Shown here: positions 1-64,000 of the stretch, piece by piece
Layout of the letters: every line of letters begins with the position of its first letter
Position numbering within the stretch: the first letter of the stretch is position 1
Assembly (NCBI RefSeq): GCF_900603025.1
Contig: NZ_LR026975.1
Location: 3,410,001 to 3,474,000 of the forward strand
Origin: Mycolicibacterium hassiacum DSM 44199
GTDB taxonomy: Bacteria > Actinomycetota > Actinomycetes > Mycobacteriales > Mycobacteriaceae
Direction: 5' to 3'
DNA: 64,000 nucleotides
The notes under the pieces: model-generated
What the model was told of the DNA's origin: nothing
Seen by the model: only the letters and a program-made list of their open reading frames with translations
Database searches by the model: none
Program-made: the position numbers and the translations under genes

Positions 1-1
1 C

Positions 2-1180
<1,179 letters not shown>

Positions 1181-1260
1181 ACCGCCCGGGGCACCGACGT
1201 GTCGGGCCGGCGGGCCCGTTCGTGTTGAGCGATACCCGCATCGGCTGCGATGCTGGCGCC

Positions 1261-4061
1261 ATGACGGGCAACGCCGCGACCCCGGCCGTGCTGCGCACGC
1301 GGCCGACCGTGCGGCGCACCGTCGACAGCTTCCTGGCCGCCGCCCGGCGCGGTCCGGCCGCGCTGCTGATCGAGGGCGAGGCCGGAATCGGCAAGACCGC
1401 GCTGTGGTCGGCGATCCTGGCCCGGGCGCACGGTTTCCGGATGTTGTCCGCGCGGGTCACCGACGCCGAATCGGTTTCGGCGTACACGGCGTTGGCCGAC
1501 CTGCTCGACGTGGTCGACCCTGCGGTCTGGGCCGATCTGCCCGACCCGCAGCGGCATGCGGTCGATCAGCTGCTGCAGCACGCCGACCTGGACGCGGTGA
1601 CCGATCAGCGGGCGGTGGCTGCCGCGTTCCTGGCGGTGCTGGAGCGGCTCGCCGATGACGGCCCGGTGCTGGTGGCGATCGACGACCTGCAGTGGCTCGA
1701 CCCGTCCAGTGAGCACGCGCTCGCGTTCACCGCGCGCCGGCTGGTCGGTCCGGTGGGCATCCTGGGCAGTGTCCGCACCGACGCCGACAGCGCCGGGATC
1801 ACCTGGTTGCAGCTGCCGCGCCCGGACGGGCTCAGCAGGATCACGCTGACCCCGTTGACCGTCAACGAACTTCACGCCGCGGTTACCGAGAGACTACGAA
1901 AACCGTTGCCGCCTCCGGCGATCGGGCGAATTCACGAGGTGTCGGGCGGAAATCCGTTCTACGCCATCGAGTTGGCGCGCGAACTCGACGACCGGACGCT
2001 CGACGCGGCCGCGTTCGCCGACGCCGAGTTGCCCCGCACGCTCGGCGAGGTGGTGCGCTCCCGGCTGGACGGTTTCGCCCCGCAGGTGCACGAGGCGCTG
2101 CTGGCGGCGGCGTGCATGGCGGCGCCGACCGTCGACGCGGTGGCCCGGGCCACCGGCACCGATCACGACCGGTTGGTCGAGTCGCTGGAAACCGTTGAGA
2201 GCCGCGGCATCATCACCATCGACGGCAACCGGATCCGGTTCACTCACCCGCTGTTGAGCCGCGGGGTCTACAGTCAGGCGACACCGGACGAGCGCCGCGA
2301 TATGCGCCGGCGGCTGGCCGATGTCGTCGACGAACCCGAACGGCGCGCTCGACACCTCGCGCTGGCCGCGACCCGCGGGGACGAGACCACGCTGCGCGCA
2401 CTGGATCACGCGGCGGAGTCGGCGCGGATGCGCGGTGCGCCGGCCGCCGCCGCGGAACTGCTGGATCTGGCGATCCACCTCGGTGGCGGCACCCCGCAAC
2501 GGCGGCTGATGGCCGCGCAGCACCACTTCGACGCCGGTGATCAGGAGCGCGCCGCCGCGCTGCTGCGGGAGACGATCGACGCCCTGCCCCCCGGGGAGCT
2601 GCGCGGCGCGGCGTTGACCCAGCTCGCCGCCGTACGGCTGCACAGCACCGGTTTCGGGCCCGGGATCCGGCTGTTGCTGCAGGCCCGCGACGAGGTGGGC
2701 GAGAACAGCCCGGCGCGGGTGCAGATCCAGGCCATGCTGGCCTTCTCGCTGTTCAACATCTACGAGTTCGCCGAGAGCCTGCGCATGGCGCACCGGGCGG
2801 AAGCCGATGCCGAACGGCTGAGCGACCCGCACCTGATCAGCATCGCGGTGAGCCTGCGGGTGGCGCTGGAGTTCCTGACCGGCTCCGGGTTCGACGCGGA
2901 GAGCATGCAGCGGGCCGTCGCTCTCGAGGACCACCACACGCACACCCCGATCGTGCTGCGGCCGAGCACGCAACAGGCGATGTTGTTGGCGTCGCTGGGC
3001 GAGCTGGATCGGGCCCGCGAGGAACTGGAGACCATCCGGCTTCGGTGTCTGCAGCGCGGCGAGGAGCACGACTACGTCTACGTGGCCGGGCAGGTGGTGC
3101 TGGCGGCGTTGTGGAGCGGCGACACGGCCACCGCGGAACTGGTCTCCGACGACGCGCTGGAGTGCGCCCGCCAACTCGGTGGCGACACCGCGATGTTCCT
3201 CGCGAACTGCGCGCAGGTGATGGCCGCGGCGTTCACCGGCCGCACCGAGCAGGTCCGCCGGGTCGCGGCCGAGGCGCTCGAATTGGGCAGGCGCATCGGC
3301 ACATACCGGCTCACCGACCGGGTGATCGCCACGCTCGGCTTCCTCGAGGTGTCACTGGGTGATCACCGGGCGGCCGTCGACACGCTCGCGCCGCTGTTGA
3401 GGTCCTTCGATCCGGACACCTCCCCGACCGAGCTGCCGGGTGCGGCGTTCCTGCCGGACGCGATCGAGGCGCTGGTGCAGGTGGGCCGGCCGGCCGAGGC
3501 CGAGCCGCTGATCGCAGCGCTGGAGCGCAACGGCCGGCGGGTGGACCGGCCCTGGATGCTGGCGGTCGCCGGGCGGGGACGCGCGCTGGTGCTGGCCGCC
3601 CGCGGCGACCTCGATGCCGCGGCGGCCGCCGCGCGTGAGGCGCTGCAGCAGCACGACCGGGTCGCCATGCCGTTGGAGCGGGGCCGGACGCTGCTGGTGC
3701 TCGGCCGCATCGAACAGCGGCTGCGCCGCAAGGAGTCGGCCTCGGCGGTGCTGCAGGAGGCGTTGGGTGTCTTCGAACGATTACGGCGCCGCTGTGGGCC
3801 GACCGCGCCCGCACCGAGCTGTCGCGGGCCCGGCTGGGACCCACCCGCAGCGCGGAGCTCACCCCCTCGGAGCGGCGGGTGGCGGAGTTGGCCGCATCCG
3901 GAATGAAAAACCGCGATGTGGCCGCCGAGTTGTTCATCAGCCCCAAGACCGTCGAGGCCAAGCTGGCCCGTATCTACCGCAAGCTGGGCATTAAGTCGCG
4001 CGCCGAACTGGGCCGGCACATCGGCCGCGCCGACATTCCCGCGGGAATGGGACGGGAATAG
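1261..4061 (+). pseudogene. LuxR-family AAA-ATPase regulator, split by a frameshift
   Basis: Large ATP-binding LuxR-type (LAL/MalT-like) regulator. The first frame (ATG 1261 to stop 3906) has a Walker A GEAGIGKTAL near residue 38, a Walker B VAIDDLQWLD near residue 140, and a long helical-repeat region. The C-terminal LuxR helix-turn-helix (LTPSERRVAELAASG, then NRDVAAELFISPKTVEAKL) lies in the next frame and ends at 4061. Joining them needs one extra base near 3784-3787: reading FERL-x-APLWADRAR restores a typical linker. Without correction the product loses its DNA-binding domain and carries about 40 junk residues. Restored length would be about 933 residues. No strong Shine-Dalgarno precedes ATG 1261. 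Target genes unknown. The disruption may be a real mutation or a sequencing error. Confidence 0.8.
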
Positions 4062-4145
4062 GGGAAAGCCCTATTCCGCAACGCGGCAATCCGCACTAGC
4101 GTCGAGGCCGCCGGAACCAACGGTCCGAAGGTGCGGGAGGATTGA

Positions 4146-4475
4146 GTGCTCGTCGACCAGGCTCTACCCAGGCAAGCCCCCGAGACGTCGACGGTGACGC
4201 CGACCGTGGCTGCACCGGCGGCCCGCCCCGCCGACGAGGAATCGCCGCCGGCCGAACCTCCGTCGGCCGAGACCCTGCCGCTGGGGTCGCCCCTGGTGAC
4301 CGCAGCCCCGAGCCAACCGCCGCTGCCGGCCGGGTTCGCGATGCTGGGTCTGGTGTCGCTGCTCAAACTGCCGCGGGCCGGCCGCGACGAGCGGTTGCTG
4401 GCGCTGTCCGGCGCCGCGGTCGCCGGCTGGTTCCTGCTGCGCGGGCGGTTGCGCCGCCGGGCCGCCACCCGCTGA
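4146..4475 (+). CDS. Small proline-rich single-pass membrane protein
   Basis: 109-residue protein of unknown function. The GTG start at 4146 follows a good ribosome site (GGGAGG at about 4135-4140, 5 nt spacer). The N-terminal 60 residues are rich in Pro, Ala and Glu and likely disordered. A hydrophobic stretch (FAMLGLVSLLKL) and a second one (LLALSGAAVAGWFLL) are followed by a basic tail GRLRRRAATR. It lies directly after the broken LuxR regulator and converges on phoH2. I do not recognise a family; the ribosome site and codon pattern argue it is real. Confidence 0.6.
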   Translation: MLVDQALPRQAPETSTVTPTVAAPAARPADEESPPAEPPSAETLPLGSPLVTAAPSQPPLPAGFAMLGLVSLLKLPRAGRDERLLALSGAAVAGWFLLRGRLRRRAATR

Positions 4476-4497
4476 CCCGCCTCCCCCGCCGGCGCGG

Positions 4498-5811
4498 TCA
4501 GGGCAGGGCGCCGGGGCTGATCTCCTCGAGCATCTCGGTCACCAGCGCCGCGATCGGTGACCGCTCGCTGCGGATCAGGGTGATGTGCGCGAACAGTGGA
4601 TGGCCCTTGAGTTTCTCGATCACCGCGGCCACCCCGTCGTGCCGGCCCACCCGCAGGTTGTCCCGCTGGGCGACGTCATGGGTGAGCACCACCCGCGACC
4701 CGCTGCCCAGCCTCGACAGCACCGTCAGCAGCACGTTGCGTTCCAGCGACTGCGCCTCGTCGACGATGACGAACGAGTCGTGCAGCGAGCGACCTCGGAT
4801 GTGGGTCAGCGGCAGCACCTCGAGCATGCCCCGGGCCAGCACCTCGTCGAGCACGGCGGGGCTGGCCAGCCCCTCCAGGGTGTCGAACACCGCCTGCGCC
4901 CAGGGGCCCATCTTCTCGGCCTCGCTGCCCGGCAGATAGCCCAGATCCTGTCCCCCGACCGCGTAGAGCGGACGGAACACCACGACCTTGCGGTGGGTGC
5001 GGCGCTCCAGCACCGCCTCCAGCCCGGCGCACAGCGCCAGCGCCGACTTGCCGGTGCCGGCCTTGCCGCCCAGCGACACGATGCCCACCGACTCGTCGAG
5101 CAGCAGATCCAGCGCGACGCGCTGCTCGGCCGAGCGGCCACGCAGCCCAAACGCCTCGCGATCACCGCGCACCAACTGCACCCGCTTGTCCGGGTTGACT
5201 CGCCCCAACGCGTGCGAACTGCCGCCCAGTAGACGAATTCCGGTGTGACACGGAAGATCCCGGGCCTCCGCCAGATCGATCTCGCCCTCGGCGAACAGTG
5301 CGTCGATATCGTCGGAGCTGACCTCGAGTTCGGTCATCCCGGTCCACCCGGACACCACCACGTCCTGGGCGTGGTACTCGTCGGCGCGGATCCCCACCGC
5401 ACCGGCCTTGACCCGCAGCGGGATGTCCTTGCTGACCAACGTGACGTCGCGGCCCTCGGCGGCCAGATTGGCCGCACAGGTCAGGATGCGCGAATCGTTG
5501 CTGTCGGTGCGAAATCCAGCGGGCAGCACCGACGGATCGCTGTGGTTGAGTTCCACCCTCAGCGTTCCGCCTTGTGTCCCAACGGGAATCGGCTGATCCA
5601 GCCGTCCGTACTCCAGGCGCAGATCGTCGAACAACCGCAACGCCTGGCGGGCGAACCACCCCAGCTCGTGGTGGTGGCGTTTGGCCTCCAGCTCGCTGAT
5701 CACTACCAGCGGGACGACAACCTCGTGCTCGGCGAATCGGGTACAGGCCCAGGGATCGGACAGCAGTACCGAAGTGTCGAGGACGAAGGTGCGAAGGGCC
5801 GAATCGGTCAC
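4498..5811 (-). CDS. phoH2: PhoH2: PIN-domain RNase fused to PhoH ATPase/RNA helicase
   Basis: 437-residue two-domain protein. Residues about 8-150 form a PIN ribonuclease domain (acidic residues in [12 protein letters not shown] and [11 protein letters not shown]). The rest is a PhoH ATPase with Walker [11 protein letters not shown] and Walker B VIVDEAQS. The family unwinds and cleaves RNA in an ATP-dependent way and is described as part of the phoAT-phoH2 system. I chose GTG 5811 rather than the upstream-extended frame because AAGGAG sits 6 nt before it and its GTG overlaps the stop of the preceding small ORF (GTGA). M. tuberculosis Rv1095 is of similar length. Confidence 0.96.
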
Positions 5812-5942
5812 GTGGCGCTCCTTAGGTCCGTGCGGCCCCACACGAACCTCTCGACGGACACTGCGGCACTAGGACCGGGGCCGGTCCTCTCGTGATCGAA
5901 ACGATCGGTACCGCCCGGACAGCAGAGCATGTCGCCAGCCAT
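5808..5942 (-). CDS. phoAT: PhoAT-like 44-residue ORF translationally coupled to phoH2
   Basis: 44-codon ORF from ATG 5942, with GGGAGG just upstream (only a 2-nt gap). Its TGA overlaps the phoH2 GTG by four bases (GTGA). A second in-frame ATG follows at codon 5. The peptide begins [11 protein letters not shown] and ends RTDLRSAT, with two adjacent cysteines and many Arg/Gly. No family signature is recognisable. Position, overlap and ribosome site match the phoAT gene reported upstream of phoH2 in mycobacteria, which is proposed to modulate PhoH2. Codon use is less GC3-rich than its neighbours (AGG, CTA, AGT), so expression is inferred from layout, not from coding bias. Confidence 0.62.
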
Positions 5943-6006
5943 CGCCTCCCGACGCTACTCCCGCTGCGGGGGGTGTGCCCGTCAGGCGCGCCGTAACCGA
6001 AGGTTG

Positions 6007-6834
6007 CTAGCTCGTGACGAACTGTTTCAGCGGAGGTTCGTCGCCGACACCCCACGCGGTGATCCGGTCACGGACGACCTGGCGCAGTTGTTCGGGGCCG
6101 TAGATGCCGGCCTGCTCGACGTTGCGCACCTTGTCCTCGAAGCCGTCGATGTCGGAGCCGATGATCTGCAGCTCCTTCGCGCGCAACCCGATCGCCGCGA
6201 CGGTCTCCTTGCGATGGGTCTCGAGCAGGTAGGAGACGATGTTGGAGAAGAACTCCTCGTGGCGCTCCTCGTCCTTGGCGATGCGCCCGATCAGCCGCTT
6301 GAGCACCGGCTCGGTGACCCTGTCCTCGAGGTTGCGGGTGAACACCGCGAACGCGCGCTCGTTGAGCGCCATGAACACCAGCCGCTCGATCTGGGTGAAA
6401 CCGTCGGGGCGGTACCCCTTCATCATGTGCTTGACCCGCACCGCCTCGTTGGCGTCGGGGTCGACCTCGCGGGTGACGACGAGGTAGTTGCGCAGCGCGA
6501 TCGCGTGCAGCTGCTCCTCGGCGGTCCAGCGGCCGATCCAGCGGCCCCACTTCTCCTCGAGGATGAAGCTGAAGACGAACTCGCGGTGGTAACCGGGCAG
6601 GTTGTCCTTGGTGATCAGCAGGATCTCGAGCGCGTCGGTGATGTCCTTGGGCAGGGTCACCTGTGACGGATCCCAGTCCTTGCCGCCGAGGAAGGCGAAG
6701 TTCTCGCCCTGGTCGTATGGCACGTAGTCGTGGGCGTACCACAGGTCCTCGGAGTCGAGGTGCCGACGCAGCTCCTGCTTGACGACCGGCTCCAGCTCCA
6801 GGGTCAACGCGTTGGGGACAGGTTTCTGTGCCAT
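6007..6834 (-). CDS. desA2: Acyl-ACP desaturase-like protein DesA2
   Basis: 275-residue ferritin-fold protein of the plant-type acyl-[ACP] desaturase family, linked to mycobacterial fatty/mycolic acid unsaturation. Start ATG 6834 (MAQKPVPNALTLELEP) matches M. tuberculosis DesA2 (Rv1094) in length and sequence; the open frame extends 8 codons further upstream but without family support. Di-iron candidate residues lie in WTAEEQLHA and the DEERHEEFF helix; DesA2 proteins are known to have a degenerate metal site, so catalysis is uncertain. It is followed by phoAT-phoH2 on the same strand with a 64-nt gap, and may be cotranscribed with them. Confidence 0.96.
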   Translation of the reverse strand: MAQKPVPNALTLELEPVVKQELRRHLDSEDLWYAHDYVPYDQGENFAFLGGKDWDPSQVTLPKDITDALEILLITKDNLPGYHREFVFSFILEEKWGRWIGRWTAEEQLHAIALRNYLVVTREVDPDANEAVRVKHMMKGYRPDGFTQIERLVFMALNERAFAVFTRNLEDRVTEPVLKRLIGRIAKDEERHEEFFSNIVSYLLETHRKETVAAIGLRAKELQIIGSDIDGFEDKVRNVEQAGIYGPEQLRQVVRDRITAWGVGDEPPLKQFVTS

Positions 6835-6910
6835 GCGGTTACTGTAACCGCTTGGCACGGCAACCGTAAAATCCCCCGGCGCGTGTCACACCGGCCCCGG
6901 CGGGCCTCGG

Positions 6911-8398
6911 CTACAGCGTCAGCCCGGGGTAGAGCGGATTCGCCGCCAGCAGCTCGGCGGAAGCCGCGCGCACCCGCTCGGCGGTGCCTTCGGCCAGCGT
7001 GTACTTGGCCTTCGAGCTGCCCTCCGGGGTGGTGTTGCGCAGCACGTCGACGACCAGTTCGGCGACCCGGTCGAACTCGTCGGGCCCGAACCCGCGGGTG
7101 GTCAGTGCCGGGGTGCCGAACCGGATGCCGCTGGTGTACCAGGCGCCGTTCGGGTCGGCGGGGATGGCGTTGCGGTTGGTGACCACACCCGAGTCCAGCA
7201 GCGCCGACTCGGCCTGGCGGCCGGTCAGCCCGAACGAGGTGACGTCGAGCAGCACCAGGTGGTTGTCCGTGCCGCCGGTGACCAGCCGGGCGCCGCGCTT
7301 GAGCAGCCCCTCGGCGAACGCCTTGGCGTTGTCGGCCACCCGCTGGGCGTACGCGCGGAACGCCGGCTGGCGCGCCTCGGCCAGCGCCACCGCCTTGGCG
7401 GCCATGACGTGGCTCAGCGGCCCGCCGAGCACCATCGGGCAGCCCTTGTCGACGGCCGGCGCGTACTCCTCGGTGGCCAGCACCAGCCCGCCGCGCGGCC
7501 CGCGCAGCGACTTGTGGGTGGTCGTGGTGGTGACGTGGGCGTGCGGCACCGGGTCCTCGTCACCGGTGAACACCTTGCCCGCGACCAGGCCCGCGAAATG
7601 GGCCATGTCGACCATCAGGGTCGCGCCCACCTCGTCGGCGATCTCGCGCATCTTGGCGAAGTTGATCCGCCGCGGATAGGCCGAGTAGCCGGCCACGATG
7701 ATCAGCGGTTTGAACTCCCGGGCCGCCGCGGCGACCGCGTCGTAGTCCAGCAGCCCGGTGTTCGGGTCGGTCCCGTAGCTGCGCTGGTGGAACATCTTGC
7801 CGGAGATGTTGGGGCGGAAACCGTGGGTCAGGTGCCCGCCGGCGTCCAGCGACATGCCCAACAGCCGCTGGTTGCCCAGCTTGTTGCGCAGCTTCTCCCA
7901 GTCCGCCTCGGACAGGTCGTTGACGTGTTTGACGCCGTGTTCGGCCAGGGCGGGCGCCTCCACCCGGGTGGCCAGGATGGCCCAGAACGCCACCAGGTTG
8001 GCGTCGATGCCGGAGTGCGGCTGCACGTAGGCGTACGGCGCGCCGAACAGTTCGCGCGCATGTTCGGCGGCCACGCTCTCGACGGTGTCGACGTTCTGGC
8101 AGCCGGCGTAGAACCGGTGCCCGACGGTGCCCTCGGCGTACTTGTCGGACAGCCAGCTGCCCATGGTCAGCAGCACCGCCAGCGAGGCGTAGTTCTCGCT
8201 GGCGATGAGCTTGAGCGAATCGCGCTGGTCGGCGAGTTCCTTGCGGGTCGCGTCGGCGATGCGCGGCTCGATGGTCTCGATGATCTGCAGTATCGACCGG
8301 TAGGCGGCGCTCGCGGTGTCGGCGTACTCCGCGCCCGGAGCGGCGGCGGCTGGGGCTCCCGGAGCGGCGGCTGGGGTGGTCGCGGGATCTGCAGTCAT
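6911..8398 (-). CDS. glyA: Serine hydroxymethyltransferase, long form
   Basis: 495-residue PLP enzyme converting serine plus tetrahydrofolate to glycine plus 5,10-methylene-THF. Motifs: [25 protein letters not shown], and the PLP-lysine region [15 protein letters not shown]. It is about 70 residues longer than M. tuberculosis GlyA1 (426): an Ala/Pro-rich N-terminal extension of about 40 residues and an insertion around residues 155-190 ([15 protein letters not shown] onward). Start ATG 8398 is preferred over the 511-codon frame because the additional upstream codons lie in low-similarity sequence. It occupies the glyA1 syntenic slot between desA2 and coaA but belongs to a different SHMT subgroup. 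Confidence 0.93.
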
Positions 8399-8483
8399 GG
8401 GGTTCAGCCTAGTCGGACCCCGAATCAGCCCCGCTGCCTGCACCATCGGCGGGCCGTGCGGCCACCTGATCGCGGTGTCGCGC

Positions 8484-9683
8484 TCAGGCGGCGCGCAGCG
8501 CCGACGGGATCAGCGGCTCGTCGAGCAGGCGGCCGAACCGCTCGGCCAGCGACACCTCGGCAGGCCGGGCGTCGAGCCAGCCGCGCAACAGCCGGTAGCC
8601 CTCGACGTAGGTGCTGGTGTAGGCGCGCCACAGCGGCGAGGCCAGAAACCGCAGCATCTGGCGGGCCCGGTCGTCGTCGACCAGCAGCCAGCGCTTGAGG
8701 TAGGCGACGACCTCGTCGACGTCGCGGTGTTCGTCGTGCAGCATCAGCGCGGCGTCCTGGCGCACGTCGGCCAGCGCGGTGGTGGCCTCGGCGACCGCCT
8801 GGGCCCGCTCCCCGTCGAAGGCCAGCCCGAGGTCGGCGTAGATCTCGGCGGCCCAGCCGCCCCAGTCCGGGCCGACCGCCGCGTACAGGCCCAGGTCGGC
8901 CAGGCCCTCGGCCATCAGGCACTGCGGGGTGTTGACCAGGAAGATGGTCTGCTCGTCCTGCCCGGCGCGGCGCACCAGGCCGGCTTCCTTGCGGCAGTGC
9001 TCGGTGTGATGTCCGGGATAGGACTCGTGGGCGACCAGACGCGGCAGGTTGGACATCTGCTGCTTGAGGTCGGCGTTGACCGCCACCCTGGACCGGTAGT
9101 CGCCCAGGTAGTAGTTGAACCCCGACCACGGTTTGTCGGTCACCACCTCGTAGGTGATGGTCTCGGTCTCCGGCAGCGGGTACATCTCCCGCACCCGGTC
9201 CCGCAACGCGCTGGAGAACGCGTGGATGCACTCCTCCAACCGCTCCGGCGGCACCTGCTCGGCGGCCCGGTAGGCCTGCATCCGGTCGGCCAGCGGACCG
9301 CTGCCGCCCAGCACCTCGTCCAGCCGGGCGTGGGCCTGTCGGTAGCGCTCGGGGTCCCCCTTGGTGATCCGCACGTCGAAGTAGGCCTCGACCTCGTCGA
9401 CGAACCCGACCTGCTCACCGGCGAACTTGCGCGCCGCGCATTCCAGCGCCCGCAGGTGCGCGCCGATGAAGTCGGCGCGGGCGGGCTCGAGGTCCACCGC
9501 GGGCAGCTCGGCCAGCAGGCGGCGGGCCTGCCGGGCCAGGTCAGCGGGCTGCGGCGGGGGCTCGTCGGCGACGATCCGGCGCAGTTGCGGATCGCCGGTG
9601 TAGGCGTCGACGTAGCCCTCCTCGACCCGGTCGAAGCGCAGCCCGAGGAGCAGGTATTCGCGGATCAAGGTGGTGGCGTTCAC
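8484..9683 (-). CDS. DUF885-family putative zinc peptidase
   Basis: 399-residue protein of the DUF885 family. The best motif is [11 protein letters not shown] near the middle, resembling a zinc-peptidase HExxH site and conserved in this family; no family member of known substrate is recalled. No signal peptide, so cytoplasmic. Start GTG 9683 ([16 protein letters not shown]) is chosen because the longer frame upstream runs through coaA on the other strand. It is divergent from coaA with a 30-nt gap and follows glyA on the same strand. Not part of the M. tuberculosis version of this cluster as I know it, so possibly a lineage-specific insertion. Confidence 0.85.
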
Positions 9684-9713
9684 GCGCCCAACGCTAACTG
9701 CAAGACTTGGCAT

Positions 9714-10652
9714 ATGCCGCGGCCTAGTGAGCCGAGCCCCTATGTGGAGTTCGACCGGAAGGAGTGGCGTGCGCTGCGCATGTCCACCCCGCTCAAGCTC
9801 AACGAGGACGAGATCGCCAAACTGCGTGGTCTCGGGGAGAAGCTCGATCTGGCCGAGGTCGAAGAGGTCTATCTGCCGCTGGCCCGGTTGATCCACCTGC
9901 AGGTCGCCGCGCGGCAGCGGTTGTTCGCCGCCACCGCCGAGTTCCTCGGTGAGCCGCAGCAGAATCCCGACCGGCCGGTGCCGTTCATCATCGGGGTGGC
10001 CGGCAGCGTGGCGGTCGGCAAATCCACCACCGCGCGTGTGCTGCAGGCGCTGCTGGCCCGCTGGGAGCACCATCCGCGGGTCGACCTGGTCACCACCGAC
10101 GGGTTCCTCTACCCCAACGCCGAACTCGAGCGCCGAGGGCTGATGCACCGCAAAGGCTTTCCGGAGAGCTACGACCGGCGGGCGCTGATGCGGTTCGTCA
10201 CCGCGGTGAAGTCCGGCGCCGATGTGGCGTGCGCTCCGGTGTACTCACATCTGCGGTACGACATCGTGCCCGGCGAGAAGCAGATCATCCGCCACCCCGA
10301 CATCCTCATCCTCGAGGGCCTCAACGTGCTGCAGACCGGTCCGGCGCTGATGATCTCGGACCTGTTCGACTTCTCGGTCTACGTCGACGCGCGGGTCGAG
10401 GACATCGAGCGGTGGTACATCGACCGGTTCCTGTCCATGCGGGCCGGCGCGTTCGCCGATCCCGAGTCGCACTTCCACCACTACTCGACGCTCACCGACG
10501 AGCAGGCCATCATGGCCGCCCGCGACATCTGGCATTCGATCAACCGGCCGAACCTGATCGAGAACATCCTGCCCACCCGGCCGCGGGCGACCCTGGTGCT
10601 GCGCAAGGACGCCGACCACTCCGTCACCCGCATCCGGCTGCGCAAGCTCTGA
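9714..10652 (+). CDS. coaA: Pantothenate kinase type I
   Basis: 312-residue prokaryotic-type pantothenate kinase, the first step of coenzyme A synthesis (pantothenate to 4'-phosphopantothenate), normally feedback-inhibited by CoA. P-loop [15 protein letters not shown] near residue 95, followed by [14 protein letters not shown] and the substrate region around [12 protein letters not shown]. Length and nearly all residues match M. tuberculosis CoaA (Rv1092c, 312). Start ATG 9714 has no clear ribosome site but fits the family N-terminus [11 protein letters not shown]. Confidence 0.98.
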
Positions 10653-10703
10653 CATGCGAAACCCCCAGAGCCGCAAGGGTTCCGAGGGCGCGCCGGGTCT
10701 CGG

Positions 10704-11105
10704 TCAGCGGGTGAGCCGACGCCAGCCCAGATACTGCAGCTCGGCGAACGCAGCGGTGTAGACCCCGGTCGCCAGCACCGCCGCCACACCGAAGGCGGTG
10801 AGCGGGTAGACGCCGGCGAGCACGAACACCACCGCGGCGACGGTGTAGAGCAGGTTGGCGACGATCACCGTCATACCCGCTGTCCGCAGCGTCGGCAGCG
10901 CGGCCAGCGCGAGCACCGCGATCCCGTAGGCGATGAAGAACGCGCTCATGGCGTACTCGAATGCGGGTGTGGTGCCGGAGAGTTCGGCGAACCGGCCGGC
11001 CAGCGGCAGGCTCACGAGGCCGGCGAGGCCGGTGAGGATCGCGTCGGCACGCAGCGCCAGCCGCAACAGCGCGTCGGTCGACTCGTTGAGCCGGGTGGTG
11101 GTCAT
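10704..11105 (-). CDS. Four-helix membrane protein, tandem paralogue A
   Basis: 133-residue integral membrane protein with four predicted helices (around residues 20-38, 48-68, 76-98 and 104-122). Start ATG 11105 has AAAGGA about 7 nt upstream. It shares PLTAFGVAA and the C-terminal QYLGWRRL with its upstream neighbour (PLTGFGVAA, QYLGVRRL), so the two arose by tandem duplication. Function unknown. The gap between the two genes is 38 nt, indicating one operon. Confidence 0.78.
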   Translation of the reverse strand: MTTTRLNESTDALLRLALRADAILTGLAGLVSLPLAGRFAELSGTTPAFEYAMSAFFIAYGIAVLALAALPTLRTAGMTVIVANLLYTVAAVVFVLAGVYPLTAFGVAAVLATGVYTAAFAELQYLGWRRLTR

Positions 11106-11143
11106 CGGGATTCCTTTCTGTCGGGTTACTGACGAAGGCGTGG

Positions 11144-11566
11144 TCAGGCCAGCCGGCGCACGCCCAGGTACTGCACGACCGCGATGAGCGCGGTGACGGC
11201 GTCGAACGCGAGCGCGGCGGCGACGCCGAAGCCGGTCAGCGGCAGCAGGTCGGTGGCGAGCGCGGCGGCGGTCGCGGCGACGAACGCGAGGTTGCCGACG
11301 AGCACGCCCACCCCGACCCGACGCACCTCGGACCGGCCCGCGAGGGTGTGGAGCAGGGTGCCGTAGCCGACCAGCGCCGCGCCGGCGACCCACTCCTGGG
11401 TCGCGGTGAGCCCGGATAGGCCGGACAGCGGGTCGGCGGCCATGGCGACGATCAGGCCGACGCCGGCGCAGACGGTGGCGTCGACGCGCAGCGCGAACCG
11501 CAGCAGCGCGTCGCCGGTCGTGGGAAGGGGCCCGGTGGTCGGGCGGGCGGTGGCGGAAGCGGTCAT
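11144..11566 (-). CDS. Four-helix membrane protein, tandem paralogue B
   Basis: 140-residue four-helix membrane protein, first gene of the pair. Start ATG 11566 (MTASATARP) is preferred over the 169-codon frame, whose extra N-terminus runs into the terminator-like hairpin upstream. Alignment with paralogue A covers nearly the full length. It has the same layout of helices, conserved Pro-Leu-Thr-x-Phe-Gly before the last helix, and a QYLG-x-RRL tail. No family assignment. Confidence 0.78.
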   Translation of the reverse strand: MTASATARPTTGPLPTTGDALLRFALRVDATVCAGVGLIVAMAADPLSGLSGLTATQEWVAGAALVGYGTLLHTLAGRSEVRRVGVGVLVGNLAFVAATAAALATDLLPLTGFGVAAALAFDAVTALIAVVQYLGVRRLA

Positions 11567-11649
11567 GGCTTCGACCCTGGCCACGGCGCGCTGCCAGATC
11601 GACACCGGACGCTGCCAATCACTGCCATTTCTCTGCCGAGCAGACGCAA

Positions 11650-11681
11650 ACACCCCCGAAATTGGCGCTGTTCGGGGGTGT
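11650..11681 (-). terminator. Hairpin terminator after the large membrane gene
   Basis: Perfect 11-bp inverted repeat ACACCCCCGAA / TTCGGGGGTGT with a 10-nt loop, starting 19 nt beyond the stop of the leftward 450-residue membrane gene. Read leftward the stem is followed by TTTGCG, a short U-run. It separates that transcript from the tandem membrane-protein operon. Confidence 0.75.
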
Positions 11682-11699
11682 ATGCGACTGCTCGCCGGG

Positions 11700-13052
11700 T
11701 TAAACGGTGCCGCCGACCAGGGTGCCGCGCAGATCCGCGGCGATCAGCCGGGCCGCGGCGTTCTGCCAGTTGTGCAGCGACCGCTGCGGCACCTCGGTGA
11801 CGAACCACTGCCACGCCTGCCGGGCCACCGGGTCGAGCCCGGCCGGGGTGGCGTTCTGCGCGTAGGCGCGCACCCCGACGACGTACGGGAAGTACAGGCT
11901 GTTGTAGTAGCGCCACTCCTCGGTGGTGCCGAAGTCCCCTCCGGTGCGGGGTTTGAGCGCGGCGATGCGCTCGGCGAGCACCGCCTTGAGCTCGTTGGCC
12001 CGCTCCAGCGGCTGGTCCGGCGCCCCGCGCGCGGCCAGGCGTTCGTCGATGATCGGCAGCGCGGTCAGCGGGCTGGCGATCAGCTTGGACAGGTCGCCGT
12101 AGTGGCTCAGCGCGCGGCGGGTCAGCCGCGCGAAGGTCTCGTCGTCGACCTCGTTAAGGGGGTTGGTCGAGAGCCGCGGCAGCGCCGCCTCGGTGCTCCG
12201 CAGCGCGGCCCGGTCGGCGCGCAGCCGGGACGAGCGCCCGAACGCGATCCGGTCCAGCAGCCCGGCCAGCGGATCGGCCAGCACGTTCACCGCGACCGCG
12301 ACCGCCAGGCTGGTGAACAACAGCACGGTCAGCGCGACGTGCTCGGTGGTCACCGCCAACCCGATCAGCACCTGCCCGCCGAACAGCAGCGCCACCGCGG
12401 CCGTGCCGGTGCAGGAGCGCAGCATGTCGGCGCGCAGCGCCTGCCCCTCGTCGAAGGCGTCCCACAGCGCCACCGCGACACCCAGCAGCGCGATGTCGAC
12501 CCCGGTGGCCGCCAGCGCCAGCCAACTCGGCACCAGCCCCAGCGGGATGGCCAGGATCGCGTTGCCCAGCGCGAAGAACAGCGTCGCGACCGCGGCGAAC
12601 CCCAGCACCGGCCGGGGCTGGGCCCACCGCAGCGCCGCGTATACCAGGGCGCCGAGCGTCGACAGCGACACGGCGGCGAACATCACCCAGTGCCCGGGCC
12701 GCAGCGGTCCGTCCACCGTCCCGGCCAGGGCGGCACCGACCAGCGACGCCACCGCGACGGCGGCCACCAGCGCCACCTCACCGGCGCGGTCGCGCCAGCG
12801 GTCACGGGGCCGCGACAGCTCCAGCAGCACCGCGAACCACGCCACCCCGGGCACGGCGACCAGGTAGATCTCGACCACGCCCAGCAGCGCCGAGCCGCTG
12901 ACCACCCGGACGGCGTCCAGCGCCACCACCGAGGCGAAACCGGTCAGGCCGATCGCGGCCAGCACCAGCACCGGTTTGCGCGGATCGCGCGCCAGCAGGT
13001 ACAGGCCCAGCCACCAACTGAGGGTGAAGACGACCCCCGACAGCCCAGCCAT
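11700..13052 (-). CDS. Multi-pass membrane protein with soluble C-terminal domain
   Basis: 450-residue protein of unknown function. About the first 250 residues are a run of seven to eight hydrophobic helices beginning GVVFTLSWWLGLYLLA. Residues from about 265 onward are soluble, starting with DPLAGLLDRIAFG and containing alternating helices with several Trp and Tyr (TEEWRYYNSLYFPYV). The arrangement recalls seven-helix sensor modules but no kinase, cyclase or GGDEF motif follows. Start ATG 13052 has no good ribosome site. It lies downstream of the prenyl synthase on the same strand with a 49-nt gap. Confidence 0.75.
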   Translation of the reverse strand: MAGLSGVVFTLSWWLGLYLLARDPRKPVLVLAAIGLTGFASVVALDAVRVVSGSALLGVVEIYLVAVPGVAWFAVLLELSRPRDRWRDRAGEVALVAAVAVASLVGAALAGTVDGPLRPGHWVMFAAVSLSTLGALVYAALRWAQPRPVLGFAAVATLFFALGNAILAIPLGLVPSWLALAATGVDIALLGVAVALWDAFDEGQALRADMLRSCTGTAAVALLFGGQVLIGLAVTTEHVALTVLLFTSLAVAVAVNVLADPLAGLLDRIAFGRSSRLRADRAALRSTEAALPRLSTNPLNEVDDETFARLTRRALSHYGDLSKLIASPLTALPIIDERLAARGAPDQPLERANELKAVLAERIAALKPRTGGDFGTTEEWRYYNSLYFPYVVGVRAYAQNATPAGLDPVARQAWQWFVTEVPQRSLHNWQNAAARLIAADLRGTLVGGTV

Positions 13053-13101
13053 GCAGCCGGTCTTGCACCATCGGGGCGGGTCCGAGCACGCCCCGCAGCG
13101 C

Positions 13102-13899
13102 TCACATGCCGAAGCGGCGGTGCCGGGCGGTGTAGTCGCGCAACGCCCGCAGAAAATCCACCCGGCGGAACTCCGGCCAGTACGCCTCGGTGAACCACAT
13201 CTCCGAATAGGCGCTCTGCCAGAGCAGAAACCCCGACAGCCGCTGCTCGCCCGAGGTGCGAATGACGAGGTCGGGGTCGGGCTGGCCGGAGGTGTAGAGG
13301 TTCTCCGAGATGGCCTCGGCGGTCACCGCCTCGATGAGCTCCTCGCCGGTGGCGCCGTTGGCCAGTTCCTTGCTGAGCAGCTGGCGGACCGCGTCGACGA
13401 TCTCCTTGCGGCCGCCGTAGGCGACGGCCACGTTGACGTGGAACCGGCCACCGGCCCGGTTGTTCTGGGTCGACTCGACGGCCTCCCGCAGTCGGCGCGC
13501 CGGCTCGTCGCCGAGCAGGGACAGATCGCCCACGGTGCGCACGGTCCAGCCGTTGGACGGTGCGCAGATCTCCTCGACGACGTCGGTGATGATCTCGATG
13601 AGGGTGGACAGCTCGTCGGGATCGCGCTGCAGGTTCTCGGTGGACAGCAGGTACACCGTGGCCATCTCGACCCCGGCGTCCTCGCACCAGCGCAGCATCT
13701 CGGCGATCTTGCGGGCACCCATCCGGTAGCCGACGCTGACGTCGTCGTAGCCGGCGTCGCGGGCCCACCGGCGGTTGCCGTCGCAGAGCACGGCGATGTG
13801 GCGGGGCAGCTCGTTCTTCGCCGATGCGAGCCCCTGGCGGAGGCGCATCTCGTAGATGCGGTACATCGGCTCCTTGAGCCGCGCGGGAATAATCGCCAC
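13102..13899 (-). CDS. Short-chain (2Z,6E)-farnesyl diphosphate synthase, UppS family
   Basis: 265-residue cis-prenyltransferase, orthologue of M. tuberculosis Rv1086, which makes (2Z,6E)-farnesyl diphosphate from geranyl diphosphate and IPP for decaprenyl phosphate (cell-wall carrier lipid) synthesis. Motifs: [14 protein letters not shown] with the catalytic Asp, [15 protein letters not shown], and the C-terminal [16 protein letters not shown] and [11 protein letters not shown] regions. GTG 13899 gives the N-terminus [16 protein letters not shown], matching Rv1086. It is divergent from hemolysin III as in M. tuberculosis. Confidence 0.95.
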
Positions 13900-13955
13900 G
13901 AGAACTCAGACTACTGTTGGCATCCGGATACCCCCATGGCGACAGTGGAGGTGAC

Positions 13956-14687
13956 ATGCAGGTCGACGCCGCCGACGCAGCCAGGAAACCGTCGATGCGC
14001 GATTCCGCCGAAGACTTCCCCGAAGCAGTCGTCGAAGGCGTTGAGAGATTTCTCAACAAGCCCCGCGCGCGTGGCTGGATTCACGTTTACGCCGCCATCG
14101 TGGCCGCCGTGCTCGGCGTGACGCTGGTGTCGGTGTCGTGGGCGCTGCAGGGCACCCGGGCCGGCATCGCCACGTTGATCTACACCATCACCATCGTGGC
14201 GATGTTCGGGGTCAGCGGCGCCTATCACCGAATCAACTGGGGCGAGACCGCGCACAACTGGATGAAGCGGCTCGACCATTCGATGATTTTCATCTTCATC
14301 GCCGGCAGCTACACCCCGTTCGCGCTGGCCGCCCTGCCGTCGGAGGACGGCATGGTGCTGTTCTGGATCGTCTGGGGCGGCGCGCTCGCCGGAGTGTTGC
14401 TGAAGATGTTCTGGCCGGAGGCGCCGCGATGGGTCGGGGTGCCGCTGTATCTGCTGCTCGGCTGGGTGGCGGTGTGGTTCGTCGGGCCGATCACCGAGGG
14501 CGCCGGGGTGACGGCGCTGGTGTTGCTGATCATCGGTGGCGCCCTGTACAGCATCGGCGGCGTGCTCTACGCGATGAAGTGGCCGAACCCGTGGCCGGAC
14601 ACCTTCGGCCACCACGAGTTCTTCCACGCCTGCACGGCACTGGCGGCGCTGCTGCACTACATCGCCATGTGGTTCGCCGTCTTCTGA
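13956..14687 (+). CDS. Hemolysin III / PAQR-family membrane protein
   Basis: 243-residue seven-helix protein of the hemolysin III (YqfA/PAQR) family, orthologue of Rv1085c. Conserved family residues appear in [25 protein letters not shown] and [19 protein letters not shown] (candidate metal-binding histidines and aspartate). Start ATG 13956 is set by GGAGGT 4 nt upstream; an upstream TTG at 13917 only lengthens the frame. The haemolytic activity of some homologues is not established for mycobacteria. Confidence 0.93.
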
Positions 14688-14751
14688 CGACACGCGGCTG
14701 CCGCGCGGTGCGCGCCCTCACCGCGCCGCGAGGGTGCGCACCGCGCGCTGC

Positions 14752-15123
14752 TCAGCGCTGGGTGATGTTCTCCGGGGTCCAGTAGGCCTTCATCGACTTG
14801 ATCCGACCGTCGTCGTTGAACGTCATCACGCTGATGATGTCCATGGTCATGCCGCCCTCGTCGCCGCCGATGCTCAACGTCCAGTAGAACGCCACCTCGT
14901 GGCCGAGCGCCCGCAGCGTCTTCACCTCGGTTCGGGACTGGACGTTTTCGAGGTTGCCGTAGAAGCCGCGGATCGCCTGCCGGCCGATGTGCACCTCGCT
15001 GCCGACCGGATCCTCGACGGTCGCGTCGTCGGCGTAGAGCGCCGCGATCTCGTCGGGCTGACCCTTGGCGACGAACTCCAGGTAACGGTGGACGGTGTTG
15101 GCGTTGTCTTGCGGGGTGGACAT
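14752..15123 (-). CDS. Ketosteroid isomerase-like (SnoaL/NTF2-fold) protein
   Basis: 123-residue NTF2-fold protein closely resembling bacterial delta-5-3-ketosteroid isomerase: HRYLEFVAKGQPDEI carries the tyrosine position and ADDATVEDPVGSE the catalytic-base aspartate of Pseudomonas KSI. In my hand alignment the second KSI aspartate (oxyanion hole) falls on Ser in DIISVMTF, so activity could be altered or the protein may bind another hydrophobic ligand. It sits 10 nt upstream of Rv1084-type genes on the same strand. Confidence 0.85.
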   Translation of the reverse strand: MSTPQDNANTVHRYLEFVAKGQPDEIAALYADDATVEDPVGSEVHIGRQAIRGFYGNLENVQSRTEVKTLRALGHEVAFYWTLSIGGDEGGMTMDIISVMTFNDDGRIKSMKAYWTPENITQR

Positions 15124-15133
15124 GCGCCGAACG

Positions 15134-17137
<2,004 letters not shown>

Positions 17138-17183
17138 CGTCTCCCCTTTCCGACGCCTTCCTGGCGCGGGCCGCCCGGTTGTC

Positions 17184-17459
17184 TCAGCCTCCGGAGCCGC
17201 GCCCCGGCCCGTCTCCGTCGGCCGGTCCGTCCCCGGCCACGTCATCACCGGAGTCGTCACCGGCGTCGTCACCGGAGTCGTCACCGAACGACTTCGGAAC
17301 CTTGCGCAGCTGCCGGTTCATCGACCACACCAGCAGGAAGGTCGAGAGCACCAGCAGCACCAGGACAAGCAGCCCCATCGGGCTGGCCTTGCCGAACTCC
17401 GGGCCGGTGTCGCGGGGCTCCTGCGCCAGCAGGGTCAGCGCCAGCCAATAGGTGTTCAC
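17184..17459 (-). CDS. Small membrane protein downstream of mca (Rv1083 type)
   Basis: 91-residue protein with one clear transmembrane helix ([20 protein letters not shown], about residues 28-47) followed by a basic segment [11 protein letters not shown] and an Asp/Gly-rich tail made of repeated GDD units. GTG 17459 overlaps the mca stop by four bases (GTGA), so translation is coupled. Position and N-terminus [14 protein letters not shown] match Rv1083. Function unknown. Confidence 0.88.
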
Positions 17460-18325
17460 ACGTCCTCGATTCCGGCGAACAGGTCGGTCTCCGGCAGCGA
17501 GACCGGAACCCGCGATCGCGCCAACTCGTACTCCTCTGTCGGCCACAGCCGTTGCTGCCATTCGATGGGCGCCCGGAAGAAATCGCCGTTGGGGTCGATC
17601 TGGGTGGCGTGCGCCCGCAGCGCGTCGTCACGCACCGGGAAGTACTTGGCGCATTCCACCCGGGTGGTGACCCGCTTGGCGAAGATGTCGTTGTCCGGGT
17701 CCCAGTGCTTGAGCCACTTCTCGAACGGCCCCTGCTGGCCGTGTTTGGCGAACTCGTCCTGCAGCAACTGCATCCGCTGGCGCAGGAAGCCGTGCGTGTA
17801 GTACAGCTTCAGCACGTTCCAGGGTTCCCCGGCCTCGGGGAACAGCACGTAGTCGCCGGCGGCTTCGAACGCGGCCACCGACACCTGGTGGCAACGGATG
17901 TGGTCCGGATGCGGATAGCCGCCGTTCTCGTCGTAGGTGGTCATGACGTGCGGCTTGAACTCGCGCACCAGCCGCACCAGCTCCCGGACCGGTTCCTCGA
18001 GCGGCACGGTCGCCAGGCAGCCCTCCGGCAGCGGTGGCGGCGGGTCGCCCTCGGGCAGGCCCGAGTCGACGAAGCCCAGCCACCGGTGTTCGACACCGAG
18101 GATCTTGGCGGCCTTGGCCATCTCGTCGCGGCGGATCTCGGCGAGCCGCTCCCGCACCTCGGGCAGGTCCATGGCCGGGTTGAGGATGTCGCCGCGCTCA
18201 CCGCCGGTCAGCGTGACAACCATCACGCGCACCCCCTCGGCGGCGTAGCGCGCCGTGGTGGCCGCCCCCTTGCTGGACTCGTCATCCGGGTGGGCGTGCA
18301 CCGCCATCAACCGCAGTTCGCTCAC
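17456..18325 (-). CDS. mca: Mycothiol S-conjugate amidase
   Basis: 289-residue zinc amidase of the MshB/Mca (LmbE-like) family. It cleaves mycothiol S-conjugates to a mercapturic acid and GlcN-inositol, so that alkylating agents and antibiotics can be exported. Zinc motifs AHPDDE at the N-terminus and [10 protein letters not shown] in the middle; LTGGERGD is typical. Length equals that of M. tuberculosis Mca (Rv1082, 288). Start GTG 18325 ([15 protein letters not shown]). Divergent from the DUF4307 gene across a 172-nt promoter region. Confidence 0.97.
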
Positions 18326-18497
18326 CTGATCAGCCTCACCTGATGCATCCGGGTACCCAACACGTCCTTACCGGTCTATCCAACCCCCGCCCCGTCCACG
18401 CCGCCGGGCGAGGTTCTCTCGGAGAAGTTCAACCGTTCGGGTAGCCCTATAGTTCCAGTTCGGCAGATCCCTTCAACTGACGGGTTGAGAAATCGAC

Positions 18498-18920
18498 ATG
18501 ATCGAGCGTCCCGCGGCGCGCTACGGGCGCCGGCACCTCGGCCACCGCCGGCGGCGCTGGATCACGGCGGTGCTGGCGCTGACGGTGGTGGCCGTGGGCG
18601 TCCTGGCCGCCTGGGTCGCCGCCCACCGGCTGACCCCGACCGACGTGGCCGGCAAGGTGGTGCGCTTCGAGGTGGTCGACACGCAGACCGTCGACGTCAC
18701 GTTCAGCGTCACCCGCGAGGATCCCTCCCGCCCGGCGGTGTGCATCGTGCGGGCCACCTCCCAGGACGGCAGCGAGACCGGCCGCCGCGAGGTACTGGTG
18801 CCGCCGGCGGCCGAGCGGACCGTGCAGGTGACCGTCCCGGTGCGCACCAGCAAACCGCCGTATGTTGGCGATCTGTACGGCTGCGGGCTGAATGTGCCCG
18901 GGTATCTGGTATCTCCGTAA
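18498..18920 (+). CDS. DUF4307 membrane-anchored protein (Rv1081c type)
   Basis: 140-residue protein with an Arg-rich N-terminus, one transmembrane helix (residues about 22-43, WITAVLALTVVAVGVLAAWV) and an extracellular beta-rich domain with two cysteines (VCIVRAT, YGCGLNV), likely a disulfide. DUF4307 family, function unknown. It precedes greA as in M. tuberculosis. Confidence 0.9.
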   Translation: MIERPAARYGRRHLGHRRRRWITAVLALTVVAVGVLAAWVAAHRLTPTDVAGKVVRFEVVDTQTVDVTFSVTREDPSRPAVCIVRATSQDGSETGRREVLVPPAAERTVQVTVPVRTSKPPYVGDLYGCGLNVPGYLVSP

Positions 18921-18964
18921 TGGGGCACCGGCCGGGCCTCGCCCCGCAGTAAACGAGCGGACGG

Positions 18965-19018
18965 GCACCGACTCGGTGCTATGATGGGCGGATACACGGT
19001 TCCGCTGGGGCCGTGTAT
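18965..19018 (+). promoter_or_regulatory. Candidate greA promoter with two flanking inverted repeats
   Basis: TATGAT at 18980-18985 is a good -10. Directly upstream, GCACCG-ACT-CGGTGC (18965-18979) is a perfect 6-bp inverted repeat lying across the -35/-10 spacer. Directly downstream, ATACACGG / CCGTGTAT (18992-18999 and 19011-19018) would form a hairpin at the very 5' end of the RNA. The resulting greA leader is about 160 nt. Sequence facts are direct; promoter function is inferred. Confidence 0.5.
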
Positions 19019-19152
19019 TGCTGCATTTGGCGCTGTGATCGGCCACCCTGGTCACCGGGCGCCGTACTGCGGCGGTACGCAGGAACCCAGCGCCGTGCGA
19101 ACCGACTTCTACGCGACAAGCGCGAGAGTGACGACGACAGGAGCGCGACGAC

Positions 19153-19647
19153 ATGACCGACACTGAGGTCACCTGGCTGACCCAGGAGGCATACGACCGG
19201 CTGAAGGCAGAGCTCGATCAGCTGATCGCCAACCGTCCGGTGCTCGCCGCCGAGATCAACGCCCGACGTGAGGAAGGTGACCTGCGCGAGAACGGCGGTT
19301 ACCACGCGGCCCGCGACGAGCAGGGCCAGCAGGAAGCGCGCATCCGTCAGCTGCAGGAGCTGCTGAACAACGCCAAGGTCGGCGAGCCGCCCTCCGAGTC
19401 CGGCGTGGCGCTGCCCGGTTCGGTGGTCACCGTCTACTACGACGACGACCCCGACGACACCGAGACGTTCCTGATCGCCACCCGCCAGGAGGGCGTGACC
19501 GACGGGGACCTGGAGGTGTACTCGCCGAAGTCGCCGCTGGGCGCGGCGCTGCTCGAGGCCCGGGTCGGCGAGAGCCGCACCTACGAGGTGCCCAGCGGTA
19601 AGACCGTCAAGGTCACGCTGGTCAAGGCCGAGCCCTACCGGGGCTGA
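19153..19647 (+). CDS. greA: Transcription elongation factor GreA
   Basis: 164-residue Gre factor that rescues backtracked RNA polymerase by stimulating transcript cleavage. N-terminal coiled coil with the conserved tip acidic region in [19 protein letters not shown], then the FKBP-like C-terminal domain ([15 protein letters not shown]). Ribosome site AGGAG lies 8-9 nt before ATG 19153. Matches M. tuberculosis GreA (Rv1080c, 164 residues). Confidence 0.98.
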
Positions 19648-19685
19648 GGACGGCCTCCTCGGCGACGCGGCGATACAGTCCGCCT

Positions 19686-20348
19686 ATGGCGCAGATCGCC
19701 GAGGACCTGCTTCTGCTTCTGCTCGACAACGCATCGGCACAGCCCGCGCTGGACAGTGCACGCCGCCGTCAGGTGCTGGCGGCGGCGGTGCTGGCCGATC
19801 TCGCCTACGCCTGCCGGATCCGGCCGGCCGTTCCGGGGGAACCGGTCGAGCCCGGCCGGCTGATCGCGTTGCTCACACCGGCCGGACCCCATCCGGTTGT
19901 CGAGCCGGCGTATCAGCTGCTGCGGCGCCGGCCGCTGACCCCGGCGGCCGCGGTCAAACGGCTGGCCAGGCACACCGAGGACCAGCTGCTGACGCATCTG
20001 GAGCAGATCGGGTTGGTGCGTCGTGTTCGCTTGGCGGGCAAGCGTTTCAACCACGACTACGCGTGGCCGATGAACAACCGCGAGCGGGTGGAGCGGGCCC
20101 GCGCGGCGCTGCTGTCGACGCTGTTCGACCGCACTGCGCCCGGCCCGTCGACGGCGGCGACCGTCACGCTGCTGCATGCCGTCGACGGGTTGGGCGCGTT
20201 GCTGTCGCTCAACGACCGGGGCTGGCGGTGGGTGCACGCCCGCGCGGGTGAGATCGCCGGCGGCGGATGGGTCGACGAGTCACCGGCGTCGTTGCCGGAG
20301 ATGAACCTGGCAATCACCATGTCGGCGCTGCGGCCCGCCCTGAACTGA
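19686..20348 (+). CDS. GPP34 (GOLPH3-like) family protein
   Basis: 220-residue protein of the GPP34 family, named after the eukaryotic Golgi phosphoprotein that binds phosphatidylinositol-4-phosphate. Actinobacterial members are common but uncharacterised. Typical N-terminus IAEDLLLLLLDNASAQPALD and VLAAAVLADLAYACRI; the middle has YQLLRRRPLTPAAAVKRLA. No signal peptide; family logic suggests peripheral membrane binding. Follows greA by 38 nt on the same strand. The last codons (ALN-stop) lie in a hairpin shared with metB. Confidence 0.88.
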   Translation: MAQIAEDLLLLLLDNASAQPALDSARRRQVLAAAVLADLAYACRIRPAVPGEPVEPGRLIALLTPAGPHPVVEPAYQLLRRRPLTPAAAVKRLARHTEDQLLTHLEQIGLVRRVRLAGKRFNHDYAWPMNNRERVERARAALLSTLFDRTAPGPSTAATVTLLHAVDGLGALLSLNDRGWRWVHARAGEIAGGGWVDESPASLPEMNLAITMSALRPALN

Positions 20349-20375
20349 CGTCGGCGCGGGTCGTCAGTTCAGGGC
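20337..20375. terminator. Bidirectional hairpin across convergent stop codons
   Basis: Perfect 14-bp inverted repeat GCCCTGAACTGACG / CGTCAGTTCAGGGC with an 11-nt loop. The left arm encodes the last codons and stop of the GPP34 gene, the right arm those of metB; both proteins therefore end Ala-Leu-Asn. No U-tract, so it would work as a mycobacterial-type hairpin terminator or block antisense read-through. Confidence 0.75.
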
Positions 20376-21518
20376 CTGCTGCAGGTCGGCGAGCAGATCC
20401 TCGGGGTCCTCGATGCCCACCGACAACCGAACCAGGTCGTCGGGCACCTCCAGCTGCGAGCCCGCGGTGGACGCGTGGGTCATCGCGCCGGGGTGCTCGA
20501 TCAGCGACTCCACCCCGCCCAGCGACTCGGCGAGGATGAACAGTTGGGTGCGGGCGCAGAATCGGCGGGCCGCGTCGGCGCCGTCGCGCATCCGCACCGA
20601 GACCATGCCGCCGAAGGCCGACATCTGCTTGGCGGCGACCTGGTGGCCGGGGTGGCTCAGCAGGCCGGGGTACAGCACGGTGGCGATCGCCGGGTGCTCG
20701 GCGAGGAACTGCGCCACCTTCATGGCGTTGTCGCTGTGCCGCTGCATGCGCAGCACCAGCGTCTTGAGTCCGCGCATGGTCAGATACGCGTCGAACGGTC
20801 CCGGCACCGCGCCGGCCCCGTTCTGCAGGAACGCGAACGCGGCGTCGAGTTCCTCGTCGTTGGTCAACAGTGCACCGCCGACGACGTCGGAGTGGCCGCC
20901 GATGTACTTGGTCGTCGAGTGCAGCACGATGTCGGCCCCCAAGGTCAGCGGCTGCTGTAGGGCGGGGGACGCAAAGGTGTTGTCCACCAACACCTTTGTG
21001 TTGGTCTTCGCGGCGATCTCGGCGATGCCGGCGATGTCGGCGATCGACAGCAGCGGGTTGGTGGGGGTCTCCACCCACACCAGCCGGGTGCGCGGGATGA
21101 TCGCCGCGCGCACCGCGTCGAGGTCCGACAGCGCCACCGGGGTGTATTCGACGCCCCACAGGGTGAACACCTTGTCGATCAGCCGGAAGGTTCCGCCGTA
21201 GGCGTCGTCGGGGATCACGACGTGATCGCCCGGGCGCAGCAGCGCGCGCAGCGCGCAGTCGGTGGCGGCCATCCCGGATGCGAAGGCGCGCCCGTAGCGG
21301 GCCTCCTCGACGGCCGCCAGCGCCGCCTCCAGCGCCGAGCGGGTGGGGTTGCCGGTGCGGGCGTACTCGTAGCCGCCCCGCAGCCCGCCGACCCCGTCCT
21401 GGGCGAACGTCGAACTCGCGTAGATCGGCGCGTTGACCGCCCCGGTGGCCGGATCCGGCCGATACCCTGCATGAATGGCCTTGGTGGCCAACCCGCGCCA
21501 CGTGTGTTGCTCAGACAT
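20364..21518 (-). CDS. metB: Cystathionine gamma-synthase
   Basis: 384-residue PLP enzyme of the Cys/Met metabolism family that joins O-succinyl/acetyl-homoserine with cysteine to give cystathionine. PLP lysine in HSTTKYIGGHSDVVGG; also YARTGNPTRSALE and VETPTNPLL. Start ATG 21518 (MSEQHTWRG) preferred over the adjacent GTG. Orthologue of Rv1079. With cbs 2.1 kb upstream on the same strand it frames the transsulfuration pathway. Confidence 0.95.
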   Translation of the reverse strand: MSEQHTWRGLATKAIHAGYRPDPATGAVNAPIYASSTFAQDGVGGLRGGYEYARTGNPTRSALEAALAAVEEARYGRAFASGMAATDCALRALLRPGDHVVIPDDAYGGTFRLIDKVFTLWGVEYTPVALSDLDAVRAAIIPRTRLVWVETPTNPLLSIADIAGIAEIAAKTNTKVLVDNTFASPALQQPLTLGADIVLHSTTKYIGGHSDVVGGALLTNDEELDAAFAFLQNGAGAVPGPFDAYLTMRGLKTLVLRMQRHSDNAMKVAQFLAEHPAIATVLYPGLLSHPGHQVAAKQMSAFGGMVSVRMRDGADAARRFCARTQLFILAESLGGVESLIEHPGAMTHASTAGSQLEVPDDLVRLSVGIEDPEDLLADLQQALN

Positions 21519-21547
21519 CACCGCTCAGCCTAACGAGGCCCGGTCGG

Positions 21548-22132
21548 CTACTCGCCGGCCGCCGGTTGCGGCGGTGGGAGCGACCATGGCGGCGGCATGT
21601 CGACCGGCACGCACACGGTGCCGACGATCTTGTCGGCCAGGGTCTGCCGTCGGCGGTCCCACAGCGGCCACAGGAAGCCGATGTAGCAGATGAACCAATC
21701 GATGTAGTGCGCGACCTGTCGCAGCAGGGAGCGCCAGAAACCGATGGGCTGCCAGGTCTTCGCGTGGACCAGTTTGATGTTCAGCTTCGATTTGCCGACG
21801 CTCTGACCGGTTCGGCCCTGCCGGTAGCAGACGTTCCACAGGAAGTACACCACCGCGGGCACCAGAGCGATGAACTGAACCGACCCCCAGAACGCTGCCA
21901 CGGCCTCGGAGCAGTACCGGGTCCCGCTGCCGTAGAGGCTGTCGATGCAGTCGAGGTCACCGGCGATCAGCAGCCCGATGAACGGCACCAGCACGACCAC
22001 CCAGATCGGCGCCCAGTCCAGCAGGGTCGCCGCCACCCGCACCGACCACGGCGTGTACGCCTGGCGGGGTAGCGCCCGCACCGGCGGGGCGTGCTGCGCA
22101 GGACCATCCGGGATCGGCGGTGTCGCGGTCAA
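21548..22132 (-). CDS. RDD-domain membrane protein (Pra-like)
   Basis: About 194 residues with an RDD domain: SVRVAATLLDWAPIWVVV near the start, RTGQSVGKSKLNIKLV, and a C-terminal PLWDRRRQTLADKIVGTVCV. It corresponds to proline-rich antigen Pra (Rv1078) of M. tuberculosis but lacks the long Pro-rich N-terminus; that kind of N-terminus instead occurs in the gene at 22703-23521. The start is TTG 22132, the only initiation codon near the family N-terminus, with a weak GAGAG ribosome site. Confidence 0.85.
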   Translation of the reverse strand: MTATPPIPDGPAQHAPPVRALPRQAYTPWSVRVAATLLDWAPIWVVVLVPFIGLLIAGDLDCIDSLYGSGTRYCSEAVAAFWGSVQFIALVPAVVYFLWNVCYRQGRTGQSVGKSKLNIKLVHAKTWQPIGFWRSLLRQVAHYIDWFICYIGFLWPLWDRRRQTLADKIVGTVCVPVDMPPPWSLPPPQPAAGE

Positions 22133-22219
22133 AAAGTCTCTCTCGGCGCTCGACTGGCGGTGCGCATCATCATATTTTGCGCGCCGCCCGGCGGTGCGAC
22201 CGCCCGCCGGAACCCGGGA

Positions 22220-22642
22220 TCAGGTGCGGCGTCTGCCGAAGCCCTCGAACGGGTTCCACGACGTGCTGCGCTGCACCCGGTGCAGGTAGTAGGCGTAGTT
22301 CGCGGTGGTCATGGCCAACGCCGGCACAGCGAAACTCGCGCCCACCGCGCTCGACTCCGACAGGTGCAGCACGAATTCCACCAGCACGCCCACCGCCACC
22401 GCCATGGCCGCGAGCACCAACCCTTTGCGCCACATGCCTTTGACGAAGAAGTAGAGGAATGAGAACAGGAACGCCCAGATGTTGACGTTGAGGCGTTGCT
22501 TCTCCCAGAACGACAACCGGCGGAACGCCTCTCGAGCCTGCGGGCTCGAATTCGGCGGGCCGTAGGCGTCGAAGAACGCGAAGCGCTGTTGCCACACCAC
22601 TGGCAGATCGCTGTACCGCAGGTCGGTCACGACCCCCAGCAT
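22220..22642 (-). CDS. DUF2628-type small membrane protein
   Basis: 140-residue protein with a soluble N-terminus (WQQRFAFFDAYGPP, then FRRLSFWEKQRLNVNIWAFL) and about three transmembrane helices. The FWEKQRLNVNIWAFLF segment is typical of DUF2628. Start uncertain: ATG 22642, or the GTG four codons later, which follows GGGGG. Function unknown. It sits between the RDD and Pro-rich membrane proteins, all on the same strand. Confidence 0.78.
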   Translation of the reverse strand: MLGVVTDLRYSDLPVVWQQRFAFFDAYGPPNSSPQAREAFRRLSFWEKQRLNVNIWAFLFSFLYFFVKGMWRKGLVLAAMAVAVGVLVEFVLHLSESSAVGASFAVPALAMTTANYAYYLHRVQRSTSWNPFEGFGRRRT

Positions 22643-22702
22643 ATGGCCGCCCCGCGACCCCCTGATGCACTGATTTCTCTCGGCCCGAGACCGCGATACG
22701 GA

Positions 22703-23521
22703 TCAGGGGGTCAGCGGCGACACCTGACCGCCGCTGAGCTTGCGGTAGGTGTACACGTAGAACAGCGCGGCCACCGGAACCGCCACGAACAGACCGATCA
22801 GGCACGCGATGGCACCGACCAGGAAGATCAGGTAGACCACCAGGAAGGCCAGAATCGTGGCGCCGATGTCGGCCTTGAAGATCTCGAAGGCCGCCTTGAT
22901 GCCGTCGACGGCCGAAAGGCCGCGTTCGAGGATGGCCGGGTAGGTGAACCAGGTCAGCACCGCGATGACGATCGGCCCGATGAAGGTGCAGAACGCGAGC
23001 GACTCCACCAGGCTGATGAGCACGACCGCCAGCAGGATGTTGCCCAGTTGCTGCGGCCGGAAGAACGACCCGACTGTCACCTGCCGGCCGTCGGCGATGT
23101 CGAGCAGGCCGCGGAGGAACGCCGCGCCGATGATCGACATCACCACGATGTGCACCAGGCTCAGCACGATCAGGACGACGATGCCGAGAGAGTTCAGGTC
23201 CGACGAGGTGAAGAAGTAGAAGCTGTCGTCGCCGTACTCGTAAACCGTGCTCTCCGACTGCTGCCCCAGGGTCAGCAGCGCCCCGCCCACAGACCAGAGC
23301 ACCCCGAGGATCACCGCGTAGACGAGCACCGAGAAGATCAGCGGCGCGGCGTTCCTGCTGAATTTGTTCCACGCCCAGGTGAACGCGTCACCGACGCTGT
23401 ACTGCGGACCGATCGGGTATCCGGGCTGCGGCGGATACGGCCCGGCAGGCGGCGGCGGGTAGCCACCCTGCGGCGGCGGAGGGGGATAGCTCCCCCCTGG
23501 CGGTGGTGGCACGTCAGTCAT
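22703..23521 (-). CDS. Membrane protein with Pro/Gly/Tyr-rich N-terminus
   Basis: 272 residues. The first 40 are low-complexity PPPPGG/YPPPP repeats, then five to six transmembrane helices, with a conserved-looking GLLDIADGRQVTVGSFF between helices. ATG 23521 has GGGGGAAG about 6-7 nt upstream. Such Pro-rich cytoplasmic tails are common in mycobacterial membrane proteins and often mediate protein contacts. Function unknown; the neighbours suggest a membrane-protein cluster between metB and cbs. Confidence 0.85.
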   Translation of the reverse strand: MTDVPPPPGGSYPPPPPQGGYPPPPAGPYPPQPGYPIGPQYSVGDAFTWAWNKFSRNAAPLIFSVLVYAVILGVLWSVGGALLTLGQQSESTVYEYGDDSFYFFTSSDLNSLGIVVLIVLSLVHIVVMSIIGAAFLRGLLDIADGRQVTVGSFFRPQQLGNILLAVVLISLVESLAFCTFIGPIVIAVLTWFTYPAILERGLSAVDGIKAAFEIFKADIGATILAFLVVYLIFLVGAIACLIGLFVAVPVAALFYVYTYRKLSGGQVSPLTP

Positions 23522-23637
23522 CCGTGACTTCCCCCTGAGGTGTCAGCTCCGACATAAACGTGCTAACCCTACCCGAGATCGGGGTCGTCGCACGGCTTTC
23601 GCTCAGGTGTCGTAACTCGACGCGAACGACGCGGCAG

Positions 23638-25035
23638 TCAGGACCGCTGCCCGTTGCTCTCGGACAGGAACCCGAGCAGATCGTGACGGGTCAGCACACC
23701 GACCGGTTTGCCCTCCTCGACGACCATGATCGCGTCGCAGTCCCGGAGCGTCTTGGCCGCGGTGCTCACCGGCTCACCCGCACCGACCAGCGGTAAGGGC
23801 GGGCTCATGTGCTGCGCAACGGCGTCGGTCAATTTGGCGCGACCCTCGTAGACCGCCGACAACAGCTCGCGCTCGGAGACGCTGCCCGCCACCTCGCCGG
23901 CCATCACCGGCGGCTCGGCCCCGACCACCGGCATCTGCGACACACCGTATTCGCGCAGGATCTCGATCGCGTCCCGGATGGTCTCCGACGGATGGGTGTG
24001 CACCAGGTCCGGCAGCCCGCCCGACTTTGCCCGCAGCACGTCGCCCACCGTCGACTCCCCGGTGGACCCGTCCAACCGGGACCGCAGGAACCCGTAGGAG
24101 GCCATCCACTCGTCGTTGAAGATCTTGGACATGTAGCCCCGTCCGCCGTCCGGGAGCAGGACGACGACCAGCGAGTCGGGGCCGGCCGCCCTGGCCACCT
24201 TGATCGCGGCCACCACGGCCATCCCGCATGACCCACCGACCAGCAGTGCCTCCTCCCGCGCCAGCCGCCGGGTCATCTCGAACGAGTCGGCGTCGGAAAC
24301 CGCGATGATCTCGTCGGGCACCGACGGGTCGTAGGCCGCGGGCCAGAAATCCTCGCCGACGCCCTCGACCAGATACGGCCGGCCGGCACCGCCGGAGTAC
24401 ACCGATCCCTCCGGGTCGACCCCGATCACCTTGACCCGACCGCCCGAGACCTCCTTGAGGTAGCGGCCCGCGCCGGTGATCGTGCCGCCGGTGCCCACGC
24501 CGGCGACGAAGTGGGTCACCTTGCCGTCGGTGTCGCGCCAGATCTCCGGCCCGGTGGTCTCGTAGTGGCTGAGCGGCCCCATCGGGTTGGAGTACTGGTC
24601 CGGTTTCCAGGCGCCCGGGATCTCGCGGGTCAGCCGGTCCGACACGCTGTAGTAGCTGTCCGGGTGGTCCGGCGGAACCGCCGTCGGGCAGACCACCACC
24701 TCGGCCCCGTACGCCCGCAGCACGTTGCGCTTGTCCTCGCTGACCTTGTCCGGGCAGACGAAGATGCACTTGTAGCCCTTGCGCTGGGCGACCAGCGCCA
24801 GCCCGACCCCGGTGTTGCCCGACGTGGGTTCGACGATGGTCCCGCCCGGTTTGAGCTCACCGCTGGCCTCGGCGGCCTCGATCATCTTGGCCGCGATCCG
24901 GTCCTTGGAGCTACCGCCCGGGTTCAGGTACTCGACCTTGGCCGCAACCAGGCCCGCCCCCTCCGGCACCACCGAGTTCAGCTGGACGAGGGGCGTGTTA
25001 CCGATGAGCTCACTGATATGTCGGGCGATCCGCAT
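23638..25035 (-). CDS. cbs: Cystathionine beta-synthase with CBS-domain pair
   Basis: 465-residue PLP enzyme condensing serine and homocysteine to cystathionine (reverse transsulfuration). Catalytic domain with NPGGSSKDRIA (PLP lysine), EPTSGNTGVGLAL and GTGGTITGAGRYLKE; the C-terminal 130 residues are a Bateman pair of CBS domains ending VGVLTRHDLLGFL. Start ATG 25035 (MRIARHISELIGNTP) chosen by similarity to Rv1077; another ATG three codons upstream (25044) is possible. Known to bind SAM-type regulators in related enzymes. Confidence 0.96.
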   Translation of the reverse strand: MRIARHISELIGNTPLVQLNSVVPEGAGLVAAKVEYLNPGGSSKDRIAAKMIEAAEASGELKPGGTIVEPTSGNTGVGLALVAQRKGYKCIFVCPDKVSEDKRNVLRAYGAEVVVCPTAVPPDHPDSYYSVSDRLTREIPGAWKPDQYSNPMGPLSHYETTGPEIWRDTDGKVTHFVAGVGTGGTITGAGRYLKEVSGGRVKVIGVDPEGSVYSGGAGRPYLVEGVGEDFWPAAYDPSVPDEIIAVSDADSFEMTRRLAREEALLVGGSCGMAVVAAIKVARAAGPDSLVVVLLPDGGRGYMSKIFNDEWMASYGFLRSRLDGSTGESTVGDVLRAKSGGLPDLVHTHPSETIRDAIEILREYGVSQMPVVGAEPPVMAGEVAGSVSERELLSAVYEGRAKLTDAVAQHMSPPLPLVGAGEPVSTAAKTLRDCDAIMVVEEGKPVGVLTRHDLLGFLSESNGQRS

Positions 25036-25079
25036 GACATCCATCGTGTCAGGCGGTGCAAACGCTGACGAGCGAGGGT

Positions 25080-26141
25080 TTACCAGGTCGCTTCGCGGAT
25101 GTACTCGCCGATCTGGCGCAGTGAGCGGGTGGCCTCGGGCACGAAGGGCATGGCGAGCTGGAACACGTGCATCTGCCCCGGCCAGACCCGCACCTCGACC
25201 GGCACCCCGGCCGCGGCCAGTCGGCGGGCGGCCTTACGGGCGTCGCTGACCAGGACCTCCGATCCGGAGACGTGGATCAGCGTGCGCGGCAGCCCCGGTT
25301 CGATGTGATCCAGCGGTTCGTAGACCTCCTCGGGGCGGCCGCCGACGACGCGCCGGCCGGCGGCCTCCTTGACCAGGTCGACCAGGGCGTAGAAGGCCCG
25401 TGACCCGAACATCACGTCGGTGCGGGTGTTCGGGTGGTTGGCGCGGGTCTCGTTGTCGATCTCGAACAGCGGCGACAGCGTCACCAGCGCGGCCGGGGTC
25501 TCACCTTCCAGCCCCTCCCGCTGCAGCCGCTGGGCCAGCGCCAGCGCCAGGTAGCCGCCGGCGGAGTCGCCGGCCAGCACGATCTGATCAGGCCCGTACC
25601 CCTGGGCCCGCAGCCACCGGTAGGCGTCGTGGCAGTCCTCGACGGCCTGACCGACCGAATGCTTGGGGATCATCCGGTAGTTGACGATCAGCACCGGAGA
25701 GTCGGCGTAGCTCGACAGCGCGGTGACCAGCCGGCCGTGAGTGTTCGCGCCGCAGGTCAGGAAGGCTCCGCCGTGCAGGTACAGGATCACCGCACGCTTG
25801 CCGTCGGCCGGCAGCACGCCCGGGGCGCGCACCAGCTGCGCGGTGCAGTTGGGCAGGCCGATGGTGGCGCGCACGGTGCCCGGTGCGGGCCGCACGGCAC
25901 GCGCGACGAAGTCGACCAGCCCCCACGGCCAGGGCAGCCGCGGGGCGTAGCTTCCGATTGCCAGCGTGGGCCGGATGGTTAGCAGGGCGGCCAGGGAGAC
26001 GAGCCTGCCGGCGAGGCTGGGTCCGTCCTCGACCACCTCGACGGGCGCCCAGTCGCTGACCGGATACTTGCGCGGTTTACGCGTGTGACCAGCATTGATG
26101 TGGACACGCGGCGCGACCGCCGACTTGCTGGGTGCAGTCAT
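25080..26141 (-). CDS. lipU: Hormone-sensitive-lipase-family esterase LipU
   Basis: 353-residue alpha/beta hydrolase of the HSL family. Oxyanion motif YLHGGAFL, nucleophile GDSAGGYLA, and C-terminal histidine in WPGQMHVFQLA. Start ATG 26141 follows GGTGGGGG; the frame extends upstream without support. Orthologue of Rv1076 with a longer N-terminus. Likely hydrolyses short-chain esters. Divergent from the Rv1075c-type gene. Confidence 0.92.
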   Translation of the reverse strand: MTAPSKSAVAPRVHINAGHTRKPRKYPVSDWAPVEVVEDGPSLAGRLVSLAALLTIRPTLAIGSYAPRLPWPWGLVDFVARAVRPAPGTVRATIGLPNCTAQLVRAPGVLPADGKRAVILYLHGGAFLTCGANTHGRLVTALSSYADSPVLIVNYRMIPKHSVGQAVEDCHDAYRWLRAQGYGPDQIVLAGDSAGGYLALALAQRLQREGLEGETPAALVTLSPLFEIDNETRANHPNTRTDVMFGSRAFYALVDLVKEAAGRRVVGGRPEEVYEPLDHIEPGLPRTLIHVSGSEVLVSDARKAARRLAAAGVPVEVRVWPGQMHVFQLAMPFVPEATRSLRQIGEYIREATW

Positions 26142-26339
26142 CGGCCCCCACCTTCTACGTCGTTGTAGAGCCGGGTACGCCGGTTTGCTCCAGCGTCGCC
26201 CGCGTTTAGCGTGGCACTCTACGAAGTGCCGGACAACCAACTATTCGCATTCGATACCGGACTTGATACCGCAATGTGATCGGCCGGTGCGCCCGCCACG
26301 CCATCTGTATCCCCGAACCGCATCCTTAAACTGGGCGAC

Positions 26340-27296
26340 GTGGGCATTCGTGCACCTCGGCGGTCGATCGCCCTGGCGACCGCGGCCACGCTGGCGTCCA
26401 CAGGGTGCGCATACATCGGTGCCCGGAACTTCCTCGCCTCGCAGGCCGCGCAGGCCCGCCGGACCATTCCCCGCGCTGTTGATCCCCCGCCGCGGGCCGA
26501 CGGCGTCTACTCGCCCGGCGGCGGACCGGTCGAGCGCTGGCACCGAGGTGTGCCGTTCGACCTGCATCTGATGATCTTCGGCGACTCCACGGCCACCGGG
26601 TACGGCTGCCGCACCGCCGACGAGGTGCCCGGTGTGCTGCTGGCGCGCGGGCTCGCGGAGCTGTCCGGCCGACGCATCCGGCTGAGCACCAAGGCGATCG
26701 TGGGAGCGACGTCGAAGGGGTTGTCCGGGCAGGTGGACGCGATGTTCGTGGCAGGTCCGCCGCCGGACGCGGCGGTCATCATGATCGGTGCCAACGACAT
26801 CACCCGCCCGAACGCCATCGGTCCGTCGGCGCGCCGGCTGGGCCGGGCTGTGCAGCGGTTGCGGGCCAGCGGCGCGGTCGTGGTGGTCGGCACCTGTCCG
26901 GACTTCGGGGTCATCACCGCGATACCGCAACCGCTGCGGTCGGTGGCGCGCAGCCGCGGGCTGCGGCTGGCGCGGGCGCAGGCGGCGGTGGTGCGCGAGG
27001 CCGGCGGCATCCCGGTACCGCTGGCCGACCTGTTGGCGCCGCACTTCCGCGAACTGCCCGACGTGCTGTTCTCCGACGACATGTATCACCCGTCGGCGGC
27101 GGGCTACGCGTTGGCGGCCCGTCAGATCATGCCGGCGCTGTGTCACGCGCTGGCCGACTGGCTCGGTGCCGACATCCCCGAGCTGCCGTGGGAGTCGCGA
27201 CAGAACGCACCGCTGCTGGCCCGGGTGGGCAACATCAGCCGGTTGTGGCGCCGCTCGACCGGGGTGCCCGCACCGATCGTCCGGACCGCCAGCTAG
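26340..27296 (+). CDS. Exported SGNH/GDSL esterase (Rv1075c type)
   Basis: 318-residue SGNH hydrolase. N-terminal signal-like segment with a cysteine in LASTGCAY (an imperfect lipobox, so either a lipoprotein or an uncleaved anchor). Block I IFGDSTATGYG holds the serine, block III IMIGANDI the Asn, and block V DDMYHPSAAGY the Asp-His pair. Rv1075c is a described cell-wall-associated esterase. Start GTG 26340 has no ribosome site. Confidence 0.92.
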   Translation: MGIRAPRRSIALATAATLASTGCAYIGARNFLASQAAQARRTIPRAVDPPPRADGVYSPGGGPVERWHRGVPFDLHLMIFGDSTATGYGCRTADEVPGVLLARGLAELSGRRIRLSTKAIVGATSKGLSGQVDAMFVAGPPPDAAVIMIGANDITRPNAIGPSARRLGRAVQRLRASGAVVVVGTCPDFGVITAIPQPLRSVARSRGLRLARAQAAVVREAGGIPVPLADLLAPHFRELPDVLFSDDMYHPSAAGYALAARQIMPALCHALADWLGADIPELPWESRQNAPLLARVGNISRLWRRSTGVPAPIVRTAS

Positions 27297-27351
27297 GTTC
27301 GTTCGGAGCGTCTTCAGCGTTTCCGGACCCGTCCGAGTCAAGGAGTGCCCC

Positions 27352-28569
27352 ATGGCCGAAGCCGTCATCGTTGCCACCGCCCGCTCGCCGATCGGCCGGG
27401 CCCACAAGGGGTCGCTGGTCGACATGCGGCCCGACGACCTCGCCGCGCAGATGGTGCGCGCGGTGCTCGACAAGGTGCCCGCACTCGACCCGCACGACAT
27501 CGACGACCTGCTGATGGGTTGTGGACAGCCCGCCGGCGAGTCCGGGTTCAACATCGCCCGGACGGTGGCCGTGCAGCTCGGCTACGACTTTCTGCCCGGC
27601 ACCACCGTCAACCGGTACTGCTCGTCGTCGCTGCAGACCACCCGGATGGCGTTCCACGCGATCAAGGCCGGCGAGGGCGACGTGTTCATCTCGGCGGGCG
27701 TGGAGACGGTGTCGCGGTTCGGCAAGGGCACCGCCGACGCCTGGCCGGACACCAAGAACCCGCTGTTCGCGGACGCGATGAAGCGGTCCGAGCAGGCGGC
27801 CGCCGGGGCCGACGAGTGGCACGACCCGCGGGAGGACGGGCTGCTGCCGGATGTCTACATCGCGATGGGTCAGACCGCCGAGAACGTCGCGCTGTACACC
27901 GGCATCAGCCGCGAGGAGCAGGACCACTGGGGGGTTCGGTCGCAGAACCGCGCCGAGGAGGCCATCAAGAACGGCTTCTTCGAGCGCGAGATCACCCCGG
28001 TGACGCTGCCCGACGGCACGGTGGTCAGCAAGGACGACGGGCCGCGGTTCGGCACCACCCACGAGAAGGTGTCGCAGCTGAAGCCGGTGTTCCGGCCGAA
28101 CGGCACCGTGACCGCGGGCAACGCCTGCCCGCTGAACGACGGCGCGGCCGCGCTGGTGGTCATGAGCGACACCAAGGCCAAGAAACTGGGTCTGACGCCG
28201 TTGGCGCGGATCGTGGCCACCGGTGTGAGCGGGCTGTCGCCGGAGATCATGGGCCTCGGGCCGATCGAGGCGTGCCGTAAGGCGCTGGCCAAGGCGGGCA
28301 TGACCATCAACGACATCGACCTGTACGAGATCAACGAGGCGTTCGCGGTGCAGGTGCTCGGGTCGGCCCGCGAGCTGGGTATGGACCTCGACCGGTTGAA
28401 CGTGTCCGGCGGCGCGATCGCGCTGGGGCATCCGTTCGGTATGACCGGTGCCCGGATCACCGCCACCCTGATCAACAACCTGCAGACCTACGACAAGCAG
28501 TTCGGTCTGGAGACCATGTGCGTCGGCGGCGGTCAGGGCATGGCGATGATCATCGAACGGCTCTCCTGA
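27352..28569 (+). CDS. fadA3: Acetyl-CoA acyltransferase (thiolase) FadA3
   Basis: 405-residue thiolase II-type enzyme for the last step of beta-oxidation. Active-site cysteine in TVNRYCSSSLQT, His in INEAFAVQ/GHPFGMTGAR and the second Cys in MCVGGGQGMA. AAGGAG lies 6 nt before ATG 27352. Same length as FadA3 (Rv1074c). Follows the esterase gene by 55 nt. Confidence 0.96.
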   Translation: MAEAVIVATARSPIGRAHKGSLVDMRPDDLAAQMVRAVLDKVPALDPHDIDDLLMGCGQPAGESGFNIARTVAVQLGYDFLPGTTVNRYCSSSLQTTRMAFHAIKAGEGDVFISAGVETVSRFGKGTADAWPDTKNPLFADAMKRSEQAAAGADEWHDPREDGLLPDVYIAMGQTAENVALYTGISREEQDHWGVRSQNRAEEAIKNGFFEREITPVTLPDGTVVSKDDGPRFGTTHEKVSQLKPVFRPNGTVTAGNACPLNDGAAALVVMSDTKAKKLGLTPLARIVATGVSGLSPEIMGLGPIEACRKALAKAGMTINDIDLYEINEAFAVQVLGSARELGMDLDRLNVSGGAIALGHPFGMTGARITATLINNLQTYDKQFGLETMCVGGGQGMAMIIERLS

Positions 28570-28578
28570 TCCTCTGGA

Positions 28579-28642
28579 CGTTGAGTCTGCGGCCATGGCA
28601 TCGGCTTCTCGGACTTTTGCGCCGTAGCCGCAGAGTCAACGC
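28579..28642. repeat. 64-bp near-palindromic repeat, copy 1
   Basis: Begins CGTTGAGTCTGC and ends GCAGAGTCAACGC; the two ends are near reverse complements. It aligns best to the reverse complement of the copy at 29955-30018, through the core as well as the ends. Placed 10 nt after the fadA3 stop; may form a long imperfect hairpin. Likely a dispersed mycobacterial repeat. Confidence 0.75.
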
Positions 28643-28688
28643 GATCAACAGCAACGCGCTCGCGGCCCGGTGGCGCTAGAGTTCGACA

Positions 28689-29456
28689 ATGACCTACTCG
28701 GCTCCGGACTACAGCACGCCACCGGAATCCGTTGCCGCCCCGCCGGCAACGCGACCCAACCCGGCGGTGGCGGTGTTCGGCTGGCTGGGTCTGGTAAGCG
28801 TGCTGGCGATCACGATCGGAGTCCTGATCGGCATCGACGCCATCGCCTCAACCGCCCTGCTCGTCCTGCTGGTCGCCATCATCGGCGCCATGGTCGCGGC
28901 CCGCACGAACCGCGGACGGGTCACCCGGTTCGCCGCGCTGATGATCGCCGCCGTGGTCATGTGGTTTCTCGCGGCAATTCTGGGACTCGGCGCGCATCGC
29001 TCCTACCGGAGCGGGATCGACCTCGCCTACTTCGCATTTGCAGTCGTTGTCGGGATCGTCGGCGCGATCGGCGTCATCCGCGCCGGACACCGCGCCCCGG
29101 CTCCGCGTCGAGTCGCGACCGCGCCCCGTCCGGTCGGCTACACCGCCGACGGCCAGCCCTTCTACCCGGTGGTGGGCTACCGTAGCGACGGCACACCGGT
29201 CACCGCCGACCAGGCACCCGGCTATGCGCCGCAGGTCGTCGGGACCAACACCATGGCCATCCTCGCGTTCGTCATGGCGTTCGTATTCACGTTTCTGGCA
29301 GTACCGTTGGGCCACATCGCCCGAGCCCAGATCCGTCGCACCGGCGAACAGGGCGCGGGGCTGGCGCTGGCGGCCCTCATCATCGGCTACATCTGGCTCG
29401 CGGTCGTCATCGTCGGCGCGATCGTTCTCATCGCCCTGGCGGCCAACGGTTACTAG
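28689..29456 (+). CDS. DUF4190-containing multi-pass membrane protein
   Basis: 255 residues. N-terminal Pro-rich 25 residues, four hydrophobic helices, a cytoplasmic linker with YTADGQPFYPVVGYRSDGTPV, and a C-terminal DUF4190 unit (AILAFVMAFVFTFLAVPLGH, IARAQIRRTGEQGAGLALAA, then a helix). DUF4190 proteins are uncharacterised. ATG 28689, no clear ribosome site. Flanked by the two 64-bp repeats. Confidence 0.82.
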   Translation: MTYSAPDYSTPPESVAAPPATRPNPAVAVFGWLGLVSVLAITIGVLIGIDAIASTALLVLLVAIIGAMVAARTNRGRVTRFAALMIAAVVMWFLAAILGLGAHRSYRSGIDLAYFAFAVVVGIVGAIGVIRAGHRAPAPRRVATAPRPVGYTADGQPFYPVVGYRSDGTPVTADQAPGYAPQVVGTNTMAILAFVMAFVFTFLAVPLGHIARAQIRRTGEQGAGLALAALIIGYIWLAVVIVGAIVLIALAANGY

Positions 29457-29459
29457 CCC

Positions 29460-29875
29460 GGCGGGTGCGGGCGACCCAGGCCCGCAGCACCCGGTTGACG
29501 ATCTCGTTCGACGACATCCGCTTGCTGGCAACCACTCTCGTCCATCCAGGTGCAGCACCTCGTCGGCGAACAGCGTCTCCTTGCGGGTGTGCACACCCTG
29601 CGACGCGCGGCGTTCGCCCAGATCAGCTCGACCGGGACGGTGTCGTCGATCCAGTCGACACCGTGCAGCGCGGCCGCCGCCCGACCGGCGACAACGCCGT
29701 CGCGCCCGGTCCACAGCCACGCGGCGACGGTGCGATCCCGCAGCGACGGCGTCACGCGCTTGTCGATGTACACGTTCGGCACCGGCGCCCGGTAGTAGCG
29801 GCGCAGTTCGTACCGGGTCAGAGCGCCCGCAGCGAGCGCCTCGGTGCCGATGAACGGGGTGCCGTCGAGATCCAT
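29460..29875 (-). pseudogene. Decayed DUF559-type gene with internal deletion
   Basis: From ATG 29875 the frame reads MDLDGTPFIGTEALAAG, LTRYELRRYYRAPVPN and GVVAGRAAAALHG, the N-terminal half of a mycobacterial DUF559 (restriction endonuclease-like fold) protein. Near 29610 the coding register changes (GVHTRKETLFADEVLHLDG in a second frame), and near 29540 it changes again (SSNEIVNRVLRAWVARTRR in a third), which resembles a C-terminus. Most of the nuclease half is missing. Intact family members are about 290 residues. So this is a relic with a deletion and at least two frame changes. Confidence 0.65.
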
Positions 29876-29954
29876 GCCGCGAGTTTGGGCGGCCCGCCCG
29901 ACAGCACAGCCGCCGTGACGCCCGTCCGAGCCCAGCCTGTGGATAACGTCGGGG

Positions 29955-30018
29955 CGTTGAGTCTGCAGCCATGGCGCGGAAGTGCGAGTAGCGGGCGCCG
30001 TGGACGCAGAGTCAACGC
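29955..30018. repeat. 64-bp near-palindromic repeat, copy 2
   Basis: Same 64-nt length and ends (CGTTGAGTCTGC to GCAGAGTCAACGC) as the copy at 28579, but the core AAGTGCGAGTAGCGGGC matches that copy only as its reverse complement, so the element is inserted the other way round. Lies between the DUF559 relic and the Bax-inhibitor gene. Confidence 0.75.
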
Positions 30019-30067
30019 AAACGAGAAGGCCCGGCACATTTCGTGCCGGGCCTCATCGCAATAGCCG

Positions 30068-30922
30068 CTATTCGCTGTTGAAGTACGACAGCAGCCGGAG
30101 GATCTCGATGTACAGCCAGACCAGCGTCACGGTCAGGCCCAGGGCCACACCCCAGGCTGCCTTCTCCGGCGCGCCGGCGCGGATCAGCTGATCGGCCGCG
30201 TCGAAGTCGAGCAGGAAGCTGAACGCCGCCAGGGCGATGCACACCAGCGAGAAGACGATCGCGATCGGTCCGCCGGCGCGCAGGCCCATGCCGTCGCCGC
30301 CGCCGACACCGAACAGCGCCAGCACCAGATTGCCCAGCATCAACACCAGGACACCGAACAGGGCCGCGACGAGCATGCGGGTGAACTTCGGGGTCACCCG
30401 GATCGCGCCGGTCTTGTAGACGACCAGCATGCCGAAGAAGACACCGAATGTGCCGAGCAACGCCTGGGTGATCAGCGCGCCCGCGCTACTGCCGCCGGTC
30501 TCCACGCTCTTGCCGAACACCCAGGAGATACCGCCGAGCGCCAGGCCCTCGAGCACCGCGTAGGTCAGCACGATGCCGGGGTTGTCCTGCTTGCGGCCGA
30601 AGGTGGCGATCAGGACCATCACCAGGGCGCCGAGCGCACCGATCAGCACCAGCGGCATCGCGATCATCGGGTTGATCGCGGCCAGCGCGTAGGTGACCAC
30701 CGCGGTGCCGGCAAGGACGCCCAGCGTGATGCCGGTCTTGGTGACGACGTCGTCGATCGTCATCGGCCGGGCGACACCGGCCTGGGTCTGCCCGTACGGG
30801 GTCACATAGGGCTGCGCATGGACCGCCTGCGCACCGTAGCCGGCGGCTCCGGTACCGAATGTGGCATAACCACCCTGCGTCTTGGGCAGGGATCTGAATA
30901 CCGGGTTGCTGCTCTCGCGCAC
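30068..30922 (-). CDS. Bax inhibitor-1/YccA-like membrane protein (Rv1072 type)
   Basis: 284-residue protein: a 75-residue soluble N-terminus (RESSNPVFRSLPKTQGGYATFG) followed by seven helices of the Bax-inhibitor-1-like family, with DFDAADQLI and a C-terminal WLYIEILRLLSYF. GTG 30922 is chosen from the family N-terminus and GAGGAA upstream; the longer frame is unsupported. Function in mycobacteria unknown. Confidence 0.9.
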   Translation of the reverse strand: MRESSNPVFRSLPKTQGGYATFGTGAAGYGAQAVHAQPYVTPYGQTQAGVARPMTIDDVVTKTGITLGVLAGTAVVTYALAAINPMIAMPLVLIGALGALVMVLIATFGRKQDNPGIVLTYAVLEGLALGGISWVFGKSVETGGSSAGALITQALLGTFGVFFGMLVVYKTGAIRVTPKFTRMLVAALFGVLVLMLGNLVLALFGVGGGDGMGLRAGGPIAIVFSLVCIALAAFSFLLDFDAADQLIRAGAPEKAAWGVALGLTVTLVWLYIEILRLLSYFNSE

Positions 30923-31061
30923 CGTCGGTTCCTCTCCTGTGCTGTGGTTCGAAGCCTGCGAACACACTGTCAACGTTCGGCGATCCTGACCGGTTCCCGC
31001 GAACCGCACAAGATCGTTACCGGAAACCCTACCCGGCGAGCGTTCGCTGCGCGGGACGATC

Positions 31062-31067
31062 TAGATT
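31062..31067 (+). promoter_or_regulatory. -10 element for a leaderless echA9 transcript
   Basis: TAGATT ends 7 nt before the GTG start at 31075, the spacing expected if transcription begins at the initiation codon itself. No ribosome site is present, which agrees. Confidence 0.55.
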
Positions 31068-31074
31068 GCATGCC

Positions 31075-32115
31075 GTGGGTGAAAACGAGGATGTCCTAGT
31101 AAATGTCCGTGGCGGGGTCGGCCTGCTCACCCTGAACCGGCCGAAAGCCATCAACTCGCTGAACCACGGCATGGTCACCACCATGGCCCAGGCGCTCACC
31201 GCATGGGAGCGCGACGACGACATCCGCGCGGTGATGCTCGACGGCGCCGGCGAACGCGGGCTGTGCGCCGGCGGCGACATCGTCGCGATCTACCACAGTG
31301 CGCGCGGCGACGGCTCCGAGGCCCGCGCCTTCTGGTACGACGAGTACCTGCTCAACGCACACATCGGTCGCTACCGCAAGCCGTACGTCGCGCTGATGGA
31401 CGGCATCGTCATGGGCGGCGGCGTCGGGGTCAGCGCCCACGGCAGCGTCCGGGTGGTCACCGACACCACGAAGATGGCGATGCCCGAGGTCGGCATCGGG
31501 TTCATCCCCGACGTCGGCGGCACCTACCTGCTGTCCCGCGCACCGGGCCGGCTCGGCCTGCACGCCGGGCTCACCGGCGCCACCTTCACCGGCGCCGACG
31601 CCATCGCGCTCGGCTTCGCCGACCACTACGTGCCGCACGAGCGCCTCGAGGCGTTCAAGAACGCGGTCATCGACGACGGCGTCGACGCCGCGCTGGCCGC
31701 GTACGCGGTCGAACCGCCGGCCAGCACCCTTGCCGCCCAACGCGACTGGATCGACGAGTGCTACGCCGCCGAGACCGTCGCCGACATCCTCACCGCGCTG
31801 CGCGACCACGGAACCGACGAGGCCCGCCGGGCCGCCGACCTCATCGAGACCCGCTCCCCGATCGCGGTGTCGGTGACGCTGGAGGCGGTGCGCCGCGCGG
31901 GACGGCTGGACACCCTCGAAGACGTGCTGCGCCAGGAGTACCGGACTTCCTGCGCATCCCTGCGCAGCCACGACCTGGTGGAGGGCATCCGCGCCCAGGT
32001 CGTCGACAAGGACCGTAACCCGAAGTGGTCGCCGGATTCTCTAGCGGCCGTCACCCCCGCCGACGTCGAGTCCTACTTCGCGCCGGCCGATCGCGAATTG
32101 GAGTTCGAAAAATGA
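31075..32115 (+). CDS. echA9: 3-hydroxyisobutyryl-CoA hydrolase/enoyl-CoA hydratase-like EchA9
   Basis: 346-residue crotonase-fold protein of the HIBCH type (valine catabolism: 3-hydroxyisobutyryl-CoA to the free acid), annotated EchA9 in M. tuberculosis (Rv1071c). Oxyanion regions [15 protein letters not shown] and [30 protein letters not shown] holds the catalytic Glu. GTG 31075 matches the family N-terminus; a TTG three codons earlier is in frame. ATGA overlap with echA8. Confidence 0.95.
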
Positions 32116-32888
32116 GCGACTACGAGACCATTCTGGTGACCCGCGACGACCGGGTCGGCACCATCACGCTGAACCGGCCCAAGGCGCTCAACGCGCTCAA
32201 CACCCAGGTGATGACCGAAGTCATCGCCGCCGCTGAGGAATTCGACAACGATCCGGGTATCGGTGCCATCATCCTCACCGGCAACGAGAAGGCGTTCGCG
32301 GCCGGTGCGGACATCAAGGAGATGGCCGAGTTGACGTTCGCCGATGTCTACTCGCGCGACTTCTTCGCGGCCTGGGACAAGTTCGCCGCCACCCGCACCC
32401 CGACCATCGCCGCGGTCGCCGGCTACGCGCTCGGCGGCGGCTGCGAGCTGGCAATGATGTGCGACATCCTGATCGCCGCCGACACCGCCAAGTTCGGCCA
32501 GCCCGAGATCAAGCTCGGCGTGCTGCCCGGCATGGGCGGGTCGCAGCGGCTGACCCGCGCCATCGGCAAAGCCAAGGCGATGGATCTGATCCTGACCGGG
32601 CGCAACATGGACGCCGAGGAGGCCGAGCGCGCCGGGCTGGTGTCGCGGGTGGTGCCCGCCGACAAGCTGCTCGAGGAGGCCAACGCGGTCGCCAAGACCA
32701 TCGCGTCGATGTCGTTGTCGGCGGCGCGAATGGCCAAGGAGGCGGTCAATCGGGCGTTCGAGACCACCCTCGCCGAGGGTCTGCTCTTCGAGCGGCGCAT
32801 CTTCCACTCCGCGTTCGCGACCGAGGACCAGACCGAGGGCATGAAGGCGTTCATCGAGAAGCGCCCGGCGAACTTCCGCCACCGCTAG
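32112..32888 (+). CDS. echA8: Enoyl-CoA hydratase EchA8
   Basis: 258-residue crotonase, hydrating 2-enoyl-CoA in beta-oxidation. [14 protein letters not shown] and [15 protein letters not shown] form the oxyanion hole; the two catalytic Glu positions are in that segment and in [17 protein letters not shown] 32112 overlaps the echA9 stop by four bases, so the two are translationally coupled. Orthologue of Rv1070c. Confidence 0.97.
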
Positions 32889-32898
32889 TCTGCGGGGT

Positions 32899-34638
32899 GT
32901 GAACGACACCCCCGCGGTAGCGGCGGACACCCACGCGGCACCCCCGGTGGCCGACGCCGACACCCGCGACGAGTCGGAGCGGCCGCCGCAGCCGCCACCG
33001 GCCAAGAGCCCTTGGTGGGTTCGGCACTACACCTTCACCGGGACGGCGTTCGGCCTGATGTTCCTGTGGTTCTCGCTGACGCCGTCGCTGTTGCCCCGCG
33101 GTCCGCTGTTCCAGGGGATCATCAGCGGGGCGGCGGGTGCGTTCGGTTACGCGCTGGGTGTGTTCATCGTCTGGCTGGTGCGCTACATGCGTTCCCGCGA
33201 CACCAGCCCGCCCGCCCCGCGCTGGGCCTGGGTGGGCCTGGTGGTGGTCGGGGTGGTCGGCCAACTGTACATGATCATCTACTTCCACCGCTGGCAGGAC
33301 GAGGTCCGCGACCTGACCGGCGTTGCGCGGCTGGGGTTCTGGGACTACCCGCTGACCGCCGCGCTGTCGATCCTGGTGTTGTATCTGCTGGTCGAGCTCG
33401 GCCAACTGGTCCGCCGGCTGGTACTGTTTCTGGTGCGGCAACTCAATCGCGTTGCGCCGCCGCGGGTCTCGGCAGTCGTGGTGATACTGGCGTTGCTCGC
33501 GTTGACAATCGCACTGCTCAACGGGATCGTGGTGCGGTTCGCGATGACCACGATCAACAACACCTTCGAGGCCGTCAACGACGAAACCGACCCGGACTTC
33601 GCGGCCCCGACGAGCCCGCTGCGCTCGGGCGGCCCCGGGTCGCTGGTGTCGTGGGAGTCGCTGGGACACCAGGGCCGGATCTTCGTGGCGGCCGGGCCGA
33701 CCGTACAACAGCTCTCGGAGTTCAACGGCCGGCCGGCGATCGAGCCGATCCGGGTTTACGCGGGGCTGAACTCGGCCGACGGCATCAAGGCGACCGCCGA
33801 ACTGGCGGCCCGTGAACTGCAGCGCACCGGCGGTCTGCAACGCGACGTCGTCGCGGTCGCCACCACCACCGGCACCGGCTGGATCAACGAGGCGGAGGCG
33901 TCGGCGCTGGAGTACATGTACAACGGCAACACCGCGATCGTGTCCATGCAGTACTCGTTCCTGCCCAGCTGGCTGTCGTTCCTGGTCGACAAGGAGAACG
34001 CGCGGCAGGCCGGGCAGGCGCTATTCGAGGCCGTCGACGAACTGATCCGCGAACTCCCCGAGGCCGACCGGCCCGAACTGGTGGTGTTCGGCGAGAGCTT
34101 GGGCTCGTTCGGCGGCGAGGCACCGTTCCTGGCGCTCAACAACCTGGTGGCCCGCACCGACGGAGCGCTGTTCAGCGGCCCCACGTTCAACAACACGATC
34201 TGGACGCAGCTGACCCATGACCGCGACCCCGGCTCGCCGATGTGGCTGCCTGTCTACGACGACGGGGAGAACGTCCGATTCGTCGCCGCGGCAACCGATC
34301 TCGACCGGCCCGACGCCCCGTGGGGTCATCCGCGGGTGGTGTATCTGCAGCACGCATCCGACCCGATCGCCTGGTGGAACCCGGATCTGCTGTTCGCCGA
34401 ACCGGATTGGCTCAAGGAACCGCGCGGCTCGGATGTGTCGGGCCGGATGCAGTGGATCCCGGTGGTCACCTTCCTGCAGGTGTCGGCGGACATGGCGGTG
34501 GCGACCAGCGTGCCCGACGGACACGGCCACATCTACATCAAGAACGTCGCCGACGCGTGGGCGGCGATCCTGCAGCCGCCGGGCTGGACCCCGGAGAAGA
34601 CCGAACGCCTGCGTCCGCTGCTCAACAACAACGCCTGA
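32899..34638 (+). CDS. Membrane-anchored alpha/beta hydrolase (Rv1069c type)
   Basis: 579 residues. Pro-rich N-terminal 38 residues, four to five transmembrane helices to about residue 215, then an alpha/beta-hydrolase domain with nucleophile elbow VFGESLGSFGGE and a late histidine in PDGHGHIY. Orthologue of Rv1069c (587 residues); substrate unknown, probably a lipid. GTG 32899 lies 11 nt after the echA8 stop, so it belongs to the echA9-echA8 operon. Confidence 0.92.
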   Translation: MNDTPAVAADTHAAPPVADADTRDESERPPQPPPAKSPWWVRHYTFTGTAFGLMFLWFSLTPSLLPRGPLFQGIISGAAGAFGYALGVFIVWLVRYMRSRDTSPPAPRWAWVGLVVVGVVGQLYMIIYFHRWQDEVRDLTGVARLGFWDYPLTAALSILVLYLLVELGQLVRRLVLFLVRQLNRVAPPRVSAVVVILALLALTIALLNGIVVRFAMTTINNTFEAVNDETDPDFAAPTSPLRSGGPGSLVSWESLGHQGRIFVAAGPTVQQLSEFNGRPAIEPIRVYAGLNSADGIKATAELAARELQRTGGLQRDVVAVATTTGTGWINEAEASALEYMYNGNTAIVSMQYSFLPSWLSFLVDKENARQAGQALFEAVDELIRELPEADRPELVVFGESLGSFGGEAPFLALNNLVARTDGALFSGPTFNNTIWTQLTHDRDPGSPMWLPVYDDGENVRFVAAATDLDRPDAPWGHPRVVYLQHASDPIAWWNPDLLFAEPDWLKEPRGSDVSGRMQWIPVVTFLQVSADMAVATSVPDGHGHIYIKNVADAWAAILQPPGWTPEKTERLRPLLNNNA

Positions 34639-34655
34639 GCGATACCGCGCTCAGG
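34634..34655. terminator. Short hairpin across convergent stops
   Basis: CCTGAGCG / CGCTCAGG, perfect 8 bp with a 6-nt loop. The left arm contains the TGA of the Rv1069c-type gene and the right arm the TGA of the rhodanese gene. Confidence 0.55.
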
Positions 34656-35031
34656 GCACCAGGCCCTCGGCACGCAGCGCGTGGAAGCCGCCGATGACGT
34701 CGGTGGCGCGGTGCAGCCCGAGGTCCTGCAGCGACGCCGCGGCCAGGCTGGACGTGTAGCCCTCCGAGCACAGCACCACCCATTCGACGTCGTCGTCGAC
34801 CGCCTGCGGCAGCCGCGCCTCGCTGGTCGGGTCGCAGCGCCACTCCAGCACATTGCGCTCGATCACCAGCGCACCCGGCACCTCGCCCTCCTGTTCCCGC
34901 TGCGCCTGCGGACGGATGTCGACGAGAATCGCGCCGCGGGCCAGCGCCGCGGGCACCTCCCGGGCCGGCAGGCGCCGCAGCCGCGCCCGGGCGGCTTCGA
35001 GCACCCGGTCGATGCGGCTGGCCACGCTCAC
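34651..35031 (-). CDS. Rhodanese-like sulfurtransferase
   Basis: 126-residue single-domain rhodanese; moves sulfane sulfur from thiosulfate or persulfides. Active-site cysteine in VVLCSEGYTSSLAA; ILVDIRP is the typical first strand. GTG 35031 overlaps the stop of the cysteine dioxygenase gene (GTGA), so both are made from one mRNA; the pairing suggests handling of cysteine-derived sulfur. Corresponds to Rv1066. Confidence 0.9.
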   Translation of the reverse strand: MSVASRIDRVLEAARARLRRLPAREVPAALARGAILVDIRPQAQREQEGEVPGALVIERNVLEWRCDPTSEARLPQAVDDDVEWVVLCSEGYTSSLAAASLQDLGLHRATDVIGGFHALRAEGLVP

Positions 35032-35537
35032 CCCTCGGGCCCGTCGACCAGCTCGGTGCGGCTGCGCCGCAGCGTGTTCCGCTCGGTGACCTCGTAGTAC
35101 GACATCGCGGTCAGCGGCGGTGAGTAGGCGTGCACGCTCAGCGTCGGGGTGACCGGTGCGTCACCGGGCGCCCACACCACGTCGTGCACCCAGCCCAGCG
35201 GGAAGCCCGCCTGGTCACCGGCGACCAGCTGTCGGCGCCGCAACGCCGTGCCGTCCCAACGGGTTTCGCTCAGTGCCCCGGAGACGACGGTCAGCGCGCC
35301 CAGCGATCCGCTGTGGTCGTGCAGCTCGGTGTTGCGATCCGGCACCCAGCTGATCAGCCAGACGTCGAGCTCGTCGTCGCCGTGCAGCCGGACATACCAG
35401 CGCTCGGCGGTGGGCAGGCCGCCGGCGGGCAGCAGGTGGTCGAAACGGCCGGAGAGCACGCGGTCGGCGTAGTGATCGGTGGTGTGCAGCAGGTCGGGCA
35501 GGCGTAGCCGGGTCGGCGCGGAGACTGCGGCAAGCAT
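35028..35537 (-). CDS. Cysteine dioxygenase-family cupin
   Basis: 169-residue cupin of the cysteine dioxygenase type I family (thiol oxidation by non-heme iron; cysteine to cysteinesulfinate). Metal histidines in ELHDHSGSLGAL and GWVHDVVW. First structural gene of a two-gene operon with rhodanese. Preceded at 43 nt by a 15-codon cysteine-ended leader peptide, which suggests cysteine-responsive expression. Substrate could be another thiol such as mercaptopropionate. Confidence 0.88.
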   Translation of the reverse strand: MLAAVSAPTRLRLPDLLHTTDHYADRVLSGRFDHLLPAGGLPTAERWYVRLHGDDELDVWLISWVPDRNTELHDHSGSLGALTVVSGALSETRWDGTALRRRQLVAGDQAGFPLGWVHDVVWAPGDAPVTPTLSVHAYSPPLTAMSYYEVTERNTLRRSRTELVDGPEG

Positions 35538-35579
35538 CGGGAACTCCAGAATCGACGAACGGATCGGCGGCGGGGGCGG

Positions 35580-35627
35580 TCAGCCGCAACAGACCCCGCG
35601 ATGAACCCGGATCGATCCCGTCGTCAC
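35580..35627 (-). CDS. 15-codon Cys-Cys leader peptide upstream of cysteine dioxygenase
   Basis: GTG 35627 to TGA 35580 encodes VTTGSIRVHRGVCCG. The RVHRG segment and adjacent cysteines just before the stop are those of actinobacterial sulfur-gene leader peptides, which act as cysteine attenuators: ribosomes stall on Cys codons when cysteine is scarce. An AAGACT hexamer 7 nt upstream could serve as a -10 for a leaderless start. Too short for routine gene calling; read directly from the sequence. Confidence 0.72.
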   Translation of the reverse strand: MTTGSIRVHRGVCCG

Positions 35628-35812
35628 GGCTGGCAGTCTTGCACGGCGCGCCGTCCCCGGTCAGCCGCCCGAACCCGCGACGCCCCGTCGGCACACCCGA
35701 AACCGCAGGTCAGCACCGCCGCGACGGTGCCCGTCGGCAAGATTCACGGTGATCGGAAGTCGCGGCCGGGCCGGCCGGATCACCTGCGGTACGGGCCGGC
35801 CCCGGGGTTGCC

Positions 35813-35818
35813 TACATT
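35813..35818 (+). promoter_or_regulatory. -10 element before lpqV
   Basis: TACATT ends 8 nt before ATG 35827; no ribosome site lies between, so a leaderless mRNA is likely. Confidence 0.5.
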
Positions 35819-35826
35819 TGATCGAC

Positions 35827-36264
35827 ATGTACAGGCTTGCTCGTCGTGCCGTGGCCGCCGCGGTCGTTGTCCTCGCCGCCGCAACGGGGTGCTCCTCGTC
35901 GCACGACGGCGGCGAGCCGTCCACCGCCACCGCGCCGGCCACGACGCCGGCCGAGGAGACCGAAACCCCCGCGCTCGCGCCCGGTGAGGTGGCGGTCTCC
36001 CCCGGCGGGGTCACCACCGCGGTCGGCACCCCGGCGGCGTCCACCGAGGAGGAGTACTTCCGGGCCTGTCTGACCGCGCGGCAGTGGATGGACGAACAGG
36101 GCGGGGACCCGAAGTCACTGATCGAGCCGTATCTGCAGATGGTGCAGACCGCCGAGGAACCGGGTCCCGGGACGTTCGGCGCGCGCTGGGCGGAACTGCC
36201 GCCGGAACGGCAGTCGGCGGTGATCGTGGCGGTGCAGGCCGCCGCCGACCAACTCTGCGGTTAG
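35827..36264 (+). CDS. lpqV: Lipoprotein LpqV
   Basis: 145-residue lipoprotein: Arg-containing signal RLARRAVAAAVVVLAAATGC with the lipid-modified Cys in ATGCSSS, a Thr/Pro/Glu-rich linker, then a folded domain with two cysteines (FRACLTARQW, DQLCG) likely bridged. Corresponds to M. tuberculosis LpqV (Rv1064c, 139 residues). Function unknown. ATG 35827 is set by the signal peptide. Confidence 0.9.
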   Translation: MYRLARRAVAAAVVVLAAATGCSSSHDGGEPSTATAPATTPAEETETPALAPGEVAVSPGGVTTAVGTPAASTEEEYFRACLTARQWMDEQGGDPKSLIEPYLQMVQTAEEPGPGTFGARWAELPPERQSAVIVAVQAAADQLCG

Positions 36265-36292
36265 CGGCGGGCACAGCGCGCAGAATGGCCTT

Positions 36293-37285
36293 ATGGCGGC
36301 CGGTAAGCGAGTGGCCCTCGCCCTGGGCAGCGGCGGGGCCCGCGGATACACCCACATCGGGGTGATCAACGAGCTGCGTGCGCGCGGCTACCAGATCGTC
36401 GGCGTCGCCGGCTCGTCGATGGGCGCCCTGGTCGGCGGCCTGGAGGCGGCCGGCAAGCTCGACGAGTTCACCGAGTGGGCCGAGTCGCTGACCCAGGCCG
36501 CGGTGCTGCGGCTGCTGGACCCGTCCATCACCGGCGCGGGGGTGCTGCGGGCGGCCAAGATCCTCGACGCGGTGCGCGACATCCTCGGCGAGGTGCGGAT
36601 CGAGGAGCTGCCCATCCCCTACACCGCGGTGGCGACCGATCTGCTCAGCGGGAAGTCGGTGTGGCTGCAGCGCGGTCCGGTGGATGCGGCGATCCGGGCG
36701 TCGATCGCGATTCCGGGCGTGATCGCACCGCATGTGCTCGACGGCCGGCTGCTGGCCGACGGCGGCATCCTCGATCCGCTGCCGATGGCGCCGATGGCGC
36801 CGATCGCGGCCGTCAACGCGGACCTGAGCATCGCGGTGAGCCTGGCCGGCAGCGACTCCGGCGGCACCGAACCCGACAACACCTCGGTCAGTGCGCGCAC
36901 CGAGTGGCTGAGCCGGATGTGGCGCAGCACCACCGCGCTGTTCGAGAACACCTCGGTGTTCGGCCGGTTCACCTCCGGCGATCAGCAGAACAGCGACAAC
37001 GCTGGCGGCGAGAGCGATCAGGAGTTGATCGACAGCTCCAAGGTGGCCACCGAGCCGTCGGTGCCCAAGATGGGCAGCTTCGAGGTGATGAACCGCACCA
37101 TCGACATCGCGCAGGCCGCGCTGGCTCGCCATCAGCTGGCGAACCACCCCCCGGATCTGCTCATCGAGGTGCCGCGCGCCGCGTGCCGTTCGCTGGATTT
37201 CCACCGCGCCGCGGAGGTGATCGAGATCGGCCGCAAGCTGGCGGTGGCCGCACTCGACGAGTACGAGGCCGAGCGCGGCCGCTAG
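36293..37285 (+). CDS. Patatin-like phospholipase (Rv1063c type)
   Basis: 330-residue patatin/NTE-family serine hydrolase. Oxyanion loop LGSGGARGYTHIG, nucleophile VAGSSMGALVGG, catalytic Asp in LLADGGILDPLP. Ser-Asp dyad complete. A Ser/Thr-rich insertion occurs around residues 185-245. A CAGAAT hexamer ends 6 nt before ATG 36293 (possible leaderless start). Its TAG stop overlaps the TAG of the opposing patatin gene in the palindrome CTAG. Confidence 0.93.
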   Translation: MAAGKRVALALGSGGARGYTHIGVINELRARGYQIVGVAGSSMGALVGGLEAAGKLDEFTEWAESLTQAAVLRLLDPSITGAGVLRAAKILDAVRDILGEVRIEELPIPYTAVATDLLSGKSVWLQRGPVDAAIRASIAIPGVIAPHVLDGRLLADGGILDPLPMAPMAPIAAVNADLSIAVSLAGSDSGGTEPDNTSVSARTEWLSRMWRSTTALFENTSVFGRFTSGDQQNSDNAGGESDQELIDSSKVATEPSVPKMGSFEVMNRTIDIAQAALARHQLANHPPDLLIEVPRAACRSLDFHRAAEVIEIGRKLAVAALDEYEAERGR

Positions 37286-38133
37286 CCGTCGAGGAACTCG
37301 GTGACCGCGGGGGCGACGCGCTGCCCCTGGGTGCGGCCGGCCGCCGCCGAGGGCGCCCGGCACGCCGGGTCGAGCGGGTTGGCGCCGAACGCCTCGCGCG
37401 ATGCGTCGTCGGCGAACACCGTGAACACCCGCCCGGGGAACGCCTCGACCTCCTCGGCCACCCCCGGACCGAACGGGGACGGCGATGACTCCGCTTGAGG
37501 CACAACGACGACCGCGGTATCGCAGTCGGCCGCCACCCCGAGGTTCACCGGGCTGGCCACCCCGCCGTCCATGTACCGGCGCGCACCGATGGTCACCGGC
37601 GGCCATACCCCCGGGACGGCGCAGCTGGCGGCGACGGCATCGACCAGCTCGACCCCGCAGCGGGCGTCGAAGACGACCAGCTCACCGGTCTCGGTGTCGA
37701 CGGCGGTGATGCGCAGTTCCTGGTCCGGCCATTGATGTGACGGCAGCCGATGGGCGATCACGTCACGGCGGACCGACTCGGGTACGGTGCGCGCCGACAG
37801 GGCGATCGCGCCGATGCGGCGCAGCTTGTCGGTCCTGGAGCCGGGTTCGGTCACCGCGTCCATGAACAACGCGGCGATGTCGTCGATGCCCGCCCCGGGA
37901 TGCAGTTCGGTCGTCGTGGGGGCGGTCTGCCGCTCGTAGAGCTCGTCCAGCGGAACTCCGCTGGTGAGCTGGCCGGCGACCGCCGAACCGGCCGAGGTGC
38001 CGATCAGGACGTCGGAGTCCAGCAGGGCCTTGGCGGTGTCCGGGGCGACATCGGCGATGCCGCGCAGAACCCCGAGCTCCCAGGCGATGCCGGCCAGCCC
38101 ACCGCCGGCGAGCACCAGAGCGCGTCTCGACAC
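37282..38133 (-). CDS. Patatin-like phospholipase (Rv1062 type)
   Basis: 283-residue patatin-family hydrolase, different subgroup from the neighbour. VLAGGGLAGIAWELG oxyanion loop, IGTSAGSAVAGQL nucleophile, YMDGGVASPVNLG with the catalytic Asp. Start GTG 38133 (SRRALVLAGGG) by similarity to Rv1062 (285). Convergent with the other patatin by a 4-nt stop overlap and divergent from the phosphatase gene. Confidence 0.93.
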   Translation of the reverse strand: MSRRALVLAGGGLAGIAWELGVLRGIADVAPDTAKALLDSDVLIGTSAGSAVAGQLTSGVPLDELYERQTAPTTTELHPGAGIDDIAALFMDAVTEPGSRTDKLRRIGAIALSARTVPESVRRDVIAHRLPSHQWPDQELRITAVDTETGELVVFDARCGVELVDAVAASCAVPGVWPPVTIGARRYMDGGVASPVNLGVAADCDTAVVVVPQAESSPSPFGPGVAEEVEAFPGRVFTVFADDASREAFGANPLDPACRAPSAAAGRTQGQRVAPAVTEFLDG

Positions 38134-38154
38134 CCCGTGAGTGTGCCATGTGGT

Positions 38155-38160
38155 TAATCT
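38155..38160 (+). promoter_or_regulatory. -10 element before the acid phosphatase gene
   Basis: TAATCT ends 6 nt before GTG 38167; spacing and the lack of a ribosome site point to a leaderless mRNA. Confidence 0.5.
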
Positions 38161-38166
38161 GGCCAG

Positions 38167-38892
38167 GTGCTCCGCACGGCGATCGCCGCGACAGCGGCAG
38201 CGGTTCTGCTGACGACCGCCCCCGGCGCGGTCGCGCAGCCGCCTGCCCCGCCGACGCCGATCGTCCCGCCACCGGGGCAGCCGCACAACCTCGGCGACCT
38301 GAAGGCCGAGGTGATCCGCTACCACGACAGCGGCGCCTACCTGACCGACCTAAAGGCGGCGGCGGCCCCGGCGATCGCCTGGATCACCGAACGCGTCCCG
38401 CAGGTGAGCCGGCCCGCGATCGTCCTCGACATCGACGAGACGTCGCTGTCGAACTGGGAGGTGTTGAGAGCCAACGACTTCGCCCTGTTCACCGCGGGCC
38501 CGTGCCCGGATCTGCCGCATGGGCCGTGCGGGCTCGCGGCCTGGCTGAACCTCGGCGACGCCCCCGCGATCCCGCCGACCCTGGACATCTTCACCACCGC
38601 CCGCGGGCTGGGTGCGGAGGTGTTCTTCCTCACCGGCCGGCCGGAGAACCTGCGCGCGGCGACCGAACGCAACCTGCACACCGTGGGCTATCGCGGCTAC
38701 ACCCGGCTGATCATGGAACCCGTTGGCAGCGAATTCGTTTCGGCAGCCGACTTCAAGGCCCCACAGCGCGAGCGGCTCACCCGGGAGGGCTACACGATCG
38801 TCGCCAACATCGGCGATCAGCCGTCGGATCTGGCGGGTGGGTTCGCCGAACGGGCGTTCCTGCTGCCCAACCCGTTCTACCGCATTTCCTGA
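38167..38892 (+). CDS. Secreted HAD-type acid phosphatase (class B/C-like)
   Basis: 241-residue exported phosphatase. Signal peptide cut near APGAVAQPP, then the HAD acid phosphatase fold: motif I IVLDIDETSLSNWE, motif II FFLTGRP, motif III region around KAPQRERL and IGDQPSDLAGG. Likely hydrolyses phosphomonoesters outside the membrane. Its last 16 bases overlap the convergent Rv1059-like gene. Confidence 0.92.
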   Translation: MLRTAIAATAAAVLLTTAPGAVAQPPAPPTPIVPPPGQPHNLGDLKAEVIRYHDSGAYLTDLKAAAAPAIAWITERVPQVSRPAIVLDIDETSLSNWEVLRANDFALFTAGPCPDLPHGPCGLAAWLNLGDAPAIPPTLDIFTTARGLGAEVFFLTGRPENLRAATERNLHTVGYRGYTRLIMEPVGSEFVSAADFKAPQRERLTREGYTIVANIGDQPSDLAGGFAERAFLLPNPFYRIS

Positions 38893-39938
38893 GCCAGATG
38901 CGGCGCGGCTTTGCCGCTGATCAGCGGCAGGTCGAGCATGGTGAGGATGCCGGGTTCGGCCGCGCATACCGCCGGAACGGAGTTCACGCAGTGCGCGGCG
39001 GTGCCGACGATGCCGCGCTCGGGGCCGGTGTCGCCGACCTCGGAGTGGAATCCCTTGACGGTGACGGTGATATCCGGGTTGCCGCGGACCTCCATCTCGT
39101 AGCGCTGCCCCTCCGGCCCCAGCGTCCAGGCGGGATCGAGGTTCTCCTCCCCCATCAGCCAGTTCACCGTGACCCGCACGACGGGTTCGTCGTCGACGAG
39201 GGCCTCCCAGTGGAATCGGCGGCCGGCGACCTGACCGGGTTCGATCACGCCCAGCGGTGAGTCGATCGGCGCGGTCGCGACGGCCACCTCCTGGGTGGCG
39301 CGCACCCTCGGGTCGGCGGCGAAACCCATCTGGTCGACGACCATCTTGACCGCCTGAATGAAGCCGCCGTCGAGCATCTTCTGCATCGGCCCGCTGAGCG
39401 CCTTGTCGGGCACCTCGCCGAAACCCATCACGTGCCGCAGCACGTCCGGCGCATCGTAGGTCCGCAGGTCCGAGAACTCCTCGGCCCGAACGAATGTCAC
39501 ACCGGTGGAGAACGCCGAGAACAGCAGTGGGAACTTGTCGCTGAAGCCGCCGGGCGCCATGCCGGTGCCGTGCAGGGTGGCGTTGCCGTCCAGCGCGGCC
39601 TGTTTGATCTCCGCGGCGCTGCGCTCGCTGGGGTAGAGCCAGCCGACCGGGGTGATGACGTTCTTGCCCGAGCGCAGCAGCGCGGCCACCTCATCGGGGT
39701 TGGGCAGCAGCGGCGCGTAGATGACCGCGTCTGCGTCCAGTGCGACGATGTCGTCGAGGCTGTTGGTGGCGGTCACGCCGAGCGGCGGACCGCCGATGAG
39801 TTCGCCGACGTCCCTGCCGACCTTCGCCGGCGAGTGCACCCAACAGCCGACGAGTTCCAGATCCGGGTGCTCGAGCACGCCCTTGATCGCCGCGACCCCG
39901 ACCCCGCCGGTCGCCCACTGCACCACCCGCAGGCTCAT
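38877..39938 (-). CDS. Dihydrodipicolinate reductase-like oxidoreductase (Rv1059-like)
   Basis: 353-residue NAD(P)-binding protein of the dihydrodipicolinate reductase-like group common in mycobacteria. N-terminal Rossmann segment [17 protein letters not shown], then [13 protein letters not shown] and a C-terminal domain with DFHWEAL-like strands. Substrate unknown. ATG 39938 has GAGGAGG 5 nt upstream. Probably controlled with ltp1 from the operator 20 nt upstream. Confidence 0.88.
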
Positions 39939-39957
39939 TGCGCCTCCTCGCACGAAC

Positions 39958-39971
39958 GAGAACACGTTCTA
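39958..39971. promoter_or_regulatory. KstR-like operator between divergent genes
   Basis: GAGAACACGTTCTA: perfect inverted repeat AGAAC-AC-GTTCT. It fits the mycobacterial KstR consensus TNNAACNNGTTNNA except for the first base. Other TetR-family repressors use similar sites, so KstR is a proposal. Confidence 0.55.
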
Positions 39972-40088
39972 CTCAGGTCTACACCACCATCGGTGGCGAT
40001 GGACCCGGATCCCGCCGCCGAGTCGCCGCTGGACACGCGCCACGCGGGTGTGTTCGGATCGGTGCGACGACGGCGAAGGGACGAGGTC

Positions 40089-41279
40089 ATGGCCAACAGG
40101 GTGTTCGTCATCGGTGTCGGGATGACGAAGTTCGAGAAGCCGGGACGGCGCGAGGGGTGGGACTACCCGCAGATGGCGCGCGAGTCGGGCACGAAGGCGC
40201 TCGAGGACGCCGGGATCGACTACCGCGAAGTGCAGCAGGGATTCGTGGGCTACGTCGCCGGCCCCTCGACGTGCGGCAACCGCGCGCTCTACGAGCTGGG
40301 GATGACCGGCATTCCGATCGTCAACGTCAACAACAACTGCTCGACCGGTTCGACGGCGCTCTTCCTCGCCGCACAGGCGGTCCGCGGCGGGCTGGTGGAT
40401 TGCGCGATCGCGCTGGGGTTCGAGAAGATGCAGCCCGGTCCGCTGCAGGGCGGCTCGGACGACCGGGAGTCGCCGATGGCCCGGCATGTCGCCGCGCTGG
40501 CGGAGATCGACGAGTTCGCCATGCCGGTCGCGCCGTGGATGTTCGGCGCCGCCGGACGTGAGCACATGCGCAAGTACGGCACCACCGCGGAGCATTTCGC
40601 CAAGATCGGCTACAAGAACCACAAGCACTCGGTGAACAACCCGTACGCGCAGTTTCAGCAGGAGTACACCCTCGACGACATCCTGGCCGCCAGGATGATC
40701 TCGGCACCGCTGACCAAACTGCAGTGTTCGCCGACCTCCGACGGATCGGCCGCGGCGATCGTCGCCGGCGAGGCGTTCGTCGACAAGCACGGCCTGGCCG
40801 GACAGGCCGTCGAGATAGTCGGGCAGGCGATGACCACCGACTTCGACTCGACGTTCGACGGCAGCGCCCGGAACCTCATCGGCTACGACATGAATGTCAA
40901 AGCCGCACAACAGGTTTACCAGCAGAGCGGCCTCGGGCCGGAGGACTTCCAGGTGATCGAGCTGCACGACTGTTTCTCGGCCAACGAGTTGCTGCTCTAC
41001 GAGGCGCTGGGACTGTGCGGAGAGGGCGAGGCTCCCGAGCTGATCGACAACGACGACACCACCTACGGCGGCCGCTGGGTGGTCAATCCGTCCGGTGGGC
41101 TGATCTCCAAGGGCCACCCGCTGGGCGCCACCGGTCTGGCGCAGTGCGCCGAGTTGACCTGGCAACTGCGCGGCACCGCCGACAAACGCCAGGTGGAGGG
41201 CGTCACCGCGGCCCTGCAGCATAATATCGGCCTCGGCGGGGCGGCGGTGGTGACGGCTTATCAGCGCGCGGAGCGGTGA
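40089..41279 (+). CDS. ltp1: Thiolase-fold lipid-transfer protein Ltp1
   Basis: 396-residue SCP-x-type thiolase homologue, very close to M. tuberculosis Ltp1 (Rv2790c): [34 protein letters not shown] with the cysteine, [13 protein letters not shown] and [17 protein letters not shown] with the histidine. Such proteins act in sterol or branched side-chain degradation. Start ATG 40089 by homology. In M. tuberculosis this gene lies elsewhere, so its placement here is lineage-specific. Confidence 0.93.
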
Positions 41280-41296
41280 TAAGCGATGATGGTCGG

Positions 41297-41599
41297 GTGA
41301 TGATCCGCAGAGTTGTGGCGGCGACGGTCGTCGGCGTGGGCGCCGCCGTGGCGGCCGCCGGCCTTGCCGGCGCCGATCCGGGCAAGAGCGCTGACGAAGT
41401 GATCGCCCAGCTGGAGCGGGACGGCTACAGCGTCACGATCGACAAGATCGGCACCGCCCCGCTGTCGGAGTGCGTGGTCACCAGCATCCGTAATCCGCAG
41501 CAGTTCACCCAGCTCAAGCCGTTGCTCGGCGGGGAGGGCGCACTGTTCCCGGCGGTGACCAGTCAGCCGATCTCGGTGTCGCTGGACTGCTCCAAGTAG
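41297..41599 (+). CDS. Small secreted two-cysteine protein, paralogue A
   Basis: 100 residues: signal peptide (MIRRVVAATVVGVGAAVAAA, cut near LAGADPG) and a small mature domain with IGTAPLSECVVTSI and a C-terminal DCSK, so one probable disulfide. GTG 41297 or the next ATG; GATGAT ends 6 nt before GTG. Similar in layout to the opposing gene, so the pair are paralogues facing each other. Resembles short exported mycobacterial families (DUF4333-like), not assigned firmly. Confidence 0.78.
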   Translation: MMIRRVVAATVVGVGAAVAAAGLAGADPGKSADEVIAQLERDGYSVTIDKIGTAPLSECVVTSIRNPQQFTQLKPLLGGEGALFPAVTSQPISVSLDCSK

Positions 41600-41622
41600 C
41601 GAGCCCGCCCAGCGACACCGAG
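41572..41622. terminator. Inverted repeat between convergent secreted-protein genes
   Basis: CTCGGTGTCGCTGG / CCAGCGACACCGAG, perfect 14 bp with a 23-nt loop. The left arm is inside the 3' end of the rightward gene, the right arm in the 28-nt gap before the leftward gene's stop. Confidence 0.65.
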
Positions 41623-41627
41623 CCGGT

Positions 41628-41915
41628 TCAGCGTGAGCAATCGGCGGTGACGGTGATGTTGCGCCGGGTCACCACCTGGACCAGGTCGTCGCCCCGGCGC
41701 TGGAATTCGGTGTGCTCCCTGACCTTTCCGATGTCGGTGATGACGCACTGGTTCAGCGGGGCGCTGCCGATCCGGTTGACCTTGACGTCGAAGCCCTGAG
41801 CCTTGAGGGTCGCGATGGTCAGCTCGGCCGATTCGGTGGCCGACGCGGCGGGCGCCAGCCCGAGCCCAGCCGCCGCAGCGCCGACGACGGCCCATGCGAA
41901 CACCGTTGCACGCAT
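41628..41915 (-). CDS. Small secreted two-cysteine protein, paralogue B
   Basis: 95 residues: signal peptide ending APAASATES, then a mature domain with IGSAPLNQCVITDI and DCSR at the end. The spacing of the two cysteines and the [I]GxAPLxxCV core are the same as in paralogue A. ATG 41915 has GGGAG about 9 nt upstream. Function unknown. Confidence 0.82.
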   Translation of the reverse strand: MRATVFAWAVVGAAAAGLGLAPAASATESAELTIATLKAQGFDVKVNRIGSAPLNQCVITDIGKVREHTEFQRRGDDLVQVVTRRNITVTADCSR

Positions 41916-42032
41916 GTCGTATCTCCCTTCGGTGGTGAAGGCCCCGTGCCTTCAGCCGGTACGACGGGGCACTCACCGGAGGGGTTCAACGCCGCCGGGG
42001 AATTTTTCGGCGTTCTCTTGCGCGGGCGACCG

Positions 42033-43124
42033 TCAGGCGGTGGCCGCTTCCAGGGTGTGCAGCGGGTCGGTCGCGACGAACTGCGAGTACAGCAGCGGCA
42101 TCGCCGCGGCCACCGACAGCGTGGTGACCGTGCCGGTGTAATCGGCGACGTAGAGCCGGTCGCTGTCGTCGTCGACGGCCACGCAGGACGGCCGCGGGGC
42201 GACGGCCACGGTGTTGACCAGCTCCAGCGAGGCCGGGCACAGCACCGTGATCCGGTCGTAGTCGACGACGTAGGCGCGGGTCCGGTCGCTGCTCAGTACC
42301 AGCTGGGTCGGCGCGCCGGCGCCGAGCTCGACGGACTTGGTGACGCGACCGACGGCCAGGTCGACCACCTGCACCGCACCGCCCCGCACGCGGTCGGAGG
42401 TGAGGACGAACACCGCGTCCTCGGCGCAGCCGAGATCGCGGATCGGCGGTCCGACCGGGATCCGGTGCCGCACACGGGCGGTCTCGGTGTCCACGACCAC
42501 CAGCGCACTGCCGCGTGCGTCGGTGGTCGCGACGTACAGCACTGTGCCGGTGGGGTCGGTCACGCAGGCGTCGAGGCCCAGACCAGGGCCGGAACCGATG
42601 TCGATGGTGCCCACCCGCTCGGCGGTGAGGTCGATGACCGCGACGTCGGCGTATCCGTCGCCGGTGCGGCCCGCGTAGACGCGCTTGCCGTTCGGGCTGA
42701 CGGCCAGCGCGGACACGCTGAAGGCCAGCGGATAGACCACGGACACGGTCCGGCGGTCGACGTCGATCACCGAAACGGCGTCGCAGCCGGTGGCGGTGGT
42801 CGCGACCACCACCTGGTCGGCGGTGCGGGCGACCGCGAACGGCTCACCGGGGACCGGGATGACCCCCGACGCGTGGAGCGTGTTCGCGTCGAGCAGGGAC
42901 ACCGCGTCGGCGCCGTAGTGGGCGGCGATGATCACATCGCCTCGGGTCGTGATGTCGGCGATCGGGCCGTACGGCAGCGTCAGCGCGCCGAGCCGCTCGA
43001 CCTCCGGATCGGTGGGGGTTTCCAGTGCGGTGTCCAAGGGACATCCCTTCGGGTCGGTGCCCGCGACCGCCTCGGCGTCCACTTCGGACCTCGAAGCGCC
43101 ACCGGGCATAACCGAATAAGCCAT
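42033..43124 (-). CDS. YVTN/YncE-type beta-propeller protein
   Basis: 363 residues made of repeated four-strand blades, visible in LAVSPNGKRVYAGRTGDGY, DPTGTVLYVATTDARGSAL and SSDRTRAYVVDYDRIT. About seven blades fit the length. No signal peptide, so cytoplasmic or non-classically exported. ATG 43124 has GGAGGT 10 nt upstream; the frame extends 18 codons to GTG 43178. Ligand unknown. The anti-sigma kinase/STAS pair lies upstream on the same strand. Confidence 0.82.
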   Translation of the reverse strand: MAYSVMPGGASRSEVDAEAVAGTDPKGCPLDTALETPTDPEVERLGALTLPYGPIADITTRGDVIIAAHYGADAVSLLDANTLHASGVIPVPGEPFAVARTADQVVVATTATGCDAVSVIDVDRRTVSVVYPLAFSVSALAVSPNGKRVYAGRTGDGYADVAVIDLTAERVGTIDIGSGPGLGLDACVTDPTGTVLYVATTDARGSALVVVDTETARVRHRIPVGPPIRDLGCAEDAVFVLTSDRVRGGAVQVVDLAVGRVTKSVELGAGAPTQLVLSSDRTRAYVVDYDRITVLCPASLELVNTVAVAPRPSCVAVDDDSDRLYVADYTGTVTTLSVAAAMPLLYSQFVATDPLHTLEAATA

Positions 43125-43280
43125 CTTCGTCGGCACCTCCGCCGGTATGGCGGCACCGGCTGTAGTTCCTTGCTGCACGCCCCTTTTGGGCGCGGTTTCA
43201 CCCGAGTCTAGCGACGCCGCCGACAGCTCCCGAGCGACTGCGGCGCCGATCGGCGGCGAGCGGCGGAAACCTCTCAGACA

Positions 43281-43469
43281 CTACTTAGAAGAAATCTTCG
43301 TTACCGTGTCGTTATCAATCGATAGCAATCCGGACCAACCGGCGGTGAGCAGGAAGGAAGCGTTTCCCGGCAACGACGGCCGCGAGAACTGATTCGGGTC
43401 GGTCGCGCGCCATTTCTTAGGGTTCACCCGCAAAAATGCGCGGTAAATCACACCGACCCCGGTCAGCAA
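43281..43469 (-). CDS. Possible 62-residue ORF in the gap before the beta-propeller gene
   Basis: The 373-nt stretch 43125-43497 has no recognised gene. The only frame worth listing runs from TTG 43469 to TAG 43281 and includes NPKKWRATDPNQF and FLLTAGWSGLLS. Its codon pattern is moderately GC3-rich and it has no ribosome site. It may be an untranslated leader for the beta-propeller gene. The rest of the gap is AT-richer than its surroundings, with short palindromes such as ATCGAT. Confidence 0.25.
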   Translation of the reverse strand: MLTGVGVIYRAFLRVNPKKWRATDPNQFSRPSLPGNASFLLTAGWSGLLSIDNDTVTKISSK

Positions 43470-43497
43470 AACCCGCTCGGATGCGGTAGTCGACCGG

Positions 43498-44001
43498 TTA
43501 GGTCGGGCAGGCGCAGCGACGCCGGGCCGGCGGGCAGCCGAGGAAGTCGAGCCGCACCCGGGTCCCGGTCGGCAGTGGGGAGATGGTGATGCGGTCGGCC
43601 AGGGCGCGCATCAACGGGATGCCTCGGCCCCGGGTGTTGGGTTGCTGGGCCGGATCGACGTGGCGCCACTGCCCGCGGTCGGACACGTCGACCTGCAGCG
43701 TGCCGTCGGCGGCCGGGCTGTAGTGGGCGCGCAGATCGACCGTGCCCTCTTCCCCGGGGCCCGGCGCCCCGGGGCGGTGGCCGGCCGGACCCCGCGCGCG
43801 GTAGGCGAACTCGGCGGCGTTGGTGAGCGCCTCGTTCACCGCCAGCAGGACGTCGTTGAGGCGCACCGTGTCCAGCACGAAATGTTCACGCAGCCAGTGC
43901 CCGAACTCGGCGCGGAACCGGGCCACCGTCCGCGCGTCGGCGATGTCGGTGCGGACGAAGTCCGCCGCCACGCCGGCGGAGGTTGGCTGTGGTTCGGTCA
44001 T
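43498..44001 (-). CDS. RsbW-like anti-sigma factor serine kinase
   Basis: 167-residue GHKL ATPase of the anti-sigma type. N-box NEALTNAAEF, G1 DVSDRGQW, G2 GRGIPLMRAL. Such kinases bind a sigma factor and phosphorylate a STAS antagonist to inactivate it. The STAS partner is directly upstream (31-nt gap). No sigma factor gene is adjacent, so the target sigma is encoded elsewhere. Cys-rich C-terminus (RRRCACPT) is unusual. ATG 44001. Confidence 0.88.
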   Translation of the reverse strand: MTEPQPTSAGVAADFVRTDIADARTVARFRAEFGHWLREHFVLDTVRLNDVLLAVNEALTNAAEFAYRARGPAGHRPGAPGPGEEGTVDLRAHYSPAADGTLQVDVSDRGQWRHVDPAQQPNTRGRGIPLMRALADRITISPLPTGTRVRLDFLGCPPARRRCACPT

Positions 44002-44032
44002 GATGCCACCGGATACCCATTGGGCCGGTGTG

Positions 44033-44380
44033 TCATGCCGTGACGTTCTCGAGCGCCGCGTCCAGCGAGGGAACCAGTTGGATCAGATCGGCGATTCCGG
44101 TGATCTTCAGCGGCCGGCTGGTCGCCGGGCCGTCGGCGACCACCGCGAATCGGATCGACGAGCCGTCGGTCTGGTTGTGGGCCTCCATCAGCACCTGCAT
44201 GCCGGCCGAGCCGAGGAAGTCCACGTCGGTCAGATCGACGATCAGCCCGGCCGGATCCTTTTCCAGCGCCGCTTGAACAGCGTCTCGCAATTGCGGCGCG
44301 GTGAGCATGTCCAACTCACCCGACGCGGCGACGACCGCCACCCGATCGATCCATTTCTCGGTGCAAAGCTGTTCGCTCAA
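44033..44380 (-). CDS. STAS-domain anti-sigma factor antagonist
   Basis: 115-residue STAS protein, partner of the kinase gene downstream. The phosphorylatable serine is in VDFLGSAGMQVL, and SGELDMLTAPQLRDAV is a typical first half. TTG 44380 is the only start near the domain boundary, with GAGG about 7 nt upstream. Role: when unphosphorylated it binds the anti-sigma kinase and frees the sigma factor. Confidence 0.88.
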   Translation of the reverse strand: MSEQLCTEKWIDRVAVVAASGELDMLTAPQLRDAVQAALEKDPAGLIVDLTDVDFLGSAGMQVLMEAHNQTDGSSIRFAVVADGPATSRPLKITGIADLIQLVPSLDAALENVTA

Positions 44381-44713
44381 GCCTCACCTCTTGTTCAGCC
44401 GACCACCCACGCGGTCAGTGTCGATTCGCCGGGCTGCCGTCTGAACCCGGCCAACAGAGTAGCCACTTTGTCGGCCCGGCACACCAGCCGAGGACATTCA
44501 CACTGCTCAGACCCAGCGACACGGACGCCGCGCGGCCCGCCACGCCGGGGCGCGGTGGTCGCGAAGGCGGGGCGGGGCCCGATTCCCTCCGGGGTCGCCG
44601 AGATCCGGCGGCGACCCTCCGGCTCCGACCCGCGAATCCGGCGGCTCATAGCCGTCTACCGGCGGTTTTCGGGGTAATGTCGCCGATATCAGGTGACGAG
44701 TGAAGGGTGATCG
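44381..44713. other. Divergent intergenic region, 333 nt
   Basis: Lies between the STAS gene and a secreted-protein gene transcribed away from each other. It must hold both promoters. I see no convincing -35/-10 pair and no hairpin; small frames here are not supported. A GGGTAATG motif at about 44671 lies near the rightward gene and may be part of its promoter. Confidence 0.4.
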
Positions 44714-45079
44714 ATGGAGTCCGTCTGTCTGTCCATGCGGCGATTGCTCATCGCAGCCGGTTTCGCGGTCGTCGTGACAGCGCCGCTCGCCGGAGCCGCG
44801 CTGTCGGCGTCGGTCGACCACCGCCCGTCGCCGCTCGCCGCCTGCTCCGGCGGGGAGGAGTACGACAGCTACACCGGACATTGCGTCCCCTATCTCGTGC
44901 CGAGGACCAGCCGTTCGCTGGGCACCAACCCCGACTTCTGCCCGCCGGGGGTCAGCGGCACCGAGTGCGGCGGCTCGACCGGCGATACGGCCTCCTCGCC
45001 GCAACCGCAGATGCCTGCTCCGGTACCGCCGCAGGAGCCCGAACAGGAACTCGCCGAGATCTCCACTCCCGGCTACTGA
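44714..45079 (+). CDS. Small secreted Cys-containing protein
   Basis: 121 residues: signal peptide (MRRLLIAAGFAVVVTAPLAG within the first 30), then a mature domain with four cysteines (LAACSGGEEYDSYTGHC, NPDFCPPG, TECGGS) and a Pro/Gln/Glu-rich tail ending STPGY. The layout (CsGGxxYDSxTGxC plus Pro-rich tail) recalls short exported mycobacterial proteins of unknown function. ATG 44714 has AAGGG 7 nt upstream; an internal ATG at codon 8 would give a cleaner signal. Confidence 0.72.
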   Translation: MESVCLSMRRLLIAAGFAVVVTAPLAGAALSASVDHRPSPLAACSGGEEYDSYTGHCVPYLVPRTSRSLGTNPDFCPPGVSGTECGGSTGDTASSPQPQMPAPVPPQEPEQELAEISTPGY

Positions 45080-45136
45080 CGAGCACCGGCGCGCCGGCCG
45101 GTAGTACGGTCGGCCCGTCGCCGTGGATCGTGACAG

Positions 45137-45364
45137 GTGTTCGCCGCAACGGCTCGCGCGCGGCGCCCGGCGACCGAGATCGTCGCCCTGCTGCGCGATC
45201 ACGCGGACCATCCGTTGAGCCCGCCGCTGTATGGACCTCGCGATCCCCTCGCGTCCTGGTGCATGGCGGCGCTGCTGATTACCGTGTGCGGACGCACGGC
45301 GCTGATCGACGAGTTGACCGGCCCGGGCGTGTCCACCCTGCGGGATCGCCTGACATCCCGCTGA
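45137..45364 (+). CDS. Hypothetical 75-residue protein
   Basis: GTG 45137 to TGA 45364. No recognised family. Third codon positions are strongly G/C, as in real genes here, and one hydrophobic segment occurs (WCMAALLITVCG). No ribosome site. Could be an independent small gene or the end of a decayed one. Confidence 0.35.
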   Translation: MFAATARARRPATEIVALLRDHADHPLSPPLYGPRDPLASWCMAALLITVCGRTALIDELTGPGVSTLRDRLTSR

Positions 45365-45409
45365 TCGCGTGTTCGGCCGCTTCTGTTCGCCGCGGCGTGG
45401 CTGCGGCTG

Positions 45410-46009
45410 CTAGCCCTGCTGCAACCCCGACAGCATCAGCTCGACGGTGTGCCCCATCGCCGCGCGCAGGTCGATGTCGGGCGTGTCGAACCAATGTGCA
45501 ACGCAGGCAGCCAGAATCGTCACCACCACGGTCGCGACGAAATCGGCCCCGAGTTGGTCGCCGTGCAGCTCCCCACGCCGCTGGCCGTCGGCGACGATCT
45601 CGGCTACCAGCGCGATCAGTTCCGGGTGCAGGGTCTCACCCCCGACCGGCGTGTCGGGCCGATGCAACATGTCGAAGGCCATGGCCCGCATGGCCGGGCT
45701 GCTGTCCGCCCACGCGTCGGCGATCACCGACGCCACCGTGCGCAACCGCTGCGGCGCCGGCCCGCCCTCGGCGTCGACGGCGGCGCGCGCCCGGTCGGCC
45801 AACCTGCGGTTGAACTCCAGCAGCAGCGCCCCCTTGGCTCCGTAGAAGCGGAAGAAGGTCGCCCGGCCGATCTCGGCGCGCTCGCAGATGTCCTCGACCG
45901 TCACCTCGGCGTAGGGGCGCTCCTCGAACAGTTCCATCGCGGCCTCGTAGATGGCCTCGCGTGTGCGCGCCCGTTTGCGTTCCCGCAGGTTCGGAGCGGC
46001 GTCGTCCAT
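45410..46009 (-). CDS. TetR-family repressor of the adjacent ThDP enzyme/dehydrogenase operon
   Basis: 199-residue TetR regulator. N-terminal helix-turn-helix in VTVEDICERAEIGRATFFRFYGAKGAL; the ligand domain is unassigned. It is divergent from the carboligase-dehydrogenase operon, with a large symmetric operator in the 176-nt gap, so it most likely represses that operon and itself. Inducer unknown; an aldehyde or acyloin would fit. Confidence 0.9.
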   Translation of the reverse strand: MDDAAPNLRERKRARTREAIYEAAMELFEERPYAEVTVEDICERAEIGRATFFRFYGAKGALLLEFNRRLADRARAAVDAEGGPAPQRLRTVASVIADAWADSSPAMRAMAFDMLHRPDTPVGGETLHPELIALVAEIVADGQRRGELHGDQLGADFVATVVVTILAACVAHWFDTPDIDLRAAMGHTVELMLSGLQQG

Positions 46010-46035
46010 GGCCGCAGCTTAACGCCCGCACCCTC

Positions 46036-46065
46036 TTGACAGAGACGCAAATATCAATTGATACT
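46036..46065 (+). promoter_or_regulatory. Promoter of the carboligase operon
   Basis: TTGACA (46036-46041), 18-nt spacer, GATACT (46060-46065). The spacer and -10 are covered by the TetR operator. The transcript leader before ATG 46186 would be about 110 nt. Confidence 0.65.
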
Positions 46066-46073
46066 CAAGTCTC
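46042..46073. promoter_or_regulatory. 32-bp two-tier palindromic operator
   Basis: Inner perfect palindrome TATCAATTGATA (46052-46063) and outer arms GAGAC (46042-46046) / GTCTC (46069-46073), both centred exactly on 46057.5. This is the size and symmetry of a TetR dimer-of-dimers site. It overlaps the -10 of the rightward promoter, as needed for repression. Confidence 0.75.
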
Positions 46074-46185
46074 ACTACCGATGTGATCCAGAAAACACCT
46101 CGCCCCGGTTAGCGAGCCGGATCGCTGCCGGCGCGGCCCGGGAACCGAGGAAACGAGCCCACCCACTCGCGGCGGAGGAGTCGAC

Positions 46186-47904
46186 ATGACGGTCAACGGA
46201 GGCGAACTACTCGCTCGCGCCCTCAGGTCCGCCGGCGTGACGGACGTCTTCGCACTGCACGGCGGGCACCTCGACGCGTTCTGGGCGGCCTGCCCCCGGC
46301 ACGGGCTGCGGCTGATCGACACCCGCCACGAGGCGGCCGCCGGCAACGCCGCCGACGGATACGCCCGCACCACCGGCCGACTCGGCGTCGCCGTGGTGAC
46401 ATCCGGGCCCGGATTCGCCAACGGTTTCGCCGCGCTGCCCAATGCGCTCACCGACGGGGTGCCGATGCTGATGATCGCCGGCGCTCCCCCGCTGCGCGAA
46501 GTGGAGACCAACGAGATGCAGGGCGGCTTCGACCAGGTGGCCGCGGCCGCGCCGGTGACCAAGTGGGCACACCGGGTCGTCACCACCGAGCGCATCCCGG
46601 ATCTGGTGGCGCTGGCCATCCGCAAGGCGACGTCGGGACGACCGGGGCCGGTTTTCCTGGAGATCCCGATCGACGTGCTGGTCACCCCGGTCGACGAGGC
46701 CGCGGTGCCACCCGCGGGCGCCGCGCTCGTCGAGGACCGGCCCGCCCCGGCACCGGCCGCGGTGGCCGCGGCGCTGGACCACCTGCGCCGCGCACAGCGG
46801 CCGGCCATCGTCATCGGCGGCGGCATGCTGTGGTCCGACGCCGCCGACGAACTGGCGAAATTCGCTGACCAGTCCGGCATTCCGGTGTTCGCCAACAACC
46901 GCGCCGTCGGACTTCTGCCCGCCGGGCACCGTTGCAACGCGTGGGCGATCGACGGCCTCGCCGCACTGGCCGTGACCGGTACCAGCCCCGATCTGGTGCT
47001 GCTGCTCGGCGCACGCACGGGCCTGCTCACCGGCGGGCGGGCGAACTCGATGATCCCGGCCGACGCGACGCTCGTCCAGGTCGATGTGGAGGCCAGTGAG
47101 TTCGGCAGGCTGCGCCCGGTCGAGGTGCCGGTGGTCGCCGACTGCCGGGAGTTCCTGCGGGCCCTGCTCGACAGCGCCGTGCAGTGGCCGGACCGCTCCG
47201 CGTGGCTGACCCAGGCGACCTCGGCGCACGCGATGGTCGATCAGCTCTATGCCGGGGTGCCGCCGGTCGACAACGGCCGCATCCACCCCTATCACGCGGG
47301 CCGGGAGGCCGTGAAAGCCGCGGGACCCGGGGCAGTGCTGGTGTTCGACGGCGGCGAGGCCCCGCTGTGGGCCGCGATGAGCCTGCCGGCCGCACCGCCG
47401 CATCGCGTGCTCAACCTCGGATACATGGGCTACCTCGGGATCGGGCAGGGCTTCGCGATCGGCGCTCAGATCGCCGAACCGGACCGGCGCGTGCTGCAGG
47501 TGACCGGCGACGGCTCCTTCGGTTTCCACATCCAGGAACTCGACACCATGGTGCGTCACAACCTGCCGATCGTGACCGTGGTGATGAACAACGCCTGCTG
47601 GGGCATGTCCATCCACGGCCAGGAGGCCGTCTACGGGGCGGGCGGAGACGTCATCACCCGGCTCGCCGACACCGACTATCACGAAATCGCCCGCGCCTTC
47701 GGCGGATACGGCGAGAAGGTGACCGAGCTCGAACAGATCGGGCCGGCTATCGAGCGGGCGTTCGCGTCCGGCAAACCGGCCTGCATCAACATCGCGGTGT
47801 CGGCGGCGCCGGTGCACCCGATGACGACGATGATGCTCGGCGACGTCAACTCCGAGGACGAGATCGTCGTGCCGTACTACGAGAACATCCCGGTGCAGCG
47901 ATGA
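46186..47904 (+). CDS. Thiamine-diphosphate enzyme resembling benzaldehyde lyase
   Basis: 572-residue ThDP enzyme with the three acetolactate-synthase-type domains. It resembles Pseudomonas benzaldehyde lyase more than IlvB: ALHGGHLD gives His25 and His28 (BAL His26, His29), IDTRHEAAAGNAADGYAR gives Glu49 (BAL Glu50), and ETNEMQ gives Gln112 (BAL Gln113). The ThDP motif is GDGSFGF to MNNACWG. Likely reaction: making or cleaving an acyloin; substrate inferred. ATG 46186 has GGAGG about 9 nt upstream. ATGA overlap with the dehydrogenase. Confidence 0.85.
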   Translation: MTVNGGELLARALRSAGVTDVFALHGGHLDAFWAACPRHGLRLIDTRHEAAAGNAADGYARTTGRLGVAVVTSGPGFANGFAALPNALTDGVPMLMIAGAPPLREVETNEMQGGFDQVAAAAPVTKWAHRVVTTERIPDLVALAIRKATSGRPGPVFLEIPIDVLVTPVDEAAVPPAGAALVEDRPAPAPAAVAAALDHLRRAQRPAIVIGGGMLWSDAADELAKFADQSGIPVFANNRAVGLLPAGHRCNAWAIDGLAALAVTGTSPDLVLLLGARTGLLTGGRANSMIPADATLVQVDVEASEFGRLRPVEVPVVADCREFLRALLDSAVQWPDRSAWLTQATSAHAMVDQLYAGVPPVDNGRIHPYHAGREAVKAAGPGAVLVFDGGEAPLWAAMSLPAAPPHRVLNLGYMGYLGIGQGFAIGAQIAEPDRRVLQVTGDGSFGFHIQELDTMVRHNLPIVTVVMNNACWGMSIHGQEAVYGAGGDVITRLADTDYHEIARAFGGYGEKVTELEQIGPAIERAFASGKPACINIAVSAAPVHPMTTMMLGDVNSEDEIVVPYYENIPVQR

Positions 47905-49037
47905 GAGCGGTCAGCTGTCAGCACGCCACGCTGTCGGTGGTCGACCTGCCCACCCCACGGCCCGCCGAGGGGCAGCTGCTGCTGAACGTGCTGCGGTGCG
48001 GGATCTGCGGATCGGATCTGCACGCCAAGGACCACACCGACGAACTCGCCGAGGCGATGTCGGCCCTCGGGGTCACCGACACCGTGGCCGCCGACACGCC
48101 GGTGGTGTTCGGTCACGAGTTCTGCGGCGAGGTCGCCGAACGCGGCCGCGGCGTGGACCGCCGGTTCAAGGAGGGCACCCGGGTGGTGTCGTTCCCGCTG
48201 TTGCGGACCCGGGGCAGCGTGCACCTGACCGGTCTGTCGGCAGCGGCGCCGGGTGCCTACGCCGAGCAGGTGCTGGCCGAGGGCGCGCTGAGTTTCGTGG
48301 TCCCCAACGGTCTGTCACCCGACATCGCCGCGCTGACCGAACCCATGGCCGTCGCATTGCACGCGGTGCGCCGCAGCGACATCAGCCGGCGTGACACCGC
48401 GGTCGTGATCGGTTGCGGCCCAGTGGGCCTGGCGATCATCTGCCACCTGAAGGCACGTCGGGTGGAGACCATCATCGCCAGCGACCCGTCACCGGGGCGG
48501 CGCGAGCTGGCGCGCCGGTGCGGCGCGACGCTGGTGATCGATCCGACCCACGAGTCGCCCTACGCCGCCGCACCCGGCGTCACCTCGGGCACCGAGCTGT
48601 ACGAGATCGGCATGGGTTCGATGCGCAAACTCCGCCGCATGCCCGGCTGGGTGCCGCTGTACCGCATCGCCGACAGGCTCGGGGCCACCGCGCCCAAGCG
48701 CCCGGTGATCTTCGAGTGCGTCGGCAACCCGGGCATGATCGACTCGATCATCGCCGAGGCACCGTTCAATTCGCGGGTGGTGGTCGCGGGTGTCTGCATG
48801 GGCAGCGATCGGCTGCGACCGACGTTGGCCAACGGCAAGGAGATCGATCTGCGATTCGTGTTCGCCTACACGCCACTGGAGTTCCGCGACATGCTGCACC
48901 TGCTGGCCGACGGCAAGGTGAACGCGGCGCCGATGATCACCGACACCGTCGGCCTGGACGGCGTCGCCGCGGCGTTCGACGCGCTGGGCAATCCCGAGAA
49001 TCAGGCCAAGGTGCTGATCGACCCGACGACCGGCTGA
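47901..49037 (+). CDS. Zinc-dependent medium-chain alcohol dehydrogenase
   Basis: 378-residue MDR-family dehydrogenase. Catalytic zinc ligands in CGICGSDLH and GHEFCGEV; Rossmann motif GCGPVGLAI. The usual four-cysteine structural zinc lobe is absent. Its start overlaps the stop of the ThDP enzyme, so the two act together: an acyloin made or consumed by the carboligase could be oxidised or reduced here, as in butanediol-type pathways. Substrate is inferred from context. Confidence 0.88.
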   Translation: MRAVSCQHATLSVVDLPTPRPAEGQLLLNVLRCGICGSDLHAKDHTDELAEAMSALGVTDTVAADTPVVFGHEFCGEVAERGRGVDRRFKEGTRVVSFPLLRTRGSVHLTGLSAAAPGAYAEQVLAEGALSFVVPNGLSPDIAALTEPMAVALHAVRRSDISRRDTAVVIGCGPVGLAIICHLKARRVETIIASDPSPGRRELARRCGATLVIDPTHESPYAAAPGVTSGTELYEIGMGSMRKLRRMPGWVPLYRIADRLGATAPKRPVIFECVGNPGMIDSIIAEAPFNSRVVVAGVCMGSDRLRPTLANGKEIDLRFVFAYTPLEFRDMLHLLADGKVNAAPMITDTVGLDGVAAAFDALGNPENQAKVLIDPTTG

Positions 49038-49172
49038 CGCGGGTCCGGTGATCGCGGTCAGCCGCGTGCATTGATGCTTACCGCGACGTCAATTCGACGC
49101 GCCTCGATACCGGCGCAGCCGACCCGCCTGCGGTTTCGGCCCGCAATCGAGGGGGCACGGGTGCGGCCGGTT

Positions 49173-49178
49173 TAGCAT
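49173..49178 (+). promoter_or_regulatory. -10 element before the kinase gene
   Basis: TAGCAT ends 6 nt before GTG 49185 with no ribosome site, which predicts a leaderless mRNA. Confidence 0.5.
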
Positions 49179-49184
49179 CGGGGC

Positions 49185-50711
49185 GTGTCAGTTGCAGCGG
49201 GGGATGTGTTCGCCGGTTACACGATCCTCCGCATGCTGGGCGCCGGTGGTATGGGCGAGGTCTACCAGGTCAAACACCCCCGCCTGCCGCGGACCGAGGC
49301 GCTCAAGGTGCTCGCGGCCTCGCTGACGGCCGACCCGAACTTCCGCGCCCGGTTCACCCGCGAGGCCGATCTGGCTGCGGCCCTGTGGCACCCGCACATC
49401 GTGTCCGTCCACGACCGCGGCGAGTACGAGGGCCGGCTGTGGATCTCGATGGACTACGTCGAGGGCACCGACGCCCGCCGCCTGCTCGACGAGCGTTACC
49501 CCCGCGGCATGCCTCCCGATCTGGTCGTCGAGATCACCACGGCCGTCGCGGACGCCCTGGACTACGCGCACCAGCGGGGGCTGCTGCACCGCGACGTCAA
49601 ACCCGGCAACATCCTGCTCGCCGACGCCGAAGGCCGGCGGCGCATCGTGCTGGCCGACTTCGGTGTCGCTCGCCACATGGGTGAGATCAGCGGGCTGACC
49701 GCCACCAACATGACGGTCGGCTCCGTTCCGTACGCGGCCCCCGAGCAACTGTGGGGCAACCAGATCGACGGGAAGGCCGACCAGTACGGGCTGGCCTGCA
49801 CCGTGTTTCAACTGTTGACCGGTCAGCAGGCGTTCACCGCCAACAATCCGGTCGAGTTGATCGGCAAACACCTCAACGCCCCACCCCCGCGCATCTCGGC
49901 GCTGCGCCCCGACTACGCCGCCCTGGATAAGATCCTGGCCACCGCGCTGGCCAAGGATCCCAAGAGCCGATTTCCGAGCTGTACCGCCTTCGCCGGCGCC
50001 CTGGCTCAGGCGCTCGACAGCATTCGACATCAGCGTGCGGCCACGATGCCGGCCCGCCCTCCGGCGCCGTCGATGCCCGGGCAGTCGCGCCCTCACCTGT
50101 CGACCCCCCGGACGCCGGCCCCGCCCCAGCCGACAGCCTCGTTCCCGCCGCGCCCGGTCGCGGCCCGGCCCGCGGCGGGGTCCGGCTCGTCATCCGCCTC
50201 GTCGCACCGGCTCTGGCTGATCGGCGCAGCGGCCGCCGCGGCACTCATACTCGCGGGCGCGGTGGTCCTCGCGATCGTCAAACCGGGACGCCAGAGCAGC
50301 GGTCCACCGCCCACATCGGCGACACCCACCGCCACGACGGGATCCCCGGCCACCGACACCAGCGCGAAAACCCCACCGCCCGGGCGAGTCCGCATCTACG
50401 TCGACGGCCAGATTCAGCAGGCGAACAAGCAGATCAGCTGTTTGGCCCTGGACGACTGGTTCATGGTGTCCCTCGACGACGTCACCAAGTTCACCGCCGA
50501 GCTGGCGACCTCGTCGAATCCGCCGAAGCTCAACAACTTCGCGATGACGCTGTCGGACGGTTCGTCCTTCGTCGTCCTGAGAACGGACAGAACCCGCCCG
50601 CAGGTGCGGGTCGATCGGTCCACCTACACGATCTACGGCAACGTCGAGGGTCGCACCAGAGTCGGCAAAGAGATCACCAAGAACATCGAGATCAGCTTCA
50701 CCTGCCGGTAG
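49185..50711 (+). CDS. Transmembrane Ser/Thr protein kinase with LpqH-like extracellular domain
   Basis: 508-residue PknB-type kinase. Residues 10-275: glycine loop [17 protein letters not shown] lysine, [10 protein letters not shown] catalytic loop, ADFGVARHM, and [11 protein letters not shown] Pro-rich linker follows, then one helix (about 343-365), a Thr/Pro linker, and a C-terminal external domain. That domain ([45 protein letters not shown]) has the strand order and two-cysteine pattern of the LpqH 19-kDa lipoprotein fold. It presumably senses an envelope signal and phosphorylates cytoplasmic targets. Confidence 0.92.
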
Positions 50712-50750
50712 GCCGCCGTCTCCTCGGCTACCGCGATGCCGAATTTCCGC

Positions 50751-51579
50751 CTACTGCAGACCCGAATCCTTGTAGTAGACCACCTGATTCGAGGTGGCCA
50801 ACAGCGCGCCGCCGCGCGAGAACAGCTGTGCGCTCTGGTCGAAGAACCCACCGGCGAATCGATGACCCCGAGCGGTCGCCAGGATGTAGTCCTCCCCCAC
50901 CCGCTCCAGTTCGGCTGCGTCGGCGTGGAAGAACGTCGTCATCGACACCGTGCCGGCCGGCACCAGTCGCCCCGAGCCGCGCGAAGATGCGCGGGAAGAA
51001 GACATCGGCCAACGCGGCCAGAGCCGGGAAATCAAGGCGCCGTGCCGGGGTGTGGCGGACCCAGAACGTCGACACCGACGACGGCGCCGCCTCTCCGGTC
51101 GGCGGTCCGCCGTCGACCACGCGGGCCTCGTAGTTGTGTAGGAAGCGCACGAGCGGCGGCCAGACCGCCACCGGGTAGGCATGCGGTTCCCCCACCGCCG
51201 GCATCACCTCCTCGGTGTCCGACCAGACCTGCCGCCGTGTCCCGAAAATCGCCATGGCTGTGGACTTCATCTCGCCGCCCTGGGTCAGCCGGGCCATCCA
51301 GTGCTGGTTGGTGCGGTTGATGCGCACCAGGTCGACGTCAACGTCGAACTCGCCGTAGGCGATCGGCGCGGCGTAGGTGACCGTCAACGCCACCGGCTCG
51401 CCCACCCGGTCGGGTTGCGCCTCGATCGCGCGCAGCAGGACCGCGGCGGTCGCGCCACCGAACGGGCCGACCATGTTGGCGTACTCCGGCACGGTGCGCC
51501 CCCTGACTCCACGGCCGTCGAGGAATTCGAGCTCGAGAACGGCGTCGAACGGATGTCGTGTGCATTGGCCCGTCGTCAT
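50751..51579 (-). pseudogene. Acyl-CoA thioesterase (hotdog), frame-disrupted
   Basis: Double-hotdog acyl-CoA thioesterase (TesB/4HBT_3-like). ATG 51579 has GGAGG 5 nt upstream; the frame reads CTRHPFDAVLELEFLDG, NMVGPFGGATAAVLLRAIE and LDFPALAALADVFFPRIFARLG, then leaves the coding register. The rest (VPAGTVSMTTFFHADAAEL, ATARGHRFAGGFFDQSAQLF, VVYYKDSGLQ) continues in another frame to TAG 50751. One extra base in a run of four C (50970-50973) accounts for it. With one base removed, a protein of about 275 residues results. Either a true mutation or a homopolymer error. Confidence 0.8.
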
Positions 51580-51591
51580 GCTGACCTCCAC

Positions 51592-52342
51592 CGTCGCGGA
51601 CCTCTAGGTTTAGTTCGATATACCTAGATAGCATGTGTCGGACGATCTCCGCTATCCGCTGTGACGCGACCGACACCCCCGGTCCGGCGCGGCGGCGGTC
51701 ACCACCGCAGCTCTCGGGGGTCCACGTAGCGGCGCGGTTCGACGGCGGGAGGGCCGGTGACACGAGCCTCATCGGCCGACGGCGGCGCCACCGAAACCCG
51801 GTGTTTCTCCGATACTTCCGCCAACGGCTCGGGCAACGAGCCCGGTATGTCGCCGCGCCACCCGATACGTCCGGGGTCGGCGGCCCCGATCGTCGCGGCC
51901 ACCGGGGTAACCGTCACCCGCGATTGCGGCAGCAGCTCGCACAGTGCGGGGACATCCACCTCGACCAGATCAGGTCGACTACCTCGTTCCTCGCGGCGAG
52001 CACCAGCTCAACCGCCACCGACCGGTACCAACGCACATTCGGCCGGGTCTCAACGACGAGCTCTTCGAATCCGCAGCGGAACAACTGCGACTGGCCGTGA
52101 ACGGCGACACGTACCACGTCTCCGGTACCGTCCTGCGTTTCCCGCTGGAAAACCCTTCGGTCACAAAGACATCGACGTCACGTCCGGATGCCCATGAGTG
52201 GGCGTCGATGGCGCCACTGCCCGTGTCCGGTGAGTGACGGCATTCTTGCCGAGCCGACCCGCAGGTGCGGTCGGCGCCGCCCACCACTTATCCGGGCCCG
52301 CACCGCTTTGCCGACGAACCGCCGAGATATACCGTGGTGCTG
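51592..52342. other. Gene-poor 750-bp stretch with remnants
   Basis: No intact gene is supported. The complement strand has coding-like third positions in successive registers: 51699-51959 (VDVPALCELLPQSRVTV), about 51970-52117 (RVAVHGQSQLFRCGF, YRSVAVELVLAARNEVV), and about 52110-52230 (GRDVDVFVTEGFSSGK). Together they look like one unknown gene broken by several frame changes. A rightward frame (51944-52237) is also open, so the direction is not certain. A TACCGT hexamer at 52330-52335 may serve the NDH-2 gene. Confidence 0.4.
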
Positions 52343-53689
52343 ATGAGCAAGCGACCGAGGGTCCTGATCGTCGGCGGCGGGTTCGGCGGGCTGTTCTGCG
52401 TCCGCCGTCTGGCGAAGGCGGATGTCGATATCACCGTGCTCGATCGCTCCGCCGGGCATCTGTTCCAGCCGCTGCTGTACCAGTGCGCGACCGGCAAGCT
52501 CAGCATCGGGCATATCAGCCGTCCGCTGCGCGAGGAGTTCGCCCGCTACCCCAACGTGACGACGCTGCTCGGCGAGGCGGTGAAACTCGACCCGACCGCC
52601 CGCACGGTCACCGCGCTGCGCCCCGACGAGACGGAGTTCACCGTCGACTACGACGTCCTGGTGCTGGCGGCCGGGATGCGGCAGTCGTATATGGGCAACG
52701 AGCAGTTCGCCCGCTGGGCGCCGGGCATGAAGACCCTCGACGACGCACTGGAGATCCGTCAGCGCATCCTCACCGCGTTCGAGATCGCCGAGACGCTGCC
52801 GCCCGGGCAGGAGCGGATGGACTGGCTGACCTTCGCCGTGGCAGGCGCCGGGCCCACCGGGGTGGAGTTGGCCGGCCAGATCCGCGAGATGGCCACCAAG
52901 ACCCTGGCCCACGAGTTCCACAGCATCGAGCCGGAGGAGGCGCGGGTGCTGCTGTTCGACGGCGGCGACCGGGTACTGAAGACGTTCGCCCCGGACCTGT
53001 CGGCGAAAGCGCAGCACTCGCTGGAAAAGCTCGGTGTGGAAATGCATTTCGGCGTGCACGTCACCGACGTGCGCCGTGATGGCATCACCGTCACCCCGAA
53101 GGACGGCGGCGCACCGCAGGACTTTCGCGCGCGCACGGTGCTGTGGACCGCCGGCGTGGAGGCGGTGCCGTTCGCCCGACATGTGGCGGAGGTGCTCGGT
53201 GCGCAGACCGACCGCGCCGGGCGCATCAAGGTGGAGGCGGACCTGACCGTGCCGGGACATCCGGAGGTCTTCGTCATCGGCGACCTCGTCGGCCGCGACA
53301 ACCTGCCGGGGGTTGCGGAGAACGCGATGCAGGGCGGGCTGCATGTGGCCGCCTGCATCCGCCGCGATCTGGCGGGCAAACCGCGCAAACCCTACCGCTA
53401 CCGCGACCTGGGCTCGGCGGCCTACATCAACCACGGCAACGCGCTGATACAGATCGGCCGGATCCGGGTCTCCGGGTATCTCGGCTGGTTGGCGTGGGGG
53501 CTGATCCACATCGCGTTCCTGACCGGGGTGAGCAACCGGATCAGCACGGTGGCGACCTGGCTGGCCTCGATCGCCCGGCCGAGGCGCTACCACCGGGCGT
53601 TCATGCTCGGCGCCTCCGATCGGCCCGAGCAGCGCTACACCTACACGTCGCGCGACGACGAACCGGAGCAGCGCGCCTCGCAAGCCTGA
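52343..53689 (+). CDS. Type II NADH dehydrogenase (NDH-2)
   Basis: 448-residue FAD-dependent, non-proton-pumping NADH:quinone oxidoreductase. FAD site VLIVGGGFGGLFCVRRL, NAD site AVAGAGPTGVELAGQI, and VFVIGDLVG; the C-terminus has an amphipathic/hydrophobic segment (GYLGWLAWGLIHIAFLTG) for membrane attachment. It is related to but distinct from Ndh/NdhA. ATG 52343 (MSKRPRVLIVGGG) lies 7 nt after TACCGT, suggesting a leaderless mRNA. Its stop is 3 nt from the kdpD stop, tail to tail. Confidence 0.93.
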   Translation: MSKRPRVLIVGGGFGGLFCVRRLAKADVDITVLDRSAGHLFQPLLYQCATGKLSIGHISRPLREEFARYPNVTTLLGEAVKLDPTARTVTALRPDETEFTVDYDVLVLAAGMRQSYMGNEQFARWAPGMKTLDDALEIRQRILTAFEIAETLPPGQERMDWLTFAVAGAGPTGVELAGQIREMATKTLAHEFHSIEPEEARVLLFDGGDRVLKTFAPDLSAKAQHSLEKLGVEMHFGVHVTDVRRDGITVTPKDGGAPQDFRARTVLWTAGVEAVPFARHVAEVLGAQTDRAGRIKVEADLTVPGHPEVFVIGDLVGRDNLPGVAENAMQGGLHVAACIRRDLAGKPRKPYRYRDLGSAAYINHGNALIQIGRIRVSGYLGWLAWGLIHIAFLTGVSNRISTVATWLASIARPRRYHRAFMLGASDRPEQRYTYTSRDDEPEQRASQA

Positions 53690-53692
53690 TCG

Positions 53693-56200
53693 CTACTGCT
53701 TCGGCGCGGCGGGCAGCTCGATCTCCACGGTGAGTCCGCCGCCCGGGGTGTCGGAGACCGAGATCGTGCCGCCCATGGCCTCCACAAAGCCCGACGCCAC
53801 GGTGAGACCGAGCCCGACCCCGATCGAGTCGTCGTCGGTGAGCCGCTGGAACGGGGCGAACGCCTGCTGCTCGCTGCCTCTCGGCAGGCCCGGACCCTCG
53901 TCGACGACGGCGATCAGCACCCGTTCGCCGACCTGCCCGGCGGTCACCCGCACCGGGCTGCCCGCGGCGTAGCGCAGCGAGTTGTCTATCAGGTTGGCCA
54001 GTACCCGCTCGAGCAGTTGCGCATCGGCCAGCACCGCGTCGCAATCGATGGCGAGCTTGACGCGTTCACTACCCGGTCGAGTGAATTCGTCGGTGCCCGA
54101 GCGGATTCCGAGCAACGCCCGCTGCACGAGCGGTTCGATCTCCACCCGCCCGATGTCCGGCCGGACCGCCCCGGTGACCAGACGGGCCGAGTCCAGCAGG
54201 TTGGCCACCAGCATGGTGAGCTGATCGACCGACTCCTCGACCGTGTCGAGCAGCTCGGAGGTCTTCTCGGCACCGATCGCGGTGTCGCCGTTTCGGATTC
54301 GGGCCATCGCCGATCTCGCCGCGGCCAATGGCGAGCGCAGATCGTGGCCGACCGCGGTGAGCAGCGCCTGGCGCAGTTCCTCGGCCTTGCCGGCGACATG
54401 GGCGTTGAGCGCCTCGGCCCGTTGCTGCTGACGGACCAGGTTGACCGCCTGCTTGCCGACACCGCTGAGGACGCGGCGGTCCCGAGCGGTCAGGGTGGGG
54501 CCGGCAAGCAGCAGCAGGAACTCGTCGCCGTCGATCTCGACCACGGTGTCGGCGTCGTCGGCGTCGGTGCAGGGATCCCTGCCGACCTGGGCCACCACCT
54601 CGCCGGTGCGGCTGCGGACCAGGCTCACCGACCGCTGCGAATAGGCTTCGCGCAACCGCTCCAGCAGCTCGTCGGGGTCGGCCTCCTGCAGCACCCCGTC
54701 GGCGAACATGGCCAGCAGCGCGGCTTCCTGATTGGCCCGGCGCGCCTCCGCCGCGCGGCGGGCGGACCGGTCGACGAGCGCGGCGGCCACCACCGAGACG
54801 ACCAGCGGCACCAACGTCGCGGTGGCGGTGTCGCCGTCGCCGATGGCGAAGGTGTTCGTCGGCGGCAGCAAGAAGTAGGTGAGCAACAGCCCGGACAGCA
54901 CCGCGGACAGCAGCGCCGGGCCCAGGCCGCCGATCAGCGCGACGGCCAGCACCCCGATCAGCGACAGCGCGCCGGGGCCTCCGATCCGCAGCGCCTGCTC
55001 GGGCAGCAGAGCCGCCAGCGCGCAGACGACGGCCGGGATCGCCGCGGCGGCGAGCCATGCGGTGACCTTGCGCTGACGGGGCGAGAGCCGCGACCAGGAC
55101 AGGCCCTTGGCGGCCTGGTCGTGCGGGACCACGTGCACGTCCAGCCCGCCGGCCTGGCGCACCACCGACTCGCTGATCCCGACGTCGAACAGCCGGGCCA
55201 GCCGCGTGCGCCGGGATGTCCCGACCACCAACTGGGTGGCGTTGACGTCCTCGGCGTAGGAGATCAGGGTGCCGGCGACGTCCTCACCGATCACGGTGTG
55301 CATGGTGGCGCCGAGGCTGGCGGCGAGCTCGCGCAACGACTTCTTCTGCTGGTCCGGGATGGCGGTCAGCCCGCTGCCGTCGACGACGAACACCACCCGC
55401 AGGTCGGCGCCGGACCGCGAGGCGATCCACGAGGCGCGCCGCACCAGCGCCTCGGACTCCGGGCCGCCGGTAACCCCGACCACCACCCGTTCGCGCGGCT
55501 GCCATTTGTCGCTGATCTTCTTGTCGGACCGGTACTTCGCCAGCGCCGCGTCGACCTGATCGGCCAGCCACATCAACGTGAGCTGGCGCAGCGCGGTAAG
55601 GTTCTCCGCACGGAAGTAGTTCGACAGCGCGGCATCGACGCGTTCGGGCGGGTACACGTTGCCGTGAGCGAGCCTGCGCCGCAACGCTTCCGGAGTGATG
55701 TCGACCAGCTCGATCTGATCGGCGGCGCGCACCACCTCGTCGGGGATCCGGTCGGGTTCGTCGACACCGGTGATCTGGCGGGCCAGGTCGGCCACGCTCT
55801 CCAGGTTGGTGATGTTGACCGTGGTGATCACGGTGATGCCGGCGTTGAGCAGCTCCTCGACGTCCTGCCAGCGCTTCTTGTTGCGGCTGCCGGGCGCGTT
55901 GGTGTGCGCGAAGTCGTCGACGAGCACCACTTTGGGCCGCCGCTGCAGTACCGCGTCCACGTCGATCTCGTGGTAGGTCCTGCCGTCATGCTCGATGACC
56001 AGCGGCGGCACCACCTCGATGCCGATCAGCTGCTGGGAGACCTTGCGGCGGCCGTGCGTCTCGACGATCGCGGCCACCACGTCGGTGCCGCGTTCGGCGC
56101 GGCGGTGCGCCTCGGCCAGCATCGAGTAGGTCTTGCCGACACCGGGCGCAGCGCCGAGGTAGACCCGCAGGTCTCCGGTCTTGCGTCCGAGCAGCCCCAT
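53693..56200 (-). CDS. kdpD: KdpD-type sensor histidine kinase, orphan
   Basis: 835 residues. N-terminal KdpD domain with Walker A GAAPGVGKTY and DDFAHTNAPGSRNKKRWQD; a universal-stress-protein domain (about 235-370, VVVGVTGGPESEALVRRA); four helices near 400-500; a GAF-like segment; then HisKA (VGHDLRSPLAAARS with the phospho-His) and HATPase (NLIDNSLRYA, VDEGPGLP, GVGLGLTVA). Normally senses K+ limitation and phosphorylates KdpE. No kdpE or kdpFABC is adjacent. ATG 56200 has GGAG close upstream. Confidence 0.95.
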   Translation of the reverse strand: MGLLGRKTGDLRVYLGAAPGVGKTYSMLAEAHRRAERGTDVVAAIVETHGRRKVSQQLIGIEVVPPLVIEHDGRTYHEIDVDAVLQRRPKVVLVDDFAHTNAPGSRNKKRWQDVEELLNAGITVITTVNITNLESVADLARQITGVDEPDRIPDEVVRAADQIELVDITPEALRRRLAHGNVYPPERVDAALSNYFRAENLTALRQLTLMWLADQVDAALAKYRSDKKISDKWQPRERVVVGVTGGPESEALVRRASWIASRSGADLRVVFVVDGSGLTAIPDQQKKSLRELAASLGATMHTVIGEDVAGTLISYAEDVNATQLVVGTSRRTRLARLFDVGISESVVRQAGGLDVHVVPHDQAAKGLSWSRLSPRQRKVTAWLAAAAIPAVVCALAALLPEQALRIGGPGALSLIGVLAVALIGGLGPALLSAVLSGLLLTYFLLPPTNTFAIGDGDTATATLVPLVVSVVAAALVDRSARRAAEARRANQEAALLAMFADGVLQEADPDELLERLREAYSQRSVSLVRSRTGEVVAQVGRDPCTDADDADTVVEIDGDEFLLLLAGPTLTARDRRVLSGVGKQAVNLVRQQQRAEALNAHVAGKAEELRQALLTAVGHDLRSPLAAARSAMARIRNGDTAIGAEKTSELLDTVEESVDQLTMLVANLLDSARLVTGAVRPDIGRVEIEPLVQRALLGIRSGTDEFTRPGSERVKLAIDCDAVLADAQLLERVLANLIDNSLRYAAGSPVRVTAGQVGERVLIAVVDEGPGLPRGSEQQAFAPFQRLTDDDSIGVGLGLTVASGFVEAMGGTISVSDTPGGGLTVEIELPAAPKQ

Positions 56201-56332
56201 TTCTCCATGATTCCTGCCCGGACGGGGCCGGTTCAAATGATTGGCAGTTTTCGACCCACGCGACTGTGCGGTTTCGTCCGCGACACACCGTCAGAGCGGA
56301 CGAGAATTCACGTTCGCACCCGATGAATCACT

Positions 56333-56410
56333 TCACCGTGACCGCCGATCGTTGAAGAAGTTGGTGACGTACACCGTGCTGCCGTCCGGGCTGACGGTGA
56401 CGGCTCGCAG
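56333..56410 (-). pseudogene. C-terminal scrap of a YVTN beta-propeller gene
   Basis: Complement frame ending at TGA 56333 reads ALRAVTVSPDGSTVYVTNFFNDRRSR in its last 26 codons (VTVSPDGSTVYVTN is one blade of a YVTN propeller). Nothing upstream continues the fold, and no start is present. It lies 3' of the tRNA gene (about 60 nt away), so it looks like a leftover from a recombination or integration event at the tRNA. Confidence 0.55.
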
Positions 56411-56468
56411 GGCCGCCGCCCGAAGTGCGGTCCGCAGTCGGGAGCTCACGATGTCGACTCCAACCGGT

Positions 56469-56542
56469 GCCCCCGGTGGGACTCGAACCCACACTTGACG
56501 GATTTTAAGTCCGCTGCCTCTGCCAATTGGGCTACGGGGGCG
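56469..56542 (-). tRNA. tRNA-Leu (anticodon UAA)
   Basis: 74-nt cloverleaf read on the complement: acceptor GCCCCCG/CGGGGGC (7 bp), D arm GCC...GGC with TTGGCAGA in the loop, anticodon stem GCGGA/TCCGT around the loop CTTAAAA (anticodon UAA), T arm GTGGG-TTCGAGT-CCCAC, discriminator A. CCA is not encoded. The anticodon reads leucine UUA. The variable arm is only about 5 nt, although bacterial tRNA-Leu usually has a long one. Confidence 0.88.
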
Positions 56543-56693
56543 TCGCTGGGATGACCGCACAGGCGGGCGACCCGCCAGAAAGTTACTGTAGGCGCCACCG
56601 GCGCCCGCCGACGGTCCCCACCAACCGGTTGACGTGACCGGACTTCCCCGAAATCGGCCCACTATGTGAGACGGGTGAACTAGGTTCGGACGT

Positions 56694-57341
56694 GTGGAGC
56701 CGCCCCACACTTACCTGCGCGCGCCCTCAGGTTCGTTGGTGCACCACGCTGACTACCTCGACCGCCGCTCGGACCACGCCCTGTGCGGGCTGCGGGTCGA
56801 AACGCCGACGACGCTTCCCCACCCCGGGTCCGGGGACGCGGTATGCCCGGACTGCGAGGCGAAGCTGGTCTACTACCACCTGCACTGGTGGCGGGAGCAG
56901 GCCGAAACCGCGATCGCCGAGCTCCAGCGGCTGCGCGCCAAGTACGGCGAGGAAGCACCCGCCGCCCCCGAGCCCGTCCCCGCCGAAGCCGCAACCCCGG
57001 ACTACGACCCGACCACGCTGCTCGGCCGGGCCCAGCGGGAACTCGACGAGCTGTGCCGGCAGTTCGCCGGTGAGGTCCCGTACTTCCGGCTCAAGAACGC
57101 GATGCAGGCGTTCAGCGACAGCCTCGACACCCTGGAGCGCGCACAGCTCGCGCAGGAGATCGGCGCCGACGGGTCGCTGATCCGGTGGGCGACCGGCCGG
57201 GTGCAGGCGCGCGGCTGGCGGGTCACCAACAGCCCCGTGCACACCGAGGCCGAGGAGATGTGGGAGGCGTGGCACCACGAGTCCTACGCGGTGTCCTCGC
57301 CGTCCCGCAAGACCTCCAAGTGGCGGTTCGGTCGCCGCTAG
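56694..57341 (+). CDS. Unknown protein with a possible zinc-binding N-terminus
   Basis: 215 residues, no recognised family. The N-terminal part contains HHADYLDRRSDHALCGL and DAVCPDCEAKL, which could make a zinc site from His/Cys plus a CxxC. A long helix with Glu/Gln/Arg follows (WWREQAETAIAELQRLRAKYG), then a Pro/Ala linker and a helical C-terminal domain. GTG 56694 lies 7 nt after TAGGTT (56681-56686), so it may be leaderless. High third-position GC supports it as coding. Confidence 0.75.
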   Translation: MEPPHTYLRAPSGSLVHHADYLDRRSDHALCGLRVETPTTLPHPGSGDAVCPDCEAKLVYYHLHWWREQAETAIAELQRLRAKYGEEAPAAPEPVPAEAATPDYDPTTLLGRAQRELDELCRQFAGEVPYFRLKNAMQAFSDSLDTLERAQLAQEIGADGSLIRWATGRVQARGWRVTNSPVHTEAEEMWEAWHHESYAVSSPSRKTSKWRFGRR

Positions 57342-57362
57342 CATCCCCGATCAAGCCCGGCG

Positions 57363-57833
57363 CTACTCCGGTTCGATGCGCTGCTCGGCCAGGGCGGTCA
57401 GCCGGTACAGGCACTCCCGGTTGCGCGGTGCGGCCGCCAGCAGCGCCAGCCGGCGCGGGATCAGGTTGAGCGGTCCGCCGACCGGCACCTCGGCCATCTC
57501 GATCTGACAGCCGTTGTCGGAGTCGTGCAGCCGCAACGTGATTCGCGCTCCACCGAACGGGCGGCCACGCGCATGCAGCACCAGCTCCCGCTCCGGGATA
57601 CAGGACTCGACCTCGGTCTCGTCGTTGACGATCAGCGGCCACACCCCGATGGTGTGGTGGATCTTGCTGCCGGGCGCGGGCCAGCTGCGGTCGACCGCCC
57701 GCATCCGGCTGTTGCCGACCACCCACTGCGAGTACGTCCACCCGTCCGCGAGCACCTCCCACACGCGCTTGCGCGTCGCGGTGGTGTCGCGTTTGACCGT
57801 CAACGAGCTGTCGACGGCCGCGGGCCCGGTCAC
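57363..57833 (-). CDS. SRPBCC-fold (polyketide cyclase/START-like) protein
   Basis: 156-residue SRPBCC-family protein: START-type beginning VKRDTTATRKRVWEVLADGWTYSQWV, middle GSKIHHTIGVWPLIV, and a C-terminal helix with RRLALLAAAPRN. The fold binds hydrophobic ligands in a deep cavity; ligand unknown. GTG 57833, ribosome site weak. Downstream of and parallel to an epoxide-hydrolase-like gene, 83 nt away. Confidence 0.82.
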   Translation of the reverse strand: MTGPAAVDSSLTVKRDTTATRKRVWEVLADGWTYSQWVVGNSRMRAVDRSWPAPGSKIHHTIGVWPLIVNDETEVESCIPERELVLHARGRPFGGARITLRLHDSDNGCQIEMAEVPVGGPLNLIPRRLALLAAAPRNRECLYRLTALAEQRIEPE

Positions 57834-57916
57834 CGCCGGCCCCCGGGGCTCATGTGTCGTTCTGCCATGGGTGCGGGCTACCCGCGACCACCCGGCTCAA
57901 ACGCCCCGCCCGCAGG

Positions 57917-58780
57917 TCAGGCCGCGGCGGTCTGTTCGGCGAGCTCGACCAGCTTGGCCCGGATGATCTCCGGGCGCTCGTCGACGACGAAGTGGGTGGC
58001 GTCGACGAACTCGACGGTGTAGTCGTCGGCCTTGGCGGTCTCGGCCGACACCATGTCGGGGTGCAGCGCCCGATCCCGGTACCCGAACACCGCCCGGATC
58101 GGCACCGTGACCCTCGGCGGCGGGGATTGCCTTGTGGCGGCGGGTAATTCGCGGGTCAGGAAGGTGCGGTAGGTGTCGCGGGACGCCCGCGCGCACACCG
58201 GGTCACGGAACCGGTCGACGAACACGCGGGCCTCGGCCGGGCTCAGATCCGACGCGCCGCGGAACAGCCGGTTCAGCGCCTTGGTGTTGCGCAGCAGCCA
58301 GGCACCGGCCGTGGCCACCGGCACCTGGTACCAGAACCGCCACAGATGCGGCGCCATGGTCTCCGGCCGCACCCACGGGTGCGCCATGTTCGCGCACACG
58401 TACCCGTCGAACCGCTCCGGGCAGCGCAACACCATGCGATAGCCGATGAACGCCCCCCAGTCGTGGCCGACCAGCAGCACGCGGTCCAGGTCCAGCGTGT
58501 CCATCAGCGCCAGCACATCGGTGGCCACGTCATCCTTGGCCCAGCGGTGCGGCGCCGGACCCGACCAGCCGTAGCCGGGCAGATCCGGGGCGATGATCCG
58601 CAACCCGGCCGGCGGCTCGGTCAGCAGGTCGCGCCACAGGTAGTGGTGCTGCGGCCAGCCGTGCAACGCGAGCACCGGGCGGCCGTCGGCCGGGCCGGCC
58701 TCGGTCACGTGGAACCGCACCCCGTTGGCGTCGACGAACGACCTGCGCACCCCGGGGATGACCGGTGGTTCGGTGCTCAT
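57917..58780 (-). CDS. Alpha/beta hydrolase, epoxide hydrolase-like
   Basis: 287-residue alpha/beta hydrolase of the epoxide hydrolase/haloalkane dehalogenase clan. HGWPQHHYLWR is the HGxP oxyanion motif; VGHDWGAFIGY puts Asp as nucleophile, typical of epoxide hydrolases; DATHFVVDE supplies the final His. ATG 58780 has AAGGA 8-9 nt upstream. Divergent from the propionyl-CoA synthetase gene. Confidence 0.88.
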   Translation of the reverse strand: MSTEPPVIPGVRRSFVDANGVRFHVTEAGPADGRPVLALHGWPQHHYLWRDLLTEPPAGLRIIAPDLPGYGWSGPAPHRWAKDDVATDVLALMDTLDLDRVLLVGHDWGAFIGYRMVLRCPERFDGYVCANMAHPWVRPETMAPHLWRFWYQVPVATAGAWLLRNTKALNRLFRGASDLSPAEARVFVDRFRDPVCARASRDTYRTFLTRELPAATRQSPPPRVTVPIRAVFGYRDRALHPDMVSAETAKADDYTVEFVDATHFVVDERPEIIRAKLVELAEQTAAA

Positions 58781-58860
58781 CGAGCAGTCCTTGCCGCAGC
58801 GTTCATGTTTCGCACTATATGAGACCTCGGCTACAGCAACTTCGCGATAATGTGCCCGTC

Positions 58861-60743
58861 GTGGGCGCATATCGAGAGTTGTTCGACGTCAGCATCACCG
58901 ACCCGACGGGTTTCTGGGGTCAGGCGGCGAAGACGGTCAGCTGGACCCGCACCCCGCAACGCATCCTCGACGACAGCAACCCGCCGTTCTACCGCTGGTT
59001 TCCCGACGGCGAACTGAACACCTGCGCCAACGCCTTGGATCGCCACGTCGCGTCCGGGCGCGCCGACCAGCCGGCCCTGATCTACGACTCGCCGGTCACC
59101 GGCACCAAGCGCATCTACACCTACCGCGAACTGCTCGACCAGACCGCCCGATTCGCCGGAGCGCTGCGCGGGCTCGGCGTCGACAGAGGCGACCGGGTGG
59201 TGATCTACATGCCGATGGTCCCCGAGGCGGTGATCGCCATGCTCGCCTGCGCCCGCCTCGGCGCCGTCCACTCGGTGGTGTTCGGCGGGTTCGCCGCCCA
59301 CGAGCTCGCCACCCGCATCGACGACGCCCGGCCCAGCGTGATCGTCTCCGCGTCCTGCGGCATCGAACCGACCCGCCTGATCGAGTACAAGCCGATGCTC
59401 GACGCGGCGCTGGAGATGGCCGAACACCCGGCGGCGACCTGCGTGATCCTGCAGCGCGACCAGCACCGCTGCCAGCTGATCGCCGGGCGCGACCACGACT
59501 GGCAGGAGTTGATGGCCACCGCCGAGCCGGTCGACCCGGTACCGGTCAAGGCCACCGACCCGCTGTATGTGCTCTACACCTCCGGCACCACCGGCAAACC
59601 CAAGGGCATCGTCCGCGACAACGGCGGCCACGCGGTGGCGCTGCTGTGGACCATGCGCCACCACTACGACATCGCCCCCGGCGAGGTGTTCTGGGCCGCC
59701 TCCGACGTCGGCTGGGTGGTCGACCACTCCTACATCGTCTACGGGCCGCTGCTGCTGGGCGCCACCACCGTGCTCTACGAGGGCAAACCGGTGGGCACCC
59801 CGGACCCTGGGGCGTTCTGGCGGGTGGTGTCCGAGCACAAGGTCAAGGCGCTGTTCACCGCGCCGACCGCGATCCGCGCCATTCGCAAGGAGGACCCCGA
59901 GGGCGAACACCTGGCCCGCTACGACCTGTCGTCGTTGAAGTACCTGTTCCAGGCCGGTGAGCGGCTCGACCCGGACACCTACCAGTGGGCCTCGGCGAAG
60001 CTGGGCATCCCGGTGGTCGACCACTGGTGGCAGACCGAGACCGGTTGGGCGATCGCCGGCAACCCGATGGGTGTCGAACCGCACCCGATCAAACCGGGCT
60101 CGGCGACGGTGCCGATGCCCGGCTACGACCTGAAGGTGCTGCGGCCCGACGCCACCCCCTGCGCGGCCAACGAGGAGGGGTCCATCTGCCTGCGGCTGCC
60201 GCTGCCGCCCGGCACGCTGCCGACGCTGTGGGGCGACGACGACCGGTACGTGGCGTCGTACCTGTCGGCGTTCCCCGGCTACTACCTCACCGGCGACGGC
60301 GGCTATGTCGACGAGGACGGCTACCTGTTCGTCATGGGCCGCACCGACGACGTCATCAACGTCGCCGGTCACCGGTTGTCCACCGGTGCCATCGAAGCGG
60401 TGCTGGCGGAGCATCCGGCGGTCGCCGAATGCGCGGTGATCGGCGTCGCCGATGAGCTCCGCGGCCAGGTGCCACGCGGCTTCGTGGTGCTCAAGGCCGG
60501 AGCGAACCCCGACGGGTTGCCGACGAGCTGGTCCGCGCGGTGCGCGAGAACATCGGCGCGATCGCGTGTTTGAGGTCCGTCGATGTGGTGCCCGCGCTGC
60601 CCAAGACCCGCTCCGGCAAGATCCTGCGCAAGACCATGCGTGGTCTCGCCGACGGCCGCGACGAGCCGGTGCCGTCGACGATCGAGGATCCGTCGGTGCT
60701 GGAGAAGATCAAACCGATCCTCGCCAAGGGCTCGCCGAGCTAA
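58861..60743 (+). pseudogene. prpE: Propionyl-CoA synthetase (PrpE-like), 3' frameshift
   Basis: ACS-family acyl-CoA synthetase, nearest to PrpE (propionate + CoA + ATP). GTG 58861 (GAYRELFDVSITDPTGFW) fits the PrpE N-terminus; the frame stays open upstream to ATG 58819. ATP site YTSGTTGKPKGI; VDHWWQTETGW; MGRTDDVINVAGHRLSTG. After GANPDG the register breaks at 60514-60516, and ENIGAIACLRSVDVVPALP and TRSGKILRKTM, with the catalytic lysine, are one frame over to TAA 60743. One missing G in that run repairs it to about 627 residues. As given, the enzyme would lack the adenylation lysine. Confidence 0.85.
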
Positions 60744-60829
60744 AGCTGCCCGTACACCGCCGTACCGGCCTAATGTTGGGGGAGCGCTTCCGATGCGCAA
60801 CCGTTAGGACAGCAAAGGAGTGAACGGCG

Positions 60830-60937
60830 ATGCGTACCCCGTCGACAAGGGCAGGTGCCGGCTGCACGTGTAGGTGCAACGCGTGCGACCAGGGCCATCA
60901 CTGCGGAAACCGGCCCAACTGCAACGTCCGAAAGTAG
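60830..60937 (+). CDS. 35-residue cysteine-rich metallothionein-like protein
   Basis: ATG 60830 to TAG 60937, with AAAGGAG 9 nt upstream. Six of 35 residues are Cys, in a C-x-C-x-C-x2-C-x5-C-x5-C array (CTCRCNACDQGHHC, then NRPNC), plus two His. This is a soft-metal-binding pattern, as in metallothioneins; length and sequence differ from MymT. The basic N- and C-termini (MRTPSTRAG, NVRK) could also fit a zinc knuckle. A strong hairpin 20 nt after the stop ends the unit. Routine gene calling would miss it. Confidence 0.7.
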   Translation: MRTPSTRAGAGCTCRCNACDQGHHCGNRPNCNVRK

Positions 60938-60956
60938 TCCGTTCCGATTCGCGCGC

Positions 60957-60983
60957 CGGCCGGGCGAACCGATCGCCCGGCCG
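60957..60983 (+). terminator. Hairpin terminator after the Cys-rich ORF
   Basis: Perfect 10-bp stem CGGCCGGGCG / CGCCCGGCCG with a 7-nt loop AACCGAT, beginning 20 nt after the stop. No U-tract. Confidence 0.7.
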
Positions 60984-61241
60984 CGGGGGGTTCGCGCGCA
61001 CCACATGGTCGTCTCGCGCCGCGGCGCCCACCGCGCCGGCGATTCCTCGGCGTCGACACCGGGCGGCACGCCCCGCCCCGGTTCTGTCGTTAACCGTAAC
61101 CGCCTGCTCCGCAGTGACTTTCGACATTCTCTTCCACCGCCGGTGATGACGGCTGCGGCTGCGCCGACACGACCCGCATAGCCCTCGGTGAGGGCCAGAT
61201 CACATCCGCCACGCCTTCCCGCGGGTCGGCAGCCCTGTGCC

Positions 61242-61261
61242 ACAGGGACTTTGGTCCCTTC
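61242..61261. promoter_or_regulatory. DosR/DevR box upstream of fdxA
   Basis: ACAGGGACTTTGGTCCCTTC contains GGGAC-TTTG-GTCCC, the core palindrome bound by the hypoxia/NO response regulator DosR. Its centre is 65 nt before ATG 61317. A -10 TACACT ends 6 nt before that ATG, so transcription probably starts at the codon. Confidence 0.75.
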
Positions 61262-61316
61262 AAGTACGTGCCTTCGACCCGAGAGCCACCCGCCGGCGCG
61301 TCCATACACTTCCGGC

Positions 61317-61664
61317 ATGACCTACGTGATCACCAGCGCATGCGTCGACGTGATGCACAAGTCATGCGTCCCGGAATGCCCGGTGGACTGCATCTACGAA
61401 GGCCTCCGCACCATGTACATCAACCCGGACGAATGCGTCGACTGCGGGGCGTGCAGACTCGCGTGCGAAGAGAACGCGATCTTCTACGAAACCGACCTGC
61501 CCGAGGAAGAGAAGCGCCACCTCGACGACAACCGGGCCTTCTTCACCGAGGTGCTGCCGGGACGTGACGAACCGCTGGGCAGCCCGGGCGGCGCGTCGAA
61601 GATCGGCCCGCTGGGGGTCGACACCCCGATGATCGCCGCGATGCCGCCGCGAACAGGTGGATGA
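61317..61664 (+). CDS. fdxA: Ferredoxin FdxA (7Fe-8S)
   Basis: 115-residue two-cluster ferredoxin. N-terminal Cys set in SACVDVMHKSCVPECPVDC (a 3Fe-4S-type arrangement) and the second CVDCGACRLAC for 4Fe-4S. Long C-terminal extension with FFTEVLPGRDEPLGSPGGA, matching M. tuberculosis FdxA (Rv2007c), a member of the DosR dormancy regulon. Role: low-potential electron carrier. ATG 61317 is leaderless by the -10 spacing. Confidence 0.95.
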   Translation: MTYVITSACVDVMHKSCVPECPVDCIYEGLRTMYINPDECVDCGACRLACEENAIFYETDLPEEEKRHLDDNRAFFTEVLPGRDEPLGSPGGASKIGPLGVDTPMIAAMPPRTGG

Positions 61665-61702
61665 CCGTCGCGCGGCACAGTCGAGGACCCCGAGGCGAGC
61701 AA

Positions 61703-61722
61703 CAAGGGACTTAGGCCCCTTT
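61703..61722. promoter_or_regulatory. Second DosR-type box
   Basis: Contains GGGAC-TTAG-GCCCC, differing from a perfect DosR palindrome by one base. The centre lies 43 nt upstream of the leaderless ORF at 61756, a usual activator distance. Confidence 0.65.
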
Positions 61723-61755
61723 TCGCGACGGTCGGCGACGGCGCACAGTGGGTGC

Positions 61756-61857
61756 ATGGAACCAGCTGTACGTGCTGGACGCATGGTTTCGCCGGTCGGC
61801 ATCGCCGCACCCCACCGGCGTCCCACCGCTTTCGGGGTACCGGTGCAGGGAGGTTGA
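61756..61857 (+). CDS. 33-residue leaderless ORF heading the PPOX transcript
   Basis: ATG 61756 to TGA 61857, peptide starting MEPAVRAGRMV and ending FGVPVQGG. A CACAGT hexamer ends 6 nt before the ATG (leaderless spacing). The stop lies 3 nt before the start of the PPOX gene, whose ribosome site AGGGAGG is inside this ORF, so the two would be translationally coupled. No family recognised. Confidence 0.45.
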   Translation: MEPAVRAGRMVSPVGIAAPHRRPTAFGVPVQGG

Positions 61858-61860
61858 CCG

Positions 61861-62316
61861 ATGCCTAAGGGGCACGAACTCGAGGAGCTCAACCGTAGGC
61901 AGTGTCTCGACCTCCTGCAGACGGTTCAGGTCGGCCGGCTGGTGTTCACCGAGGACGCGCTGCCGGCCGTGCAGCCGGTCAACTTCCGGCTGTGGCGTGA
62001 CGACATCGTGATCCGCGTGGCCGGCGGCCCGAAGCTGGCCGCCGCCACCAACCATCACGTGGTGGCCTTCCAGGCCGACCAGCTCGACCCGCAGTTGCGC
62101 ACCGGTTGGAGCGTCACCGTGGTCGGGCACGCCGAACACATCACCGATATCAACGATTTGGTGGAGCTGTCCGGGCCGTTCCTCGCCCCATGGGTGGACG
62201 GACGCCGCGACCACTTCATCCGGATCCGTACCGAGAAGGTGACCGGCAGGCGCTTCATCGAGCCGGGTCTGCCGCACTACCACGGACTGGTCGAGGAGAA
62301 CAGCTCCACATCGTGA
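61861..62316 (+). CDS. Pyridoxamine-5'-phosphate-oxidase-fold protein, DosR regulon type
   Basis: 151-residue split-barrel flavin/F420-binding-fold protein (PPOX family). ELNRRQCLDLLQTVQVGRLVF and PAVQPVNFRLWRDDIVIRV start the barrel; RTGWSVTVVGHAEHI and PHYHGLV complete it. Similar in fold and in RTGWSV to the DosR-regulated Rv3129. ATG 61861 has AGGGAGG 7 nt upstream. Cofactor and substrate unknown; expression in hypoxia is inferred from the upstream DosR box. Confidence 0.85.
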   Translation: MPKGHELEELNRRQCLDLLQTVQVGRLVFTEDALPAVQPVNFRLWRDDIVIRVAGGPKLAAATNHHVVAFQADQLDPQLRTGWSVTVVGHAEHITDINDLVELSGPFLAPWVDGRRDHFIRIRTEKVTGRRFIEPGLPHYHGLVEENSSTS

Positions 62317-62412
62317 CCGGCCGCAGCGCCGCCCTGGGTTGCGCGAGGGGTCAGCCGCCGGTGGCGGTGCTGCGGCCACCCACGAAATTGCGCCGCCCGG
62401 CCGGCGGCGGTG

Positions 62413-63354
62413 TCAGAGGATCGACAGCGCGATGCCGTCGAGGATGTCGTGCTCGCTGACGACGAGTTCGTCGATGCCGGCCGTTCGGCCGAGCGCGTCG
62501 GCGAGTTCCTCGACGATGAGCGCACCGCCACCGATCACGTCCACCCGACCCTCGTGCATCGGCCCCAGCGCCGCCCGGCGGGCGCGCGTCATCCCGATCA
62601 GCTCCTCGCACACCGGCAGCAGGTCGCCGAACGGCACCCGCGACAGGTGGATCGCCTCCGAGTCGTAGGCCGGTAGCCGCTTGGCCAGCGCGGCCAGCGT
62701 CGTCATGGTGCCGGCCACCCCCACCCAGGTGCGGGCCCGCTGCACCGGCACCGCGGCGAACGCCTCGGCCAGCGCATCGGCGATAACGCCACGCGCGGCG
62801 GCGATTTCGGCCGGGGTCGGCGGATCGGAGTGCAGGCAGCGTTCGGTCAGCCGCACACAGCCGATGTCGACCGAGCGGCTCGCCTCGACCTCGCGGGTGC
62901 CCAGCACCACCTCGGTGGACCCGCCGCCGAGATCCACCACGACGAACGGCCCCTCCCCGGGATCCAGTTCACCGACCGCGCCGCGGAACGACAGTTCGGC
63001 CTCCTCGGTGCCGGTGATCACCTCGGCGACCGCCCCCGCAACCACGGTGCCGAGCAGTTCGGCGGTCATCGCGAAGAACTCGTCGCGGTTGGACGCGTCG
63101 CGGGTCGCCGAGGTCGCGACCATTCGCACCCGGGCCACGCCGTGGTCCCGCATCAGCGCCGTGTAGTCGGTCAACGCGGCGCGGGTGCGGGCGATCGCCT
63201 CGGGGGCGAGCCGCCCGGTGGCGTCCACCCCCTGGCCCAGCCGCACGATGCGCATCTCGCGGTGCACGTCGGACAACCGGCCCCGGTCGTCGGCGTCGGC
63301 GATGAGCAGCCGGATCGAATTGGTGCCACAGTCAATCGCGCCGACCCGCGTCAT
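62413..63354 (-). CDS. ppx: Exopolyphosphatase / GppA family
   Basis: 313-residue Ppx/GppA phosphatase (Rv1026, Ppx2). It hydrolyses polyphosphate and/or pppGpp. Phosphate-binding GAIDCGTNSIRLLI, conserved Glu in SFRGAV, and VVVDLGGGSTEVVLG. ATG 63354 overlaps the DUF501 stop (ATGA); an upstream ATG at 63363 with AAAGGGG is also plausible. Last gene of the ftsB-DUF501-ppx cluster. Confidence 0.93.
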   Translation of the reverse strand: MTRVGAIDCGTNSIRLLIADADDRGRLSDVHREMRIVRLGQGVDATGRLAPEAIARTRAALTDYTALMRDHGVARVRMVATSATRDASNRDEFFAMTAELLGTVVAGAVAEVITGTEEAELSFRGAVGELDPGEGPFVVVDLGGGSTEVVLGTREVEASRSVDIGCVRLTERCLHSDPPTPAEIAAARGVIADALAEAFAAVPVQRARTWVGVAGTMTTLAALAKRLPAYDSEAIHLSRVPFGDLLPVCEELIGMTRARRAALGPMHEGRVDVIGGGALIVEELADALGRTAGIDELVVSEHDILDGIALSIL

Positions 63355-63845
63355 CGTCTCCATACCCCTTTGTCCAGCACCCCGTCCAGCGACGGGTCGT
63401 CGACCAGCATGGCCAGCGCCTCGTCGCCGATCGGGTTCACCCCGGGCCCCTTGGCCAGCGAATGCGCGACCAGCACGTGCAGGCATTTCACCCGATCCGG
63501 CATACCCCCGCCGGAGAACGTGGTGCCCAGCGACTCGATCGCGTCGCGTTCGGCCAGATACGCCTCGTGCGCGCGGCGGTAGGCGGCGGCCAGCTCGGAA
63601 TCCTGTTGCAGCCGTTCGCTCATCTCCCGCATCACCCCCGCCGACTCCAACCGGCTCACCGCCGCGACCAGGGCCGGATGGGTCAGGTAGTACAGCGTGG
63701 GGAACGGCGTGCCGTCGGGCAGCCGCGGTGCGGTCTTGACCACACCGGGCTCCCCGTTGGGACACCGGTATGCGATCTCGAGTACACCCCGGGGCCGACG
63801 ACCGAGTTGGCGTTCGACCACTTCGAGGTCGGCCGGATCAACCAC
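63351..63845 (-). CDS. DUF501 protein (Rv1025)
   Basis: 164-residue DUF501 protein: DLEVVERQLGRRPRGVLEIAYRCPNGEPGVV and TLYYLTHPALVAAVSRLESAG. The conserved GGGMPDRVKCLHVLVAHSLA segment contains a cysteine-histidine pair. Function unknown; always linked with ppx and ftsB in actinobacteria. GTG 63845 overlaps the ftsB stop by 8 nt, so the cluster is tightly coupled. Confidence 0.93.
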   Translation of the reverse strand: MVDPADLEVVERQLGRRPRGVLEIAYRCPNGEPGVVKTAPRLPDGTPFPTLYYLTHPALVAAVSRLESAGVMREMSERLQQDSELAAAYRRAHEAYLAERDAIESLGTTFSGGGMPDRVKCLHVLVAHSLAKGPGVNPIGDEALAMLVDDPSLDGVLDKGVWRR

Positions 63846-64000
63846 CGGGCGCGGGCGGGGGCGGCTCGGGTGGTGCACCGCTCGGTGAAACACTCTGCGG
63901 CCCTTGGGCGATGGTGTTCCACAGCGCGGTGTACCACGGCTGGTCGGGATCCAGGTTGGTCACCGGTTCGTCGACCTGCGTCCCCTCGGGCACCGCCCCC
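63838..64000 (-). CDS. FtsB/DivIC-like septum formation initiator, 3' end only
   Basis: About 53 C-terminal residues before TGA 63838. DPDQPWYTALWNTIAQG followed by a Pro-rich tail (GAPPEPPPPAPGG) matches the tail of mycobacterial FtsB-like Rv1024. The transmembrane helix and coiled coil lie outside the window. Gene order ftsB-DUF501-ppx supports the call. Confidence 0.78.
   Translation of the reverse strand, partial: GAVPEGTQVDEPVTNLDPDQPWYTALWNTIAQGPQSVSPSGAPPEPPPPAPGG

What the first reader, a model, noticed from the sequence alone, without database searches (positions are those of the whole stretch)
60830..60983. Cysteine-rich mini-protein resembling a metallothionein
Thirty-five codons, six Cys in a C-x-C-x-C-x2-C-x5-C-x5-C array with two His, a strong ribosome site and its own terminator. 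Too small for gene callers and different from MymT. It may bind Cu(I), Zn or Cd, and lies just upstream of a DosR-regulated ferredoxin gene.
Basis: partly seen in the sequence, partly recalled or inferred. Interest (0 to 1): 0.75.

Follow-up and report, generated by a model that had tools for sequence, protein, structure and literature searches.

The report
Conserved mycobacterial metallothionein-like mini-protein
A 35-residue, cysteine-rich protein that gene annotation has mostly missed is a real, conserved mycobacterial gene; it most likely holds metal ions inside the cell, and in one group of species it sits beside a nickel/cobalt sensor and an exporter.

Summary
The ORF at 60830-60937 is real. 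It encodes MRTPSTRAGAGCTCRCNACDQGHHCGNRPNCNVRK, with a Shine-Dalgarno sequence, a -10-like box and a GC hairpin behind it. Profile searches find relatives in 150 of 396 Mycobacterium genomes; hits outside the genus are weak or partial. No Pfam or NCBIfam family matches, and no PDB chain above chance level. Six Cys and one His are kept in divergent variants with rare exceptions; codons evolve under purifying selection.

The ferredoxin neighbour is not conserved (0 of 80 named loci). The usual upstream neighbour is a propionate/acyl-CoA ligase gene. In 18 of 81 loci the gene directly follows an NmtR-type Ni/Co sensor gene with a divergent heavy-metal P-type ATPase.

A promoter/operator-like element lies upstream in 45 of 80 loci at one fixed spacing; where found by genome search it occurs once, at this gene. 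The window copy matches it only at chance level.

Best reading: a cytosolic metal-thiolate buffer, functionally a metallothionein, in a family not matching known ones. Metal binding is inferred; Zn/Ni/Co-type metal is favoured over Cu, but open.

The parts
60830..60937 (+). 35-codon ORF, Cys-rich mini-protein (subfamily A)
   Evidence: homologues; purifying selection
60863..60925 (+). conserved core CTCRCNACDQGHHCGNRPNC (residues 12-31) plus the following Asn; six Cys and the His next to the fifth Cys are kept in divergent variants with rare exceptions
   Evidence: alignments; residue counts (motif-selected set); variants
60814..60820 (+). Shine-Dalgarno AAAGGAG, 9 nt before ATG
   Evidence: SD-like motifs precede the start in 80 of 81 loci by the rule
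60771..60776 (+). TAATGT, putative -10 box; by eye it stands where relatives have TATNGT/TATATT, but both element words match here only at chance level (4 mismatches each)
   Evidence: consensus inference, no transcription start data
60958..60982 (+). GC hairpin, 10-bp stem with 5-nt loop and no T-run; possible terminator or mRNA 3' end
   Evidence: canonical scan negative; downstream 70 nt with z < -1.5 in 49 of 80 loci (mononucleotide shuffles)
58825..60743 (+). upstream propionate/acyl-CoA ligase gene, the most frequent upstream neighbour of the family; in this window it is read in two frames

Best explanation
The ORF is a real gene for a cytosolic mini-protein of a family found, as far as searched, in Mycobacterium. 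SHOWN: a conserved 20-24-residue core with six Cys and one or two His behind a variable N-terminal tail, under protein-level selection. Also shown: in many species a promoter-proximal element of fixed geometry that genome searches found only at this gene, and in one set of species (18 of 81 loci) a position directly behind an NmtR-type Ni/Co sensor gene with a divergent heavy-metal exporter gene. INFERRED: the Cys and the conserved His fold round one to three soft or borderline metal ions (Zn(II), Ni(II), Co(II), Cd(II), possibly Cu(I)) in a thiolate cluster, so the protein buffers or sequesters metal, as metallothioneins do, until efflux pumps clear it. INFERRED: transcription starts just behind the TATNGT box about 40-100 nt upstream of the start codon and is gated by an unidentified repressor at CATATGTTGAT. 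In the window's own organism that element is not recognisable above chance, so expression there may be regulated differently or be constitutive.
For: Homologues in 75 of 198 (E <= 0.01; the weakest are doubtful), 150 of 396 (E <= 0.01) and 58 of 148 (E <= 0.001) Mycobacterium genomes. 80 named loci kept of 83 confirmed stretches, nearly all titled Mycobacterium or Mycolicibacterium. pN/pS 0.35 on the core codons not fixed by the motif (66 distinct sequences of the loci) and 0.39 on the same codons in 26 distinct sequences of the 30 best-scoring loci, 30 of 30 of which carry the full core. Variants found by profile keep six Cys and the His before the fifth Cys while the other His varies (17 of 56 proteins read, exception P0048). 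NmtR neighbour: PDB 2LKP E 3e-44 for the L086 copy; N-terminal MGHG and the D-x-H / H-x2-H positions in 18 of 18. P-type ATPase: TIGR01525 and TIGR01512 above cut-off for the L079 copy, SPC in 18 of 18 and HEGST in 17 of 18. Next gene weakly ZIP-like in 14 of 81 (two copies tested: PF02535 E 0.0012 and 0.018, below its cut-off). Element: CATATGTTGAT with at most 2 mismatches in 46 of 80 loci against 0 of 80 for the reversed word; 16-nt register in 45 of 45 that hold both words; one site in each of 4 of 13 genomes (exact 12-mer) and 8 of 10 genomes (29-mer, up to 3 mismatches), each at this gene by coordinates.
Against: No metal-binding, translation or expression data. AlphaFold gives no confident fold (mean pLDDT 52.5, pTM 0.16), which fits metal-dependent folding but equally any small disordered peptide. 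The NmtR neighbourhood is confined to a set of related species and looks like a sensor-exporter cassette inserted between the CoA-ligase gene and the mini-gene (ligase still upstream in 17 of 18), so it may be one event. The window's genome has no close NmtR (best 46% over 83 residues). In 63 of 81 loci no NmtR gene is adjacent. 34 of 80 loci, the window among them, lack the CATATGTTGAT word at 2 mismatches or fewer, and the loci are related species, so counts are not independent. One homologue (P0048) has lost a core Cys. 17% Cys is at the low end for metallothioneins (general knowledge). The ZIP and NmtR labels rest on one or two tested copies plus clustering.
Confidence: 0.55

Rival explanations
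1. Structural zinc mini-protein: the core binds one or two Zn ions to fold into a small knuckle that docks on another protein (regulator, adaptor), with no buffering role.
For: Conserved non-ligand residues (Gly before the His pair and Asn two after the fifth Cys) in all 62 distinct proteins, a motif-selected set; bacterial metallothioneins themselves contain zinc-finger folds (PMC10612145, passages).
Against: Those Gly/Asn are broken in some variants; CxCxC runs are more typical of thiolate clusters than of single zinc sites (general knowledge); no constant partner gene, the commonest neighbours being the CoA ligase and DUF4383; the AlphaFold model is not confident.
Confidence: 0.2
2. Metal-delivery partner of a metal transporter: it hands Ni/Co (or Zn) to the neighbouring P-type ATPase, as small accessory proteins encoded beside mycobacterial P-ATPases do (recalled).
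For: Adjacent to an NmtR gene and a divergent heavy-metal P-type ATPase gene in 18 of 81 loci.
Against: 63 of 81 loci, including the window, have no such sensor gene directly upstream; the gene probably predates the cassette.
Confidence: 0.1
3. Thiol/redox buffer or zinc-redox switch responding to NO, oxidants or thiol stress, with the Cys as the reactive groups.
For: Cys-rich; dormancy-type boxes lie downstream in the window.
Against: Those boxes stand before the downstream genes, which are not conserved neighbours; none lies between the ligase gene and this ORF; neighbouring His and fixed spacing fit metal binding better.
Confidence: 0.08
4. Cys-responsive leader peptide: ribosome stalling at the Cys codons attenuates a downstream gene.
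For: Polycysteine leader ORFs that attenuate operons are reported in mycobacteria (the terms co-occur in papers listed; mechanism recalled).
Against: Downstream genes differ and in 20 of 81 loci the next gene is on the opposite strand; conservation includes His, Gly and Asn and reaches the C-terminus; pN/pS below 0.4 on codons outside the motif; the window ORF has an SD sequence, not a leaderless start.
Confidence: 0.04
5. Chance ORF with no product.
For: Very short; one search lists 63 mechanical ORFs of at least 25 aa in this 5.5-kb stretch, and the window holds two other equally Cys-rich ORFs.
Against: Homologues and codon evolution exclude it; only this ORF has the CxCxCxxC motif.
Confidence: 0.01

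Closest known systems
MymT, copper metallothionein of M. tuberculosis (RicR regulon)
   Same: Small Cys-rich mycobacterial protein; function as a metal sink proposed here.
   Different: No NCBIfam or Pfam hit for the mini-protein; different Cys spacing (MymT sequence recalled, not fetched); no copper gene recognised among the neighbour clusters examined. RicR control of mymT is from PMC10961391 (passages).
SmtA/BmtA prokaryotic metallothioneins (PF02069)
   Same: Cys plus His ligands and CxC motifs; SmtA lies by an SmtB-type sensor gene (recalled), as this gene lies by an NmtR gene in 18 of 81 loci.
   Different: Shorter (family members mostly 31-42 aa; PF02069 has 51 positions); PF02069 does not hit the gene in its own genome (best 14.1 bits elsewhere); no PDB metallothionein matched by the profile at E <= 10.
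NmtR-NmtA nickel/cobalt sensor and exporter
   Same: The neighbouring regulator and ATPase in 18 loci are of this kind; NmtR controlling a P-type ATPase is from PMC7055735 (passages).
   Different: The mini-gene has its own promoter-like element, which does not resemble by eye the ATACAT...ATGTAT dyad between the ATPase and nmtR genes.
Small accessory proteins encoded beside mycobacterial P-ATPases (PacL type; recalled)
   Same: Tiny metal-binding protein encoded next to a metal P-ATPase in some species.
   Different: PacL (recalled) is membrane-anchored with a D/H-rich motif; this one is Cys-rich and too short and polar for a membrane segment, and in most loci no NmtR/ATPase pair is adjacent.

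Membership tests
Metallothionein (functional class) | Small (<10 kDa), Cys-rich, with CxC motifs | tested here: met
   35 aa, 6 Cys (17%), CxCxC
Metallothionein (functional class) | Cys conserved through evolution | tested here: met
   profile-found variants keep six Cys, one exception P0048 among 17 of 56 proteins read; the motif-selected loci partly force this
Metallothionein (functional class) | Metal-thiolate cluster with bound metal | not testable with these tools
   needs ICP-MS, UV or mass spectrometry
Metallothionein (functional class) | Expression controlled by metal | tested here: inconclusive
   NmtR gene adjacent in 18 of 81 loci; dedicated element of unknown regulator
PF02069 Metallothio_Pro (SmtA) | Match to the family profile | tested here: not met
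   no hit
MymT | Sequence relatedness to MymT | not tested
   MymT was not fetched; no family hit of any kind, but whether those libraries hold a MymT model was not checked; difference in motif recalled
Cys-attenuator leader ORF | Constant co-directional downstream target gene | tested here: not met
   next gene varies and is on the opposite strand in 20 of 81 loci

The most novel reading that the evidence does not exclude
A new family of mycobacterial metallothioneins (6 Cys + 1-2 His, about 35 aa) with a private one-gene operator, CTATNGTGA-N6-(T/C)ATATGTTGAT, read by a still unknown metal sensor. In species around M. peregrinum, M. senegalense and M. wolinskyi and around M. canariasense it has been drawn into an NmtR/P-type-ATPase Ni/Co defence locus, which would make it, to my knowledge, the first Ni/Co-linked metallothionein-like protein of the genus.
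Probability: 0.3. Interest if true: 0.68.

Novelty: new variant of a known kind. Interest (0 to 1): 0.55.

Why it matters
From recall, mycobacteria have one described metallothionein, the copper protein MymT. A second family without detectable relation to known ones, present in over a third of the Mycobacterium genomes sampled (150 of 396) and mostly unnamed or misnamed in databases ('hypothetical protein', 'calcium-binding protein', 'EGF-like domain-containing protein'), would fill a gap in Zn/Ni/Co handling and gives a short, cheaply synthesised peptide to test. The gene-specific promoter element makes the question of its sensor directly testable.

Tried and rejected
FdxA/DosR link: rejected, since FdxA was next to the gene only in the window and one other locus of those examined. 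Chance ORF: rejected. RNA element in place of a protein: no Rfam match at E <= 1 in 60700-61350, and codon evolution is protein-like. Mobile or phage origin: no match in plasmids, phages or viral contigs (45 pattern stretches, none confirmed). Regulon search: the element gave only this gene, so it names no regulator. The pN/pS of 0.13 is biased low because the sequences were selected by the motif; one search redoes it on codons that the motif leaves free. Hits outside Mycobacterium (1 of 397 genomes, 10 of 394, 1 of 298) were looked at for 9 of those 12 and not accepted as family members. Print: sequence words of the core were found in 0 papers; the searches listed nothing that I recognised as this protein. 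For those only listings with starts of abstracts were seen; passages were seen of three papers (PMC10961391, PMC7055735, PMC10612145). The library holds open-licence papers only.

Rows dropped: L068 left out of the start/element counts (no SD found by the rule), so n is 80. In the neighbour tally clusters 21, 30, 44 and 60 (and 42 on the upstream side) were left out as likely antisense ORFs, and neighbours farther than 700 nt upstream or 900 nt downstream were not counted; 74 of 81 loci have a counted upstream neighbour and 77 of 81 a downstream one. The second pN/pS figure used the 30 best-scoring loci, not all 75 genomes with a match.

Full report
What is there. The + strand at 60830-60937 reads ATG to TAG, 35 codons: MRTPSTRAGAGCTCRCNACDQGHHCGNRPNCNVRK. 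A Shine-Dalgarno AAAGGAG (60814-60820) and a TAATGT box (60771-60776) precede it; a perfect 10-bp GC hairpin (60958-60982) follows, without a T-run. In 40 simulated order-1 windows, ORFs of 20-60 aa this rich in Cys occurred 0.05 times per window on average, none with CxCxCxxC; the real window has three, two of them on the - strand, and only this one has the motif. So Cys-richness alone proves little and the case rests on conservation.

It is a gene. A plain similarity search found it in 75 of 198 Mycobacterium genomes at E <= 0.01, the weakest of these doubtful, and a profile of two subfamilies in 150 of 396. A scan of named genomes confirmed 83 stretches and kept 80, nearly all titled Mycobacterium or Mycolicibacterium. 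Subfamily A ends GHHCGNxPNC(N/Y)x(R/K)(R/K); subfamily B ends GHHCHNIGSGC(K/R)VK(P/L). More divergent variants in the genus lack the first His but keep six Cys and the His next to the fifth Cys; of 56 proteins found I read 17, and one, P0048, has lost a Cys. Outside the genus there are only weak or partial hits: 1 of 397 genomes, 10 of 394, 1 of 298. No Pfam or NCBIfam family matches; the profile's only PDB match at E <= 10 is an unrelated enzyme at E 1.7. Names that sources give to relatives include 'hypothetical protein', 'calcium-binding protein' and 'EGF-like domain-containing protein'.

Selection. Over the 16-codon core the third codon position varies most (heterozygosity 0.10, 0.12, 0.43). 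Because the loci were picked by motif, I repeated the count on the seven core codons that the motif leaves free: pN/pS 0.35 (66 distinct sequences), and 0.39 for 26 distinct sequences among the 30 best-scoring loci, which were found without any required residue and all carry the full core. The product is a protein under purifying selection.

Neighbourhood. FdxA lies next to the gene in the window and in one other locus (2 of 30 with 1.5-kb flanks) and in none of 80 named loci with flanks up to 6 kb. The most frequent upstream gene is a propionate/acyl-CoA ligase: directly upstream in 33 of 81, midpoint within 4 kb in 50 of 81. DUF4383 is the next gene in 34 of 81 and a Ppx/GppA gene on the opposite strand in 20 of 81. 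In 18 of 81 an ArsR-family gene lies directly upstream. The copy in L086 matches M. tuberculosis NmtR (2LKP, E 3e-44), and the N-terminal MGHG and the D-x-H and H-x2-H positions are kept in 18 of 18; the ligand set is from PMC7055735 (passages). Beyond it lies a divergent heavy-metal P-type ATPase (TIGR01525 and TIGR01512 above cut-off for the L079 copy) with SPC in 18 of 18 and HEGST in 17 of 18. The reading of these motifs as a P1B-4, CtpJ-like Co/Ni pump is recalled. In 14 of 81 the next gene is a membrane protein with a sub-threshold ZIP match (two copies tested; tally). In 17 of 18 the CoA-ligase gene is still found beyond the ATPase gene (the eighteenth locus ends just beyond it), so the sensor-exporter cassette was probably inserted between ligase and mini-gene, perhaps once.

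Promoter element. In 46 of 80 loci an 11-mer CATATGTTGAT stands upstream with at most 2 mismatches; the reversed word reaches that in 0 of 80. In 45 loci ACTATTGTGA is also present within 2 mismatches, and the two are always in the same 16-nt register. The loci are related species, so these are not independent counts. The exact 12-mer occurred in 4 of 13 genomes and a 29-mer (up to 3 mismatches) in 8 of 10 genomes, one site each; by coordinates each lies at the mini-gene. It looks like a promoter with an operator at the start point, dedicated to this gene; the regulator is unknown. The window copy matches both words only at chance level (4 mismatches each, as the reversed controls do), and so do several relatives with the NCHKCDQGHHC-type core. 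Some subfamily-B loci instead read TGTGAN6TCACA, which resembles a CRP site (recalled consensus).

How it probably works. Six thiolates and one or two imidazoles in 20 residues, with CxCxC spacing, are best suited to a small metal-thiolate cluster. A cytosolic peptide of this kind would buffer or sequester Zn/Ni/Co/Cd-type metal until exporters act. Shown: gene reality, conservation, promoter element, metal neighbourhood in one set of species. Inferred: metal binding, identity of the metal, cytosolic buffering, repression by a metal sensor. AlphaFold gives no confident fold (mean pLDDT 52.5), so structure does not help. The window's genome lacks a close NmtR (best 46%), so Ni/Co control by NmtR cannot be the general mechanism.

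Compared with what is known. It works like a metallothionein, but it is not a PF02069 member, matches no PDB metallothionein, and gets no family hit in NCBIfam or Pfam; MymT itself was not fetched or compared. It is unlikely to be a Cys-attenuator leader, since downstream genes vary in identity and strand. I rate it a new variant of a known kind.

Noticed in passing
58825-60743: The propionate/acyl-CoA ligase gene is read in two frames: the main frame carries the family match to about residue 560 and the C-terminal part lies in ORF 60540-60743 in another frame. A sequencing error or a true pseudogene; not mended.
   Followed up: partly
61245-61258 and 61706-61719: Two GGGACTTxxGxCCC boxes before FdxA (61317) and a pyridoxamine-oxidase-like gene (61861), 0 and 1 mismatch; they look like DosR boxes (recalled).
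   Followed up: partly
L097, L098, L100, L103, L106 (upstream of the mini-gene): TGTGAN6TCACA right behind the -10 box in these subfamily-B loci, a possible CRP site.
   Followed up: no
L056, L072, L079-L088 and others (ATPase-nmtR intergenic region): An ATACAT...ATGTAT-like dyad between the divergent P-type ATPase and nmtR genes (by eye), a candidate NmtR operator.
   Followed up: no
L170, L171, L172, L175: More divergent paralogue-like variants, some with longer N-terminal tails; some genomes (for example G436, G145) hold one together with the main form.
   Followed up: partly
L151, L153, L154, L157: A short ORF containing SCSCACNACD recurs in several small actinobacterial genomes; it matches only the first half of the core and may be unrelated.
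   Followed up: no
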